From: Steroidobacteraceae bacterium
GTDB lineage: Bacteria; Pseudomonadota; Gammaproteobacteria; Steroidobacterales; Steroidobacteraceae
DNA length: 64,000 nucleotides
Reading direction: 5' to 3'
Assembly: GCA_025458865.1 (NCBI GenBank)
Contig: JALORP010000008.1
Coordinates: 1 to 64,000, forward strand
The notes beneath the pieces were generated by a model. That model was given only the letters and a program-made list of their open reading frames with translations, had not been told where the DNA came from and made no database searches. How positions within the stretch are numbered: position 1 is the stretch's first letter; each line of letters starts with the position of its first letter. The translations under genes were made by a program, and so were the position numbers. Below, in pieces: positions 1-64,000 of this stretch.

Positions 1-296
1 CCTCGCGCGCCGGCGGGATCCGGCCGGGCCCCCACTTCGCTCGCTCGGGAAGAAAACTCGCTCGCTCCGGGGGGCCACTGGCCACCTCGCCGGCGCGCGT
101 GTGAGGCAACGCCTGATTCGGCACTGCCCGATTCGAGCTCAGCGCTTCGCGCCGCAGCCGAGGTGGCGAGGGGGCCCCACAGCCGAGCGTAGAGCGGCGC
201 GAGGCTCGGCGAGCGCCGCAGCGAGGCGAGGAGTGCCCCCCGCCGGATCCCGGCTGCGGCGCAGGCACCAGTTCCGGATCCCGCCCGCGCGCCAGG
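1..296 (+). repeat. Composite structured intergenic repeat, copy 1 (hairpins A and B)
   Basis: This stretch before the 3' end of cysS holds no credible gene. It contains two hairpin units. Unit A has perfect 12-base arms at 4-15 and 88-99. Unit B has 12-base arms at 149-160 and 251-262 (GCGCCGCAGCCG pairing with CGGCTGCGGCGC) and an inner stem at 194-200/213-219. The right end (276-296) is an imperfect inverted copy of the first 21 bases. The same arrangement recurs near 26.6 kb. Copy 1 may extend beyond the left edge of the window. A nonautonomous, REP/MITE-like element is inferred; no transposase is visible. Confidence 0.8.
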
Positions 297-329
297 CACT
301 GCCTGAGCCGCAATCAGGACTCGGCGCGG

Positions 330-1732
330 CTACTTCCGCCGCCAGCGCGTGCCGCCCGCGCCGTCCTCGAGGATGATTCCGGCCGCGGCGAGCTCGTCGC
401 GGATGCGGTCCGACTCCGCCCACTGCTTAGCCCTGCGCGCCGCCGTGCGCGCCTCGATGCGCGCCTCCACGTCCGCGTCGGACAGCGTGGGCGCGCCCTC
501 GGCCGCGCCCGAGGTGAGCTGCGACGGCGTGGCGAGCCAGCCCGCCGGGTCGTGCCGCAGCAGGCCCAGGATCGCGCCAAGCGCGCGCAGCTCGGCGCCG
601 AGCAGGGCCGCGCGCGCGGCCTCGCCGCCGGCCTTGGCCGTGTTCAGCTCGCGGGCGAGCTGCTGCAGCACCGCGAGCGCCTCCGGCGTGTTGAAGTCGT
701 CGTCCATCGCCGCGGCGAAGCGGCCGGTCCACTCCGTGCGTGGCGCCGCCCCGGCCGGCGCCACGTCGCGCAGCGCCAGGTACAGCCGCGACAGCGCCGC
801 GTCGGCCTGCAGCAGGTTCTCCTCCGCGTAGTTCACCGGGCCGCGGTAGTGGCTCGCGAGCACGAAGGCGCGCAGCACCTCCGGTCGCAGCTTCGGCAGC
901 ACCTCGCGAACCGTGAAGAAGTTAGCGACTTCGACATCTTCTCGTCGTTCACGTTGAGGAAGCCGTTGTGCATCCAGACGTGCACGAACGGCGCGTCGCA
1001 GGCCGCGCAGGTCTGCGCGATCTCGTTCTCGTGGTGCGGGAACTTGAGGTCCATGCCGCCGCCGTGGATGTCGAAGTGCGTCCCGAGCAGCGCGGTCGAC
1101 ATCGCCGAGCACTCGATGTGCCAGCCCGGACGCCCGGCTCCCCAGGGCGAGTCCCAGGCCGGCTCGCCCGGCTTGGCGGCCTTCCACAGCACGAAGTCGA
1201 GGGGGTCGCGCTTGTGCTCGCCGATCTCGACGCGGGCGCCGGCCCGGAGGTCCGCGAGCCGCTTGCCCGACAGCCGCCCGTAGGGCGCGAACTTCGCCAC
1301 CGCGTAGAGCACGTCGCCGTCGGCGACGTAGGCATAGCCCTTCTCCACCAGCGTCGCGATCATCCCGATGATCTGCGGCATGTACTCCGTCGCGCGCGGC
1401 TCGGCATCCGGCCGCGCGATGCCGAGGGAGTCGAAGTCCTCGTGCATCGCCGCGATGAAGCGCTCGGTCAGCGCGTCGATCGGCTCGCCGCGCTCCGCGG
1501 CGCGCTGGATGATCTTGTCGTCCACGTCGGTGATGTTGCGCACGTAGGTGACCCGGTAGCCGCTCGCGAGCAGCCAGCGGCGCACCACGTCGAAGACGAT
1601 CTGCGAGCGGGCGTGGCCGACGTGGCAGTAGTCGTAGACGGTGATGCCGCAGACGTACATGCGCACGTGGCCGGGCTCGAGCGGCTCGAAGGGGACCTTG
1701 TCCCCGGTCATGGAATCGTGGATGCGCAGCAT
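330..1732 (-). CDS. cysS: Cysteinyl-tRNA synthetase, interrupted by an apparent 4-base deletion
   Basis: Charges tRNA-Cys in the cytoplasm. The N-terminal catalytic part starts at ATG 1732 and carries the Cys zinc ligand in [18 protein letters not shown] with its HIGH-type motif, the WHIECSAM motif and KMSKS. Directly after KMSKSL the frame is lost. The next expected residues, NFFTVREVL and the whole C-terminal domain to the stop at 330, continue in another frame. Comparing KMSKSL-T with the usual KMSKSLGN suggests that four bases (probably CGGG) are missing near 923/924. CysRS is normally essential, so a sequencing or assembly error is the simplest explanation; a pseudogene or programmed shift is less likely. 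The start overlaps the gltX stop (TGATG), so the two are probably cotranslated. Confidence 0.85.
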
Positions 1733-3153
1733 CAGGCCCTTCCCGTGGCGACTTCGGCGGCTTCGAGCCGCGAGCGGATGGTGTCGAGCGGCAGCGCCGC
1801 GAGCAAGGGGCCGAGCTCGGGCCCGTCGCAGCGCCCGGTCAGCGCCGCCCTGAGGGGCCGGTAGAGATCGGCGCCCCTGCGGCCCGTGCGCGCGCGGATC
1901 TCGCGAGCGAGCGCCGGCAGGTCGGGACCGGCGAGCTCGAGCGCGGCGCGCGCCGCGGCGAAGAAGCCCGGCCCGGCCTCGTGGAGCTGCGCTTCGGCGT
2001 CACCCGAAGGCGCCGGCAGGTCGCCGAACAGCACCGCCGCCCAGGGCGCGGCTTCCAGCGGGAACAGGACGTTGTGACGCAGCAGCCGCACGAGGGTCGC
2101 CCGCGCTCCGGCGCCGGGATCGGGCGGCAGCGCCGGGCCGAGCCAGTCCGCGCAGGCCGCCTCGTCCAGGTGCTTCACGGCCTCGCGCTGCCAGTGCAGG
2201 AGCTGCGACTCGTCGAAGTGCGCCGGCGCGCGGCCCACGCGATCGAGCGCGAAGTGCCCGGCGAGCGCCGCGGGCTCGACCCAGCCGTCCGGGGCGCCCG
2301 CATGGCCGAGCCGCAGCAGGTAGTTCGCGATCGCGCCCGGCAGGTAGCCGCGCTCGCGCAGCTCGCCGAGGCTCGCCGCGCCGCGGCGCTTGGAGAGCGG
2401 CGCGCCGTCGGCGCCGACGAGGAGCGGCAGGTGCCCGTAGGCAGGCGCCTCGAGGCCGAGCGCCTCGAGCAGCAGCCGCTGGCGCGGCGTGTTGGCGAGG
2501 TGGTCCTCGCCGCGCAGCACGTGGGTGACGCCCATGAGCGCGTCGTCGAGGGCGTTGCAGAAGAAGAACACCGGCACGCCGTCGGCGCGCCGCAGCACGA
2601 AGTCGCCGATGTCGTCGGTCGCGAACCGCTGCGGGCCGCGCACCAGGTCGTCGAACTCGAGCGACTGCCCGGGCGGCACCCGGAAACGCAGCACCGGCCG
2701 ACGCCCGGCCGCCTCGTGGGCAGCGCGCCCTAAAGCGCCGAGTTCGCGGCAGGTGCCCGGATAGCGCGGCGGCTCGCCGCGGGCGAGCTGGGTGCGCCGG
2801 GCGACGGCAAGCGTCTCCTGGGAGCAATAGCAAGGATAGGCGTGCCCCTCGCGCTCGAGGCGGTCGTAGTGCTCCGCGTAGATGGCGCCGCGCTGCGACT
2901 GGCGGTAGGGGCCTGCCGCATCCTCCCGGCCAGGCCCCGCGTCCCAGTCGAGGCCGAGCCAGCGCAGGTCGGCGAGCTGGGCCTCGAGGAAAGCCTCCGA
3001 GCTGCGCTCCGAATCCGTGTCCTCGACGCGCAGCACGAAGCGACCGCCGGCGGCCCGCGCCAGCAGGAAGGCGAACAGCGCGGTCCGGGCGTTGCCGAGG
3101 TGCAGGCGGCCGGTCGGACTCGGCGCGAAGCGGGTGGTGAGCGCGCGTGACAT
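1732..3153 (-). CDS. gltX: Glutamyl-tRNA synthetase (possibly the second, tRNA-Gln-charging type)
   Basis: Class I aminoacyl-tRNA synthetase, about 473 residues, activating glutamate. Visible motifs are [20 protein letters not shown] (HIGH motif), a zinc-type CYC...C segment, the [12 protein letters not shown] block and LSKRRGA (KMSKS equivalent). APSPTG rather than PPEPNG places it with GluRS, not GlnRS. I chose ATG 3153 because GluRS usually begins a few residues before [11 protein letters not shown] 3162 is also possible. It overlaps the start of cysS. In Pseudomonas the ppiB-lpxH/cysS neighbourhood holds glnS at this place, so this could be a GluRS2 that makes Glu-tRNA-Gln for GatCAB. That is inference. 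Confidence 0.9.
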
Positions 3154-3218
3154 GGGCCGCACAGTCTACGGCATGGCCGGCGGCGGCTCACGGCGGCGGT
3201 TGCGCTAGACTGTGGCGC

Positions 3219-3914
3219 ATGAAGCGACTGATCTTCCTCCTCGCGCTGCTGCCCATTGCCGGCATGGCCGCCTCCGACCCGCTCGCCCCCCGGGTGCGCG
3301 TCGAAACGAGCGCGGGCGATTTCGTGATCCAGCTCGACACCGTGCGGGCGCCGCTCACGGCCCAGAACTTCCTGCGCTACGTGCGCGACGGTTTCTACGA
3401 CGGGACGGTCTTCCACCGCGTCGTCGAGGGCTTCGTCGTGCAGGGAGGCGGCTTCGACCGCGCCTACGCGCTGAAGCCCACCGCGGGCCCCGTCCCCAAC
3501 GAGTCGGGCAACGGCCTCTCGAACCGTCGCGGCTGGGTCGGGCTCGCGCGGGGCGACTCGCCGCACTCGGGCACCTCGCAGTTCTACGTCAACCTCATGG
3601 ACAACGTTGGCCTGAACCCGCTGCCGACGCGCTGGGGCTACGCGGTCTTCGGCCAGGTGATCGAGGGCATGGAGGTCGTGGACCGGATCTCGCTGATGCC
3701 CACGGGCGCGGTCGGGCCTTTCGGCGCCGAGGCGCCGCTCACGCCGGTGGTGCTCCGGCGGGCGACGGTGATCGGCGAGGACACGGCGCCGCCCGCGCCC
3801 GAACCGCCGACGGAGCCGCAGGCGCCGGCCGTAGCGGAGTCCGAGGCCGGCGCGGAAGCCCCGCCCGGCGAACCGCCGACGGACGGCGCGCCGGAGCCCG
3901 CACCCCAGCCGTGA
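3219..3914 (+). CDS. Periplasmic peptidyl-prolyl cis-trans isomerase (cyclophilin)
   Basis: PpiA/PpiB-type cyclophilin of 231 residues that isomerises X-Pro bonds. The start at ATG 3219 gives a clear signal peptide (MKRLIFLLALLPIAGMAAS), so the protein is probably periplasmic. The cyclophilin fold is seen in FHRVVEGFVVQGGGFD, SGTSQFYVNL and the WGYAVFGQVIEGMEVVD block. After about residue 180 there is a Pro/Ala/Glu-rich tail of some 45 residues that family members usually lack; it is probably disordered. Its stop overlaps the lpxH start by GTGA, so the two are translationally coupled. It diverges from gltX across about 65 bases. Confidence 0.9.
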   Translation: MKRLIFLLALLPIAGMAASDPLAPRVRVETSAGDFVIQLDTVRAPLTAQNFLRYVRDGFYDGTVFHRVVEGFVVQGGGFDRAYALKPTAGPVPNESGNGLSNRRGWVGLARGDSPHSGTSQFYVNLMDNVGLNPLPTRWGYAVFGQVIEGMEVVDRISLMPTGAVGPFGAEAPLTPVVLRRATVIGEDTAPPAPEPPTEPQAPAVAESEAGAEAPPGEPPTDGAPEPAPQP

Positions 3915-4636
3915 CGGCGCTGTTCGCCTCCGACCTCCACCTCGAGCCGGGCCGGCCGGAAATCACGCGGCAGTTCCTGGAGTTCCTCGCCGGCCCCGTC
4001 CCCGAGGCGGCGGCGCTCTACCTGCTGGGCGACATTTTCGAGGCCTGGCTCGGCGACGACGTGCCGGACCCGCTCGGCGCGGAGGTGGCCAACGCGCTCT
4101 CCGCGGTGTCCGCGCGGGGCACCGCCGTCTACGTCATGCAGGGCAACCGCGACTTCCTGCTGGGCGACGGCTTCTGCGCCCGCGCGGGCGCCACGCTCCT
4201 GCCCGATCCGGTCATCGTCAGCCACGCCGGCGGGCGGGCGCTCGTCACGCACGGCGACGCGCTGTGCACGGCCGACGGCGCCTACCAGCGGCTGCGCTCG
4301 CTCGTGCGCGACCCGCGGGTTCAGCGCGCCTTCCTGTCCCTGCCCGCCGGCGCGCGCCGCGCGCTCGCCACCGAGGCCCGCGCGGGCAGCCGTGCCCACC
4401 TCGCCGAGGCGGGCCAGTACATCACCGACGTGGAGCCGTCGTCCGTCGAGGCGGTGCTGCGCGAGGCCGGCGTGGACGTGCTGCTGCACGGCCACACCCA
4501 CAGGCCTGGAACCCACGCGCTCGCGGTGGACGGCCGGCGCTGCACGCGGATCGTGCTCGGCGACTGGCACGCCGGGGGCAGCTACCTGCGCTGGGACGCG
4601 CGCGGCTTCGAGCTCGTGACGCTCCCGCGCGGCTGA
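3911..4636 (+). CDS. lpxH: UDP-2,3-diacylglucosamine diphosphatase LpxH
   Basis: Calcineurin-like metallophosphoesterase (241 residues; E. coli LpxH is 240) that cleaves UDP-2,3-diacylglucosamine to lipid X in lipid A synthesis, peripheral to the inner membrane. The dinuclear metal ligands are all visible: SDLHL, GDIFEAWLGDD, GNRDFLLG, HGD and HGHTHRP. The GTG start at 3911 overlaps the cyclophilin stop; the upstream extension of this frame is only the antisense of that gene. Presence of lpxH fits a Gram-negative outer membrane. Confidence 0.95.
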   Translation: MTALFASDLHLEPGRPEITRQFLEFLAGPVPEAAALYLLGDIFEAWLGDDVPDPLGAEVANALSAVSARGTAVYVMQGNRDFLLGDGFCARAGATLLPDPVIVSHAGGRALVTHGDALCTADGAYQRLRSLVRDPRVQRAFLSLPAGARRALATEARAGSRAHLAEAGQYITDVEPSSVEAVLREAGVDVLLHGHTHRPGTHALAVDGRRCTRIVLGDWHAGGSYLRWDARGFELVTLPRG

Positions 4637-4667
4637 GCAAGACGAGGACCGTCCCCTCTGTCCTGCG

Positions 4668-6545
4668 CTACGCCGGCGGGCCGGAGTGGAACCGGAACTC
4701 GGTGTCCGGGCTCGTCGCGAGCCCGGCCTCGACGGCGGCGAGCGCCGCGAGGCGGGGCTCGATCTCGAGGCCGGCAGCGGCCGCGTAGTCGCGCGCGAGG
4801 TCGAGGTAGACCCGGAAGTGGCGCGACTCCGAAGCCTCGAGGCCGCGGTAGAAGGTAGCCAGCGGCTCGTCGAGCCGGGGCCACAGCCCCGCGAAGCGCT
4901 CGCAGGAGCGCGCCTCGATCAGCGCGCCGCAGAGCAGCAGGTCGAGCCGGCGCCCGGGCTCGCCGCTCGCCGTGGCGCGCCGCAATCCCTCGGCGTAGCG
5001 GCCGGGGCGCTGCCGAGCCACCGGCACGCCGAGCAGCTCCATGTGCCGCTGCACCTGCTCGAAATGCCTCAGCTCCTCGCGCGCGAGTCGCGACAGTTGC
5101 CGGGCCAGCATCATGTCGTCCGCATAGGCGAACATGAGCGCAAGCGCGCTCGAGGCGGCTTTCTTCTCGCAGTTGGCATGATCGACGAGGAGCGCGTCGC
5201 GGTGGGCGGCCGCGGCGTCGAACCACGCCGGCGGCGTCGGCGCCAGCAGCAGCTCGAGCGGGCTTGCCGCCTCGGACAGCCGGCGCGGCGCTGGAACCGG
5301 TGCGGGCCGTTCGAGGGCCTCGATCGCCTCCAGGAGCTTCGCGGCGGAACCGAAGCGATCGGCCGGGTCCTTGGCCAGGCAGCGGTGCAGCAGCGCCTCG
5401 AGGTGCCCGAGCTCCGCCGGGAGCCCCGGCAGCGGCGCGTGGGCGTGCTGCCAGATCACCTTCATCGGCGTGTCCGCCCCGTAGGGCTTACGGCCCGTCA
5501 GCATCTCGAAGAAGATCACCCCGAGGCTGTAGAGGTCGCTGCGCGCGTCCGTGTCGCGTCCGTGTCCCTGCTCAGGGCTCATGTAGTAGGGCGTGCCGAA
5601 GATCTCGCCGCCCATGGTGAGCCCGGCGTCGATGTCGAGCTGCTTGGCCATGCCGAAGTCGATGAGCGCGACGCTGCCGTCCTCGCGCAGCATCACGTTG
5701 CCCGGCTTCAGGTCGCGGTGCAGCACGCCGGCGTCGTGCAGGACGCGCAGCGCTTCCGCCATGTCGCGCAGCAGGTGCAGCGCCTCGGACGGCCCGAGGC
5801 CCCCGCGCATGCGCGCGCGAAGGTCCCCGCAGCGGAAGTACTCCATGGCGATGAACGCGTAGTCGTCGCTGGCCCCGAAGTCGAAGATGTGCGCGACCTT
5901 CGGGTGCCTGAGCGCGGAGGCGATCTGGTACTCGCGGAGGAAGCGGTCGAAGGTCTCGCCGCGGGCCCCGGCATCCGGCGCATAGCGCAGCACCTTGAGG
6001 ACCACTTCCTCGCCGGTCGCAGCCTTGCGGCCCACGAAGACGCTCGCCATCGGGCTTTGCGCCAGCTTGCGGACGAAGTGGTAGCCGCGGATGACGTGCT
6101 CGCCGAAGCGCGAGCGGGAATCCCACTTCTCGTCCCGCCCCCCCTCCGCCAGCTCGATCGCCTGCCGGCGCGCGGCCTGGGCCGAGCGCAGCGCCTCGAC
6201 GAGCCGCTGGTGCGCGATCCTGCGCTTCGACAGGCAGGCGTGCGCCCCGGCGGCCAGCGCTTCCGCCTCCGCATCGGCCGTGCGGGCGGACAGCAGGTAC
6301 ACCACCGGCGGGAAGCCGGGCCGCTGGCTGAGGTCCCTGAGCCATTCGAGGCCGGCGCCGGCGCCCGGGGTGTCGTCGAGCAGCACCACGTCGCAGGGCT
6401 GCGCGGGCATCACCTGCGGCGGGTCCTCGAAGCCGGCCGGATCGAACTCGCTCACCAGCGGGCCTTCGAAGCCCGTCGCGATGTGCTGCGCGAGGAGCTT
6501 CCTGTAGATCGGCTCGTCGTCGATGATCAGGACGCGCAGGCTCAT
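4668..6545 (-). CDS. Three-domain fusion: receiver, Ser/Thr protein kinase, MiaE tRNA hydroxylase
   Basis: One continuous 625-residue frame from ATG 6545. Residues 1-125 form a response-regulator receiver (MSLRVLIIDDEP, acidic pair D9/D10, candidate phosphoacceptor D57 or D58, K107). Residues 150-410 form a Hanks-type kinase with K184, HRDLKPGN (276-283), DFG (296-298), GTPYYMSPEQ and SDLYSLGV. Its glycine loop is degenerate (KLAQSPMASVF instead of GxGxxG). Residues 430-625 match tRNA-(ms2io6A)-hydroxylase MiaE, with the likely diiron ligands E460, E491xxH494, E544 and E573xxH576 intact. No ATG, GTG or TTG lies in frame between residues 411 and 470, so MiaE cannot be made separately from a start there. 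MiaE hydroxylates ms2i6A37 in tRNA using O2. The gene follows glycerate kinase by 10 bases in the purF block and converges on lpxH. Regulation of the hydroxylase by the kinase or receiver is inferred. Confidence 0.9.
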   Translation of the reverse strand: MSLRVLIIDDEPIYRKLLAQHIATGFEGPLVSEFDPAGFEDPPQVMPAQPCDVVLLDDTPGAGAGLEWLRDLSQRPGFPPVVYLLSARTADAEAEALAAGAHACLSKRRIAHQRLVEALRSAQAARRQAIELAEGGRDEKWDSRSRFGEHVIRGYHFVRKLAQSPMASVFVGRKAATGEEVVLKVLRYAPDAGARGETFDRFLREYQIASALRHPKVAHIFDFGASDDYAFIAMEYFRCGDLRARMRGGLGPSEALHLLRDMAEALRVLHDAGVLHRDLKPGNVMLREDGSVALIDFGMAKQLDIDAGLTMGGEIFGTPYYMSPEQGHGRDTDARSDLYSLGVIFFEMLTGRKPYGADTPMKVIWQHAHAPLPGLPAELGHLEALLHRCLAKDPADRFGSAAKLLEAIEALERPAPVPAPRRLSEAASPLELLLAPTPPAWFDAAAAHRDALLVDHANCEKKAASSALALMFAYADDMMLARQLSRLAREELRHFEQVQRHMELLGVPVARQRPGRYAEGLRRATASGEPGRRLDLLLCGALIEARSCERFAGLWPRLDEPLATFYRGLEASESRHFRVYLDLARDYAAAAGLEIEPRLAALAAVEAGLATSPDTEFRFHSGPPA

Positions 6546-6555
6546 GCGCCCGATT

Positions 6556-7815
6556 TTACATGTTGCATCCCGCGCCCGGTCTGTGACCGGGTGCGCAGCG
6601 CAGGGCGAGAAGCACGTCGCCGACGTTCGTGCCCGTCGCGCCCGTGTGCACGAGGTCGCCGGTCGCGTCGAGCAGGCGGCCGCTGTCGGCCCGCGCGAGG
6701 CAATCGGACGCATCGAGGCCGAGCGCGGCGGCGCGCGCCGCCGTCGCGCCATCCACCAGCGCTCCGGCGTCGTCGGTGTTGCCATCGGTACCGTCGGTGC
6801 CGGCCGCGAGCAGCAGGAGCGCCCCGTCGCCCTCCATGCGCAGGGCCGCCTCCAGCGCCAGGTGCTGGTTGCGCCCGCCCCGGCCGGGGCCGGGCGGCAG
6901 CCGAACCGTGGTCTCGCCTCCCGCGAGGTATAGCCGGTCGCCGCCGTCGCGCAGCGCGTCCACGGCCGCGGCCGCGGCCGCCGCGGCATCGCCGGCCAGG
7001 CGCTCCCGCGCCCGGACCACCCGGACGCCGGCGGCCCCGGCCGCCCGCTCGATCGCATCGAGCGCTTCCTCGAGCCGGCCCACGAGCGTCACCCGGCACG
7101 CGGCGTGCGCGGGTGCGGACCCGCCTGCGCGCCCGAGGAGATCCTGCAGCCAGCCCGGCAGGTCTCCCGGGAGCGCCTCCGCGGGCGCCGAGGCGAGCAG
7201 GCCCGAGCCGATCACGGCCGGGTCGTCGCCCGGCACGTCCGAGATCGCATAACCCTCGACGACCGCCCGCGCGAGTCGCTCAAGCAGTCGCCCGCCCTTC
7301 ACCGCGGAGAGACGCCGGCGCAGCGCGTTGACCTCGGCGATGGACCGGCCGGAGGCGAGCGCCCAGGCATTGAAGCGGCGCAGGTCGTCGAGCGCCACGC
7401 CCGTGGCGGGCACCTCGAGCAGGCTCGAGGCGCCGCCCGAGACCAGGAGCAGCACCCGCGCCCCCGGCGGCACCGCCGCCGCGAAGCCGAGCGCCGCCGC
7501 TCCCGCCGCGAGGCTTCGCTCGTCCGGCACCGGGTGGCCGGCGGCGAGGCAGGTCACGCCGGGCCAGCCCTCGAGCTGGGGGTCGAAGTGCCCGCTGCGC
7601 GAGATCACCAGGGCCCGCCCGCCCCAGCCGGGCATTGCATCGAGCGCCCCGAGGGTCATCGCGGCGGCAGCCTTGCCGACGGCGAGAATCCAGGTATCGG
7701 GGTCCGCCGGCGAGGCGGACAGGGCCGCCCGCATGCGGGCGCGGCCGCCTACCGCGGCGAGGCCGCGGGCGAACAGGTCCAGCAGGAAGCGGCGCCGGGG
7801 ATCCGCGTCGGGCAT
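6556..7815 (-). CDS. Glycerate 2-kinase (GckA/MOFRL family)
   Basis: Cytoplasmic kinase of about 419 residues, phosphorylating D-glycerate to 2-phosphoglycerate. Seen are the VGKAAAAMTLGA segment, LVSGGASSLLEVPA, the conserved NALRRRLSAVKGGRL helix and the C-terminal MOFRL block (LAAGTDGTDGNTDDAGA...GATGTNVGD). ATG 7815 fits the family start; the open frame upstream overlaps purF and is not needed. It lies 28 bases after purF and 10 before the receiver-kinase-MiaE gene on the same strand, so all three are probably cotranscribed. Assignment to class II glycerate kinase is firm; the substrate is inferred from the family. Confidence 0.9.
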   Translation of the reverse strand: MPDADPRRRFLLDLFARGLAAVGGRARMRAALSASPADPDTWILAVGKAAAAMTLGALDAMPGWGGRALVISRSGHFDPQLEGWPGVTCLAAGHPVPDERSLAAGAAALGFAAAVPPGARVLLLVSGGASSLLEVPATGVALDDLRRFNAWALASGRSIAEVNALRRRLSAVKGGRLLERLARAVVEGYAISDVPGDDPAVIGSGLLASAPAEALPGDLPGWLQDLLGRAGGSAPAHAACRVTLVGRLEEALDAIERAAGAAGVRVVRARERLAGDAAAAAAAAVDALRDGGDRLYLAGGETTVRLPPGPGRGGRNQHLALEAALRMEGDGALLLLAAGTDGTDGNTDDAGALVDGATAARAAALGLDASDCLARADSGRLLDATGDLVHTGATGTNVGDVLLALRCAPGHRPGAGCNM

Positions 7816-7843
7816 CGGGCGGGCGCCGGCGCCGCGGCCGGCG

Positions 7844-9352
7844 TCAGACGGCGCGGACGGGACGCCGGCCGTCGGGATCCTCGCGACGCAGCGCCTTGAC
7901 CTCGTCGGCGCGCTCGCGCACCAGCCGGCCAAGGTACTCGTCGTTCACGTCGCCCGTGACGTACTCGCCCGAGAAGCAGGAGGTGTCGAATTCCTCGATG
8001 CGCGCGTTGTCGTGCCGGCAGGCGGCGACCAGGTCGCCGAGGTCCTGGTACACGAGCCAGTCCGCTCCGATGATGCGCGCGACCTCCTCGTCGCTGCGGC
8101 CGGCGGCCACCAGCTCCGCCGCGACCGGCATGTCGATGCCGTACACGTTCGGGAAGCGGACCGGCGGCGCCGCGGAGGCGAAGTACACCTTGCGCGCGCC
8201 GGCCTCGCGCGCGACCTCGATGATCTGCGCCGAGGTCGTGCCGCGCACGATCGAATCGTCCACGAGCAGGACGTTGCGGTTGCGGAACTCGAGGTCGATG
8301 GCGTTGAGCTTGCCGCGCACCGACTTCTGCCGCATCTCCTGCCCCGGCATGATGAAGGTGCGCCCGATGTAGCGGTTCTTGACGAAGCCCTCGCGGTACT
8401 TGACGCCCAGCGAGGCCGCGAGCTGCATCGCGCTGGTGCGGCTCGTGTCGGGAATCGGGATGACCACGTCGATGTCGTGTCCGGGGCGCAGGCGGCGGAT
8501 CTTGTCCGCGAGGCGCTCGCCCATGCGCATGCGCGCCTTGTGCACGGAGATGTTGTCGATGATGGTGTCGGGGCGCGCGAAATAGACGTACTCGAAGATG
8601 CACGGCGTGTGCCGCGCGGCCGGTGCGCACTGGTGGCTGAACATCCGGCCCTGGCGGTCGATGAAAACGGCCTCGCCGGGGTTCACGTCGCGCACCAGGC
8701 GGAAATCGAGCATGTCGAGCGCGACGCTCTCGGAGGCCAGCATCCACTCCGAGCCGCGCGCGGACTCGCGCTTGCCGAGCACCAGCGGCCTGATCCCGTT
8801 CGGGTCGCGGAAGCCGACCACGCCATGGCCGACGATGAGCGTGACGACGGCGAAGCCGCCTCGGCAGCGCCTGAAGACGGCCTCGAGGGCGGTGAAGATG
8901 TCGTTGGGCGCGAGGTGCGCGGCCGTGTTCTTCTGCAGTTCGCTCGCGAGGACGTTCAGCAGCACCTCGGAGTCCGAGCTGGTGTTGAGGTGGCGGCGGT
9001 CGCCGCGCACGAGCGCGGTGGTGAGGTCGGCGACGTTCGTCAGGTTGCCGTTGTGGGCGAGGCCGATGCCGAAGGGCGAGTTCACGTAGAAAGGCTGCGC
9101 CTCGTCGGCGCTGTCGCAGCCGGCCGTCGGGTAGCGCACGTGCCCGATGCCCGCGTTGCCGGCGAGCTGCAGCATGTGGCGCTGGTGGAACACGTCGCGC
9201 ACCAGGCCGGTGTCCTTGCGGACGAACAGCCCGTCGTCGAGCATGGTCATGATGCCGGCCGCATCCTGGCCGCGGTGCTGCAGGACCGTCAGGGCATCGT
9301 AGATGCGCTGGTTGACCGGGGACGTGCCGACGATTCCGACGATTCCGCACAT
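7844..9352 (-). CDS. purF: Amidophosphoribosyltransferase
   Basis: First committed enzyme of purine synthesis: PRPP plus glutamine gives phosphoribosylamine. 502 residues. The catalytic cysteine is Cys2 of MCGIVGIVG after Met removal. The glutaminase domain spans roughly residues 2-235 and the phosphoribosyltransferase domain follows, with the PRPP loop [13 protein letters not shown] at 361-373. The length matches E. coli PurF (505). It starts 4 bases after the cvpA stop, the common cvpA-purF arrangement. Confidence 0.97.
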
Positions 9353-9356
9353 GGCA

Positions 9357-9869
9357 TCACCCGCGCAGCGATCCGACCCATGAACCGAGGAGCGGCTTCA
9401 CGGCCGGCTCGGCGTAGCGCTCGATCCAGTTGGCCGCGTGCTCGGCGTAGACCATGAACTTCGAACTGCTCCACCAGTCCTCGCCCTGCATGTCGAGGCC
9501 GCGGCCCGCCAGCACGAAGACGCCGATGATCACCAGCGCCCTGACTAGGCCGAAGAGCGCGCCCATGAGGCGGTCCGTGGCGGCCAGCCCGCTCGAGCGC
9601 TGCAGCAGCCACGCCACGAAGCTGGCGAGGATGGACCCGGAAAAGACGATCGCGACCAGCAGGATGATGCGCCCGGCCCACTCGCGCAGCACCGGCGAGT
9701 CGAGCGCGCCCCCGAGGTAGGGGCCGAGAATGTGCGCGTAGTGCCAGGCCACCCACAGGCCGGCGAGCCACGCGAGCAGCAGGATCGCCTCGCGCAGGAA
9801 GCCACGGATGGCGCCGGCCGTCACCGAGAACAGCAGGATCGCGACGAAAAGGTAGTCGGCACCGTTCAT
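9357..9869 (-). CDS. cvpA: CvpA family inner-membrane protein
   Basis: Membrane protein of 170 residues linked to colicin V production and envelope homeostasis in E. coli. The start at ATG 9869 gives the typical [23 protein letters not shown] beginning. Four hydrophobic segments are visible (about residues 5-23, 27-47, 66-88 and 103-124), followed by a soluble tail. It lies between dedD and purF, as in Pseudomonas and Xanthomonas. The molecular function of CvpA is not established. Confidence 0.92.
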
Positions 9870-9945
9870 GCGCAGGACACCCCGACGGCAGGCCGCGATT
9901 CTACCCGAACGCGGAAACGGGAACCGGTCGACCGCAAGCCCGGCA

Positions 9946-10569
9946 TCAGGGATGCCGCGCCACGTTGCCCTTGAACCCGTCCTTGTCGAGGCGCGCGGCG
10001 AGCGCATCGGCGCGTGCCCGGTCCTGCTCCGGCCCGACGCGGACGCGGTGCAGCACCTTGCCCTCGGCACGGTACTCGACGATGAAGGCCGGATAGCCAC
10101 GGCGTCGCAGGTCGGCCACGAGCTTGTCGGCCGCCCCGCGTGAGGAGAAGGCGCCCAGCTGCACGGCCCAGGCCGCGTTCGGATCCGGCGCGGGCGCGGC
10201 CGCTCGCGGCGCGGGCGGCGCGGGCGGCGGGGTGGCGCCAGGCGCGGTCGCGTCCGGTGCGGAGCGGGCCACCTCGGTCGGCGGAGACGACGCTGCGGGC
10301 GCCTCGGCGGGCGGCAGCCCCGTCGGCGCCGGCGGCACCGCTCCGGCCTCGGGTGCCGGACCCTGCGTGGGTGCGACCGGTTCGGGCACCAGCACGTCGT
10401 CGCGCGGGGGCGTGGGCGCGAGCTCGATTTCGAGGCTCTTCATGGCCGTCTCGCGCGACGCAGGCTCGGGCGGGGACTTGGGGCCGGTCAGGACCGCGGG
10501 CACGATGGCGACGACCGCGACCACGAGGATCACGGCGCCGACCAGACGTTCCTGGGTCGCTCTCTCCAT
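9946..10569 (-). CDS. dedD: SPOR-domain protein, DedD-like
   Basis: Bitopic inner-membrane division protein of 207 residues. A short cytoplasmic start (MERATQERLVG) leads into one membrane helix (VGAVILVVAVVAIVPAVL), then a long Pro/Ala-rich periplasmic linker. A C-terminal SPOR domain runs from AWAVQLGAFSSRGAADKLV to the end and should bind denuded septal peptidoglycan. ATG 10569 starts exactly at the family's usual N terminus. Position between folC and cvpA supports the dedD call. Confidence 0.9.
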   Translation of the reverse strand: MERATQERLVGAVILVVAVVAIVPAVLTGPKSPPEPASRETAMKSLEIELAPTPPRDDVLVPEPVAPTQGPAPEAGAVPPAPTGLPPAEAPAASSPPTEVARSAPDATAPGATPPPAPPAPRAAAPAPDPNAAWAVQLGAFSSRGAADKLVADLRRRGYPAFIVEYRAEGKVLHRVRVGPEQDRARADALAARLDKDGFKGNVARHP

Positions 10570-10646
10570 CGAATCGTGAACCCCGGGGCACGCGAGGGCC
10601 CGCCAGCACGCCCTCGGAGGGCCGGCATTGTACCTCGCGGCCGCGG

Positions 10647-11912
10647 TCAGGTCGGCAGGTCGAGCCACTCCAGCGCGGCGCCGACCGTCAGGAAGGAGCC
10701 GAAGACCAGAATGCGGTCGCCGGGCCCGGACCGCGCGAGCGTCGTCGCGCAGCCGGCGGCCACCGACGGCGCCTGGACGACGGAGCGCCCGACCGCCGCC
10801 TCGAGCCGGCCCGCCAGTTCGGCCTCGGGCAGCGCCCGGGGGCCGTCGAGGCGCACCGCGCACCAGTCGTCCACCGCGCCTGCCAGGGCGGCGCCGATGC
10901 CCGCCACGTCCTTGTCGCCCAGGACGCCGCACACGGCGCGGGTCAGGCCGGCGACCGGCCGCGCCAGGAGGCCTTCCCTGAGGACCCGCGCCGCGTCGGG
11001 ATTGTGGGCCACGTCGAGGACCCACTCCGGCTGGCCCTCCACGACCTGGAATCGCCCGGCCAGGCGCACCCGCTGCAGGCCGGTCCGTACCGCGTCGTCC
11101 GGCACCAGCAGCGCCGGCTCCGCAGCCTCCAGCACGGCGAGCGCCGTGGCGGCATTGCCGAGCTGCGCCGCGCCCGGGATGGCGGGCAGCGGCAGGTCCG
11201 AGCGGCGCGCGCGGGTCGAGACGTAATCCCAGCCGTCCGGACGCTCCACGAAGTCGAAGTCGGCCCCGAGGCGCCGCAGCCGCGCGCCGATGCGCGTGGC
11301 CGTCTCGCCGATCGAGTCCGGGGTCCGGCGGGAACCGTAGACGGCCACGCGCCCGGGCCTGAAGATCCCGGCTTTCTCGCGGCCGATGTGCTCGACGGTC
11401 GGGCCCAGCCAGTCCATGTGGTCGAGCCCGACCGACACAACCGCCGCCACGTCCGCATCCACCGCGTTGACGGCATCGAGGCGGCCGCCGAGCCCGACCT
11501 CGAGCACGGCGACGTCCACGCCCGCCCGCTCGAACGCGAGCAGCGCGGCCAGGGCGTTCCACTCGAAGAAGGTGAGGCTGGTCTCGCCGCGGGCGCGATC
11601 GATGCGGTCGAAGGCTTCCATCAGCGCCCCGTCCTCGACCTCCCCGCCGCCGATGCGGATGCGCTCGTTGTAGCGCCGCAGGTGGGGCGAGGTGAAGCAG
11701 CCCACGTCATAGCCGGCCGCGCGCAGAATCGCGTCGAGCATCGCGCAGACCGAGCCCTTGCCGTTGGTGCCGCCGACGGTGAGCACCTGCCGCGGACGCG
11801 CGGGCGCGAGCGCCGCGAGCACGGTCCTGACCCGGTCGAGGCCGAGGTCGATCGCCGATGGGTGCAGGCCCTGCTGCCAGTCCAGCCAGCCCTGCAGCGT
11901 GCTGAACCTCAC
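10647..11912 (-). CDS. folC: Dihydrofolate synthase / folylpolyglutamate synthase
   Basis: Mur-ligase-like ATPase of 421 residues that joins glutamate to dihydropteroate and extends the polyglutamate tail of folates. The P loop is [25 protein letters not shown] and the [12 protein letters not shown] segment are also characteristic. The GTG start at 11912 overlaps the accD stop (GTGA), which argues for coupled translation; the longer upstream frame is antisense to accD. Order accD-folC-dedD-cvpA-purF is conserved in Gammaproteobacteria. Confidence 0.95.
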
Positions 11913-12787
11913 TCCGCGGGCCGGTCCGCGGCGGCGGGGGATCGCCGCATCAGGATCGCGAGCAGCGACGCGATGCGATCGCGAAGGTCGCGGCGGTCCA
12001 CGATCATGTCGATGGCGCCGTGCTCCAGGAGGAACTCGCTGCGCTGGAAGCCCTCGGGCAGCGTCTCCCGAACCGTCTGCTGGATGACCCGGGGGCCCGC
12101 GAAGCCGATCAGCGCCTTCGGCTCGGCGATGTTGACGTCGCCCAGCATGGCCAGGCTCGCCGACACGCCGCCGGTGGTCGGGTCCGTCAGCACCGAGATG
12201 AAGGGCAGCCGTTCGCGGGCGAGGGCCGCGAGCGCCGCGCTGGTCTTGGCCATCTGCAGCAGCGACAGGAGGCCCTCCTGCATGCGCGCGCCGCCGCTCG
12301 CCGAGAAACACACGAAGGGCAGCCGGTGGCGCAGGCAGTGGTCCACGCCGCGCACGAAGCGCTCGCCGACCACCGATCCCATCGAGCCGCCGAGGAAGCT
12401 GAACTCGAAGGCGGCCGCCACGATCCCCTCGCCCTTCAGCTTGCCGGCCATGACGATGAGCGCGTCGCCCTCGCCCGTGGCCTTCTGGGCGGCGTTCAGG
12501 CGGTCGCGGTACTTCTTGGAGTCGCGGAACTTGAGCGGGTCCTCGGGCATCACCGCGGCGCCCAGTTCCTCCACGTCCTCCGGGTCGAGGAAGCTCAGCA
12601 GGCGGTCGCGCGCGCCGACCCGCATGTGGTGCGAGCACTTCGGGCAAACCTGCAGGTTGCGCTCGACTTCCGGCCGGTACAGCACGGAATCGCAGGTCGG
12701 GCACTTCATCCAGAGGCCTTCCGGCACCGAGCGCGTGCGGCGCTCGGTCTTGATGCGCGACGGGATGATCTTCTCGAACCAGGTCAT
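11909..12787 (-). CDS. accD: Acetyl-CoA carboxylase, carboxyltransferase beta subunit
   Basis: Carries the zinc ribbon and half of the carboxyltransferase active site that makes malonyl-CoA. 292 residues. The four zinc cysteines are seen in [10 protein letters not shown] and [22 protein letters not shown] and the [14 protein letters not shown] segment are typical of AccD. It lies between truA and folC; trpF, often found here in Pseudomonas, is absent. AccA, its partner, is not in the window. Confidence 0.96.
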
Positions 12788-12810
12788 TGGCGGAGCCTGT
12801 TAACGCGGGG

Positions 12811-13602
12811 TCATGCGCCCGCGATCATAGCCCATGGCGCCGGTTCCGCCACCGGAACCCCGGCATCGGCGGGATAGGCCACCCCCGCGAGGTACAGGCC
12901 GCCCGCATCGGCCGTGTGCCCGGCCGCGCGGCGGTCACGCGATTCCAGCACCTCGCGCACCCACCCCGCGGGGCGGTCGCCGCGGCCCACCGCGATCAGC
13001 GTGCCGGCGATGTTGCGCACCATGTGGTGCAGGAAGGCATTGGCGGTCACGCGCAGCGCGATGCTCTCCCCCCGCCGCGAAACCTCGATGCGCTCGATCC
13101 GCCGGAGCGGCGTCCGCGACTGGCACTCCGCCGCGCGGAAGGCCGAGAAGTCATGCTCGCCAACCAGCGCCTGTGCCGCCGCGTGCATCGCAACCTCGTC
13201 GAGCGGCTCGTGCACCCAGCACACGCGCCGTCGCAGGAGCGCCGGGCGGGACAGCCGGTTGTGGATCAGGTAGCGGTAGCTGCGGGACAGCGCCGCATAG
13301 CGCGCGTGGAAGCCGGGATCCACGGGCGAGGCCCACAGGATCGCGATGTCGCGGGGGAGCCTGGTGTTGGCGCCGAGAACCCAGCTGCGCGGGCTGCGTT
13401 CGGCGGACGTGTCGAAGTGGGCGACCTGCGCGAGGGCGTGCACGCCGGCATCGGTGCGGCCCGCGCAGGTCGCCTCGACCGGGTGATCGGCCACGAAGGC
13501 CAGCGCCCGCTCCACCTCGCCCTGCACGCTCGGCGCGCACGACTGGCGCTGCCAGCCCCGATAGCGGCTGCCGTCATACTCGATGCCGACGGCGATGCGC
13601 AC
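12811..13602 (-). CDS. truA: tRNA pseudouridine(38-40) synthase TruA
   Basis: Makes pseudouridine at positions 38-40 of many tRNAs. 263 residues. The start MRIAVGIEYDGSRYRGWQRQ, the catalytic aspartate in CAGRTDAGVHA and the late MVRNIAGTLIAVG block are diagnostic. It sits 45 bases downstream of fimV and 23 bases before accD on the same strand, the usual fimV-truA-accD order. Confidence 0.96.
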   Translation of the reverse strand: MRIAVGIEYDGSRYRGWQRQSCAPSVQGEVERALAFVADHPVEATCAGRTDAGVHALAQVAHFDTSAERSPRSWVLGANTRLPRDIAILWASPVDPGFHARYAALSRSYRYLIHNRLSRPALLRRRVCWVHEPLDEVAMHAAAQALVGEHDFSAFRAAECQSRTPLRRIERIEVSRRGESIALRVTANAFLHHMVRNIAGTLIAVGRGDRPAGWVREVLESRDRRAAGHTADAGGLYLAGVAYPADAGVPVAEPAPWAMIAGA

Positions 13603-13647
13603 GCCCTCCTCCCGCGGCTCGCGAACTGCGCCGCCGCGCGGCGCGCG

Positions 13648-16359
13648 TCAGGCGCCGGGCAGGCCGTCGATCAGGCGCTGCGCCTCCTGGCGCTGCGAGA
13701 CGCTGCCTTCCTTGAGCACCTCCTCGAGGATGCTGCGCGCGCCGTCCGGGTCGCCCATGTCCACGTACGCGCGGGCGAGGTCCAGCTTGGTCCCCACCTC
13801 GCTCATCGTGACCGGCTCGAGCTCGGACATGCCGGGCAACTCGTCGAACGGCATGCGCTCGGTCACGGACCGGTCGTCCGCGCGCGGGGGGAAGTCCGCG
13901 CCGACGTCCAGGTCCACGCCGGGTTCGTCGAGGGCAGCGGCCCGGCTCGACGGTGCCTCGGCGAGGTCGCCGAGGTCGAAGTCCATTCCGTCCGCGAGCG
14001 CCGGCAGCAGCTCCGTGTTCTGCGAGCTGGCCTCGCTGAGCTCCGGCAATTCCGCGGTGCCCAGGTCGAGGCCATCCCCGCCGCGCAGGCCTTCGCCCGC
14101 GCCGGCGACGAGGGTCACGTCGTCTTCGTCCGGGATCTCGGGCAGCGAGCCGAACTCCGCGAGATCGATGCCGAGGTCGTCCATCGCCATCTCGGCCGTC
14201 GAATCGCCCGAGGGCTGCACGAGGGTCTCGCCGGCGCGCTCGATCTTGGAGCGCAGCGTGTCGTCCTGGCCGAGGTCGAGGCGCGTGGCCTCGATCGTCG
14301 GCGCGTCGCTCGACAGGATCTCCACGGTCGGGACCTCGGCCGTGCCGTCGGCGCGCGGCATCTCGGCCGTCGGCATCTCCGTGTCGCTCAGGTCGAAGTC
14401 GATCGCCTCGTTCTCGCCGGTCTCGGCGCCGCCGCTCATGCCGGCGAGCGCCTGGCCCAGGTCGAGGTCCACTTCCTCGTCGCCCACCGGCGGGCCGAGC
14501 AGCTCGAGGTCCACGCGGCTCTCGCCGCCCTCGAGGTTGAGGTCGACGCCCGCCGCCGCGGCTGCGGCACGACCGGCGACGAACAGCGGGTCGGCCGGCG
14601 CGATCTGCCGGCCCATGATGACCACGCGGTCCCAGTCCGCGGCATCGGCAGGCGCGCGCTCCTTGTCGAACTGGCGGGCGGCATCCAGGAAGCGCTGCTT
14701 GTTGCCGGAGACGAAGTAGATCTCCAGCAGCTTCATCTTCAGGTCGCCGCGTCCCGGCTCGCGGCTCTGAGCCAGCTTGACGATGTCGGCCGCCTGGTCG
14801 TACAGGCCGTAGGCCATGTGGAAGTCGGCCTCGGCCAGCGGGTCGGCCTGGTCGAACTCGAGCGGAGCCTCGGCGCTCACGGTCTCGTCGGGACGAGGTG
14901 CCGGGCGCGCGGCCGCCGGCCGCGACAGCGGTGCCGGGCTCTCCTCGACCTGCATCGAGGACAGCGGCCGCTCGTCCGCCTCCGGCTCTTCGCCGAGCGC
15001 AAGCGCGCGCAGCCGGGCCGTCTCGGTCGGGATCGGTGCGCTCGGGGCCGGCTCGAAGCTGCGCAGCGCCTCGTCGAGGTCCTCCTCGCGCCGCCGGCGC
15101 ACGTAACCGTAGGCCAGGCCGCCGCCCAGCAGCAGCACGGCCGCGCCGAGCATGTAGGTCCAGTTGTCGGTCAGGCTGTCGACGAAGCTCGGCGACGGCG
15201 GCGGCACCTCGACGCGCGGGGGCTGCTCGGCCTCCGGTCGCGGCGGCGGCTCGACGGCTGGCGGCGGAGCAGCCGCACCCTCATCCCCGGCGGCCGGCGC
15301 TTCCGCTTCCGGCGCAGCGGCCTCCGGCGCGGGCGGCGCGGCCGTCCCGGGCGCGGCCGCCTCGGACGCACGCTCGCGCGCCAGGCGCGCCTGCAGCTCG
15401 GCCAGCTCGGCGTTCTTGAGCTCCAGCAGCCGCTGGGATTCGCCGATGTCGCGGGTCAGACCATCGATTCGCGCCTCCACCTCGCTCGCGCCGGCGTCCG
15501 CCGGCAGCGCCTCGACGGGCGCCTCCTCGGGCGTGACCAGCCTGAGCCGGGCGGGCGTCTCGGAGCCCGCGCCCGCCTGCCAGGCGCCCATCTGGCGGCC
15601 GATCTCGCTCGCGGCCTCCGCGGCACTGACCGACTGCAGCTCCTCGGGGCCCGGCACGCGCAACGTGGCGCCTGCCTTCAGGACGTTGATGTTTCCGGCG
15701 AAAGCCTCGGGGTTCGCGCGGAAGAGCGCGATCATCATGCGGTTCGTGGAGGCCTGGCCACCGTCGCCGAGGCGGGCCGCGATGCCGGACAGCGTATCCC
15801 CCGAGCGCACCTCGTAGGTGCCGCCAGGACCGACCGCCGCCGGCATCTGGGACTGGCCCGGGGCGTCCGGCGCCGGACGCGGCGCGGGTGCCGACGGCTG
15901 GGCCACCGCGGTTGCAGGCACGCGCGCCGCAGCCACCGGCGCCGGCGGGGCGGCGGGCTCGGCTGCGAACACCGGCGGGTCGAGCAGGACGGTGTACTCA
16001 CGCAGCAGGCGGCCGCGCGGCCAGTTCACCTCCACCAGGAAGGTGACGAAGGGCTCTGCGATCGGGGTGCTCGAGGAAACGATGAGCACGTTGCGCCCAT
16101 CTCGTCCCCGGCCCACGCTGAAGCGGACGGAGTCGAGGTAGGCGGGACGGTCGAGGCCGTAGCGCAGGAACAGGTCGCGCGAAGCGAGCTGTGCCGAGAG
16201 GCTGCCGAGCTCGTCGGCCGTCGGGGCCACGAGGTCGATTTCGGCCGAAAGGGGTTCGTTCAGCGAGGAATTCAGGCGGATGTCGCCCAGTCCCAGCGCC
16301 CATGCAGCCTGCGGCACAAGCAGCAGCGCCGACATGGCGGCGCGCAATTTCCAGCTCAT
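13648..16359 (-). CDS. fimV: FimV/HubP-type polar peptidoglycan-binding protein
   Basis: Inner-membrane protein of about 903 residues that organises the cell pole and type IV pilus or twitching functions in relatives. ATG 16359 follows a GGGAG ribosome site and gives a signal peptide (1-22). Then come the FimV N-terminal domain (about 23-130), a LysM domain (182-236, YEVRSGDTLSGIAARLG), a short coiled coil (292-332), a Pro/Ala-rich linker and one membrane helix (400-420). A very acidic cytoplasmic region with many Asp/Glu repeats follows, and a C-terminal TPR-like FimV motif ends the protein. The acidic region fits the family. It is likely to work with FimX-like signalling (24.5 kb), but that link is inference. 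Confidence 0.92.
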   Translation of the reverse strand: MSWKLRAAMSALLLVPQAAWALGLGDIRLNSSLNEPLSAEIDLVAPTADELGSLSAQLASRDLFLRYGLDRPAYLDSVRFSVGRGRDGRNVLIVSSSTPIAEPFVTFLVEVNWPRGRLLREYTVLLDPPVFAAEPAAPPAPVAAARVPATAVAQPSAPAPRPAPDAPGQSQMPAAVGPGGTYEVRSGDTLSGIAARLGDGGQASTNRMMIALFRANPEAFAGNINVLKAGATLRVPGPEELQSVSAAEAASEIGRQMGAWQAGAGSETPARLRLVTPEEAPVEALPADAGASEVEARIDGLTRDIGESQRLLELKNAELAELQARLARERASEAAAPGTAAPPAPEAAAPEAEAPAAGDEGAAAPPPAVEPPPRPEAEQPPRVEVPPPSPSFVDSLTDNWTYMLGAAVLLLGGGLAYGYVRRRREEDLDEALRSFEPAPSAPIPTETARLRALALGEEPEADERPLSSMQVEESPAPLSRPAAARPAPRPDETVSAEAPLEFDQADPLAEADFHMAYGLYDQAADIVKLAQSREPGRGDLKMKLLEIYFVSGNKQRFLDAARQFDKERAPADAADWDRVVIMGRQIAPADPLFVAGRAAAAAAGVDLNLEGGESRVDLELLGPPVGDEEVDLDLGQALAGMSGGAETGENEAIDFDLSDTEMPTAEMPRADGTAEVPTVEILSSDAPTIEATRLDLGQDDTLRSKIERAGETLVQPSGDSTAEMAMDDLGIDLAEFGSLPEIPDEDDVTLVAGAGEGLRGGDGLDLGTAELPELSEASSQNTELLPALADGMDFDLGDLAEAPSSRAAALDEPGVDLDVGADFPPRADDRSVTERMPFDELPGMSELEPVTMSEVGTKLDLARAYVDMGDPDGARSILEEVLKEGSVSQRQEAQRLIDGLPGA

Positions 16360-16460
16360 CTTGACTCCCAAGCGGCCGTCCCCATTGCCAGAAGCATCGG
16401 CTCCGGCGGCCGAAATCGGTGTGAAATCAATCACAAGTCGCGGATCGCTCGGACTATAGC

Positions 16461-17642
16461 TTACACGCGCGATTTACCAAAATCTGGATGCCCGTCACGC
16501 TCTGCGGGCAGGCCGCGCAACCCCAGGACGGCCACCAGCGTCGCGAGCGCGGCCGCGGCGGCCGCGACATAAAAGGCCATGGACGGCCCGAAGCGCTCCC
16601 AGGTCCAGCCGGCGACGAGCGCCCCCACCGTGCCCCCGAGCCCGAAGCCGATGCTGCTGTGCAGCGCCTGCGCGCGCGCGGCCGCCCCGGACGGAAACAG
16701 CCGACGGGCCACCTCGACCGCGCAGAGGTGAAAGAGGCCGAAGCTCGCCATGTGACCGGCCTGGGCGACCAGCATCACGGCCAGCTGACCAGGGAACGCG
16801 GCGATCAGCAGCCAGCGCAACGTGGTCGCCGCGACGGCCGCCACCACCAGGCCCTGCAGGCTGAAGCGCGCCAGCAGCTGCCGGCCCAGGAGGAACACGG
16901 CGATCTCGGCGGCCACCGCCCAGGCCCACAGCAGCCCGATCGCCAGCCGCGAGTAACCGTGCTGCCCGAGGTACAGCGACAGGAAGCTGTAGTAGGCGCC
17001 GTGGCTCAGCAGCATCAGGAACGACACCAGCAGGAACGCGAGCACGCGCCGGTCCCGCAGGGCCGGGCCGAGCGGCGCCGCCTCGCGGCGCGGGCCGCCT
17101 CCGGCGCCGGCGCCGAGGCCGGCCAGCGCGAGCCAGGTGCAGCCGATGAGCGCCGCGAGCAGCCAGGGCATCGCCACGAGCCGCTCGCCGGTGAGCGCGG
17201 CGCCGGCGGCGACGGAGGTCGCGATGAACCCCACCGAGCCCCACAGCCTGAGCGAGCCGTAGCGCCCCGACTCGGCGCCGAGCGCTTCCAGCACGTGCGC
17301 GTCGTAGACGGACACGATGCCGTTCCACAGCGCGCTGTACAGCGCGAGCACCAGGGCGACCGCGACGAGCGACTCGAGCCAGGGGAACGCGAGCGCGCAG
17401 GCGAGGCACGACGCGGCGGCCATGCGCAGCAGCGCGAGCGGCCGGCCCGAGGTGTCGGCCCAATGGGCGTAGGCGGGAGCGCCGACGATGCGCAGCGCCG
17501 CGAACACGCTCATCAGGATCCCGATCTGCAGCGCGTCGAAGCCGCGCGCGTCGAGGTAGACCGGCCAGTACGGGACGAACAGGCCGAGCGCGGCGAAATA
17601 CCAGAAGAAACCGGCCGCGAGCCTCGCGCGGGATGCGGCCAA
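16461..17642 (-). CDS. MFS permease, MFS_1-like / HcaT family
   Basis: Twelve-helix major facilitator transporter of 393 residues in the inner membrane. The N terminus (FFWYFAALGLFVPYWPVYLDARGFDALQIG) resembles the HcaT/nucleoside-permease-like branch. The only reasonable start is TTG 17642, one base after the aroC stop, so it is probably coupled to aroC. Homologues occupy the same place after aroC in Pseudomonas. The substrate cannot be read from sequence. Confidence 0.85.
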   Translation of the reverse strand: MAASRARLAAGFFWYFAALGLFVPYWPVYLDARGFDALQIGILMSVFAALRIVGAPAYAHWADTSGRPLALLRMAAASCLACALAFPWLESLVAVALVLALYSALWNGIVSVYDAHVLEALGAESGRYGSLRLWGSVGFIATSVAAGAALTGERLVAMPWLLAALIGCTWLALAGLGAGAGGGPRREAAPLGPALRDRRVLAFLLVSFLMLLSHGAYYSFLSLYLGQHGYSRLAIGLLWAWAVAAEIAVFLLGRQLLARFSLQGLVVAAVAATTLRWLLIAAFPGQLAVMLVAQAGHMASFGLFHLCAVEVARRLFPSGAAARAQALHSSIGFGLGGTVGALVAGWTWERFGPSMAFYVAAAAAALATLVAVLGLRGLPAERDGHPDFGKSRV

Positions 17643-17643
17643 G

Positions 17644-18741
17644 TCAGCGCGGGCGGGTGATGTCCGGCGTGGGCGAGGTCACGCCGGCGCACTGCGCGCG
17701 GTGGCGCAGCGCATGATCCATCAGCACGAGCAGCACCATCGCCTCGACGATGGGCACGGCGCGCAGGCCGACGCAGGGATCGTGGCGCCCGGTGGTGACG
17801 ACCTCGACCGGGTTCCCGGCCACGTCGATGGTCCAGCCGGGCACCTGGATGCTGGAGGTGGGCTTGAGCGACACGTGCACGACGAGGTCCTGCCCCGTGG
17901 TGATGCCGCCGAGCGTGCCGCCCGCGTGGTTGGAGCGGAATCCGCCCGGCGTCAGCTCGTCCCGATGCTCGCTGCCGAGCTGCGCCGCCACCGCCACGCC
18001 GTCGCCGATCTCGACCGCCTTTGCCGCGTTGATGCCCATCAGGGCGTGCGCGAGATCCGCGTCGATCCGGTCGAACATCGGCTCGCCCAGCCCCGGCGGG
18101 ACGTTCCGGGCGACGGCGGTGACGCGGGCGCCGACCGAGTCGCCCTTGCGGCGCAGGTCCCACATGTAGGCCTCGAGTTCAGCCAGCCGCGCGGGGTCGG
18201 GGCTGAAGAAGGGGTTGCCGTCGGCGCCGTCCGGATCCACCGGCGCGAGGTCGAGCGGCCCCATCTTCGACAGCCAGCCCCGCACCGCGATGCCGAACTG
18301 CTCGCGCAGGTACTTCCGCGCGATGGCCGCGGCCGCGACGGTCGCCACGGTGATGCGCGCCGAGGAACGCCCGCCGCCGCGGTAGTCGCGGAAGCCGTAC
18401 TTCTGCTGGTAGGCGTAGTCGGCGTGCCCGGGCCGGAAGCGGTCCTTGATCTTGTCGTAGTCGCGCGAGCGCTGGTCGGTGTTCTCGATCACGAGGCCGA
18501 TCGCGGCGCCGGTGGTCCGGCCCTCGAAGACGCCCGACAGCAGCCGCACGCGGTCCTCCTCGCGCCGCTGGCTGGTGAAGTGCGAGGTGCCCGTGCGGCG
18601 GCGGTCCACGTCCGCCTGCAGGTCGGCCTCGAAGATCTCGAGCCCCGGCGGGCAGCCGTCCACGATCGCCCCGAGCGCGGGCCCGTGGCTCTCGCCGAAG
18701 GTCGTGACGGTGAACAGCGTTCCGAGGGTATTGCCTGACAC
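17644..18741 (-). CDS. aroC: Chorismate synthase
   Basis: Last step of the shikimate pathway; converts EPSP to chorismate with reduced FMN. About 365 residues. The GTG start at 18741 is preceded by AGGA and gives [20 protein letters not shown], the classic AroC N terminus. [15 protein letters not shown], the GGRSSARI block and [16 protein letters not shown] complete the signature. It lies 8 bases after prmB and directly before the permease, the Pseudomonas order. Confidence 0.97.
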
Positions 18742-18749
18742 GGGGGTTC

Positions 18750-19673
18750 CTATTGAGGGCGCGACGCGAGGCCAAGCGCGCGGCGGTGCGTCCTGACCTG
18801 TCCGGCGGTGAGCAGCAGCACCCCGCCCCCGCCGCGCTCGAACTCGAGCCATGTGAACGGCACTGTCGGCCAGCGGCGCTCGACCGCGGGCTGCGAGTCG
18901 CCGACCTCGACCACGAGGATTCCGTCGCCGGCGAGATGCCCGGCGGCGCCGTCCAGGATGCGTGCCACCACTTCGAGTCCATCGTGTCCGGCGGCGAGGC
19001 CCAGCCTGGGCTCGCGGCGGTACTCCGCCGGCAGCCGGTCCACCTCGCGCACGGGCACGTAGGGCGGGTTGCTCACGATGATATCGTAGCGCGCATCGCC
19101 GAGGCCGCCGTAGACGTCCGACAGCACGGGCCGGACGCGATGCTCGAGCCGGTGGCGGCGGATGTTGCGCGTCGCCACCTCGAGCGCGCGGTGCGACACG
19201 TCCGCAGCATCCACCCGCGCCGAGGGAAAGGCCCGCGCGCAGGCGATGGCGATGCAGCCCGAGCCCGTGCCGATGTCCACCACCCTTCGAACCGCCTCCG
19301 GCCGCACCCAGGGCTCGAAGCGCCGCTCGCACAGCTCGGCGATCGGCGAGCGCGGCACCAGCACGTCGGGCGTCACCTCGATCTCGAGGCCCGCGAACCA
19401 CGTGAGGCCCGTGAGGTAGGCGAAGGGCACGCGCTCGCGGATGCGCCGCTCGACGAGGCGCCGCGCGCGGGCGAGCCCCGCGGCGTCCACGGCCCACCCG
19501 TAGGCCGCGGGCGCCGCCGAGTGCGGGATGCCGAGCGCATGGAACACCAGCGCGGCGGCCTCGTCCAGCGGGTTGTCGGTGCCGTGGCCGTAGGCGAGCG
19601 GCGCCGCGGCGAGGCGCAGCGCGGCCTGCTCGACCACCTCGCCGACGTGCGTCGGTTCCCGACCCTGTGCCAC
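18750..19673 (-). CDS. prmB: Ribosomal protein L3 glutamine methyltransferase
   Basis: SAM-dependent N5-glutamine methyltransferase of 307 residues. The SAM loop is [16 protein letters not shown] and the substrate motif is [12 protein letters not shown], with the N-terminal helical domain typical of PrmB/HemK. The [19 protein letters not shown] segment and location next to aroC favour PrmB over PrmC. GTG 19673 is the family-consistent start. Divergent from sco. Confidence 0.93.
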
Positions 19674-19747
19674 CGGCCACTTCCTCTCGACAGCCGCGGA
19701 CGCGGCACGGCGATTCTAGCGGCTGAGCCGGCGCGGCTGTCGGCCCT

Positions 19748-19763
19748 GTGGGATAATTAAAAA
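19748..19763 (+). promoter_or_regulatory. Extended -10 promoter candidate for sco, possibly leaderless
   Basis: TGgGATAAT at 19749-19757 matches an extended -10 element and sits directly before ATG 19764. The start point expected about 7 bases downstream falls on the ATG itself. No ribosome binding site is visible. No good -35 is seen, as is allowed for extended -10 promoters. Confidence 0.4.
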
Positions 19764-20402
19764 ATGTCCCGACCTCTCCAGATCCTGCTCGTCGCCGCGG
19801 TCGCGGCGGCCGGCCTCGCCGCCGGTTACCTCGTCGGCCGCGGTCCTGCCGAGGCGCCCGTGCCGCAGCTCGAGCGCGCGACGCTGTTCGCGACCCCGCG
19901 CGCATTGCCGGCCTTCTCCCTCACCGACCAGGAAGGCCGTCCTTTCGGGCCGGCGGAGCTCGAGGGACGCTGGAGCATCCTGTTCTTCGGCTTCACGCAC
20001 TGCCCCGACGTCTGCCCCGCCACGCTCGCCACGCTCGCAGCCGCCCGGCGCGAGCTGGCCGACCTGCCCGAGGCCGCGCAGCCACGGGTGGTACTGGTCA
20101 CGGTGGACCCCGAGCGCGACACCGCCGAGAAACTCAAGGCCTACGTCGCCTTCTTCGATCCGGCCTTCGCCGGCGTGACCGGCACGCCCGACGCGATCGC
20201 CTCGCTGACCGCGCAGATGGGCGTGGCCGTGCGCCAGGGCGCGCGCGACGAATTCGGCAACTACACCGTGGACCACACCGCGGCGCTGTTCCTCGTGGAC
20301 CCCGACGGCGCGCTGGTCGGCATCTTCAGCACGCCGCACACGCCCGACGGGATCGCCCACGACTACCGCCGGATCCTGGTTTCGAAGGGGGTCGCGTCGT
20401 GA
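19764..20402 (+). CDS. SCO1/SenC family copper chaperone or redox protein
   Basis: Membrane-anchored thioredoxin-fold protein of 212 residues, facing the periplasm. One N-terminal helix ([21 protein letters not shown]) precedes the fold. The copper-binding CxxxC (FTHCPDVCP) and distal histidine ([13 protein letters not shown]) are intact. The family delivers copper to, or reduces, the CuA site of cytochrome oxidase; no oxidase genes are nearby. Its stop overlaps the psd start (GTGA). Confidence 0.9.
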
Positions 20403-21262
20403 GCTCCACCCACGATCGGCTGTTCGTCGGCCTGCAGCACCTGCTGCCGCAGCTTGCGCTGTCGCGCGGCATGCACGCCCTCGCCCGCGTGCGCGTCGCG
20501 CCCGTCAAGAACCTCTTCATCGGGACCTTCCTGCGCCACTACACGGTCAACATGGCCGAGGCCGAGCGCTCCGATCCGAAGTCGTACGAGTCCTTCAACG
20601 ACTTCTTCACGCGCTCCCTGAAGCCCGGCGCCCGGACGGTGGACCCCGCGCCGGACGCGGTCGCCTGCCCGGTGGACGGCGCGATCAGCCAGGCGGGCGA
20701 CATCCGCGGGGACCGGCTCCTGCAGGCGAAGGGCATCGACTACACGGCCGCCGCGCTCCTCGGCGGGGACGAGGCCCTGGCGCGGGAATTCGAGGGCGGC
20801 AGCTTCGCCACGATCTACCTCGCGCCCTTCAACTACCACCGCATCCACATGCCGCTCGCCGGCACGCTGCGGCGCGCCCGCTACGTGGGCGGCGACCTGT
20901 TCAGCGTCAACGCCGCGACGGCCGCCGGGGTGCCCGGCCTGTTCACGCGCAACGAGCGCATCGCCTGCGTCTTCGACACGGCCGCCGGCCCCATGGCGGT
21001 GGTTCTGGTCGGCGCGCTGTTCGTCGGCAGCATGTCGCTGTCCTTCGCGGGCGAGGTCACGGCCGAGCGCACCCGGACCCTGCGCGACCTGCCCGTGACC
21101 GACCCGATCGTGGCCCTCGACAAGGGTGCTGAACTCGGCCGCTTCAACATGGGCTCGACGGTCATCGTGATGTTCGCGCGCGGCCGCGCGCGGCTCGCGC
21201 CGGGCCTGCTGCCGGGCTCGGCGGTGCGCTTCGGGCAGCGGCTGGCCACGGTTACGCCGTGA
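20399..21262 (+). CDS. psd: Phosphatidylserine decarboxylase proenzyme
   Basis: Membrane-bound pyruvoyl enzyme (287 residues) forming phosphatidylethanolamine. The self-cleavage site is MGST (LGST in E. coli) in GRFNMGSTVIVMF; the serine becomes the pyruvoyl group. FNDFFTRSLKPGARTVD, CPVDGAISQAGDI and APFNYHRIHMPLAGTL are also conserved. The GTG start overlaps the sco stop, and its own stop overlaps epmA (GTGA), so sco-psd-epmA are translationally chained. Confidence 0.95.
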   Translation: MSSTHDRLFVGLQHLLPQLALSRGMHALARVRVAPVKNLFIGTFLRHYTVNMAEAERSDPKSYESFNDFFTRSLKPGARTVDPAPDAVACPVDGAISQAGDIRGDRLLQAKGIDYTAAALLGGDEALAREFEGGSFATIYLAPFNYHRIHMPLAGTLRRARYVGGDLFSVNAATAAGVPGLFTRNERIACVFDTAAGPMAVVLVGALFVGSMSLSFAGEVTAERTRTLRDLPVTDPIVALDKGAELGRFNMGSTVIVMFARGRARLAPGLLPGSAVRFGQRLATVTP

Positions 21263-22218
21263 CCGCCGGCTGGCGCCCCACCGCGCCGCCCGGCGTGCTG
21301 CGGGCGCGCGCCGCGATGCTCGCGCGGATCCGCGCGCACTTCGCCGCCGCGGGCGTGCTCGAGGTCGAGACGCCGACGCTCTCCCGGGCCGCGGTGACGG
21401 ACGTGCACCTCGCCTCGGTGCCGGCCGAGGTCGCGGGCCTGGGGCGCATGTACCTGCACACCTCGCCCGAATACGCGATGAAGCGCCTCCTCGCGGCCGG
21501 GGTCGGCGACTGCTTCCAGGTGTGCCGGGTGTACCGCGACGGCGAGGCGGGTCGCTGGCACAACCCTGAGTTCACGATGGTGGAGTGGTACCGGGTCGGT
21601 TTCGGCGCCGCGGCGCTGATGGACGACGTCGAGGCGCTCGTGCGCTCGGCGCTCGCGCCGCAGCGGGCACTCGCGCCGTTCGAACGTGTCACGTACCGCG
21701 ACGCGGTGCGCCGCCACGGCGGCGTGGATCCTCTCGACGCCCGGCCCGGGGACGTCGCCGCGGCGCTCGCGCGCCACGGCATCGAGGCGCCGCAGGCGGA
21801 GCGGGACGAGCTGCTCGACCTGCTGGTCTCGGCCGTGGTCGGGCCTGCGCTCGGCCGCGCCGGCGGCACTTTCGTCTGCGACTACCCGGCCTCGCAGGCG
21901 GCGCTGGCGCGCCTGAAGCCTTCCGACCCGACGGTGGCCGAGCGCTTCGAGCTGTACCTCGACGGCATCGAGCTGGCCAACGGCTTCCACGAGCTCGCCG
22001 ACGCGCGCGAGCAGCGCGCCCGTTTCGCGGCAGACCTCGCCGAGCGCACGCGGCGCCGCCTGCCGGCCCCGCCGGTGGACGAGCGTTTCCTGGCGGCGCT
22101 CGAGTCGGGGATACCCGACTGCTCGGGCGTGGCGCTGGGGTTCGACCGGCTGGTCATGGTCGCGCTGGGCCTCGAGTCGCTGGCTGCAGCCATGGCGTTT
22201 CCCGCGGACCGCGCCTGA
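21259..22218 (+). CDS. epmA: EF-P (R)-beta-lysine ligase EpmA (PoxA/GenX)
   Basis: Class II LysRS-like enzyme of 319 residues without the anticodon-binding domain. It attaches (R)-beta-lysine to Lys34 of elongation factor P. Motif 2 (FQVCRVYRDGEAGRWHNPEFTMVEWYR) and motif 3 (GVALGFDRLVMVAL) are clear, and HTSPEYAMKRLL is typical. GTG start in a GTGA overlap with psd. The EF-P gene and epmB follow within 2 kb, so ligase, target and mutase are clustered. Confidence 0.95.
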   Translation: MTAGWRPTAPPGVLRARAAMLARIRAHFAAAGVLEVETPTLSRAAVTDVHLASVPAEVAGLGRMYLHTSPEYAMKRLLAAGVGDCFQVCRVYRDGEAGRWHNPEFTMVEWYRVGFGAAALMDDVEALVRSALAPQRALAPFERVTYRDAVRRHGGVDPLDARPGDVAAALARHGIEAPQAERDELLDLLVSAVVGPALGRAGGTFVCDYPASQAALARLKPSDPTVAERFELYLDGIELANGFHELADAREQRARFAADLAERTRRRLPAPPVDERFLAALESGIPDCSGVALGFDRLVMVALGLESLAAAMAFPADRA

Positions 22219-22228
22219 GGAGGAAAAC

Positions 22229-22750
22229 ATGAGCTACACGGCACCCGACACGGCGGGCCTCGACCCGGCCGCCCTCTACGACACCCTCGTGGCGCAGGCC
22301 GCGGGCCTGCTGTCCGGCGAGCGCGACCCCTGGGCCAACACGGCCAACGTCGCCGCGCTCGTCTTCGCGCTGCTGCCGGGCCTCAACTGGGCGGGCTTCT
22401 ATTTCCTGCGCGGCGGCGAACTGGTCGTCGGCCCCTTCCAGGGCAAGCCGGCCTGCGTGCGCATCGCGCTGGGCCGCGGCGTGTGCGGCACCGCGGCCGC
22501 CGGGCGGAGCACCGTCGTGGTTCCGGACGTCCATGCCTTTCCCGGGCACATCGCCTGCGACGCGGCCTCGAACTCGGAGATCGTGGTGCCCATCCTCGAC
22601 GGCGGGCGGCTCGTGGGCGTGCTCGACCTCGACAGCCCGGCGACCGGCCGCTTCGGCGACGTGGATGCGGCGGGACTGGAGCATCTCGCCAGCCTGCTGG
22701 CGGCGGGCTGCGACTGGACGAAGGCCGGAATCGACGGCTACGGCAGCTGA
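22229..22750 (+). CDS. msrC: Free methionine-(R)-sulfoxide reductase (GAF domain)
   Basis: Cytoplasmic GAF-domain enzyme of 173 residues, reducing free methionine-R-sulfoxide through a cysteine relay. Three cysteines lie at family positions: GKPACVRIALGRGVCGTAA and HIACDAASNSEIVVPI. An AGGAGG site lies just before ATG 22229. It is convergent with efp, with a GC-rich inverted repeat between the two stops. Confidence 0.9.
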   Translation: MSYTAPDTAGLDPAALYDTLVAQAAGLLSGERDPWANTANVAALVFALLPGLNWAGFYFLRGGELVVGPFQGKPACVRIALGRGVCGTAAAGRSTVVVPDVHAFPGHIACDAASNSEIVVPILDGGRLVGVLDLDSPATGRFGDVDAAGLEHLASLLAAGCDWTKAGIDGYGS

Positions 22751-22758
22751 ACCGGGGA

Positions 22759-22787
22759 GGCCGGCGCCCCGCGGCGGGACGCCGGCC
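22759..22787. terminator. Possible bidirectional hairpin between msrC and efp
   Basis: GGCCGGCG (22759-22766) and CGCCGGCC (22780-22787) form an 8-bp stem between the convergent stops of msrC and efp. There is no T tract on either side, so termination is only a suggestion from position. Confidence 0.35.
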
Positions 22788-22793
22788 CGCCGA

Positions 22794-23360
22794 TCACTTG
22801 GCGCGGGCGATGTACGCGGCGCTGCGCGTATCCACCCGGATGACCTCGCCCTCGTTGACGAACAGCGGCACCTTCACGATCGCGCCGGTCTCGAGCTTGG
22901 CGGGCTTCGTGCCCCCGGTGACCGTGTCGCCCTTCATGCCGGGGTCGGTCTCGATGATCTTCAGCTCGACGTGCGCAGGCGGCGCGACCGACAGCGGCTG
23001 GCCGTTCCAGAGCGTCACGATGCAGGTGAGTCCGGGCTTGAGCCACTGCGCCGCGTCGCCGACGGCCGCCTTGCCGGCGGTGTGCTGCTCGTAGGTCTCG
23101 GCCTGCATGAAGTGGTAGAAGTCGCCCTCGTTGTAGGAGAACTCCATGTCCACGTCCACGACGTCGGCGCCCTCGACGGTGTCTCCCGACTTGAACGTGC
23201 GCTCGATGGTCCTGCCGGTCTTCAGGTTGCGGATCTTCACGCGACTGAAGGCCTGGCCCTTGCCCGGCTTGACGAACTCGTTCTCGACGATGACGTAGGG
23301 ATCGCTGTCGAGCAGGATCTTGAGGCCGGACTTGAATTCGTTGGTGCTGTAGGTCGACAT
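22794..23360 (-). CDS. efp: Elongation factor P
   Basis: Relieves ribosome stalling at polyproline. 188 residues with three OB-like domains. The modified lysine is K34 in KPGKGQAF. The start ATG 23360 gives [20 protein letters not shown], typical of the gammaproteobacterial lysylated type. EpmA and EpmB genes flank it, so beta-lysylation is expected; EpmC is not seen here. Divergent from epmB over 58 bases. Confidence 0.97.
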
Positions 23361-23418
23361 TGCTTCCGCCGTGATTGGCCGCACAATGGCGGCCCTAAGG
23401 TATTGAAAATAGCCGCAT

Positions 23419-24426
23419 ATGATAGCCGCTAGCCCGTTGTCCGACCACCCCGAGCGCTGGCAGAGCGTCCTGGCCGAGGCCGTGACCGACCCGGCCGAAC
23501 TCATCGCCCTGCTCGGCCTGGACCCGGGCCTCCTTGCGCCCGCCCGGCGGGCCGCGGCCCGGTTCGGCCTCAAGGTGCCGCGTGGCTTCGTGGCGCGCAT
23601 GCGCCGCGGCGACCCCGGCGACCCGCTGTTGCGCCAGGTGCTGCCGCTCGGCGCCGAACTCGACGAGGCGCCTGGCTTCGTCACGGACCCCGTGGGCGAC
23701 CTCCCGAGCGAAACGGCGCCAGGGCTGCTGCACAAGTACCAGGGCCGCGCGCTGCTCGTGACCACCGGCGCCTGCGGGGTGCACTGCCGCTACTGCTTCC
23801 GGCGCGAATATCCCTACGCCGACCATGGCGCAGGCGGCGGCCGCTGGCGCGAGGCGGTGGCGGCGATCGCCGCGGACCCTTCCATCCACGAGGCGATCCT
23901 GAGCGGCGGCGACCCGCTGTCGCTCGGCAATGCCCGCCTCGCCGCGCTGGTCGAGGCGCTGGAGGCGGTTCCCCACCTGCGGCGCCTGCGCATCCACACG
24001 CGGCAGCCGATCGTCCTGCCCGAGCGCGTGGACGAAGGCCTGCTCGCGCTGCTGGGTCGCACCCGCCTGGCCACCGTGGTCGTCGTCCACGCCAACCATG
24101 CCGCCGAGATCGACGGGACCGTCGCATCGGCGCTCGCCGCGCTGTCGGGGCGCGGCGCGATGCTGCTCAACCAGGGCGTGCTGCTCGCCGGCGTGAACGA
24201 CTCGGTCGAGGCTCTGGCGGACCTGAGCGAGCGCCTGGCGCAGGCCAGGGTCCTGCCCTACTACCTGCACCTGCTGGACCGGGTGCGGGGCGCGGCGCAC
24301 TTCGAGGTGCCCGAGACGGTGGCGGTCGCCCTCGTGGACGAGCTGCGCAGGCGCCTTCCCGGCTACCTCGTGCCCCGGCTGGTTCGCGAGGAGCCCGGGG
24401 CCGGAAGCAAGACGCCCGTCGCATAG
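23419..24426 (+). CDS. epmB: EF-P-specific lysine 2,3-aminomutase EpmB
   Basis: Radical SAM enzyme of 335 residues that converts lysine to (R)-beta-lysine for EF-P. The cluster motif CxxxCxxC is seen in [37 protein letters not shown] and the late [16 protein letters not shown] block match KamA/EpmB. The length (E. coli 342) and the efp neighbour make this EpmB rather than a catabolic aminomutase. Confidence 0.95.
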
Positions 24427-24459
24427 TTGACAGAAAGTCGGGTGCTAAGATCCCCCGCG

Positions 24460-24495
24460 ATGCGACGGAAGTCCCCTGCCCGGAGGCCTGTTTGA
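24460..24495 (+). CDS. Possible 11-residue upstream ORF of the FimX-like gene
   Basis: ATG 24460 opens a frame reading MRRKSPARRPV whose stop TGA (24493-24495) overlaps the TTG start of the following gene. There is no strong ribosome site before it. It may couple translation to the TTG start, or be chance. Confidence 0.25.
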   Translation: MRRKSPARRPV

Positions 24496-26543
24496 ACGCG
24501 ACCGCCGCGGTGCCGATGATCGTCCTGACCCGCCACCAGGACCACGTCGAGACCATCAACAGGACCCTGCGCAACGCCGGTCACGCCGTGCACCTGCACT
24601 GGCTGCCGAACGCGGCCGACCTCGGCGACGCGCTCACGCAGATCGTCCCGCACATGCTGATCATGTTCGCCGACGAGGGCATCGTGGACCTGCCGGTCGC
24701 GATGGAGTTCCGCCGGCGGCTCGCGCCCGAGGTCCCCGTGCTGGTGGCCAGGGACGCCGTGGACGAGGCCTCGATCGCCGCAGTCCTCGATCTCGGGGCC
24801 CAGGATGCCGTCACCCTCTCGAACCTGCCCCGCCTCGCCCTGGTGGCCGGCCGCGAGCTCGCCACCTACCGGCTGAGCCGGTCCCTCAAGTCGACCGTGG
24901 CCAGCGCCCGGGAGTACCAGAAGCAGCTCAACGACTTCCTGAAGGGGTCGAACGACGCCATCGCGCAGGTCCAGGAGGGCATCCTGGTGGACGCCAACCC
25001 GGCCTGGCTCGAACTCTTCGGCCGCGACGAGTCCGACTCGCCCGTCGGCACGCCGCTGATGGACGCCTTCGACCAGGACTCGCACGCCGCGCTCAAGGGC
25101 GCCCTGGTGGCCTGCCTTCAGGGACGCTGGCAGGACCACGGCCTCAAGGCGGATGCGCTGCTGCCCGACGGCGGGACGCTCGGCGTGGAGCTCAGGGTCG
25201 CGCGGGGCGAGTACGAGGGCGAGCCTTGCGTGCGCCTCGTGGTCGCGGCCGGCCGCGGCGACGTGCGCCAGATCGAGGAGCAGCTGGCGGACGCGGTGCA
25301 GCGCGACCCGGCCACCGGCTTCCTGCACCGCCGGTTCTTCCTCGAGGAGATCCGCAAGCGCCTCGTGGAGCCGCCGCGCGCGGGGCTGCGTCACATGGTC
25401 TACGTCGAGCCCGACAAGTACGACGCGATCCTGTCGGAGCTCGGCGTCCTCATCGGCGAGGACTTCCTGGTCGAGTTCGCGCGCGTGCTGCGCGAACACC
25501 TCCAGGCCGGCGACATCGCCGGCCGCTTCGCCGGCAACGGTTTCATGATCCTGCTGGAGCGCGGCAACCTCCGGGACGTGGAGGGCTGGTGCGACCACGT
25601 GGTGCGCAGGATCGCCCAGCAGGTGTTCGAGATGGGCAACCGGTCCATCTCCAGCACCTGCACCATCGGCCTGGCCCAGGTCCCGGCGTCGCTCGCGGAC
25701 CCGGCCGGCCCCGCCTCCGACGCATTCAACGCCCAGCGCCGCGGCCGCGACTCCGGCGGCAACCGCGTGCACACGAACGACCAGACCGACACAATGATCC
25801 GCCTGTCGGACTCGGAGAAGCTCTGGGTGCGCCGGATCAAGGCCGCGCTGATGGAGAACCGCTTCCGGCTCGTCCAGCAGCCCATCGCGAGCCTGCTCGG
25901 CGACGACCGCGCCATGTTCGACGTCCTGGTCCGGATGGTCGACGAGGCGGGTGACGAGGTGCTGCCTTCAGAGTTCATCCCGGTCGCCGAGCGCAACGAC
26001 CTGGCGAAGAGCATCGACCGCTGGGTCATCGGCGCCTCGATGCGCTTCTGCGCCACGCGCAAGCCGGGCGCGATGTTCGTGCGCCTGTCGGCCGACTCGG
26101 TCGGCGACGCATCGCTGCCCGTCTGGCTCGGGAACCAGCTCAAGGCGGTCAAGATCGAGCCGCAGCGCCTGGTCTTCCAGGTGGGCGAATCGGTGGCCGC
26201 GGGCCAGGTCAAGGAAGCCAGCGAACTGCAGCAGCGGCTGCATGGGCTTGGCTTCCGCTTCGCGCTCGAGGGTTTCGGCAGCGGACGGGACACGGCGCGC
26301 CTGCTCGCGCACCTGAAGCCGGACTTCGTGAAGGTGCACGGCGGGCTGATGCAGGGCCTCGCCCTGGACCAGGAAAACCAGCAGCGGGTGAAGCAGCTGC
26401 TCGACCTCGCGCGCGGCTCCAAGGCGGTCACGATCGCCGAGCGCGTCGAGGATGCCAACACCATGGCGGTGCTGTGGCAGCTCGGCGTCGAGTACATCCA
26501 GGGCTACTTCGTCAACGCGCCGGAGGCGGTGACGCTCGGCTAG
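24492..26543 (+). CDS. FimX-like protein: receiver-PAS-degenerate GGDEF-degenerate EAL
   Basis: Cytoplasmic c-di-GMP signalling protein of 683 residues. A receiver-like domain (about 1-125) lacks an obvious phosphoacceptor. A PAS domain follows (about 150-255). The GGDEF domain (about 270-430) has AGNGF in place of GGDEF, and the EAL domain (about 445-683) has FDVLVRM in place of EAL, EGFGSG for DDFGTG and VHG for IDG. Catalysis is therefore unlikely; FimX of Pseudomonas and Xanthomonas has the same architecture and acts as a c-di-GMP receptor for type IV pili. The TTG start at 24492 is supported by a perfect GGAGG five bases upstream. It is followed by repeat copy 2. Confidence 0.88.
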   Translation: MNATAAVPMIVLTRHQDHVETINRTLRNAGHAVHLHWLPNAADLGDALTQIVPHMLIMFADEGIVDLPVAMEFRRRLAPEVPVLVARDAVDEASIAAVLDLGAQDAVTLSNLPRLALVAGRELATYRLSRSLKSTVASAREYQKQLNDFLKGSNDAIAQVQEGILVDANPAWLELFGRDESDSPVGTPLMDAFDQDSHAALKGALVACLQGRWQDHGLKADALLPDGGTLGVELRVARGEYEGEPCVRLVVAAGRGDVRQIEEQLADAVQRDPATGFLHRRFFLEEIRKRLVEPPRAGLRHMVYVEPDKYDAILSELGVLIGEDFLVEFARVLREHLQAGDIAGRFAGNGFMILLERGNLRDVEGWCDHVVRRIAQQVFEMGNRSISSTCTIGLAQVPASLADPAGPASDAFNAQRRGRDSGGNRVHTNDQTDTMIRLSDSEKLWVRRIKAALMENRFRLVQQPIASLLGDDRAMFDVLVRMVDEAGDEVLPSEFIPVAERNDLAKSIDRWVIGASMRFCATRKPGAMFVRLSADSVGDASLPVWLGNQLKAVKIEPQRLVFQVGESVAAGQVKEASELQQRLHGLGFRFALEGFGSGRDTARLLAHLKPDFVKVHGGLMQGLALDQENQQRVKQLLDLARGSKAVTIAERVEDANTMAVLWQLGVEYIQGYFVNAPEAVTLG

Positions 26544-26559
26544 CGAACTGTCGCTGGTT

Positions 26560-26907
26560 CCTCGCGTCCCACGCGCGGGCGGGATCCGGCCGGGCCTCAC
26601 GTCGCTCGCGCAGACAAACGCGCTCGCTCTCGGGGGCCACCGGCCACCTCGCCGGCGCGCGCGTGACGCTGCGCCTGATTCGGCACTGCCCGGTTCGGGC
26701 TCAGCGCTTCGCGCCGCGACCGAGGTGGCGAGGGGGCCCCACAGCCGAGCGTAGAGCGGTGCGAGGCTCGGCGAGCACCGCAGCGAGGCGAGGAGTGCCC
26801 CCCGCCGGATCCCGGTCGCGGCGCAGGCACCACTCGCGGATCCCGCCGGCGCGCGAGGCACAGTCCTGGTCCTGGTCCCGGTTCCAGTCTCTGCTGCGGC
26901 GCAGGCA
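26560..26907 (+). repeat. Composite structured intergenic repeat, copy 2
   Basis: The 390 bases between the convergent FimX-like and parC genes hold no gene but a second composite repeat. Unit A lies at about 26573-26670. Unit B is 26711-26824, the same 114-base length as copy 1. Its outer arms read GCGCCGCGACCG and CGGTCGCGGCGC, and its inner arms GCGGTGC and GCACCGC; both differ from copy 1 but still pair. The right end at 26838-26858 is an inverted match to the left end of copy 1. A further fragment of the right arm recurs near 26893-26907. Confidence 0.8.
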
Positions 26908-26933
26908 CTACGCCGGACAGTCCCTCGCGGGCG

Positions 26934-29180
26934 TCACTCCGCCTCGACGCGATCCACCTTGCGCCACCCGCGCGGCAGCAGCGCGCCGCGCTGCCCGCGC
27001 TCGCCGCGGTAGGCCTCGAGGTCCTTCGCCGAGAGCGTCATGCGCCGGTCGCCGCACCAGACGGCCAGCTTGCCGTCCTCCGGCACGAGCGCGACCGACG
27101 TCATCAGTTCCTCGCGGGCGCGCGCCTTCTTGCCCGGGATGCCGAACAGCAGGTTGCCGCGGCCCTTGTCCATCTCCGGCACGTCCGCGGCCGGGAACAC
27201 CAGCAGCCGGCCGTCGCTGCTCACCGCGCATACGAGCGCTGCTCCCTCCGCCGGCAGCGGGCAGGCGGGCAGCACCTGCGCCGACTCCGGCAGGTTGAAC
27301 ACCGCCTTGCCGGCGCGGTTGCGCGACTGCAGCGACTCGAGCCTCGCGACGAAGCCGTGGCCGCTGTCGCAGGCGAGCAGCCAGCGCTCGGCCGGCTCGC
27401 CGAGCATCACGGCGGCGAAACTCGCGCCGTCGGGCGGGTCGAGGCGGCCCGAGAGCGGCTCGCCCTGGCCGCGGGCGCTCGGAAGGCCCAGCGCCGGCAG
27501 GCTGTAGGCACGGCCGGTCGAGTCGAGGAACACCGCCTGCTGCGTGCTGCGGCCGCGCGCCGCCGCCTGGAACCCGTCGCCGGTCTTGTAGGAGAGCTGG
27601 CGCGGGTCGATGTCGTGGCCCTTCGCCGAGCGCACCCATCCGGCGGTGGACAGCACCACGGTCACCGGCTCGCTGGCGACCAGCTCTGCCTCGTCGATCG
27701 CCTGCGCGGCCGCGCGCTCGACGATCTTCGTGCGGCGGGCGTCGCCGAACTGCTCCGCGTCGCGCTCGAGTTCGGCGCGAACCAGCTTTCGCAGCCGCGC
27801 ATCGCTGGCGAGCGTCTTCTCGAGCTCGGCCTTCTCGGCGGCGAGCTCGGCCTGCTCGCCGCGGATCTTCATCTCCTCCAGGCGCGCGAGGTGCCGCAGC
27901 TTGGTCTCGAGGATCGCCTCGGCCTGCACGTCCGACAGGTCGAAGCGGCGCATCAGCACCGGCTTCGGCTCGTCCTCGGTGCGCACGATGCGGATCACCT
28001 CGTCGAGGTTCAGGAACGCGATGAGCAGGCCGTCGAGCACGTGCAGGCGGGCGTCCACCTTGCCCAGGCGCCACTCGAGGCGCCGGCGCACCGTAGCCTG
28101 GCGGAACTGGAGCCACTCGAGCAGCATGGGCTTGAGGCCCATGACCCGAGGCCGGCCGTCGAGCCCGATCACGTTCATGTTGACGCGGTAGCTGCGCTCG
28201 AGGTCGGTGGTGGCGAACAGGTGAGCCATGAGCTGCTCGACGTCCACGCGGTTCGAGCGCGGCGTGATGACGAGGCGCACCGGGTGCTCGTGGTCGCTCT
28301 CGTCGCGGAGGTCCTCCACCATCGGCAGCTTCTTGGCGCGCATCTGCGCCGCGATCTGCTCGAGGATCTTCGAGCCCGACACCTGGAAGGGCAAGGCGGT
28401 GACGACCACCTCGCCCTCCTCCACCTCGTAGACGGCGCGCGCGCGGAACGAGCCGTTGCCGGTCTCGTACATCGCCCGCAGCTCCGCCCTGGGCGTGACG
28501 ATCTCCGCCCCGGTCGGGAAGTCCGGCCCGCGCACGTGCTTGCACAGGTCGCGTACGTCGGCCTCGGGATCGTCCAGGAGGTGGATGCAGGCCGCGGCAA
28601 CCTCGCGCAGGTTGTGCGGCGGGATGTCGGTCGCCATGCCGACCGCGATGCCAGAGCCGCCGTTCAGGAGCACGTTCGGCAGACGCGCCGGCAGCAGCTT
28701 CGGCTCGTCGAGCGTGCCGTCGAAGTTCGGCTGCCACTCCACCGTGCCCTGGCCGAGCTCGGTGAGCAGCACCTGCGAGTACGCGTGGAGCCGCGCTTCC
28801 GTGTAGCGCATCGCGGCGAAGGACTTCGGGTCGTCGGTCGAGCCCCAGTTGCCCTGCCCGTCCACCAGCGGGTAGCGGAAGGAGAACGGCTGGGCCATGT
28901 GCACCATGGCCTCGTAGCAGGCCGAGTCGCCGTGCGGGTGGAACTTGCCGATGACGTCGCCCACCGTGCGCGCCGACTTCTTGTGCTTCGAGGCCGCGGA
29001 CAGGCCGAGCTCGCTCATCGCGTAGATGATGCGGCGCTGCACGGGCTTGAGGCCGTCGGCGAGCTGCGGCAGGGCGCGGTCGAGGATGACGTACATCGAG
29101 TAGTCGAGGTACGCCTTCTCGGTGAAGGCCGTCAGCGGACGCTGCTCGATGCCCTCGAAATCCAGTTCCTGGGATTGCAT
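26934..29180 (-). CDS. parC: DNA topoisomerase IV subunit A
   Basis: Decatenates daughter chromosomes with ParE. 748 residues, the ParC length rather than the longer GyrA. The catalytic tyrosine is in [11 protein letters not shown], with [21 protein letters not shown] upstream. The C-terminal beta-propeller is present but lacks a GyrA box. It starts 6 bases after the parE stop, so parE-parC form one transcript. Confidence 0.96.
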
Positions 29181-29186
29181 GGTTCG

Positions 29187-31073
<1,887 letters not shown>

Positions 31074-31107
31074 CGCGCGGTGAAGGCCCCTGTGAATGCA
31101 CCAACTG

Positions 31108-31134
31108 AAAAAAGCGCCCGCCTGAGGCGGGCGC
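31108..31134 (-). terminator. Rho-independent terminator after the DUF3501 gene
   Basis: On the minus strand a perfect 9-bp stem (GCGCCCGCC / GGCGGGCGC, loop TCA) is followed by six T. It lies after the DUF3501 stop and before the parE start, so it should end the rubrerythrin operon transcript. Confidence 0.9.
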
Positions 31135-31172
31135 ATTCTATATCAGGCCGCCGGGCCGGGTCCGGCATCGGC

Positions 31173-31778
31173 TCAATCGAGGTCCCGTGCCAGCGCCTGC
31201 CGCGACTCGTCGCCGAGGCTCACGGCGTGGTCGTAGGCGGGGTGATCCACGCCGAGGCTGACCTGCGACCCGGACCTGACCGCCGCGCGCATCGCGGGGG
31301 TCAGCTCGAAGCGCAGCCAGTGGACGGACGAGGTTTTCTGCTCGTTCTCGCGCTCGAGGTCCTCGTCGGCGATGGCCCAGACCCGCTCGAAGCCCGCCAC
31401 CTGGACGTAGCAGCGCGTTTCGACGCCCTTCATGCGGGAGAGCGCCGCCTTGCGCTCATCCGCGTCCGGGAACTCGATCATCATCGTCGCCTTCCAGTTG
31501 CCGCCGTCGGGAATCAGCGGGTGGTAGGCGTCGAGCTCGCCCTGGATACCCTCGGGCTCGAAGATGCGCTCCACGCGCAGCATCTCCTGCACCTGGTACT
31601 GGATCGTCAGCCGGTCCTCGAACACCCAGGTGCAGTGGGGGCCGACCGCGACCGTGCGGGGCTTCTTGTGCGCCAGAACGCGGCTGCGGAAGTCGCCGCG
31701 CTGACGCGCGTACTGCTCGAGGCTGAACAGGTCCTGCGGCCGCAGCGGGCCGCGCAGCACGATGGCGGGGCTGGTCAT
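31173..31778 (-). CDS. DUF3501 family protein
   Basis: Protein of about 201 residues with no signal peptide or membrane helix. It matches the DUF3501 family by its opening (LRPQDLFSLEQYARQRGDFRSRVLAHKKPRTV), the FEDRLTIQYQVQEMLRVERIF segment and the C-terminal LRFELTPAMRAAVRSGSQVSLGVDHPAYDH. Function is unknown. DUF3501, an Fe-S oxidoreductase and a rubrerythrin form a recurring triad, which suggests a shared role in peroxide or redox handling. It starts 16 bases after the Fe-S gene and is followed by a terminator. Confidence 0.85.
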   Translation of the reverse strand: MTSPAIVLRGPLRPQDLFSLEQYARQRGDFRSRVLAHKKPRTVAVGPHCTWVFEDRLTIQYQVQEMLRVERIFEPEGIQGELDAYHPLIPDGGNWKATMMIEFPDADERKAALSRMKGVETRCYVQVAGFERVWAIADEDLERENEQKTSSVHWLRFELTPAMRAAVRSGSQVSLGVDHPAYDHAVSLGDESRQALARDLD

Positions 31779-31794
31779 GGTCGGCCGACTCCTC

Positions 31795-33144
31795 TCAGAT
31801 TCCATAGGCCTGCCGCAGCAGGCTCATCGGGTGCTCGGGGCCCCTGCCCTTGTCGGCGAGGCCGTGGGCGATCTGCTCGCCGGCCATCGGGCAGTCGCTC
31901 GAGTAGTGGTCCGCGCCGGCGCCAGACACGCGCTGGACCACGGGCCGCCCGATCTTCACCGAGTTCTCGTGGAACTCGCGCTTCACGGCGTAGGTGCCGT
32001 TGTGGCCCGAGCAGCGCTCGATCACCTCGATCGTGGTGCCGGGCACGAGCTTCAGCGCGTCGCGGGTCTTCAGGCCGATGCGCTGCACCCGCAGGTGGCA
32101 GGGCACGTGGTAGGACACCTTGCCCAGCGGGTTCCTGAACCCAGTGCTGAGCCTGCCCGCCTTGTGGCGCAGCATCAGGTACTCGAAGGGATCGAAGGTT
32201 CGCGACTGGACCTTCTTCACCGCCTCGTCGCCGGGAAACATCAGCGGCAGCTCCTGCTTGAACATCAGCGCGCAGGACGGCACCGGCACGACGATGTCGA
32301 AACCCTCGTCCACCATCCGCGCCAGCTGCGGGATGTTGTGGTCCTTGAGCTTCTCGACCGCCTCGAGGTCGCCGAGCTCGAGCTTGGGCATGCCGCAGCA
32401 CCTCTCCTTGGCGATCGTCGTGACCGGGATGCCGTTGTGCTCGAACACCGCGACCAGGTCCTCGTCCATCTGCGGCAGGTTGCGGTTGCCGTAGCAGGTG
32501 GCGTACAGCGCCACCTTGCCGCGCGTTTCGGCCGTCGCGACCGCCTCCATCGCCGGCTTGCGTCGGCGCGCCTCGCGCCCGCGGAAGGAGGCGGAGTGAT
32601 ACTCGGGAACCGGCGCCTCGGGATGCACGCCGAGCACCTTGTCCAGCAGCCTGCGCGCGCCCTTGCTGCGGTTCGCGGCGTTGACGACGCCGGAGACCAC
32701 GGGAATGCCGGCGATCGAGCCGACGAGGTCGGTGGAGGTCAGCACCTTGTCGCGCAGGCTCGCGCCTTCCTTGCGGAACCTGATCGCCTTCGCCCGCAGC
32801 ATCAGGTGCGGGAAGTCCAGGTTCCACGGGTGCGGCGGCACGTACGGGCACTTCGACAGGTAGCACATGTCGCAGAGGTAGCAGTGATCCACGACCTGCC
32901 AGTAGGCCGACTTGGGCACGCCGTCGAGCTCGCCGCTCGGCGAGTTGTCCACGTGGTCGAAGAGCACCGGGAACGAATTGCAGAGGCTGACGCAGCGGCG
33001 GCAGCCGTGGCAGATGTCGTAGACGCGCTCGAGCTCCCTGAACAGCGAGTCCTCGTTCCAGAAGTCCGGAGTCTTCCAGTCCAGGGGATGGCGCGTCGGT
33101 GCCTCGAGGCTGCCTTCGCGCGAGGAAGGGGTCTGTTCGCTCAT
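31795..33144 (-). CDS. Heterodisulfide-reductase-related Fe-S oxidoreductase
   Basis: Protein of 449 residues. The N-terminal half has two cysteine clusters for 4Fe-4S centres (CHGCRRCVSLC and CYLCDMCYLSKCP). The C-terminal half has CCG-type domains, with ERCCGMPKLELGD, PSCALMFKQELP and ERCSGHNGTYA. It resembles GlpC/HdrD-type electron carriers. No membrane helix is seen. Lying between rubrerythrin and DUF3501, it may pass electrons to or from rubrerythrin; that is inference. A strong hairpin separates it from rubrerythrin. Confidence 0.85.
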   Translation of the reverse strand: MSEQTPSSREGSLEAPTRHPLDWKTPDFWNEDSLFRELERVYDICHGCRRCVSLCNSFPVLFDHVDNSPSGELDGVPKSAYWQVVDHCYLCDMCYLSKCPYVPPHPWNLDFPHLMLRAKAIRFRKEGASLRDKVLTSTDLVGSIAGIPVVSGVVNAANRSKGARRLLDKVLGVHPEAPVPEYHSASFRGREARRRKPAMEAVATAETRGKVALYATCYGNRNLPQMDEDLVAVFEHNGIPVTTIAKERCCGMPKLELGDLEAVEKLKDHNIPQLARMVDEGFDIVVPVPSCALMFKQELPLMFPGDEAVKKVQSRTFDPFEYLMLRHKAGRLSTGFRNPLGKVSYHVPCHLRVQRIGLKTRDALKLVPGTTIEVIERCSGHNGTYAVKREFHENSVKIGRPVVQRVSGAGADHYSSDCPMAGEQIAHGLADKGRGPEHPMSLLRQAYGI

Positions 33145-33173
33145 GCGCGTCCGCCTTTCAATGCGTCGAAAGG

Positions 33174-33209
33174 CCGACGGGGCGGGCGTGGTGGCGCCCG
33201 CCCCGTCGG
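33174..33209 (-). promoter_or_regulatory. Strong intercistronic hairpin between rubrerythrin and the Fe-S gene
   Basis: A perfect 15-bp inverted repeat (arms 33174-33188 and 33195-33209, loop 6 bases) lies within the operon. On the minus strand it is followed only by CCTTTCG, a weak T run. It could partly terminate or stabilise the upstream mRNA, raising rubrerythrin over its partners. Confidence 0.6.
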
Positions 33210-33237
33210 ACCTGCCTCGCTTCCGGCCGGGACGGGC

Positions 33238-33654
33238 TCAGGCGAGCTGGTCCAGCGCCTTCTGGAAACGGTTGGCGTGCGAGCGCTCGGCCTTGGCCAG
33301 CGTCTCGAACCAGTCCGCGATCTCGTGGAAGCCCTCGTCGCGCGCGGTCCTGGCCATGCCCGGGTACATGTCGGTGTACTCGTGGGTCTCGCCGGCGATC
33401 GCCGCCTTGAGGTTGTCCGACGTCCCGCCGATCGGCAGACCCGTCGCCGGATCGCCCACCTGCTCGAGGTACTCGAGGTGGCCGTGGGCGTGGCCTGTCT
33501 CGCCCTCCGCCGTCGAGCGGAAGACGGCCGCGACGTCGTTGTAACCCTCCACATCCGCCTTCTGGGCGAAGTACAGGTACCGGCGGTTCGCCTGCGACTC
33601 GCCGGCGAACGCTTCCTTCAGGTTGTTCTCGGTCTTGCTGCCCTTGAGGTTCAC
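33238..33654 (-). CDS. Rubrerythrin without the rubredoxin domain
   Basis: Ferritin-like diiron protein of 138 residues, probably a cytoplasmic peroxide reductase. Ligand motifs are FAGESQANRRY, EGETGHAHGH, AGETHEYTDMY and AKAERSHANRF. Classical rubrerythrin adds a C-terminal rubredoxin with two CxxC motifs; here the protein ends after the four-helix bundle, so electrons must come from another protein. GTG 33654 is chosen because a GAGGAGGA ribosome site sits just upstream. First gene of the triad. Confidence 0.88.
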   Translation of the reverse strand: MNLKGSKTENNLKEAFAGESQANRRYLYFAQKADVEGYNDVAAVFRSTAEGETGHAHGHLEYLEQVGDPATGLPIGGTSDNLKAAIAGETHEYTDMYPGMARTARDEGFHEIADWFETLAKAERSHANRFQKALDQLA

Positions 33655-33711
33655 TGCGACTTCCTCCTCGGCTCGTGACACGGGTGTGGACTTTCGGGTG
33701 CCGCACCGCCT

Positions 33712-33766
33712 TTAGACACGGTCTAACACTGGCAGGGATATTCGGACGCGCCTGCGGCCAAGTCAA
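33712..33766 (-). promoter_or_regulatory. Promoter and palindromic operator candidate for the rubrerythrin operon
   Basis: On the minus strand, TTGACT (33761-33766) and AATATC (33737-33742) are spaced 18 bases apart. A perfect palindrome, TTAGAC-N3-GTCTAA (33712-33726), lies 10 bases downstream of that -10. This is a typical repressor position. The palindrome loosely resembles Rrf2/IscR-type sites; the regulator is unknown. Confidence 0.45.
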
Positions 33767-33879
33767 CCGCGCAGCCCGTGCCCCACGCCCCCACGCGGAC
33801 GGCGCCGGAACGCGTTGACCGGCCGCACCCGACCTGTAAAAGTTACGGGGATACACCGGAAGCCGAATCGCGACAAACC

Positions 33880-34131
33880 GTGTCCCGCAAGCCCCGCACG
33901 ACCGATTTCGAGGCCTCCATGGCCGAGCTCGAGCAGATCGTCGAGCGCCTCGAGCAGGGCGACCTGCCGCTCGAGGAATCCCTGCGCCAGTTCGAGCGCG
34001 GGGTCGCCCTCACGCGCAGCTGCGAAGCCGCTCTGAAGCAGGCGGAGCAGAAAGTCAGGGTGCTGAGCCAGCGACCGGGCGCAGAGCCCGAGCTCGAGGA
34101 CTTAGAGCCCGAAGACGGGGACGAGGCCTGA
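33880..34131 (+). CDS. xseB: Exodeoxyribonuclease VII small subunit
   Basis: Short helical subunit (83 residues, usual length about 80) that assembles with XseA to degrade single-stranded [44 protein letters not shown] is the family signature. GTG 33880 gives the usual short N terminus. It precedes ispA and dxs, the standard xseB-ispA-dxs operon. An acidic tail ends the protein. Confidence 0.94.
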
Positions 34132-34139
34132 ACCCCGCC

Positions 34140-35045
34140 GTGGCAGCCGTGAGCGAGGATCTCCACCAGCGCGTGGAGCGCTACCGGGTGCGCGTCGAGG
34201 CCGCGCTCGACCGCTTCCTGCCGTCGGCCTCGCAGCCGCCCGTGCGGCTCCACGAGGCGATGCGCTACGCCGTGCTCGGCCCGGGCAAGCGGGTCCGTCC
34301 CGTCCTGTGCTACCTCACCGGCGAAGCCGTCGGAGTCGAGCCCGTCCGGCTCGACGGGCCGGCGGCCGCGATCGAGATCATCCACGCCTACTCGCTGGTG
34401 CACGACGACCTGCCGGCGATGGACGACGACGACCTGCGGCGGGGGCGGCCCACGACCCACCGCGCGTTCGACGAGGCCACGGCGATCCTGGCGGGCGACG
34501 CGCTGCAGGTCCTGGCCTTCGAGATCCTCGCGACCGACCCGGCGATGGTCGAGTCGGCCGCGGCGCGCCTCGCGGTCATCCGGGTCCTGGCGGCGGCCAG
34601 CGGCACCGGGGGCATGGCCGGCGGCCAGGCGATCGACCTCGCCGCCGTCGGCGGCCGGCTGAGCCTGGCCGAAGTCGAGGAGATGCACCGGCGCAAGACC
34701 GGCGCCCTGATCGAAGCCAGCGTCCTGATGGCGGCGGACTCGCGGCCCGGGCTGCCGGCGGAGCGTCGCAATGCGCTGGCCCGCTACGCCGCCGCGCTCG
34801 GGCTCAGCTTCCAGATCGTGGACGACCTGCTCGACGTCGAGGGGGAGGCGGACGTCGTCGGCAAGCCGGTGCGCGCCGACGCGGCCTCGGACAAGCCGAC
34901 CTTTCCCGCCATGGCGGGCGTGGCCGCCGCCCACGCGCGCGTGGATGCCCTGTGCGCCGAGTCGCTCGACGCCCTCGGGGGCTTCGGCCCGGAGGCGGAC
35001 GGCCTGCGCGAGCTCGCCCGCTACGTGGCCACCCGCCGCCACTAG
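34140..35045 (+). CDS. ispA: Farnesyl diphosphate synthase (short-chain polyprenyl synthase)
   Basis: Condenses IPP with DMAPP and GPP to farnesyl diphosphate. 301 residues. First aspartate-rich motif DDLPAMDDDDLRRGRPTTH with LHEAMRYAVLGPGKRVRPVL upstream; second motif FQIVDDLLDVEG. GTG start, 8 bases after the xseB stop. Placement between xseB and dxs supports IspA. Confidence 0.95.
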   Translation: MAAVSEDLHQRVERYRVRVEAALDRFLPSASQPPVRLHEAMRYAVLGPGKRVRPVLCYLTGEAVGVEPVRLDGPAAAIEIIHAYSLVHDDLPAMDDDDLRRGRPTTHRAFDEATAILAGDALQVLAFEILATDPAMVESAAARLAVIRVLAAASGTGGMAGGQAIDLAAVGGRLSLAEVEEMHRRKTGALIEASVLMAADSRPGLPAERRNALARYAAALGLSFQIVDDLLDVEGEADVVGKPVRADAASDKPTFPAMAGVAAAHARVDALCAESLDALGGFGPEADGLRELARYVATRRH

Positions 35046-35079
35046 GCCCCTCCCGGGCCGACTCGGTTAGACTTCGCGG

Positions 35080-36975
35080 ATGGCCGACGACACCTACCCG
35101 AGGCTCAGCACGATCGCCTCGCCCGAGGACCTGCGCCGCCTGCCGGCGTCGGAACTGCCCGCGGTTGCCGCCGAGCTGCGCGAGTACCTCGTGCAGACGG
35201 TCGCGCGCATGGGCGGCCACTTCGCGGCCGGCCTCGGCACGGTCGAGCTCACCGTCGCCCTCCACTACGTCTACGACACGCCGCACGACCGCATCGTCTG
35301 GGACGTGGGCCACCAGGCCTACCCCCACAAGGTCCTGACCGGCCGCCGCGACCGGCTCGCCACCATCAAGCTGAAGGACGGCCTCGCGCCCTTCCCCTGC
35401 CGGCGGGAGAGCGAGTACGACACGTTCGGCGTCGGCCACTCGAGCACCTCGATCAGCGCGGCGCTGGGCATGGCGATCGCGAACGAGCGCAGCGGCGGCA
35501 ACCGCCGGGTCGTCGCCGTGATCGGCGACGGCGCCATCAGCGCGGGCATGGCCTGGGAAGCCATGAACCACGCCGGCAGCCTCGACAACGACCTTCTGGT
35601 CGTCCTGAACGACAACGACATGTCGATCTCGCGCAACGTGGGCGCGCTGTCGAACTACTTCGCCCGCCTGCTCTCGGGCCGCACCTACGACCACCTGCGC
35701 GAGAACTCCAAGAAGGTCCTGCGCAAGATGCCGGTGGCCTGGGAGCTGGTGCGCCGGTCCGAGGTGCACGCCAAGGGCATGATCCTGCCCAGCACCGTCT
35801 TCGAGGAACTCGGCTTCAACTACGTCGGCCCGATCGACGGCCACGACGTGAACCTGCTGGCGGAAACGCTGCGCAACATGCGCCAGCTCAAGGGCCCGCA
35901 GTTCCTGCACATCGTGACCCAGAAGGGCAAGGGCTACGCGCCGGCCGAGGCCGACCCGATCCTCTGGCACGGCCCGGGACCGTTCGACCCGGCGAGCGGC
36001 CTGATGCGCAAGGAGTCGGCCGGCGGCCCGGCCTACTCGCAGGTCTTCGGCCAGTGGCTGTGCGACATGGCCGAGGCCGACCCCCGGATCGTCGGCATCA
36101 CGCCGGCGATGCGCGAGGGCTCGGGGATGGTCGAGTTCGAGCGCCGCTTCCCGGAGCGCTATTTCGACGTGGCCATCGCCGAACAGCACGCGGTGACGCT
36201 CGCCGCCGGCCTCGCCTGCGACGGCCAGAAGCCCGTGGTGGCGATCTACTCGACCTTCCTGCAGCGCGCCTACGACCAGCTCATCCACGACGTCGCCCTG
36301 CAGAACCTGCCCGTCGTCTTCGCCGTGGACCGCGGCGGATTCGTCGGCGGCGACGGCGCGACCCACCAGGGGGCGTTCGACCTCACCTACCTGCGCTGCA
36401 TCCCGAACATGGTCGTGATGACGCCCTCGGACGAGGACGAGTGCCGCCAGATGCTCTACACGGCGACCACCCTCGAGCAGCCGGCCGCGGTGCGTTACCC
36501 GAGGGGACAGGGGACCGGCGCCCTGCCCCAGCGCGACATGCGGGCGCTGCCGGTCGGCAAGGCCGTCCTGCGGCGCGAGGGTCGCGGCGGACTCGCCCTG
36601 CTCGGGTTCGGCTCGATGGTCCCGGCCGCCGAGCGCCTCGCCGGGCCGTTCGACGCCACCGTGGTCAACATGCGTTTCGTGAAGCCGCTGGACGAGGACA
36701 TGGTGGTGGACATCGCCCGCCGCCACCGGGCGATCGTCACGCTGGAGGAGAACGTCGTGGCCGGCGGCGCCGGCTCGGCGGTGCTCGAGTGCCTGCAGGC
36801 GCATGGCCTGCACCTGCCGGTCCTGCTGCTCGGCATTCCCGACCGCTTCATCCATCACGGATCGCGCAACGAGAACCTTGCCGATGCGGGCCTCGATGAC
36901 GCGAGCCTCAGGCTCGCCATCGAGCGGTTCTGGTCACCGCTCGGCCTGCCGCGCGTAGTGCCCGCTGGCGCCTGA
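35080..36975 (+). CDS. dxs: 1-deoxy-D-xylulose-5-phosphate synthase
   Basis: First enzyme of the MEP isoprenoid pathway; condenses pyruvate and glyceraldehyde 3-phosphate using thiamine diphosphate. 631 residues. Seen are [16 protein letters not shown], the TPP motif [18 protein letters not shown], and the transketolase-type [13 protein letters not shown] in the central domain. ispA next door shares the pathway. Convergent with the kinase gene at 37 kb. Confidence 0.97.
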
Positions 36976-36978
36976 CGC

Positions 36979-37022
36979 GCGCCGGATCCCGGCCGCGGCG
37001 CACGCGCTCCGCGCCGCGACCG
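36979..37022. repeat. Minimal copy of the intergenic repeat arms
   Basis: Between the convergent stops of dxs and the kinase gene, the right arm of unit B (GCCGGATCCCGGCCGCGGCG, 36981-37000) is followed after a few bases by the left arm GCGCCGCGACCG (37011-37022). The two pair almost perfectly. The whole intergenic space is this hairpin, so it may serve as a bidirectional terminator-like structure. Confidence 0.55.
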
Positions 37023-37026
37023 TCCG

Positions 37027-38355
37027 CTAGCCGCCCTCGTCGGAGCTGCCGCCCTGCAGGCGGCCGATCAGGCTCTTCAGGAACACGCGGTGGAAGCGCA
37101 GCTGGCTGGCCTGCGAGGCCTGCTCCAGCAGCGTCGAGCTGACCTGCAGGATCGTCGCGGGGGTCTCGGCGAGAATGGTCGCCTGGCGCCTCGCCCCGCG
37201 CACGAAGCTCGTCTCGCCGAAGCAGCTGCCGGTCTCCAGCCGCCCGATGGGGCGGCCATGCCGCTCCACGGCGCAGCTGCCGGACACGATGACGTAGAAG
37301 CGGTCGTCGGTCGCGCCTTCCCTCACGATCTCGTCACCCGCGGCGTAGTTGTGCCAGCCGGCCGCGCGCAGGACCTCCCAGATCTCCGCCGTCGAGAACT
37401 CGTGGAAGAAGGACAGCTTGCGCAGTCGCGCGAAGCGCTCCTGCCACTCCAGCTTGTCCGAGCTGGCGCGCAGGTGCGCGTGCACGCGCCCGAGCGCGGC
37501 GGCGAAGTCCGCCCCGCTCGAGTAGCGGCGCAGGGGGTCCTTGCGCAGCGCCATCGCCAGGATGCCCTCGAGCTCGACCGGGATGTCCTGGCGCAGCGAC
37601 GCCGCCGGCGCCGGAGAGGCGTGGACGATCTGCTGCAGCAGCTTGGCGAGCGTCCCGCCGCGGAAAGGCCTGAAGCCGGTCAGCAGTTCGTAGAGGACCG
37701 CGCCCAGGGAGTAAAGGTCCGACTGCGCGGTGATCTCACCGCCCTGGACCTGCTCCGGCGACATGTAGCTCGGGCTGCCGGCGATGCCCTGGATGCGCGA
37801 GATGTCAGCGTCGCGCAGCAGGGCGATGCCGAAGTCGATGATGCGCACGTCGCTGTCGATGGTCAGCATGATGTTGCCGGGCTTGATGTCCCGGTGGACC
37901 ACGCCGCGCACGTGCGCGTAGTGCAGGGCCTTGGCGCACTTGTAGACGATGCCGACCACGTCGTCGATCGGCAGCAGGTTGTCCGGGCGCGTGTAGGCGG
38001 CGAGCGTGCGCGCGCCGTGCACGAACTCGGTGACGATGTAGCAGAGGCCGTCCTGCTCGCCCGCGTCGTAGATCGGCATGATGTTCGGGTGCTGCAGCAT
38101 GCCCACCATGTGGGCCTCCGACAGGAACATCTTGCGGGCGACGCGGATGCGCTCGGGGTCGTCGAGCGTGTCGATCTGGTAGACCTTGATGGCGATGTCG
38201 CGCCCGTACTCGGGGTCGTGCGACAGGTAGACGCAGCCCGTGGAGCCGCGGCCCACCTCGCGGATGAGGTCGTAGCGGCCGATGCGCTCCGGCGGCGGCC
38301 GCTCGGCGGGCGCGTTCTCGCGCGGGGGGCGCAGGATCGGCAGCGTCTTGCTCAA
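37027..38355 (-). CDS. Ser/Thr protein kinase with C-terminal cyclic-nucleotide-binding domain
   Basis: Cytoplasmic protein of 442 residues. The kinase domain (about 27-290) is complete: VGRGSTGCVY (35-43), K57, HRDIKPGN (154-161), DFG (174-176), GSPSYMSPEQ and SDLYSLGAVLYELLTG. A cNMP-binding fold (about 313-430) has the phosphate cassette FGETSFVRGARRQATI. No membrane helix. The start is TTG 38355. The fusion suggests a kinase gated by a nucleotide ligand, analogous in outline to cAMP/cGMP kinases; this is inference. Thirty kilobases away lies a second kinase fused to a receiver and MiaE. Confidence 0.88.
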   Translation of the reverse strand: MSKTLPILRPPRENAPAERPPPERIGRYDLIREVGRGSTGCVYLSHDPEYGRDIAIKVYQIDTLDDPERIRVARKMFLSEAHMVGMLQHPNIMPIYDAGEQDGLCYIVTEFVHGARTLAAYTRPDNLLPIDDVVGIVYKCAKALHYAHVRGVVHRDIKPGNIMLTIDSDVRIIDFGIALLRDADISRIQGIAGSPSYMSPEQVQGGEITAQSDLYSLGAVLYELLTGFRPFRGGTLAKLLQQIVHASPAPAASLRQDIPVELEGILAMALRKDPLRRYSSGADFAAALGRVHAHLRASSDKLEWQERFARLRKLSFFHEFSTAEIWEVLRAAGWHNYAAGDEIVREGATDDRFYVIVSGSCAVERHGRPIGRLETGSCFGETSFVRGARRQATILAETPATILQVSSTLLEQASQASQLRFHRVFLKSLIGRLQGGSSDEGG

Positions 38356-38475
38356 TTTCGGAACGGCCTTTGACGGGCCGCCGGCGCGGCGGCGGCGGGC
38401 AACGGGCGCAGGTTATGGGTCGAGTCGCGCCGCGACCGTGAACTGCGTCCCGCTTCAGTCCCGGCCGCGGAAGCC

Positions 38476-39423
38476 TCAGGCGAAGTGGTCGAAACCGTGA
38501 GCGACGTCACGCGGCAGGGGCGCTCCGTCGAGCGTCACGCCGGGCGCCGCCACGACCACGCCGATGCGCGCAAGCGGCGCGCCGGCGAAGTCGGGAGGCT
38601 CGGTCCCGGGCGGCAGCGTGAAGACAAGCTCGTAGTCGTCGCCGCCGGCGAGCAGGAACCGCAGCGCCGGGCCGTCGCCGGCGCAGTCCGCGAGATCGGC
38701 CGACACCGGCAGGCGGGCTCCTTCGAGCGCCGCGCCGACGCCGCTCGCGGCGCAGAGCTTGCCGAGGTCGGCCGCGAGGCCGTCGGACACGTCGATGCAG
38801 GCGGTCGCCGCGCCGCGCAGCGCGCGGCCGAGGCCGACGCGGGGCTCCGGGCGCAGGAACCGCGCGACGAGCCGCTCGCGCGCCCCCGCAGGGCCGCCGA
38901 TGCGCCCCTGCAGGACCGCAAGGCCGGCCGCCGCCTCGCCCGGCAAACCGCTCACCCACACCGTGTCGCCGGCCCGCGCGCCGGAGCGCCGAAGCGCCGT
39001 CGCGGGCGCCACGAAGCCCGCGATCGCGACCGTCGCCGTCAGGGGACCGGACGTCGTGTCGCCGCCGACCAGCGCGGTGCCGTGGCGCAGCGCGAGCGCC
39101 CCGAAGCCGGCGGCGAAGCCTTCGAGCCAGGCCTCGTCCGGGGCCGGCAGCGTCAGCGTCAGCAGCGCCCAGGCCGGATCGGCGCCCATGGCGGCCAGGT
39201 CGCTGAGGTTGACCGCGAGCACGCGGTGGCCGACGTCGGCCGCGCGCAGCCCCTTGGGGAAGTGGACGCCCTCCACGATCGTGTCGGCGGCCAGCGCGAG
39301 CTCGAGGCCCGGCGGCGGTGCGACGAGCGCGCAGTCGTCGCCGACGCCCAGCAGCACGTCGTCGCGCGAGGCGCCGAGGCCGCGCAGGTAGCGCTGGATG
39401 AGTTCGAATTCGCCGGCGGGCAC
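38476..39423 (-). CDS. thiL: Thiamine-monophosphate kinase
   Basis: Phosphorylates thiamine monophosphate to the diphosphate cofactor. About 315 residues. FELIQRYLRGL, GVGDDCALV, VNLSDLAAMGADPAWALL, GGDTTSGPL and CIDVSDGLAADLGKL are ThiL motifs of the AIRS fold. GTG 39423 is 14 bases after nusB and gives the usual N terminus. Last gene of the glyA-nrdR-rib-nusB-thiL run; pgpA, often next, is absent. Confidence 0.94.
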   Translation of the reverse strand: MPAGEFELIQRYLRGLGASRDDVLLGVGDDCALVAPPPGLELALAADTIVEGVHFPKGLRAADVGHRVLAVNLSDLAAMGADPAWALLTLTLPAPDEAWLEGFAAGFGALALRHGTALVGGDTTSGPLTATVAIAGFVAPATALRRSGARAGDTVWVSGLPGEAAAGLAVLQGRIGGPAGARERLVARFLRPEPRVGLGRALRGAATACIDVSDGLAADLGKLCAASGVGAALEGARLPVSADLADCAGDGPALRFLLAGGDDYELVFTLPPGTEPPDFAGAPLARIGVVVAAPGVTLDGAPLPRDVAHGFDHFA

Positions 39424-39437
39424 GGCCGGTCGCAGGG

Positions 39438-39884
39438 TCAGGCCGCGCCCCGCTCCGGGGCGCGGTGGACACGCGAGGCGCGGTCGAGGACGGCGTTGAC
39501 GAACTTGTGGCCCTCGGTCGCGCCGAACCGCCGCGCCAGGTCGACCGCCTCGTTGATCACCACCCGGTACGGGACATCGGGCCGGTGGATCAGCTCCCAC
39601 AGGCCGAGCCAGAGCAGCGCGCGCTCGACCGGGTCGAGCTGCGCGCCGGGGATGTCGGCGAACGCGGCCAGCTCGCGGTCGAGCGCCTCGCGCCCGGTCG
39701 CGACGTCCATGAGCGCCTGGCGGAAATAGCCGGCGTCGGCCTTGGCGAAATCCGGGTCGGACGCGAACTGCTGGTGGACGTCCTGCCAGGGCTGCCCGCC
39801 GAGCTGCCACTGGTACAGCGCCTGCATGGCGAGGCGGCGCGCCACGCTGCGCGCGCGGTTCGCCCGGCGGCGATCGTCCGTCAT
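39438..39884 (-). CDS. nusB: Transcription antitermination factor NusB
   Basis: All-helical RNA-binding protein of 148 residues that, with NusE, supports rRNA antitermination. RSVARRLAMQALYQWQLGG, LDPVERALLWLGLWEL and the VVINEAVDLARRFGATEGHKFVNAVLDR block are diagnostic. Starts one base after ribH, the usual ribH-nusB pair. Confidence 0.96.
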   Translation of the reverse strand: MTDDRRRANRARSVARRLAMQALYQWQLGGQPWQDVHQQFASDPDFAKADAGYFRQALMDVATGREALDRELAAFADIPGAQLDPVERALLWLGLWELIHRPDVPYRVVINEAVDLARRFGATEGHKFVNAVLDRASRVHRAPERGAA

Positions 39885-39885
39885 C

Positions 39886-40362
39886 TCAGGACTCCAGGCG
39901 CCGGAGCAGGTTCGCGAGCTCGAGCGCGGCGAGCGCGGCGTCCGCGCCCTTGTTGCCGGCCTTGCCGCCGGCGCGGTCCATCGCCTGCTCGGCGGTGTCG
40001 GTGGTCAGCACCCCGAAGCCGACGGGCACGCCGGTCTCCTGGGACACCCGGGCGAGGCCCGAGGAACACTCGCCGGCGACGTAATCGAAGTGCGCCGTCG
40101 CGCCGCGGATCACCGCGCCCAGGGCGACGATCGCGTCGTAGCGGCGCGACTGCGCCAGCCGGCGCGCCGCCAGCGGCATGTCGTAGGCGCCGGGCACGCG
40201 CACGATCTCGATCTGCTTGTCGCCCGCGCCGTGGCGTCGCAGCGCGTCAACCGCACCACGCACGAGGCCTTCGACCACGCGCTCGTTGAACCGGGCGGCG
40301 AGGATGACGAAGCGCAGGTCGCGCGCGATCAGGTCGCCTTCGATGACGCGGAGGTTTTCCAT
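39886..40362 (-). CDS. ribH: 6,7-dimethyl-8-ribityllumazine synthase
   Basis: Penultimate step of riboflavin synthesis. 158 residues. Conserved AARFNERVVEGLVRGAVDAL, VPGAYDMPLAARRLA, ALGAVIRGATAHFDYVAGE and GVLTTDTAEQAMDRAG are present. Neighbours RibBX and NusB complete the usual cluster. Confidence 0.96.
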   Translation of the reverse strand: MENLRVIEGDLIARDLRFVILAARFNERVVEGLVRGAVDALRRHGAGDKQIEIVRVPGAYDMPLAARRLAQSRRYDAIVALGAVIRGATAHFDYVAGECSSGLARVSQETGVPVGFGVLTTDTAEQAMDRAGGKAGNKGADAALAALELANLLRRLES

Positions 40363-40378
40363 GCGCGAAGTATAGCCG

Positions 40379-41488
<1,110 letters not shown>

Positions 41489-41514
41489 GGTCGGTCGGCC
41501 GCCGGTGGGGGGCG

Positions 41515-42126
41515 TCACTGTACGCCGGAGGCGGGGCCCGCCGCCATCAGGCGCTCCACGTAGCGCGCGATGATGTCCACCTCGAGATTGACGCGGCGGC
41601 CCGGCGCGAGCGCGCCGAGGGTCGTCACCTCGAGCGTGTGCGGGATCAGGTTGACCCCGAACACCCGGCCCTCGACCTCGTTGATCGTGAGGCTCACGCC
41701 GTCCACCGTCGCCGAGCCCTTCGGCGCGAGGTAGCGCGCGAGCGGTCCGGGCACCTCGAACCGCACCCGCCACGAGCGGGCGTCCTCGCGCACGTCCACG
41801 ACGCTCGCGAGGCCGTCCACGTGGCCCGTGACGTAGTGGCCGCCGAGGGCGTCGCCGGCCCGCAGCGCGCGTTCGAGGTTCACGGGCGAGCCCTGGCCGA
41901 GCTGGCCGAGGATGGTCTTGTCGAGGGTCTCGCGCGAGACGTCCGCCGCGAAGGCGCCAGGCTCCAGCGCGACCGCCGTGAGGCAGGCGCCGCTCACCGA
42001 GATGCTGTCGCCGACGGCGACGCCGGCGAGGTCGAGGCCGCCCGTCTCCACGACGAGCCGCAGGTCGCCGCCGCGCGGCTCTAGCGAACGGATGCGGCCG
42101 ACGGCCTGCACGATGCCGGTGAACAT
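41515..42126 (-). CDS. ribE: Riboflavin synthase, alpha subunit
   Basis: Dismutates two lumazines to riboflavin. 203 residues in two similar lumazine-binding barrels. MFTGIVQAVGRI opens the first. GDSISVSGACLTAV and the second-barrel GHYVTGHVDG and VDGVSLTINEV are conserved. Between ribD and ribBX on the same strand. Confidence 0.96.
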   Translation of the reverse strand: MFTGIVQAVGRIRSLEPRGGDLRLVVETGGLDLAGVAVGDSISVSGACLTAVALEPGAFAADVSRETLDKTILGQLGQGSPVNLERALRAGDALGGHYVTGHVDGLASVVDVREDARSWRVRFEVPGPLARYLAPKGSATVDGVSLTINEVEGRVFGVNLIPHTLEVTTLGALAPGRRVNLEVDIIARYVERLMAAGPASGVQ

Positions 42127-42136
42127 CAGGCGATCC

Positions 42137-43240
42137 TCATGAGGAAGCGTTCCGCGGCGCCAGGGTGAGCCGCAGGTCGGCGCCGACGCGCCGCGAGTCG
42201 ACGATGTCGAATCCGCGCCGGTCCCGCATGTCGGCGAGCGGCGGCAGCAGGGCGAGCGGCCGCGCGTCGGGTCCGAGCAGCACCGGCGCGAGGTAGAGCA
42301 CGAACTCGTCCACGAGGTCCGCCTCCAGCAGCGCGCCGGCGAGCGTGGGACCGGCCTCGACCATCAGTTCGTTGACTTCGAGCGCGGCGAGCCGGGTGAG
42401 CGCCGCCGCGAGGTCGAGCCCGCGCCCGGCTTCGGGCAGGGCCTCGACGCGCGCCCCGCGGGCGGCGAGCGCGCCGGCCCTCGACGCGCCCTGCGCGGTC
42501 GTGAACACCAGCAGCTCGCCGGGCGGATCGAGCAGCCGGGCCGTCGCCGGCAGGGCGAGCCGGCGGTCGAGGATCACGCGCAGCGGCTGGCGGGTCGCGC
42601 CCGGCAGCCGGACGTCGAGGCGCGGGTCGTCGGCGAGGACCGTGGCGATGCCCGTCAGGATCGCGCCCGAGCGCGCGCGCAGGCGCTGCACGTCGGCGCG
42701 CGCGGCCTCGCCCGTGATCCAGCGGCTCGCGCCCGAACCGGGCGCGGTGCGGCCATCGAGGCTTGCGGCCAGCTTGAGCCGCACGAAGGGGCGTCCACGC
42801 TGCATGCGGGAGAAGAAGCCCGGATTGAGCGCCCGCGCCTCGGCCGCCATCAGCCCGCTCTCGACAACGACGCCCGCGGCGGCGAGGCGGGATGCCCCGT
42901 CGCCGTTGACGCGTGGGTTCGGGTCACCGATCGCGAACACGACGCGCCGCAGGCCGGCCTCGACGAGCGCGTCGGCGCAGGGGGGCGTGCGGCCGTGGTG
43001 GCTGCAGGGCTCGAGCGTCACGTAGGCGGTCGCGCCACGCACCGGCCCGCCGGCATCGCGCAGCGCCTCGATTTCCGCATGCGGACCGCCCGCTCGCCCG
43101 TGGAAACCCTCCCCGAGCACGCGCTCGCCGTCGGCGATGACGCAGCCCACGCGGGGGTTGGGATCGGCGGTCGCGAGCCCCTTTTCCGCGAGCCTGAGCG
43201 CGCGCGCCATGTGGCGCGCATCCACGGCATCGAAGCTCAC
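42137..43240 (-). CDS. ribD: Bifunctional riboflavin deaminase/reductase RibD
   Basis: About 367 residues. The N-terminal cytidine-deaminase-like domain has the zinc site PHAEIEAL and [18 protein letters not shown]; the C-terminal reductase domain has [16 protein letters not shown] and the [16 protein letters not shown] segment. The GTG start at 43240 overlaps the nrdR stop (GTGA); the longer upstream frame is antisense to nrdR. Confidence 0.95.
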
Positions 43241-43761
43241 GCCTTGCCCTTGCCTTCGCGGGCCCCGCCGGGCAGGAGCGGCAGCTGGCCCGCCGTCGGG
43301 TCGCGCCGGCGGCGCTCGTCGAGCTGCTCGATCTCCTCGCGGAAGGCGTCCACGTCCTGGAAGCGATGGTAGACGGACGCGAAGCGGACGTAGGCCACCT
43401 CGTCGAGCTGCCGGAGCTCTTCCATCACCAGCTCGCCGACCGTTCGCGAGGGCACCTCGCGCTCGCCGAGGTTTCGCAGCCGGTGGCCGATGCGCTCGAT
43501 CGCCGCCTCGAGGTCGTCGCGCGCCACCGGGCGTTTCTCGAGGGCCTTGAGCATCCCGGAGCGCAGCTTGGTCTCGTCGAAGGGCTCGCGGCTGCGGTCG
43601 CCCTTGACCACCTGCGGCATCACCAGCTCGGCGGTCTCGAAGGTGGTGAAGCGCTCGCCGCAGGCGAGACACTCGCGACGGCGGCGGATCTGCCGCCCCT
43701 CGCCCGCGAGGCGCGAGTCGGTCACCTTGGTCTCGGCGTGGCCGCAGAACGGGCAGTGCAT
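43237..43761 (-). CDS. nrdR: Transcriptional repressor NrdR
   Basis: Represses ribonucleotide reductase genes in response to ATP/dATP. 174 residues. Zinc ribbon [17 protein letters not shown]...[17 protein letters not shown], followed by an ATP-cone domain ([16 protein letters not shown]). It has a longer Pro/Gly-rich C-terminal tail than the usual 150-residue form. Lies between glyA and ribD, as in many Gammaproteobacteria. Confidence 0.96.
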
Positions 43762-43780
43762 GGCCGCCCCGCCGGTCGTC

Positions 43781-45040
43781 TCACGCCCGGCCGTACACGG
43801 GGAAGCGGCCGCACAGCTCGCGCACGCGCCCGCGCACGCGCTCGATGACCGCCTCCTCGCCCATGCCGTCGAGCACGTCGGCGATCAGCTCGCCGACGAG
43901 GCGGGCCTCGTCCGCGCCGAAGCCGCGCGTGGTGATCGCAGGGGTCCCGATGCGAAGGCCGCTCGTCACGAACGGCGGCCGGGGATCGTTCGGCACGGCG
44001 TTCTTGTTGACCGTGATGTGCGCGCGGCCGAGCGCGGCATCGGCGTCCTTGCCGGTGTACTCGCGGCCGATCAGGTCCACGAGGAAGAGGTGGTTGTCGG
44101 TGCCGCCGGACACGATGCTGTAGCCCCGTCCCTGCAGGGTCGCCGCCATGGTGCGCGCGTTCACGATGACCTGCCGCTGGTAGCCGGCGAAGTCCGGCTG
44201 CAGCGCCTCGAGGAAGGCCACCGCCTTGGCGGCGATGACGTGCATGAGCGGGCCGCCCTGGGTGCCGGGGAAGATCAGCGAGTTGAATTTCTTGTGCAGC
44301 TCGTCGTGCGGGCGGGCGAGGATCAGCCCGCCGCGCGGTCCGCGCAGCGTCTTGTGGGTGGTCGTGGTGACGACGTCGGCGTGCGGCACCGGGTTCGGGT
44401 ACAGGCCTGCGGCGACGAGGCCCGCGACGTGCGCCATGTCGACCATGAGATGCGCGCCGACCGCGTCGGCGATGGCCCGGAAGCGCGCCCAGTCCACGAC
44501 GCGCGAGAAGGCCGAGAAGCCGGCGATGATCAGCCGCGGCTTGTGCTCGTGGGCGAGGCGCTCGACGCCTGCGTAGTCGATGTCGCCCGTCGCCGGGTCG
44601 AGGCCGTACTGGACCGCGTTGAAGACCTTGCCGGAGAAGTTGACCTTGGCGCCGTGCGTCAGGTGGCCGCCGTGGTCGAGGCTCATGCCGAGCAGCGTGT
44701 CGCCGGGCTTCAGCAGCGCGAGGAAGACGGCGGCGTTCGCCTGGGAGCCCGAGTGCGGCTGGACGTTCGCATAGGCAGCGCCGAAGAGCTGCTTCGCGCG
44801 GTCGATGGCGAGCTGCTCGGCGACGTCCACGAACTCGCAGCCGCCGTAGTAGCGCTTCCCCGGGTAGCCTTCGGCATATTTGTTGGTCAGCACGGAACCC
44901 TGCGCCTCGAGCACCCGCGGGCTGGCGTAGTTCTCGGACGCGATCAGCTCGAGGTGCTCCTCCTGGCGGACGCGCTCGGACTCCATGGCGGCGCTGAGCT
45001 CGGGGTCGAAACCGGCGATGGTCATGTCGGGACCGAACAT
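43781..45040 (-). CDS. glyA: Serine hydroxymethyltransferase
   Basis: PLP enzyme interconverting serine and glycine with tetrahydrofolate. About 414-419 residues. [30 protein letters not shown]-type sequence and the PLP lysine in [14 protein letters not shown] are clear. ATG 45040 or 45025 ([10 protein letters not shown]) may be the start; I keep the longer form. First gene of the minus-strand run into the riboflavin genes. Confidence 0.96.
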
Positions 45041-45151
45041 GGGGCGTGCGCCTCCGGGGGCTTGCGGGAACCCGGCATTTTACCCGAGTCGAGGCGGCTT
45101 AAGGGACCCGGCAGGCGCGTCCCCGGAGCCGGCGGCGCCCGGCCCGGCTGC

Positions 45152-46111
45152 TCAGCCCGCCTCGACGAAGGCGCGGACCACGCGGGTCCAGGCGCGGGCG
45201 ATGTTCCGCCGGTTGTAGCCGCCGCCGCCGACCCCGAGGATCCGCCCCTCGGCGTGGCGGTCGGCGATGTCCGCGAGGCGGACCGCGGCGTGGGCGTGCG
45301 CCTCCTCCGAGAATTGCAGGTGGGTGATGGGGTCGCCCTTCAGGCTGTCCGCGCCGCACTGGAACACGATGAACTCGGGCTTGAAGCGCTCGAGGTGGGC
45401 CTCGACCTGCGACCAGGCCGAGTAGAACTCGTCATCGCCGGAACCCGGCACGAGCGGCAGGTTGAGCTTGGTGCCGCGCGCGGCACCGACGCCCACCTCC
45501 TCCGCCGCCCCGGTGCCCGGGTAGAGGAAGCGCCCGTCCTCGTGGATGTCGGCGAAGATGACCGCGGGGTCGTCCTCGAAGGAGTAGAACACGCCGTCGC
45601 CGTGATGGGCGTCGATGTCCACGTAGGCGATGCGGGTGAGGCCGAAGCGGCGCTTCAGCACCTCGATGACGACGCCGCAGTCGTTGAAGACACAGAAGCC
45701 GGCCGCATGGCTGCGCGAGGCATGGTGAAGGCCGGCGATGGGCACGAAGGCCCGCCGCACCCTGCCTTCCATCACGGCCTCCGCTGCGACGAGCGCGGCC
45801 CCCACGACGTGGCTCGCCGCGTCGAAGATCCCGGGCCAGGCCGGCGTATCGCCCGCGTCGAGGAACCCCTCTCCCGCCTGCGAGCGCTCGCGCACCAGGT
45901 CGATGAAGCGCGACGTGTGGAAGGCCTCCAGCTCCTCGCGGGTGGCAGGCCGCGGCTCGAGGGCCAGCACGGAACGCTGCAGGTCCTCGGTGGCGATCTC
46001 GCGCAGGAAGACGTCGTGCCGGTCCGGACCGAAGGGATGGCCGTTGCCGAAGCCGTATCGGGCGATCTGGTCGCCGAATACCAGGCTCGTGCGCGGGCGT
46101 GAACGGAACAT
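45152..46111 (-). CDS. Histone-deacetylase-family protein (AcuC-like)
   Basis: Zinc-dependent amidohydrolase of 319 residues. Active-site histidines are in GLHHASRSHAAGFCVFND and the metal ligands in YVDIDAHHGDG and FQCGADSLKGDP. GVGGGGYNRRNIARAW is the conserved late motif. Bacterial members deacetylate acetyl-CoA synthetase or small polyamines; the substrate is unknown. ATG 46111 lies 100 bases from repeat copy 3, which separates it from the divergent ettA. Confidence 0.9.
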   Translation of the reverse strand: MFRSRPRTSLVFGDQIARYGFGNGHPFGPDRHDVFLREIATEDLQRSVLALEPRPATREELEAFHTSRFIDLVRERSQAGEGFLDAGDTPAWPGIFDAASHVVGAALVAAEAVMEGRVRRAFVPIAGLHHASRSHAAGFCVFNDCGVVIEVLKRRFGLTRIAYVDIDAHHGDGVFYSFEDDPAVIFADIHEDGRFLYPGTGAAEEVGVGAARGTKLNLPLVPGSGDDEFYSAWSQVEAHLERFKPEFIVFQCGADSLKGDPITHLQFSEEAHAHAAVRLADIADRHAEGRILGVGGGGYNRRNIARAWTRVVRAFVEAG

Positions 46112-46160
46112 CGATCCCCCGGCCGGGCGAAAGCCGGCTTGGCTAGCATACGGGCGGACG

Positions 46161-46375
46161 GCGGATAGTGGCCAGCGGATCGTCGGAAATGACGTGTCGC
46201 GGCAGCGCCCGCGCCGCGGCCGGGATCCGGCGGGGGGCGCTCCTCGCCTCGCTGCGGCGCTCGCCGAGCCTCGCGCCGCTTTACGCTCGGCTGTGGGGCC
46301 CCCTCGCCACCTCGGCCGCGGCGCGAGCGGCCGGCGCCGATTCCGACGATCCGACGGTCACGATCCGCTATCCGC
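46161..46375 (-). repeat. Structured repeat unit B, copy 3, with flanking inverted repeats
   Basis: The 320-base gap between the divergent deacetylase and ettA genes holds unit B in reverse (46211-46324, 114 bases). Outer arms are GCGCCGCGGCCG/CGGCCGCGGCGC; inner arms are 46254-46260/46273-46279. It is framed by a perfect 13-bp inverted repeat (46176-46188 and 46341-46353, CGGATCGTCGGAA) and by GCGGATAG/CTATCCGC further out. Unit A is missing. Promoters of both genes must lie in or beside it. Confidence 0.75.
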
Positions 46376-46430
46376 TATGCGCCGTTTTGCCCGATAATCC
46401 GCGCCCCTCTCGACCACGGACTGCCAGGCG

Positions 46431-48098
<1,668 letters not shown>

Positions 48099-48127
48099 CG
48101 AAGGTTCCCCACCGGCGGGGACCTCTC

Positions 48128-48194
48128 GCGCCGCGGCCGAGGTGGCGAGGGGGCTCCGCTGATCACCATTCGCTAAGCACTATCCGCTATCCGC
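48128..48194 (+). repeat. Half copy 4 of repeat unit B plus TATCCGC tandem
   Basis: The left half of unit B (GCGCCGCGGCCGAGGTGGCG and on to about 48155) lies after ettA and stops mid-element. It is followed by CTATCCGCTATCCGC (48180-48194), the same words that frame copy 3. A truncated copy in the ettA-downstream gap. Confidence 0.6.
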
Positions 48195-48235
48195 TTGATT
48201 ACGCTAGACTCCGGGCAAGTCCTGAGGGCTTTGCC

Positions 48236-48946
48236 ATGGCTGTCTTCATCGATTCCAGCGGACGGCTGCACCACGACCAGGGGCGCGGGCTCGCGCTCAA
48301 CTGCCCTCACTGCCAGGTCCTCGCCCACATCACCCCGGTCTCGGTACCCGGCTTCGACGAGCTGCAGCTGCACAAGCCCAGCCACGTCGGCATCGTCTAC
48401 CGCTGCGAGTCCTGCAACGCGCCCATATTCCTTAAGTTCCAGGTGAAGCTCTATGCCGGCAGCCGGGTCGAGCTGTCGCCGAGCTTCGTGGAACTCGAGC
48501 GCCCGCGCGAGCGCTTCAGCTTCACGCACCTTCCCGAGCAGACCGAGGCGTTCTTCAAGGAGGCCCTCGCCTGCTACTCGAGCGCCTGCTACACGGCCTT
48601 CGCGGCGATGTGCCGTCGCACGGCACAGTCGGTCTTCGACGACCTCGGCGAGGACGGCAAGCTGCGGCTTTTCGACGAGCTGGCCCAGGTGCGGCGCATG
48701 GCCGAGATCGACGAGGCCACCTTCCACGCGGTCAAGAAGGTGATCTTCGGCGGCGACGACGAGCCGCGCCCCAACCTCCCGGCGCTCGACGCCAGCCAGG
48801 CGGGCGTGCTGCTCGAGGTCATGAAGGACCTGCTGTACGAGGCGTACGTGCGGCGCGGCCGGCTCCAGCAGGCCATGATGGTCCGCCGCTTCTTCGTCGC
48901 GGACCCCGGCGACAAGGTCACGCCGCTCGGGAAGGCGCGCTCCTAG
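48236..48946 (+). CDS. DUF4145-like zinc-ribbon protein
   Basis: Protein of 236 residues, not recognised with certainty. An N-terminal zinc ribbon is suggested by NCPHCQ (about 22-27) and CESCNAP (about 61-67). The C-terminal helical half (FFKEALACYSSACYTAFAAMCRRTAQSVFDDLG...LLEVMKDLLYEAYVRRGRL) resembles DUF4145, a domain found in stress and defence-related proteins. No membrane helix. Convergent with purL. The function is unknown. Confidence 0.7.
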   Translation: MAVFIDSSGRLHHDQGRGLALNCPHCQVLAHITPVSVPGFDELQLHKPSHVGIVYRCESCNAPIFLKFQVKLYAGSRVELSPSFVELERPRERFSFTHLPEQTEAFFKEALACYSSACYTAFAAMCRRTAQSVFDDLGEDGKLRLFDELAQVRRMAEIDEATFHAVKKVIFGGDDEPRPNLPALDASQAGVLLEVMKDLLYEAYVRRGRLQQAMMVRRFFVADPGDKVTPLGKARS

Positions 48947-48952
48947 ACGCGC

Positions 48953-48964
48953 GCGCCGCGACCG
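48953..48964 (+). repeat. Single repeat arm between convergent stops
   Basis: GCGCCGCGACCG, identical to the left arm of unit B in copy 2 and in the minimal copy at 37011, fills the gap between the convergent stops of the DUF4145-like gene and purL. Short enough to be partly chance, but the third identical 12-mer in the window. Confidence 0.35.
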
Positions 48965-48968
48965 TCCC

Positions 48969-51900
48969 TCACCCCAGCCATCGCCGCGCGTTGGAGAACA
49001 TCCGCATCCAGCCGCTGGCCTCGCCCGCGCCCGCTGGATACCAGGAGTTCTGAAGCGTCAGGTGCACGCGCTCCGGGTGCGGCATGGTGATGGTCACGCG
49101 GCCATCCACCGTGGTGAGCCCCGCGATGCCGGTCGGGGAGCCGTTCGGGTTGGCCGGGTAGCGCGACGCGATGCGGCCGCGGTTGTCCACGAACCTGAGG
49201 ACGGCGAGCGGCTCGGCCGCGGCCAGCGCCGCCGCGTCCGCGAACTCGGCCCGGCCCTCGCCGTGGGACACCACGATCGGCAGCCGCGAGCCCGCCATGC
49301 CCGCGAGGAACAGCGACGGCGATTCGCGGACCTCGACGAGCGACAGCCGCGCCTCGAACTGCTCCGAGCGGTTGCGAACGAACCGCGGCCACGCCTCCGC
49401 TCCCGGGATCAGCTCCTTCAGGGCCGAGAGCATCTGGCAGCCGTTGCACACGCCCAGCGTGAAGCTGCCCGGGCGGGCGAACCAACCCGCGAACGCGTCC
49501 CGCGCCCGGGCGTTGAAGAGGATGGACTTCGCCCAGCCCTCGCCCGCGCCGAGCACGTCGCCGTAGCTGAAACCGCCGCAGGCGACGAGCCCGTCGAAAC
49601 CATCGAGCGTGCCGCCGCCGGAGATGAGGTCCGTCATGTGAACGTCCACCGGCTGGAAGCCGGCGCGGTCGAGCGCCGCGGCCATCTCCATCTGGCTGTT
49701 GACGCCCTGCTCCCGCAGAACCGCCACGCGCGGCCGCCGCCCGGAGGCGATCATCGGGGCCGCGACGTCCTCCGCCGGATCGTAGGTCAACTGCCACGAC
49801 AGGCCCGGGTCGTCCGGGTCCACGCGCGAAGCCTGCTCCTCGTCGGCGCAGTCCGGGTCGTCGCGCAGCCGCTGCATCTGCCAGCTGGTCTCGGACCAGG
49901 CGGCGCGCAGCGATGCGAGCGGCGCGGCGAGGAGCTCGCGGCCGCCCTGGCGCACCGCGAAGCGAGGCTCGGCGACCACCCGGCCCACGACGCGGGCGAG
50001 GCCGTCCAGGCCGTGGCGCGCGCAGGCCGACAGCGCCGCGGGCACGTCGGCCTCGCGCAGCTGCAGCAGCGCGCCGAGTTCCTCGCTGTAGAGCGCCGGC
50101 ACGGGCGCGGCGCCGGGAATGAGTTCGAGCTCCACGCCCAGGCGGCCGGCGAAGGCCATTTCCAGCGCCGCCACGGCGAGGCCGCCATCCGAGCGGTCGT
50201 GGTAGGCCAGCACGCGCCCCTCCCCCGCCAGTTCCCTCACGACGGCGAACAGGCCCGACAGCCGCGCCGGGTCGTCCACGTCGGGCACGGCGGCGCCGAG
50301 CCGGCCGTAGACCTGCGCGAGTCCCGAGCCGCCGAGGCGGTCGCGGCCCGCGCCGAGATCGATGAGCACCAGCACGGTCGGGCCGGCGTCGGCGACGAGC
50401 TGGGGAGTGAGCGTGCGGCCAACGTCACGCACGGGCGCGAACGCCGACACGATCAGCGAGACCGGCGCGACCACCGCGCGCTCCACGCCGCCGTCGCTCC
50501 AGCCGGAGCGCATGGACAGGGAGTCCTTGCCGACGGGGATCGCGATGCCGAGTGCCGGGCAGAGCTCCTCGCCGACCGTGCGCACCGTGTCGAACAGCGC
50601 GGCGTCCTCGCCCGGCTGGCCGCAGGCCGCCATCCAGTTGGCGGACAGGCGGACGTCGCCGAGCCGCTCCACGTCGGCCGCCGCGATGTTGGTGATCGCC
50701 TCGCCGATGGCCATGCGTCCCGAGGCCGGGGCGTCGAGCACCGCGAGCGGCGTGCGCTCGCCCATCGCCATCGCCTCGCCGCTGGTGCCACGGAAGCCGG
50801 ACAGCGTCACGGCGACGTCCGCGACGGGCACCTGCCACGGGCCGACCATCGGGTCGCGGCTCACGAGCCCGCCGACGCTGCGGTCGCCGATGGTCACCAG
50901 GAAGGTCTTGTCGGCCACGGCCGGCAGCCGCAGCAGCCGCTCCAGCGCCTCGGCCGGATCGACGCCCGCGCCGTCGAAGCCGTCGCCGGCGACCGGCCGG
51001 CGACGGACGTCGCGCAGCATCTTCGGCGGCTTGCCGAGCAGCACGTCGATCGTCAGCCGCACGGGATCCTCGCCGAGCAGCGGGTCGCGCACGTCGAGCA
51101 GGCCGTCGTCGGTGATGCGGCCGATCACCGCCCAGGGGCAACGCTCGCGGGCGCACAGCTGCGCGAAGCCCTCGAGCGCATGTTCCTCGATCACGAGCAC
51201 GTAGCGCTCCTGCGCCTCGTTGCACCAGATCTCGAGGGGCGACATGCCGGGCTCGTCGCTCGGCACGGCCCGCAGGTCCACGCGCCCGCCGCGATGGCTG
51301 TGCGCGATCGCCTCGGGCACGGCGTTCGACAGCCCGCCCGCGCCCACGTCGTGGATCAGGAGGATGGGGTTGGCCTCGCCCAGCGCCCAGCAGCGGTCGA
51401 TCACTTCCTGCGCACGGCGCTGCATCTCGGGGTTTCCCCGCTGCACCGAAGCGAAGTCGAGGTCCGCCGAGCTTGCGCCGCTGCCCATGGAGGAAGCCGC
51501 GCCGCCGCCGAGGCCGATCAGCATGGCTGGCCCGCCGAGCACCACGAGGTGCGCGCCGGGGGGAACCTCGGACTTCTCGACGTGCTGGCGGCGCACGTTG
51601 CCGAGCCCGCCGGCGATCATGATGGGCTTGTGGTAGCCGCGGACAACGCCCTCGGCGTCGCCGGGCACGCGCTGCTCGAAGCTGCGGAAGTAGCCGCAGA
51701 TGTTCGGGCGGCCGAACTCGTTGTTGAAGGCCGCCGCGCCGATCGGCCCCTCGAGCATGATCTCGAGCGCGGAGGCGATGCGCGGCGAGCGGCCGTGATC
51801 CCTCTCCCAGGGCCGCTCGTGGCCCGGGATGCGCAGGTTCGAGACCGTGAAGCCGACCAGGCCGGCCTTGGGCTTGGCGCCGCGCCCCGTCGCGCCCTCG

Positions 51901-52853
51901 TCGCGGATCTCGCCGCCCGAGCCGGTCGCGGCACCGGGGAAGGGCGAGATCGCCGTCGGGTGGTTGTGGGTCTCCACCTTCATCAGGATGTCGATCGGCT
52001 CCTCGACGTAGCGGTACTCCGCGGTCGCCGGGTCCGGGAAGAGGCGCGCGCCGGCGGGCCCCTCGATGACGGCCGCGTTGTCCTTGTAGGCGGACAGCAC
52101 GCCCCGCGGGCTCTTCGCGTGGGTGTTGCGGATCATCGCGAAGAGCGACTTCTCCTGCCGCTCGCCGTCCACGATCCAGTCGGCGTTGAAGATCTTGTGC
52201 CGGCAGTGCTCGCTGTTCGCCTGGGCGAACATCATGAGCTCGACGTCCGTCGGATCGCGACCGAGGCGCGCGTACGCGGCCGCGAGGTACTCGATCTCGT
52301 CACCGGACAGGGCCAGCCCCATGTCGCGGTTGGCGCGCGCCAGCGCGGCGGCCGGGTCGGCGCCGAGCGCGACGTGGCCGAGCGGGCGCGGCGCGTGGCC
52401 CGCGAACAGCGCCTCGGCGCCGCGCGCGTCGAGCACCACCGCCTCCGTCATGCGATCGTGCAGCGGACCCGCCAGCGCACCGAGCGCGGCATCGTCAAGG
52501 GCACCCTCCGAATCGACGTGGTACTCGATGCCCCGCTCGATCCGCCGGATCGCACCGAGGCCGCAGACGTGGGCGATGTCGGTTGCCTTCGTGGACCAGG
52601 GAGACACGGTCCCGGGCCGCGGGACCACGAGCAGCGCGCGGCCGCGCGCGGCCGCGGCCTCGCGGCGGGGGCCGTAGGTCAGCAGCCGCTCGAGCACGAC
52701 GCGCTCGCCGGCGTCGAGCTCACGGGACACGTCGACGAAGTGCACGTACCGGGCGCCGACCGCGCGTATCCGGGCGTCGAGCGCCCGCAGGCCGGCGAGC
52801 AGCTTGACGAGGCGGAAGGGAGAAAGCGCCGGGGCGCCGTCGAGACGCAGCAT
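48969..52853 (-). CDS. purL: Phosphoribosylformylglycinamidine synthase
   Basis: Large single-chain PurL (about 1294 residues) converting FGAR to FGAM with glutamine. The N-terminal linker is followed by two AIRS-type ATP domains ([30 protein letters not shown] is the signature) and a C-terminal class I glutaminase (CNGCQML catalytic cysteine, PHPERV histidine). ATG 52853 is preferred over the adjacent GTG 52856. Single-chain PurL is typical of Gammaproteobacteria. purF lies elsewhere in the window. Confidence 0.97.
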
Positions 52854-52892
52854 CACGGGCGCAGTCGTGGATTCGGCTTCAACGACGTCGCT

Positions 52893-53234
52893 TCAGCGTC
52901 GCGGCCCGGGATCGGCGCCGCCGGGCAACACCACCGGGAACTGCGCCACGTTCGCACCGCCCTCGAGGGCCGTGATCTTGCTGACGCCCTGCTTGCGCAC
53001 CTCGTCGATGCGCAGCACCGAGTGCAGCGGAAGGTAGCTGCGCTTGACCCCCTCGAACTCGGCCTTGATCCGCTCCTCGGCCGGGTCCACGACCACGGAG
53101 CTGCGCTCGCCGAACACGAGCTCCTCGACCTCGACGAAGCCGAACAGGCCGCCGTGGCTCACCTTTCGGGCATAGATCTCGTAAACCTTGCCCTGGCTGA
53201 CGAAAAGCACCTTGAAAATGTGACTTGCGGCCAT
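52893..53234 (-). CDS. DUF1820 family protein
   Basis: Small protein of 113 residues. KVLFVSQGKVYEIYARKVSHGGLFGFVEVEELVFGERSSVVVDPAEERIKAEFEGVKR is characteristic of DUF1820, a gammaproteobacterial family of unknown function. No signal or membrane segment. Just upstream of purL on the same strand, 40 bases away. Confidence 0.85.
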   Translation of the reverse strand: MAASHIFKVLFVSQGKVYEIYARKVSHGGLFGFVEVEELVFGERSSVVVDPAEERIKAEFEGVKRSYLPLHSVLRIDEVRKQGVSKITALEGGANVAQFPVVLPGGADPGPRR

Positions 53235-53371
53235 CTTGCTGCGGAGGTGGGACGATTATGGTTCAGCTGGCATTATAGGCGCCTTGCGGGGCCCGCGGCG
53301 CGTCGCGCCGCCGGCAGCGCCCCTTGGCCGAGGCGAGCCCGGGGAGGGACCCTGGGCAGGACGGAGACACC

Positions 53372-54550
53372 ATGGCTCTGAGGCTCAGGATCGTGAGCGA
53401 CAACGCCACCGAGGCCGGCGATTTCGATCGCTGGACCTTCGGCGTGAACGGCGGCCGGATCGGCCGGGCGCTCGACAACGACTGGGTGCTGATCGATTCG
53501 CAGCGCTACATCTCGGCGCATCACGCCGAGATCGAGCACCGGGCCGGCGAGTGGTGGATCTGCGACCTCAGCACGAACGGCATCTTCATCAACGACAGCC
53601 AGCGGCCGCTGGGCCGCGGGGGCCGCCACCGCATCGCCGACGGGGACCGCATCCGCGTCGGCCCCTACGACATCGTGGCCCAGGTCACGGCCGGCAACGA
53701 TTTTTCGGTCGAGCAGGAATTCGACCTGACGCAGACGGCTTTCGACAACTCGCTCGACATCGACCTGCCGCTGCCCGGCATGCCGGGGTCCGCGCATGCG
53801 GGGCAGCCGTCCAGGCAGCCGCCCCGGCCGCCCGCGCCGCCGCCGGCACCCGCCGCCACCGAACGGCCATCGGCCCGACCGGCCGCCGCCGAGGCACACA
53901 AGGCCGCCCCGGCCCGCCCCGCCGGTACGGACGATCGGGCCCTGTGGCCGGGCATCGCGGCCTTCTGCAAGGGCGCTGGCATCGACCCCGTGTCCCTGCC
54001 CGCGGAAGCGCGCGCCCAGCTCCTGCAGGAGGCTGGACAGGCGCTGCGCGAGACGATGCTCGGGCTGATGGATCTCTCAAGGTCCCGGGCGGAATTCGCG
54101 CACGAGTTCGGCGTTTCGGGCTCCAGCCGCCAGCGTGATGCCACGAGCCCGCTCATGCAGCTGAGCGCCGTCGAGGAGGCGCTGTCGCGCCTGCTCACCG
54201 GCCGGGGGCCGCATTCGCCGCGCGCGGTGGACGAGGTCCGCGCCCAGTTCGCGAAGAGCCGTCACCACCAGCAGGCCACGCTGGTCGCGCTGCGCGAGGC
54301 GATCCCCGCGCTGCTCGAGCGGCTCGATCCGGATGCGCTGGAGGAACAGTTCGGGCGCAGCTCGCGCGGACCGGCCAGCGCGGACATGATGGCCCGCTAC
54401 TGGGCCCGGTACCGAGAGATGCACAAGGCCGCCATGGCGCGCGGCGAGTCCGGCCTGCCTCCCGCCTTCGTGGAGGAATTCGCGCGCGCCTACCAGGCGC
54501 TCACGGCCGCCGGCCTGCGGCCCGCGTCGCTGGAAGACGACCGGGCGTGA
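53372..54550 (+). CDS. FHA-domain protein of the type VI secretion (TagH/ImpI) type
   Basis: Protein of 392 residues. An N-terminal FHA phosphothreonine-binding domain (about 5-100) has GRALDNDWVLID, RYISAHHAEI and LSTNGIFIN. A Pro/Ala-rich linker follows (about 140-195), then a helical C-terminal domain (about 195-385) resembling the ImpI/VasC C-terminal region of T6SS FHA proteins (GIDPVSLPAEARAQLLQEAGQALRETMLGLMDLSRSRAEF). ATG 53372 follows GGAG. No other T6SS gene is in the window, so it is an orphan. Kinases at 4.7 and 37 kb are candidate partners, by inference. Confidence 0.82.
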   Translation: MALRLRIVSDNATEAGDFDRWTFGVNGGRIGRALDNDWVLIDSQRYISAHHAEIEHRAGEWWICDLSTNGIFINDSQRPLGRGGRHRIADGDRIRVGPYDIVAQVTAGNDFSVEQEFDLTQTAFDNSLDIDLPLPGMPGSAHAGQPSRQPPRPPAPPPAPAATERPSARPAAAEAHKAAPARPAGTDDRALWPGIAAFCKGAGIDPVSLPAEARAQLLQEAGQALRETMLGLMDLSRSRAEFAHEFGVSGSSRQRDATSPLMQLSAVEEALSRLLTGRGPHSPRAVDEVRAQFAKSRHHQQATLVALREAIPALLERLDPDALEEQFGRSSRGPASADMMARYWARYREMHKAAMARGESGLPPAFVEEFARAYQALTAAGLRPASLEDDRA

Positions 54551-54626
54551 CGCCGGCCGCGAGGGTCGGGCCGCCGGCGGGGCGGCGCTTGGAACCCGCC
54601 GGGTTCGTCCACACACCGCTCCCCGC

Positions 54627-54669
54627 CACATACGCAAAGAGCCCCGCGAGGGGGCTCTTTGCGTATGTG
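54627..54669. terminator. Perfect 19-bp hairpin between the FHA gene and tRNA-Ser
   Basis: CACATACGCAAAGAGCCCC (54627-54645), a five-base loop and its exact complement (54651-54669) separate the convergent FHA and tRNA-Ser genes. AAAGAGCCCC...GGGGCTCTTT is a classic terminator core on both strands, so it probably stops both transcripts. It begins right after the tRNA CCA end. Confidence 0.85.
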
Positions 54670-54670
54670 A

Positions 54671-54762
54671 TGGCGGAGAGGGTGGGATTCGAACCCACGT
54701 GGGGCGTAATGCCCCCAACCGATTTCGAGTCGGTGCCGTTGTGACCGCTTCGGTACCTCTCC
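54671..54762 (-). tRNA. tRNA-Ser (anticodon CGA)
   Basis: Ninety-two bases on the minus strand including an encoded CCA. The acceptor GGAGAGG pairs with CCTCTCC. The anticodon stem ACCGA/TCGGT encloses loop CTCGAAA, giving anticodon CGA. A long variable arm (GGGGGC...GCCCC) marks a class II tRNA, and the T arm is GTGGGTTCGAATCCCAC. It reads UCG codons. Confidence 0.96.
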
Positions 54763-54818
54763 GGAGCCCAGGACCGGCGGAAGGTTCCTCCGGTCGCGGG
54801 GCGCGGTAGTTTACACGA

Positions 54819-56243
54819 ATGACGCCCGCTGCACCCAGCCCGCCGACCCACGCCGTCCGCCCGGCGCTCTGCGCCGCCGCGGCCCTGGCCTGGGCGATGA
54901 CGCTTGGCACCTGCTCCCAGCCGCCGCGGCTGATCGACCAGGTCCGGATGCTGGGCATACTCAAGGTCGCGACCCGCAACAGTCCCACGGCCTACTACCT
55001 CGGCGTGGACGGGCCGCAAGGGCCCGAGTACGAGCTCGCGGCCGGCTTCGCGCAACGCCTCGGCGTCGAACTCGACCTGCGCGTCGTGCCCTCCACCACC
55101 GCGGCCATCGAGGAAGTCCAGCGAAATCGGGTGCACCTGGCGGCCGCCGGCATCGTGGTCAACGAGGCCCGGCGCGAGTTCCTGTCGTTCGGCCCGGTCT
55201 ACCAGCGCATCAGCCAGCACGTCATCCACCATGCCCGAGGGCGCCGTCCTGCCTCGGCTGCGGACCTGGTGGGAATGCGCGTCGAGGTGCTGGCAGGGTC
55301 GACCCACGCGTCGGCGCTCGCGGCGCTTGCGGCGCAGTATCCGGGCCTGGCCTACACCGAGGTCGCGGGGGTGGACCAGCTGGAACTGCTGGACCGCGTC
55401 TCGAACGGCGCCATCGACGCGACGATCGCGAACTCGACCGACTTCAAGGTGGGCCGGCACCTGCACCCCGAGCTGCGCCAGGCCTTCGAGATCGCCTCCG
55501 CGCAGGAGGTCGCCTGGGCCCTGAGCCCGCGCGACCGGTCGCTCGACGCGGAAGTCGAGGCGTATTTCGCCGAGCTCGCATCGCAGGGACGGCTCGCCGC
55601 GATCCTCGACCGCCACTACGCCGAAGCCGAGGACTTCGACTACCTCGACTCGGTCAACTTCCTGCGGCACGTGCACGAGCGCCTGCCCGCACTGCGCCCC
55701 TTCTTCGAGGAGGCAGCGGCCCAGACCGGCCTCGACTGGCGGCTCATCGCCGCCGTGGGCTACCAGGAATCGAAGTGGGACGCCAAGGCCGTCTCGCCCA
55801 CCGGCGTGCGCGGGCTGATGATGCTGACGGCCGATACCGCGAGGCGCGTCGGGGTCGCCGACCGCGAGGACGCGCGGCAGAGCATCCTCGGCGGCGCGCG
55901 CTACCTGGTGGAGGTGCGCTCCAAGATCCCGGAGCGGATCGCCGACCCGGACCGGATGTGGCTGGCACTGGCCGGCTACAACGTCGGCTACGGCCACCTC
56001 GAGGACGCGCGCATACTGACGCAGCGTCACGGCCGGAGCCCGGATTCCTGGGACGACGTCAGCGCGCACCTGCCGCTGCTCGCGCAGGAGCGCTGGCACG
56101 TGGAGACGCGCCTCGGCTACGCCCGCGGCTGGGAGCCGGTGCACTTCGTGCACAACGTGCGCGGCTACCTCAACATGCTGGTATGGATGACCGGCTCGCC
56201 GGACGGCGAGCTGCGCCTCCAGCCGCCGGACACCGGCGGCTGA
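54819..56243 (+). CDS. mltF: Membrane-bound lytic murein transglycosylase F
   Basis: Periplasmic peptidoglycan-cleaving enzyme of 474 residues. After a hydrophobic N-terminal signal or anchor (about 15-35), an ABC-substrate-binding-like regulatory domain (about 40-275) precedes the SLT catalytic domain (about 290-450). The SLT domain has AAVGYQESKWDAKAVSPTGVRGLMMLT, containing the catalytic Glu, and LALAGYNVGYGHLEDAR. The length and architecture match MltF. It starts 57 bases from the divergent tRNA-Ser. Confidence 0.93.
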   Translation: MTPAAPSPPTHAVRPALCAAAALAWAMTLGTCSQPPRLIDQVRMLGILKVATRNSPTAYYLGVDGPQGPEYELAAGFAQRLGVELDLRVVPSTTAAIEEVQRNRVHLAAAGIVVNEARREFLSFGPVYQRISQHVIHHARGRRPASAADLVGMRVEVLAGSTHASALAALAAQYPGLAYTEVAGVDQLELLDRVSNGAIDATIANSTDFKVGRHLHPELRQAFEIASAQEVAWALSPRDRSLDAEVEAYFAELASQGRLAAILDRHYAEAEDFDYLDSVNFLRHVHERLPALRPFFEEAAAQTGLDWRLIAAVGYQESKWDAKAVSPTGVRGLMMLTADTARRVGVADREDARQSILGGARYLVEVRSKIPERIADPDRMWLALAGYNVGYGHLEDARILTQRHGRSPDSWDDVSAHLPLLAQERWHVETRLGYARGWEPVHFVHNVRGYLNMLVWMTGSPDGELRLQPPDTGG

Positions 56244-56301
56244 ACCGGCGCGAGCTCGGGAAGGCGTGCCGGGCGCCGGCCGCAGGGCTTCGCCGAGTCG
56301 C

Positions 56302-56790
56302 TCATCGCCCGTCCCTCGTCGTCCGTGCAGCAGCTTCCGCAAGGCGGCGCCGCTCGAAGAAGCCCTTGAGCAGCGCCCCGCACTCGTCGGCGAGCACGCC
56401 GCCGAACGTGTCCACCGCGTGATTGAGTCCCTTCGCGGTCACGAGGTTGAAAGCGCTGCCCGCCGCGCCCTGGCGCGGATCCCAGGTGCCGAACACCAGC
56501 CGTGCAACCCGCGCGTGCACGAGCGCCGCGGCGCACATCGGGCAGGGCTCGAGCGTCACATAGAGCGTCGTGCCGCCGAGCCGGTAGTCGTCGAGCGCGC
56601 GTGCCGCCGCGCGCAGCGCCAGCACCTCGGCATGCGCCGTCGGATCGCGCAGCGTGATCGGCTGGTTCCAGCCCTCGCCGATCACCTGCCCGCCGCGCAC
56701 GACCAGGGCACCGACCGGCACCTCCCCCTGGGCCTCGGCGCGCGCGGCGAGCGCGAGCGCCTCGCGCATGCAGTCGGTGTCAGTCTTCAC
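56302..56790 (-). CDS. tadA: tRNA-specific adenosine deaminase
   Basis: Converts A34 to inosine in tRNA-Arg(ACG). 162 residues. Zinc and catalytic site HAEVLALRAAA and TLEPCPMCAAALVHARV, typical of TadA. GTG 56790 or ATG 56769 (MREALALAARAEAQGEVPVGA) may be the start. Convergent with mltF. An essential enzyme in most bacteria. Confidence 0.95.
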   Translation of the reverse strand: MKTDTDCMREALALAARAEAQGEVPVGALVVRGGQVIGEGWNQPITLRDPTAHAEVLALRAAARALDDYRLGGTTLYVTLEPCPMCAAALVHARVARLVFGTWDPRQGAAGSAFNLVTAKGLNHAVDTFGGVLADECGALLKGFFERRRLAEAAARTTRDGR

Positions 56791-57404
56791 GCATCAGCCC
56801 GCCAGAGCTCTTTCGGGCCGTAATGATACTCCGGGGCACGTCGCGCGGCTTCAGCCGGCGTCCAGCATGCCTGGCGGCGTTGGCTCGACGTGCTGGTCCA
56901 AGGGTCCGCCGGGCTGGGTCGAGTATGGCGCCGGCGCCGCAACCAAGCGGTGCGCTGTTGACGCTCATCTCGCAGCCACAGGCCGTAGAGGCCGACTTCG
57001 CGCGCCAGCAGTTCACCGCGGCCGTGACGAACTGGTGGCGCAGCCACCGATCCGCCTGTCCGGAAGACGGGACAAGACACGGATTCCGGGCGAGGGTACG
57101 AGCTTCGCTGCGGCGCCGCTGCTGCGAGGAACTGCTCAGTGAATAGTGATCGGTGATCGGTGATTGGCCAGAGAGCCTCCAGCCATCCCGGCCAGATCGA
57201 AGAGAAGGGCCCCGCGAGACCGACGCACCTTTCACTCATCCGAAGGGAACTCGCCACCTTCGTGCTCGGCACGCGCCCGGCATCGGCCGCGGACCCGTTA
57301 AACCAACTCGACCGCGTGCTCGATCGCAGCCACCTGGCGCCCCCCCCGGCGCGGCGGTGCCCACTCCCACTCAAGTTTCCATCCGATCCAGGTAACTGCT
57401 GTCA
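56791..57404. other. Gene-poor intergenic stretch
   Basis: I see no supportable gene in these 614 bases. Open frames on both strands lack recognisable domains, ribosome sites or plausible composition. Near 57137-57170 lies a short direct repeat of GTGATCGGTGATCGGTGATT, a kind of word that recurs in proteobacterial intergenic regions. The rest shows no clear structure. Confidence 0.5.
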
Positions 57405-57707
57405 CTAAGGCGGTATGCGCTTGAGCAAGTGCACGAGGAGCGGCACGAGCGCGTACGTCAGCAGACCGTAAACAAGCAGCGGCCTGAACGAATACCAAGC
57501 GAGAAAGATCGCATCGCCGGACATGAAAAGTTCCTGCGCACCTTCCAGGTCGCTCCACACGAATACACCTAGCACGAAGAAAGTCGCGCAAAGGACCGCT
57601 ACAACCAACAGACCGACGAAGCGTACGCGCCGCCATCGCCGCCTGAGTATTCCTGTCAACCAGGAAATCCAGGGACCACGTGGCCTGGGTTCATGCGCGG
57701 CGTTCAT
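57405..57707 (-). CDS. Small membrane protein, unrecognised
   Basis: A frame of 100 residues starting at ATG 57707. After a basic N terminus (ILRRRWRRVRF) there is a strong membrane helix (about 29-50, VGLLVVAVLCATFFVLGVFVW) and a second hydrophobic stretch (about 66-94, IFLAWYSFRPLLVYGLLTYALVPLLVHLL). Base composition is more AT-rich than its neighbours, which hints at transfer. No ribosome site is obvious. I do not recognise a family; it could also be a chance frame. Confidence 0.45.
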   Translation of the reverse strand: MNAAHEPRPRGPWISWLTGILRRRWRRVRFVGLLVVAVLCATFFVLGVFVWSDLEGAQELFMSGDAIFLAWYSFRPLLVYGLLTYALVPLLVHLLKRIPP

Positions 57708-57986
57708 GAATCAAAGCACGTCAACGGCCACCCGAGTCGGAATGTCCAGAGACATCCAGGCAGCGCCCTTCATAGCGATCCATCCACCTCCGCGTCCACT
57801 GTTTTCCGGCATTCATCGAAGTTGTAACGAAGTGGGGCACAAGCAGCATGGGAAGTTTAGACCGCCTTTCCGGTCAGGTAACTACGCGGAACGCGCCTTT
57901 GCTTGCGCTCGGCCTGCCACCGGCAGGCGTGGCCTGACGATTGCGCCTGCCGAAAGAACTGACCAAGCCGCCGGCCGCCGCAGCGA
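57708..57986. other. AT-richer intergenic stretch before the exporter leader
   Basis: No gene is supportable here. Composition is visibly less GC-rich than the housekeeping part. It marks the boundary between the tadA region and the accessory exporter block. Confidence 0.4.
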
Positions 57987-58015
57987 TTGATATGCACGCG
58001 CGCCGGGCGTACCAT
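57987..58015 (+). promoter_or_regulatory. Sigma-70-type promoter for the exporter leader
   Basis: TTGATA (57987-57992) and TACCAT (58010-58015) are separated by exactly 17 bases, matching five and four of six consensus positions. Transcription should begin near 58022, about 10 bases before the leader peptide's ribosome site. Confidence 0.6.
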
Positions 58016-58043
58016 GCCGGCGCATTGGACTCAGGAGGACGCA

Positions 58044-58100
58044 ATGCGACGCGTCAAGACTCACTTTCCGGCACTTGCAGGCCTTTTCATCGGCCGGTGA
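58044..58100 (+). CDS. Leader peptide of the ABC exporter operon (18 residues)
   Basis: AGGAGG at 58033-58038 is placed five bases before ATG 58044. The frame reads MRRVKTHFPALAGLFIGR and ends at TGA 58098-58100. For so GC-rich a genome it is unusually rich in A/T-ending codons (CGA, ACT, TTT, GCA, CTT, GCA, CTT), which could slow ribosomes. It lies between a promoter and a rho-independent terminator ahead of the exporter genes. A regulatory, not structural, role is inferred from this layout. I know no named homologue. Confidence 0.65.
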   Translation: MRRVKTHFPALAGLFIGR

Positions 58101-58138
58101 GCCCGTCCTGATTCCGCGCTAGGCGATCGAAATCCGGA

Positions 58139-58163
58139 CCCGCTCATCACCGAGCGGGTTTTT
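58139..58163 (+). terminator. Attenuator-type rho-independent terminator
   Basis: CCCGCTC (58139-58145), loop ATCACC, GAGCGGG (58152-58158), then five T (58159-58163). It stands 38 bases after the leader stop and 107 bases before the exporter start, so it would cut off the operon unless prevented. CGGTGA at the leader's end (58095-58100) is complementary to TCACCG (58147-58152) inside this hairpin, giving a possible competing antiterminator. Confidence 0.8.
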
Positions 58164-58197
58164 CGCTTCAGCAACCCAAAGCTTCGTAGCGACCCGC

Positions 58198-58216
58198 CCG
58201 GTCCCGGCCCGACCGG
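58198..58216 (+). promoter_or_regulatory. Second hairpin in the exporter leader
   Basis: CCGGTC (58198-58203) and GACCGG (58211-58216) form a 6-bp stem with a 7-base loop between the attenuator and the exporter start. There is no T run. It may stabilise the mRNA or be incidental. Confidence 0.35.
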
Positions 58217-58270
58217 ATCCGATTCGTACTCGACGTCACCACGGGGTGCCGTCCGGCGGGAAGAACGACC

Positions 58271-60109
58271 ATGAACGACACACAGCACGGTTCGCTGTGG
58301 CAGATCACCCAGGGGCATCGCGTCCGCTACGCGTATGCGATCCTGGCCATGGGCCTCACGAACCTGTTCATGTTCGGCGCGCCGCTCGCCGGGCGCTACG
58401 CCATCGACGTGGCGGTCGAGCGGGACCTCGGCTACGCGGCGACCCCGCTGCTGTGGCTGGCGGGCCTGTTTGCCGGCGCGGACACCTTCGTGGCCTATCT
58501 CTGGCTGTCCGCGGCGGCCGCGGTGGCGCTAACCCTGCTGGGCGGCGTCTGCCAGTACGCGCGCGGCCGATTGGCGGCCAGGGCCTCGGAAGCCATCGCG
58601 CGGCGCCTGCGCGAGCAGATCTACCGGCGCCTGCACCTCTTGCAGGCCGGCTACTACGACACCGCGGACACCGGCGACCTGGTGCAGCGCGCGAGCTCCG
58701 ATGTCGAGACCGTGCGGGTCTTCCTCGCCAACGACGTCGTCGAGATCGGCCGCGCGCTGATGCTGGTACTGTGCGTCACGCCGGTCCTGTTCTGGATGGA
58801 CGCGCGCCTCGCCTGGCTGTCGCTGTGCCTCATGCCGATCCTGGCCTGCGGCGCCTACCTGTTCTTCTCCGGCGTGAAGAAGGTCTTCCAGCAGACCGAC
58901 GAAGCCGAGGCGGCGATGACCGCGACGCTGCAGGAGAACCTCACCGGCATCCGGGTGGTGCGCGCCTTCGCGCGGCAGGCCTACGAGATCGATAAGTTTG
59001 CGCAGCGCAACGCCGCCTTCCGCGACCAGAACCAGCGGCTGATCCAGCTGATGAGCCTGTACTGGAGCGCCAGCGACCTGTTCGCCATGTCGCAGATCGG
59101 CCTCGTGCTGTTCGGCGGCGCGTACTTCATCATGGACGGCACGCTGACGGTGGGCACCCTGTTTGCGTTCATGACCTATGTCGCGATGGTGATATGGCCG
59201 ATCCGCCAGCTCGGCCGCGTGCTCACCGACACCGGCAAGGCCGTTGTCAGCCTCGGGCGTATCAAGGAAGTGCTCGAAGCGACGGAGGAGTCCGAGGAAC
59301 GCGCGCCCGAAGAGGACCGCGCCCGCGGCGAAATACAGATCGAGGGCCTGACCTTCGCCTACAAGGCGGACCGCCCGGTGCTGCGCGACGTGAGCATCCA
59401 CGTGCGGCCGGGCGAGACGCTGGCCATCGTCGGGCCGCCCGGCTCGGGCAAGTCCACGCTCATCCGGGTGCTGCTGCGCCTGTATCCGTACCAGCAGGGC
59501 TCGGTGCGCCTCGACGGGCGCGAGATCGCCGAGACCAATCGTCAGTGGCTGCGCCGCCAGGTCGGCGTGGTACTGCAGGACCCGTTCCTGTACTCGCGCT
59601 CCGTGCGCGCCAACCTCGCGGTCGGGCGCAGCCATGCGCCGGAGTCGGAGCTGATCGAGGCTTGCCAGGATGCGGCTATCCACGACAGCATCCTGCGCTT
59701 CTCCAACGGCTTCGACGCCATGGTCGGCGAGCGCGGCGTCACGCTCTCCGGCGGCCAGCGCCAGCGGCTGGCGCTGGCCCGGGCGCTGCTGAAGGATCCG
59801 CCGGTGCTGGTGCTCGACGATTCGCTCTCGGCCGTGGACACCGGCACCGAGGCGCGCGTGCTCGAGGCACTGCGACGCCGCAAGGGCCGGCAGACCACGC
59901 TGATCATCGCGCACCGCCTGTCGTCGGTGATGCACGCCGACCGGATCATGGTGCTCGACGAGGGCCGGGTGGTGCAGCTCGGCGACCACGCCACCCTGAG
60001 CCGGCAGCCGGGCCCGTACCAGCGGCTGTGCGACATCCAGGGCGCGCTCGACGCATCGATCCGCCGGGACGTCGCGGCCTCGACCAGCGCGTTGCCCGCA
60101 GGAGCATGA
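58271..60109 (+). CDS. ABC exporter subunit 1 (half-transporter with degenerate Walker B)
   Basis: Type IV (MsbA/Sav1866-like) half-transporter of 612 residues. Six membrane helices lie in residues 20-320 and the ATPase domain in 355-590. Walker A GPPGSGKST (388-396), Q436, signature LSGGQ (492-496) and the H-loop H548 are present. The catalytic Glu after Walker B is Asp (VLVLDDS, D517). The partner gene starts one base later, so they likely form a heterodimer. In BmrCD/TM287-288-type exporters one subunit also carries this Asp. Expression is probably controlled by the leader and terminator upstream. The substrate is unknown, perhaps a drug or peptide. Confidence 0.9.
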   Translation: MNDTQHGSLWQITQGHRVRYAYAILAMGLTNLFMFGAPLAGRYAIDVAVERDLGYAATPLLWLAGLFAGADTFVAYLWLSAAAAVALTLLGGVCQYARGRLAARASEAIARRLREQIYRRLHLLQAGYYDTADTGDLVQRASSDVETVRVFLANDVVEIGRALMLVLCVTPVLFWMDARLAWLSLCLMPILACGAYLFFSGVKKVFQQTDEAEAAMTATLQENLTGIRVVRAFARQAYEIDKFAQRNAAFRDQNQRLIQLMSLYWSASDLFAMSQIGLVLFGGAYFIMDGTLTVGTLFAFMTYVAMVIWPIRQLGRVLTDTGKAVVSLGRIKEVLEATEESEERAPEEDRARGEIQIEGLTFAYKADRPVLRDVSIHVRPGETLAIVGPPGSGKSTLIRVLLRLYPYQQGSVRLDGREIAETNRQWLRRQVGVVLQDPFLYSRSVRANLAVGRSHAPESELIEACQDAAIHDSILRFSNGFDAMVGERGVTLSGGQRQRLALARALLKDPPVLVLDDSLSAVDTGTEARVLEALRRRKGRQTTLIIAHRLSSVMHADRIMVLDEGRVVQLGDHATLSRQPGPYQRLCDIQGALDASIRRDVAASTSALPAGA

Positions 60110-60110
60110 C

Positions 60111-61994
60111 ATGGCTGCCTATGACGAGAGCCAGGACGACGGCTTCAACGACGACCAGCTGGCCTCGCGCTTCAACCTGCGGCTGTGGAAGAAACTGTTC
60201 AGCTACGCCAAGGTCTACCGGCGCGAGCTGTGGATCCTGGCCATCAGCGCCGTTTTCACCGCGGCCACGGAGGTCTGCTACCCGCTGATCACGCGCGAAG
60301 TCGTCGACCGCGTTGCGGCCGACGGCCTGTCGACGGATCTCTGGCCGCTGATGCTGGCCTATGCCGCGTGCACGCTGGTGCTGACGCTGTCGGTCGGCAC
60401 CTTCGTCCGGATGGGCGGCAAGATCCGGACCTCGGTCGCGCATGACATCCGTCGCGATGGCTTCGAGAGCCTGCAGCGGCTGTCGTTCTCGTTCTACGAC
60501 TACCGGCCGGTCGGCTGGTTGATGGCGCGCATGACCTCGGACTGCGAGCGGCTGTCGAACATCCTGGCCTGGGGATTCCTCGACCTGGTGTGGGGCAGCA
60601 CCATGATGCTCGGGATCGCGGTGGCGATGCTGGTGATGAGCCCGAAGCTGGCGCTCGCCGTGCTCGCCATCATCCCGGTGCTGGCCTGGGTCTCCGCGGG
60701 CTTCCAGCGACGCATCCTCAAGAGCGCGCGGCAGGTGCGCGCCACGAACTCGCGGATCACGGCCTCCTACAACGAAGCCATCATGGGCGTGCTGACCAGC
60801 AAGGCCTTCGTGCGCGAGGAGCCCAACCAGGCCGACTTCCAGAAGCTGACCCAGAGCATGTACGGCGCCTCGGTGCGAAACCTGACCCAGGCCGCGATCT
60901 ACGTGCCGATCGTGATCACGCTGGCGAGCCTGGCCACTGGCCTCGCGCTCGCCATGGGCGGCCTGGACCTGCTCGGCGGGGTGATCACCGCCGGAACGCT
61001 GGTGGCGTTCATGGCCTACACGCGGCACTTCTTCGACCCGGTGGAGCAGCTCGGCCACTGGTTCGCGGAGATGCAGATGGCGCAGGCCTCGGCCGAACGC
61101 ATCCTGAGCCTGATCGAGGCCGAACCAGACATCCAGGACTCCGCCGCGGTGCGCGATGCGCTGGCGCTGGCCCGCCAGCGGCGCGCCGCCGGTGACCTGG
61201 CCGAGGACGGCGGCGATGCGGCGATCGAGGAGATCGAGTTGCGCCAGGTGGGCTTCGCCTACGACGCGGCGCGGCCGGTGCTGCAGGACATCAACCTGCG
61301 CGTGCGGCGCGGCGAGACCATCGCCATCGTCGGCCCGACCGGCGGCGGCAAGAGCACGCTGGTGAACGTGATCTGCCGCTTCTACGAGCCGACCCAGGGG
61401 CAGGTGCTGGTCGACGGCGTGGACTACCGCGAGCGCAGCCTGCATTGGCTGCAGTCGAACCTGGGCATGGTGCTGCAGAACGCGCACGTGTTCAGCGGCT
61501 CGATCCTCGAGAACATCCGCTACGGGCGGCTCTCCGCCAGCGACGAAGAGGTCGTGGCGGCCGCGCGGACGGCCGGCGCGCACGACTTCATCCTGCAGCT
61601 GGAGAAGGGCTACCAGACCCAGGTCGGCGAAGGCGGCGGGCGGCTGTCCGCCGGCCAGAAGCAGCTGATCAGCTTCGCCCGCGCGATCCTCGCGGATCCG
61701 CAGATCCTGGTCATGGACGAGGCCACCTCATCGGTGGACACCGAGACCGAGCAGCGCATCCAGGCGGCGATGACGCACGTGCTCAGGGGGCGCATCGCCT
61801 TCGTGATCGCGCACCGGCTGTCCACCATCCGCAATGCCACGCGCATCGTGGTGGTGGAGGATGGCCGTATCACCGAGGCCGGCACGCACGACGCGCTGAT
61901 GGCGGCGCGCGGCCACTACTACGACCTGTATCGCCAGCAGAGCCTGCAGGAGTCGAGCCGCGACCTGGTGTCCACGCCGCCGCAGCCGGCGTGA
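60111..61994 (+). CDS. ABC exporter subunit 2 (half-transporter with canonical Walker B)
   Basis: Second half-transporter, 627 residues, with six membrane helices (about 38-325) and an ATPase domain (about 375-610). Walker A GPTGGGKST (408-416) and Walker B with catalytic E537 (ILVMDEATSSVD) are standard, but the signature is LSAGQ (512-516) instead of LSGGQ. In a heterodimer this altered signature would face the subunit 1 nucleotide site that has the Asp substitution. A linker of about 30 extra residues before the ATPase domain (AVRDALALARQRRAAGDLAEDGG) is unusual. One base separates it from subunit 1. Confidence 0.9.
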   Translation: MAAYDESQDDGFNDDQLASRFNLRLWKKLFSYAKVYRRELWILAISAVFTAATEVCYPLITREVVDRVAADGLSTDLWPLMLAYAACTLVLTLSVGTFVRMGGKIRTSVAHDIRRDGFESLQRLSFSFYDYRPVGWLMARMTSDCERLSNILAWGFLDLVWGSTMMLGIAVAMLVMSPKLALAVLAIIPVLAWVSAGFQRRILKSARQVRATNSRITASYNEAIMGVLTSKAFVREEPNQADFQKLTQSMYGASVRNLTQAAIYVPIVITLASLATGLALAMGGLDLLGGVITAGTLVAFMAYTRHFFDPVEQLGHWFAEMQMAQASAERILSLIEAEPDIQDSAAVRDALALARQRRAAGDLAEDGGDAAIEEIELRQVGFAYDAARPVLQDINLRVRRGETIAIVGPTGGGKSTLVNVICRFYEPTQGQVLVDGVDYRERSLHWLQSNLGMVLQNAHVFSGSILENIRYGRLSASDEEVVAAARTAGAHDFILQLEKGYQTQVGEGGGRLSAGQKQLISFARAILADPQILVMDEATSSVDTETEQRIQAAMTHVLRGRIAFVIAHRLSTIRNATRIVVVEDGRITEAGTHDALMAARGHYYDLYRQQSLQESSRDLVSTPPQPA

Positions 61995-62058
61995 GCGGAC
62001 CCGGCGGACGGCAGCCACGGCTTGACAGACGCGGCCTTCGCGACGTCCCATCCGCACC

Positions 62059-64000
62059 ATGAACAAGCCCTACTCGGTCGAACAACACATCGCCTTGCGG
62101 CGCGTCAGCGGCCTCGCGGCGAGTCCGGACGGCCAGTGGCTCGCCGTCTGCGTGCAGCGGCTCGACCGCGACGGCGCGAAGTACGTGTCCGACCTGTGGA
62201 AGGTGCCCACCGACGGTGGCCCGGCGGTGCAGCTCACCCGCGGCGACAGCCAGGACAGCGCGCCCTGCTTCCGGCACGACGGCGCGCTCGGCTTCCTATC
62301 CAACCGCACGCCCAACGAGGTCAAGCCGGACGACGAGGCCGACAAGCGCATGCAGGTCTGGCTTCTGCCCGCCGCCGGTGGCGAGCCGCGGCAGTTGACC
62401 GACGAGCCGCTTGGCGTCGAGGCGTTTCGATTTGCCGCCGAGGCCGACCGATTGGCCTACTTCGCGCCGGTGCTTCCCGGCGTCGCCCTCGACAAGCAGC
62501 GCGAAGCCGCCGCCGAGCGCAGCAAGAAGGGACCCAGTGCACGCAATTTCCGGCGCCAGCCGGTCCGCCACTGGGACCACTGGCTGCACCAGAACCCCGA
62601 CCAGGCCAGCACGCACCTGATCGTCGCCACTTCCGATGGCCAGGCGCGCGAGGACTCGACCCCCGAAGCTACGAGCGAGTTCTGGATCGAGCCACAGTTC
62701 GACCTGAGCCGCGACGGCCGCCGCGTGCTGGTTCGCCGGGCGAGCCTCGGCGCGGACCGGGAAGAAGATTCCGCCCTGCTGGTGATCGACCTCGCCAGCA
62801 AGGCACGCCGGCTGTACGAGCAACCGCCCAACACCATGAACGACGGCGCCCGGTTCTCGCCCGACGGCAAGACCATCGCGACCGTCCGCGAGACCCGCTC
62901 GCCGCAGAGGGCGGTGCGCCCGGTGCTGACGCTCGTCGATGTCCAGTCTGGCACCATGCGCGAACTCGCGACCGGCTGGGACCGCTGGCCGCACCTCGCC
63001 GACTGGAGCGCGGACGGCTCCACGCTGCTGGTCAGCGCCGACGACGGTGGAGTCACGCCGGTTTTCGGCATCGCCGCCGGCGATGGCGCGGTCACGGCCT
63101 GGACGCCGCCGGCCGGCGGCGGCACACACAGCAACGTGGTGGCATTGCCGGACGGCCGGGCTGCCTGCATCCGTTCCTCCCTGCTGGATGCCCCGGAGTG
63201 CCACCGGCTCGACGGACCCGGGCGGGCCGCCGCGGCCCTCGCGCGCCTCTCCAACTTCACGCCAGCCGACAGCTGGGCCGAGGTCGAGCACATCACGACG
63301 GCGTCGACCGACGGCACGGCCATTCACAGCGTCGTCACGCGCCCTAAGGGGGCGAGGCACGCACCGACCTTGCTGTGGATCCACGGCGGTCCGATCGGCA
63401 TGGCCGGCGACGGCTGGCACTGGCGCTGGAACTCACTGCTCGCGGTCGCACAGGGCTATGTCGTGGTTCAGCCCAACCCGCGCGGTTCCACCGGCTTCGG
63501 GCAGGCGTTCGTTCAGGGCATCTGGGGCAACGTCTGGGGCAAGCAGTGCTTCGAGGACCTGATGGCGGTGGCCGACGCGCTGGAGACCCGCGTAGACGTC
63601 GATCCGCGCCGCATCATGGCCATGGGCGGCAGCTTCGGCGGCTACATGACCAACTGGATCGGCACCCAGACGCAGCGCTTCCGCTGCCTGGTCACGCACG
63701 CCAGCATCGTCACCATGGCGCAGTTCACGGGCACCACGGACCATCCGGCCTGGTGGTACCTGGAGATGGGCGGCGAGAACCCCTACGCCGACATGCCGGC
63801 CTTCGACCGCTACGCGCCAATCCGCTACATCAGCCAGTGGAAGACTCCCGTGCTGATCATCCACGGGGAGAAGGACTACCGCTGCCCGATCAGCGAGGGG
63901 CTGAACCTGTTCGAGGCACTGCAATACCACGGGGTCGACAGCGAGTTGCTCGTCTTCCCGGACGAGAACCACTGGATTCTCAAGCCGCGCAACATCGTCG
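62059..64000 (+). CDS. S9 family prolyl-oligopeptidase-like / acylaminoacyl peptidase, cut by window end
   Basis: Open from ATG 62059 to the window edge, 647 codons, probably missing only a short C terminus. The N-terminal part (about 1-390) is a WD/PQQ-like beta-propeller with repeats such as ASPDGQWLAV, FDLSRDGRRVLV and FSPDGKTIATV. The alpha/beta-hydrolase domain follows with nucleophile S525 in GGSFGGYM, D606 in HGEKDYRCP and H638 in DENHWIL. No signal peptide is seen, so it is probably cytoplasmic. It lies 64 bases after the exporter, likely in the same transcript, which suggests a role in degrading or processing a peptide handled by the exporter; this is inference. Confidence 0.88.
   Translation, partial: MNKPYSVEQHIALRRVSGLAASPDGQWLAVCVQRLDRDGAKYVSDLWKVPTDGGPAVQLTRGDSQDSAPCFRHDGALGFLSNRTPNEVKPDDEADKRMQVWLLPAAGGEPRQLTDEPLGVEAFRFAAEADRLAYFAPVLPGVALDKQREAAAERSKKGPSARNFRRQPVRHWDHWLHQNPDQASTHLIVATSDGQAREDSTPEATSEFWIEPQFDLSRDGRRVLVRRASLGADREEDSALLVIDLASKARRLYEQPPNTMNDGARFSPDGKTIATVRETRSPQRAVRPVLTLVDVQSGTMRELATGWDRWPHLADWSADGSTLLVSADDGGVTPVFGIAAGDGAVTAWTPPAGGGTHSNVVALPDGRAACIRSSLLDAPECHRLDGPGRAAAALARLSNFTPADSWAEVEHITTASTDGTAIHSVVTRPKGARHAPTLLWIHGGPIGMAGDGWHWRWNSLLAVAQGYVVVQPNPRGSTGFGQAFVQGIWGNVWGKQCFEDLMAVADALETRVDVDPRRIMAMGGSFGGYMTNWIGTQTQRFRCLVTHASIVTMAQFTGTTDHPAWWYLEMGGENPYADMPAFDRYAPIRYISQWKTPVLIIHGEKDYRCPISEGLNLFEALQYHGVDSELLVFPDENHWILKPRNIV

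Follow-up and report, generated by a model that had tools for sequence, protein, structure and literature searches.

A conserved uORF leader before a gammaproteobacterial heterodimeric ABC exporter as a probable ribosome-mediated transcription attenuator

The window analyzed here is a stretch of 64,000 nucleotides from a Steroidobacteraceae bacterium (contig JALORP010000008.1, positions 1 to 64,000). It contains two consecutive genes for ABC half-exporters, preceded by a short upstream open reading frame (uORF) and a series of segments able to form alternative hairpins (Table 1). Of the half-transporters with solved structures, those matching the two subunits best include Sav1866, TM287/288, TmrAB, and BmrCD. 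Comparison with the BmrC/BmrD (YheI/YheH) chains gave E values of 1e-82 to 1e-93 for both subunits, with P-glycoproteins, Sav1866, TM287/288, and TmrAB matching them as well or better, and both subunits fell under the cut-off of the NCBIfam exporter equivalogs shown, including SmdAB and MsbA. Heterodimeric ABC exporters have one degenerate ATP site. Here, the Walker B motif reads LDDS in subunit 1 and MDEA in subunit 2, so that one ATP site is probably degenerate and subunit 1 is likely the degenerate half. Elsewhere in the window, an Rfam search places a tRNA gene at 54674–54762 on the minus strand, between an FHA-like ORF and an MltF-like gene.

Table 1. Features of the leader and exporter genes in the window.
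Feature	Position	Strand	Details
Sigma-70-type promoter	57987–58015	+	TTGATA-17-TACCAT; TTGATA 57987–57992, 17-nt spacer, TACCAT 58010–58015; 9/12 consensus matches
uORF Shine–Dalgarno (SD) segment	58031–58038	+	TCAGGAGG; AGGAGG at 58033–58038
Leader uORF	58044–58100	+	18 codons, MRRVKTHFPALAGLFIGR; ATG 58044, stop TGA 58098–58100
R1, antiterminator 5′ strand	58096–58108	+	GGTGAGC-CC-GTCC; overlaps uORF stop
Anti-SD segment	58106–58111	+	TCCTGA
R2, antiterminator 3′ strand	58136–58148	+	GGAC-CC-GCTCATC; includes terminator 5′ arm
Intrinsic-terminator-like hairpin R2:R3 and U-tract	58138–58163	+	Perfect 8 bp: ACCCGCTC (58138–58145)-ATCACC-GAGCGGGT (58152–58159), then TTTT 58160–58163
R4, R2 repeat	58190–58201	+	CGACCCGCCCGG; can pair with R3 once R1:R2 has formed
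ABC exporter subunit 1, TMD–NBD	58271–60109	+	ATG 58271; DD at Walker B/catalytic glutamate position
ABC exporter subunit 2, TMD–NBD	60111–61994	+	DE (canonical)

The order of elements in the original prediction, namely a promoter with a 17-bp spacer, AGGAGG, an 18-residue leader ORF, a hairpin, and then the exporter, is present as described. The promoter was found by a generic scan, with 0.2 such sites expected in 1.3 kb. In orthologous loci, promoter-like pairs again occur 25–60 nt upstream of the uORF, with a mean score of 8.0 versus 5.7 in shuffled sequences and a spacer of 17 in 16 of 28 cases. The uORF of the window has the strongest SD-led start in the leader. It is indeed rich in rare codons, as had been noticed: seven of its 18 codons have a relative use of ≤0.07 (CGA, ACT, TTT, GCA twice, and CTT twice), and its mean ln w is −1.13 versus −0.29 for the genes of the window, a level as low being reached by none of 2817 gene stretches. 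However, the adjacent non-coding DNA has the same codon use (mean ln w −1.25), so the rare codons show merely absent codon optimization, and we dropped them as a sign of a tuned leader. The folding energy of the leader (58018–58170) is −62.4 kcal/mol (z = −2.65).

The hairpin R2:R3 with its T-run corresponds to the rho-independent terminator that had been proposed, and its pairing is conserved in orthologues; a generic terminator scan of the window leader region did not list it, however, indicating that the hairpin alone is a modest terminator. R2 can alternatively pair with R1 (GGTGAGC..GTCC with GGAC..GCTCATC), forming an antiterminator. This longer pairing replaces the antiterminator suggested originally, between CGGTGA (58095–58100) and TCACCG (58147–58152), which exists in the window but has an exact complement in 2 of 21 loci. 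TCAGGA within the uORF SD segment can in turn pair with the anti-SD (post-R1) segment, giving an anti-antiterminator (SD:post-R1). The part of the window between terminator and exporter (58190–58270) carries R4, in which the terminator arm is repeated (GACCCGC), and then an extra hairpin, CCGGTC..GACCGG; a similar repeat and hairpin are seen in L088, L092, and L134. A search of the leader against Rfam 15 returned nothing at the gathering threshold, the sole match at E ≤ 1 being a chance-level snoRNA on the opposite strand.

For comparison we used 21 curated leaders that precede orthologues of the exporter; most of these come from one other family of gammaproteobacteria. The same leader is kept down to about 50% identity of the exporter protein. 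The uORF, chosen at each locus as the strongest SD-led start with the frame disregarded, recurs before the orthologues and encodes peptides of 12–42 residues. The 21 peptides could not be aligned and have no shared sequence, and a search of them for a shared residue run, including a run of a regulatory amino acid, found none. The evidence for coding is thus given by the SD, the frame, and the stop position instead of synonymous substitution. The SD-led uORF overlaps R1 in all 21 loci, and its stop falls exactly at the TGA of R1 in 17 of them (2.7 expected; binomial P = 3e-12); in the other four, it lies 11–20 nt past this TGA. A conserved block, NNN-TGAGC-nn-GTCC-TGA, contains the 3′ end of the uORF and precedes GGACCCGCTCA...GAGCGGGTC. 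Sequence conservation is strong in R1 (consensus TGAGCnnGTCC) and R2, whereas the segment between them varies freely in length and sequence and contains no large conserved aptamer. In L098, one of these four loci, the TGA of the block has become TGG and the ORF continues, yet R1 still pairs with R2 via G-U, which indicates that the conserved thing is the RNA pairing, not the end of the peptide. The uORF peptide itself appears to be unimportant, with the uORF acting as a ruler and a translation sensor; the idea that the peptide is a substrate of the exporter was rejected for want of peptide conservation.

The helices themselves were tested in two ways. In an alignment of 17 loci, R1:R2 is paired at 85% versus 79.2% in shuffles (0 of 500 as high), and in five of its pairs both bases have changed; for R2:R3, the paired fraction is 93.4%, also with covariation. 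All three strands have changed jointly in L007, where GTCC:GGAC became TTCC:GGAA and the terminator became GGAAACCGC:GCGGTTTCC. We then compared native with swapped partners in 19 loci after removal of near-identical ones, which only partly corrects for the inflation of covariation tests by shared ancestry. Native partners were favored for R1:R2 (z = −5.0, 0/5000), R2:R3 (z = −3.7, 6/5000), and SD:post-R1 (z = −3.8, 0/5000; −13.6 kcal/mol native versus −11.1 kcal/mol swapped), and more weakly for R3 with the R4 zone (z = −2.6, 34/5000; mean z versus shuffles −2.25). The controls R1:R3, SD:R3, and SD:R2 were flat and not significant in the same 19 loci. Strict terminator-like hairpins occur in 11 of 23 motif-bearing leaders (0.4 expected) versus none of 39 exporters lacking the motif; the U-tract is weak in L088, L092, L108, and L134. 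The sequences thus establish the parts of the leader, their conservation, and their alternative pairings: leader, terminator, and competing helix are kept with compensatory changes across the 21 loci. Judged on these grounds, this is a real, conserved leader, probably an attenuator, that is absent from Rfam.

Several individual leaders deserve a separate description. The letters NTG-AGC-NNN-TCC-TGA, at 58097–58111 in the window and at the equivalent places elsewhere, can be read as an ORF of four codons, M-S-x-S/C, with a start overlapping the stop of the uORF (NTGA) and a stop of its own (+11) that is kept, by eye, in 17 of 23 loci as TGA, TAA (L088), or TAG (L092). This ORF may serve for reinitiation or may simply result from the constraints of pairing; since R1:R2 and the anti-SD pairing use these very letters, a tiny second ORF or a +1 frameshift is not needed to account for them. 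L088 and L179, on different contigs of the same genome (G975), have near-identical leaders and exporter starts and differ in R2 and the loop (GACCCGCTCAGCTGGTGAGC versus GACCCGATCACCAGCTGAGC); they are probably strain variants and potentially informative natural mutants. L008, L009, L013, and L100, upstream of exporters 64–67% identical, have a different uORF that begins with MM[IS]I.. (e.g., MMIINPQGRVRAPGNRYASADDASLDSTV) and has a strong SD, joined in some of the loci by a good promoter, but lack R1, R2, and R3; this is possibly a replaced regulatory leader. L090 and L091, which precede sister exporters of that of L007, have long uORFs ending in TTGAGCTGA, and L091 has another strong hairpin, CGAGGAAC..GGTTCCTCG, where the standard terminator would be.

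The effect of a ribosome on folding was calculated with a crude model in which 31 nt around the ribosome are blocked. For the full leader of the window, the predicted probabilities of the terminator and antiterminator are 0.94 and 0.00 without a ribosome, 0.22 and 0.71 when a ribosome occupies the start codon, and again 0.94 and 0.00 when it occupies the stop. In equilibrium folding of full leaders, the effect is graded: the antiterminator is ahead in 11 of 21 loci with the mask at the start and in none with the mask at the stop, and a mask on the last sense codon gives an antiterminator probability of 0.00 in all 21. Before R3 is synthesized, the mean probability of R1:R2 is 0.89 with the ribosome at the start, 0.84 in the middle, 0.71 with none, and 0.00 at the stop. 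Some loci never switch in this crude equilibrium model; in L088 and L134 the terminator is favored whatever the ribosome position, so a switch there would need to be kinetic. Overall, the position of the ribosome is predicted to select between the terminator and antiterminator folds, in agreement with the earlier suggestion that the state of translation could switch termination.

Taken together, these data indicate that the element is probably a ribosome-mediated transcription attenuator, built on a chain of four helices: the anti-antiterminator SD:post-R1, the antiterminator R1:R2, the terminator R2:R3, and the extra helix R3:R4. We infer that the uORF is translated, that transcription terminates at R2:R3, and that the inducing signal is hampered translation, for example by translation inhibitors. 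The transcript would begin just past 58015. A free-running ribosome would reach the stop codon and cover R1, leaving R2 for R3, with termination before the exporter. A ribosome held at the uORF start or within its early codons would disrupt SD:post-R1 and free R1, which would take R2 upon its synthesis, block the terminator, and allow transcription of the exporter; R3 may then pair with R4. With no ribosome, SD:post-R1 would hold part of R1, and termination would be favored. Hampered ribosomes would thus probably turn the pump on. Lack of a conserved leader or terminator in orthologous loci, which the original prediction itself named as refuting, was looked for, and both proved to be conserved. 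The interpretation given in the original prediction is supported with corrections: the antiterminator is R1:R2, two helices are added, and the rare codons are uninformative.

To estimate the specificity of the element, a covariance model of R1–R3 was built from 17 loci. In 207 genomes of the family that supplied most of the leaders, matches of at least about 38 bits lie solely at the start of this exporter, one strong match being on a contig that ends there. The genome of the window has one strong match, and 98 of its relatives gave nothing above 30 bits besides the window itself. A scan of 372 further genomes of the order gave one new match near this level, L208 (37.9 bits), at a gene end without an exporter; the rest are weak. 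Weaker matches away from exporters (L167, L208, L209, and L221) were rejected, as they resemble ordinary gene-end terminators or chance.

Among the same 98 relatives, exporter subunit 1 at 1e-150 is found in the window and one 50% relative only, and class-wide and own-relatives exporter searches likewise gave the window itself or one 50% relative only. Orthologues at 59–78% identity are found in other gammaproteobacterial genomes, mostly of the one family, where 76 of 201 genomes have an orthologue at 1e-200, many of them without the leader element. In two genomes of the same genus as the window, the S9 peptidase gene that follows the exporter in the window is present (80–83% identical) and the exporter is not adjacent; in the one whose genes were listed, other genes lie beside the peptidase. 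The exporter and its leader were therefore probably acquired horizontally by the genome of the window, although rearrangement with loss in relatives may account for the same picture. Of 60 exporters placed in a tree, 23 bear the motif, and these occur on either side of the deepest ingroup split, with 12 state changes; the simplest reading, which falls short of proof, is an early origin and repeated loss of the motif.

Other explanations of the leader should be weighed against attenuation by the ribosome. The same folds might be decided by a ligand or an RNA-binding protein, with the short ORF incidental. The strong conservation of R1 and R2, but not of the peptide, would suit such a sensor, and analysis of premature terminators has predicted antiterminator/terminator leaders before other ABC transporter operons, for instance potABCD and that of a Lactobacillus multidrug exporter; these have been assigned no sensor, and the main text of that study does not describe the present element (PMC2965389). 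However, an SD-led ORF overlapping R1 in every locus and stopping exactly at it in 17 of 21, the freely variable R1–R2 segment with no large conserved aptamer, and the lack of an Rfam match make this unlikely. Equally unlikely, in our estimate, is control of translation or Rho-dependent termination, in which uORF translation would alter folding near the exporter ribosome-binding site and the R2:R3 hairpin would not be decisive. There is a precedent in the toiL uORF of topAI in Escherichia coli, which senses several classes of ribosome-targeting antibiotics via ribosome position (PMC12121999) and differs in its target gene and in acting on translation and Rho-dependent termination. The R3:R4 pairing extending toward the exporter start and the weak U-tracts of some loci are consistent with it, but 26–129 nt (in the window, about 70 nt) separate the end of R4 from the start codon, which places R4 off the ribosome-binding site, and terminator-like hairpins are far more frequent than expected.

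A still less probable arrangement is that of two unrelated parts, a gene for a small peptide (e.g., an exported peptide or small protein) with its own terminator, followed by the exporter. The promoter, SD, ORF, and terminator do make a complete unit; nevertheless, the short peptides without shared sequence largely refute this arrangement, the covarying R1:R2 competes with the terminator, and the covariance-model searches gave no convincing copies away from the exporter. The idea that a GC-rich intergenic region simply contains an ORF and a hairpin by chance, with which the non-conserved six-base pairing and the codon use like that of non-coding DNA would fit, is refuted by conservation in 21 loci and contradicted by all comparative tests.

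The preferred reading, a ribosome-mediated attenuator, has parallels in known systems. In the trp-type leader attenuators of proteobacteria, a chain of mutually exclusive helices is decided by the position of the ribosome. The present element shares this chain and this logic, whereas its uORF, unlike the trp, his, and leu leaders, has no run of a regulatory amino acid, its first strand is the SD of the uORF itself, and an extra strand, R4, follows the terminator. The bmrB/bmrCD attenuator is induced by antibiotics targeting the 50S subunit. In Bacillus subtilis, the bmrB leader of bmrCD is a 53-codon ORF with a terminator inside the coding region, an antiterminator, and a predicted anti-antiterminator, and the exporter is on when ribosomes are slowed (PMC4191407). 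In both systems, a leader ORF precedes a heterodimeric multidrug ABC exporter and the helices are of the same types, with the response to slowed ribosomes being inferred in our case. The bmrB-like logic originally proposed fits the predicted working of the element, but the architecture is different: here, the ORF has 12–42 codons, the terminator lies 3′ of its stop, and the stop codon is within the antiterminator strand. The phylum is also different, and no sequence relation is seen. Thus, bmrB-bmrCD is the closest working parallel, and the window element appears to be a separate RNA family. The PA5471.1 leader of armZ (mexXY control) in Pseudomonas aeruginosa, for which attenuation in response to ribosome-targeting antibiotics has been proposed (PMC12057347), is likewise a short leader peptide in a gammaproteobacterium; what it controls is an RND pump anti-repressor rather than an ABC exporter, and it is likened here by description alone. 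PA5471.1 (PMC12057347) and toiL (PMC12121999) indicate that gammaproteobacterial uORFs can sense ribosome-targeting drugs. In the open-access papers searched, we found no description of the leader.

On balance, we lean toward a broader view, in which this is a new family of ribosome-sensing attenuators, absent from Rfam, that is ancestral in a family of gammaproteobacterial heterodimeric ABC exporters and moving between lineages with the exporter. Its five-strand chain would use the SD of the uORF as the anti-antiterminator strand and hold the stop codon in the antiterminator strand, so that an arbitrary peptide reports general translation stress. Our analysis supplies a searchable RNA model and precise mutations, together with the prediction that these pumps give protection from ribosome-slowing compounds. 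In Bacillus, an ABC multidrug exporter controlled by ribosome-mediated attenuation has already been described; a dedicated, covarying attenuator in mostly uncultured gammaproteobacteria suggests that the same solution arose independently in Gram-negative bacteria.
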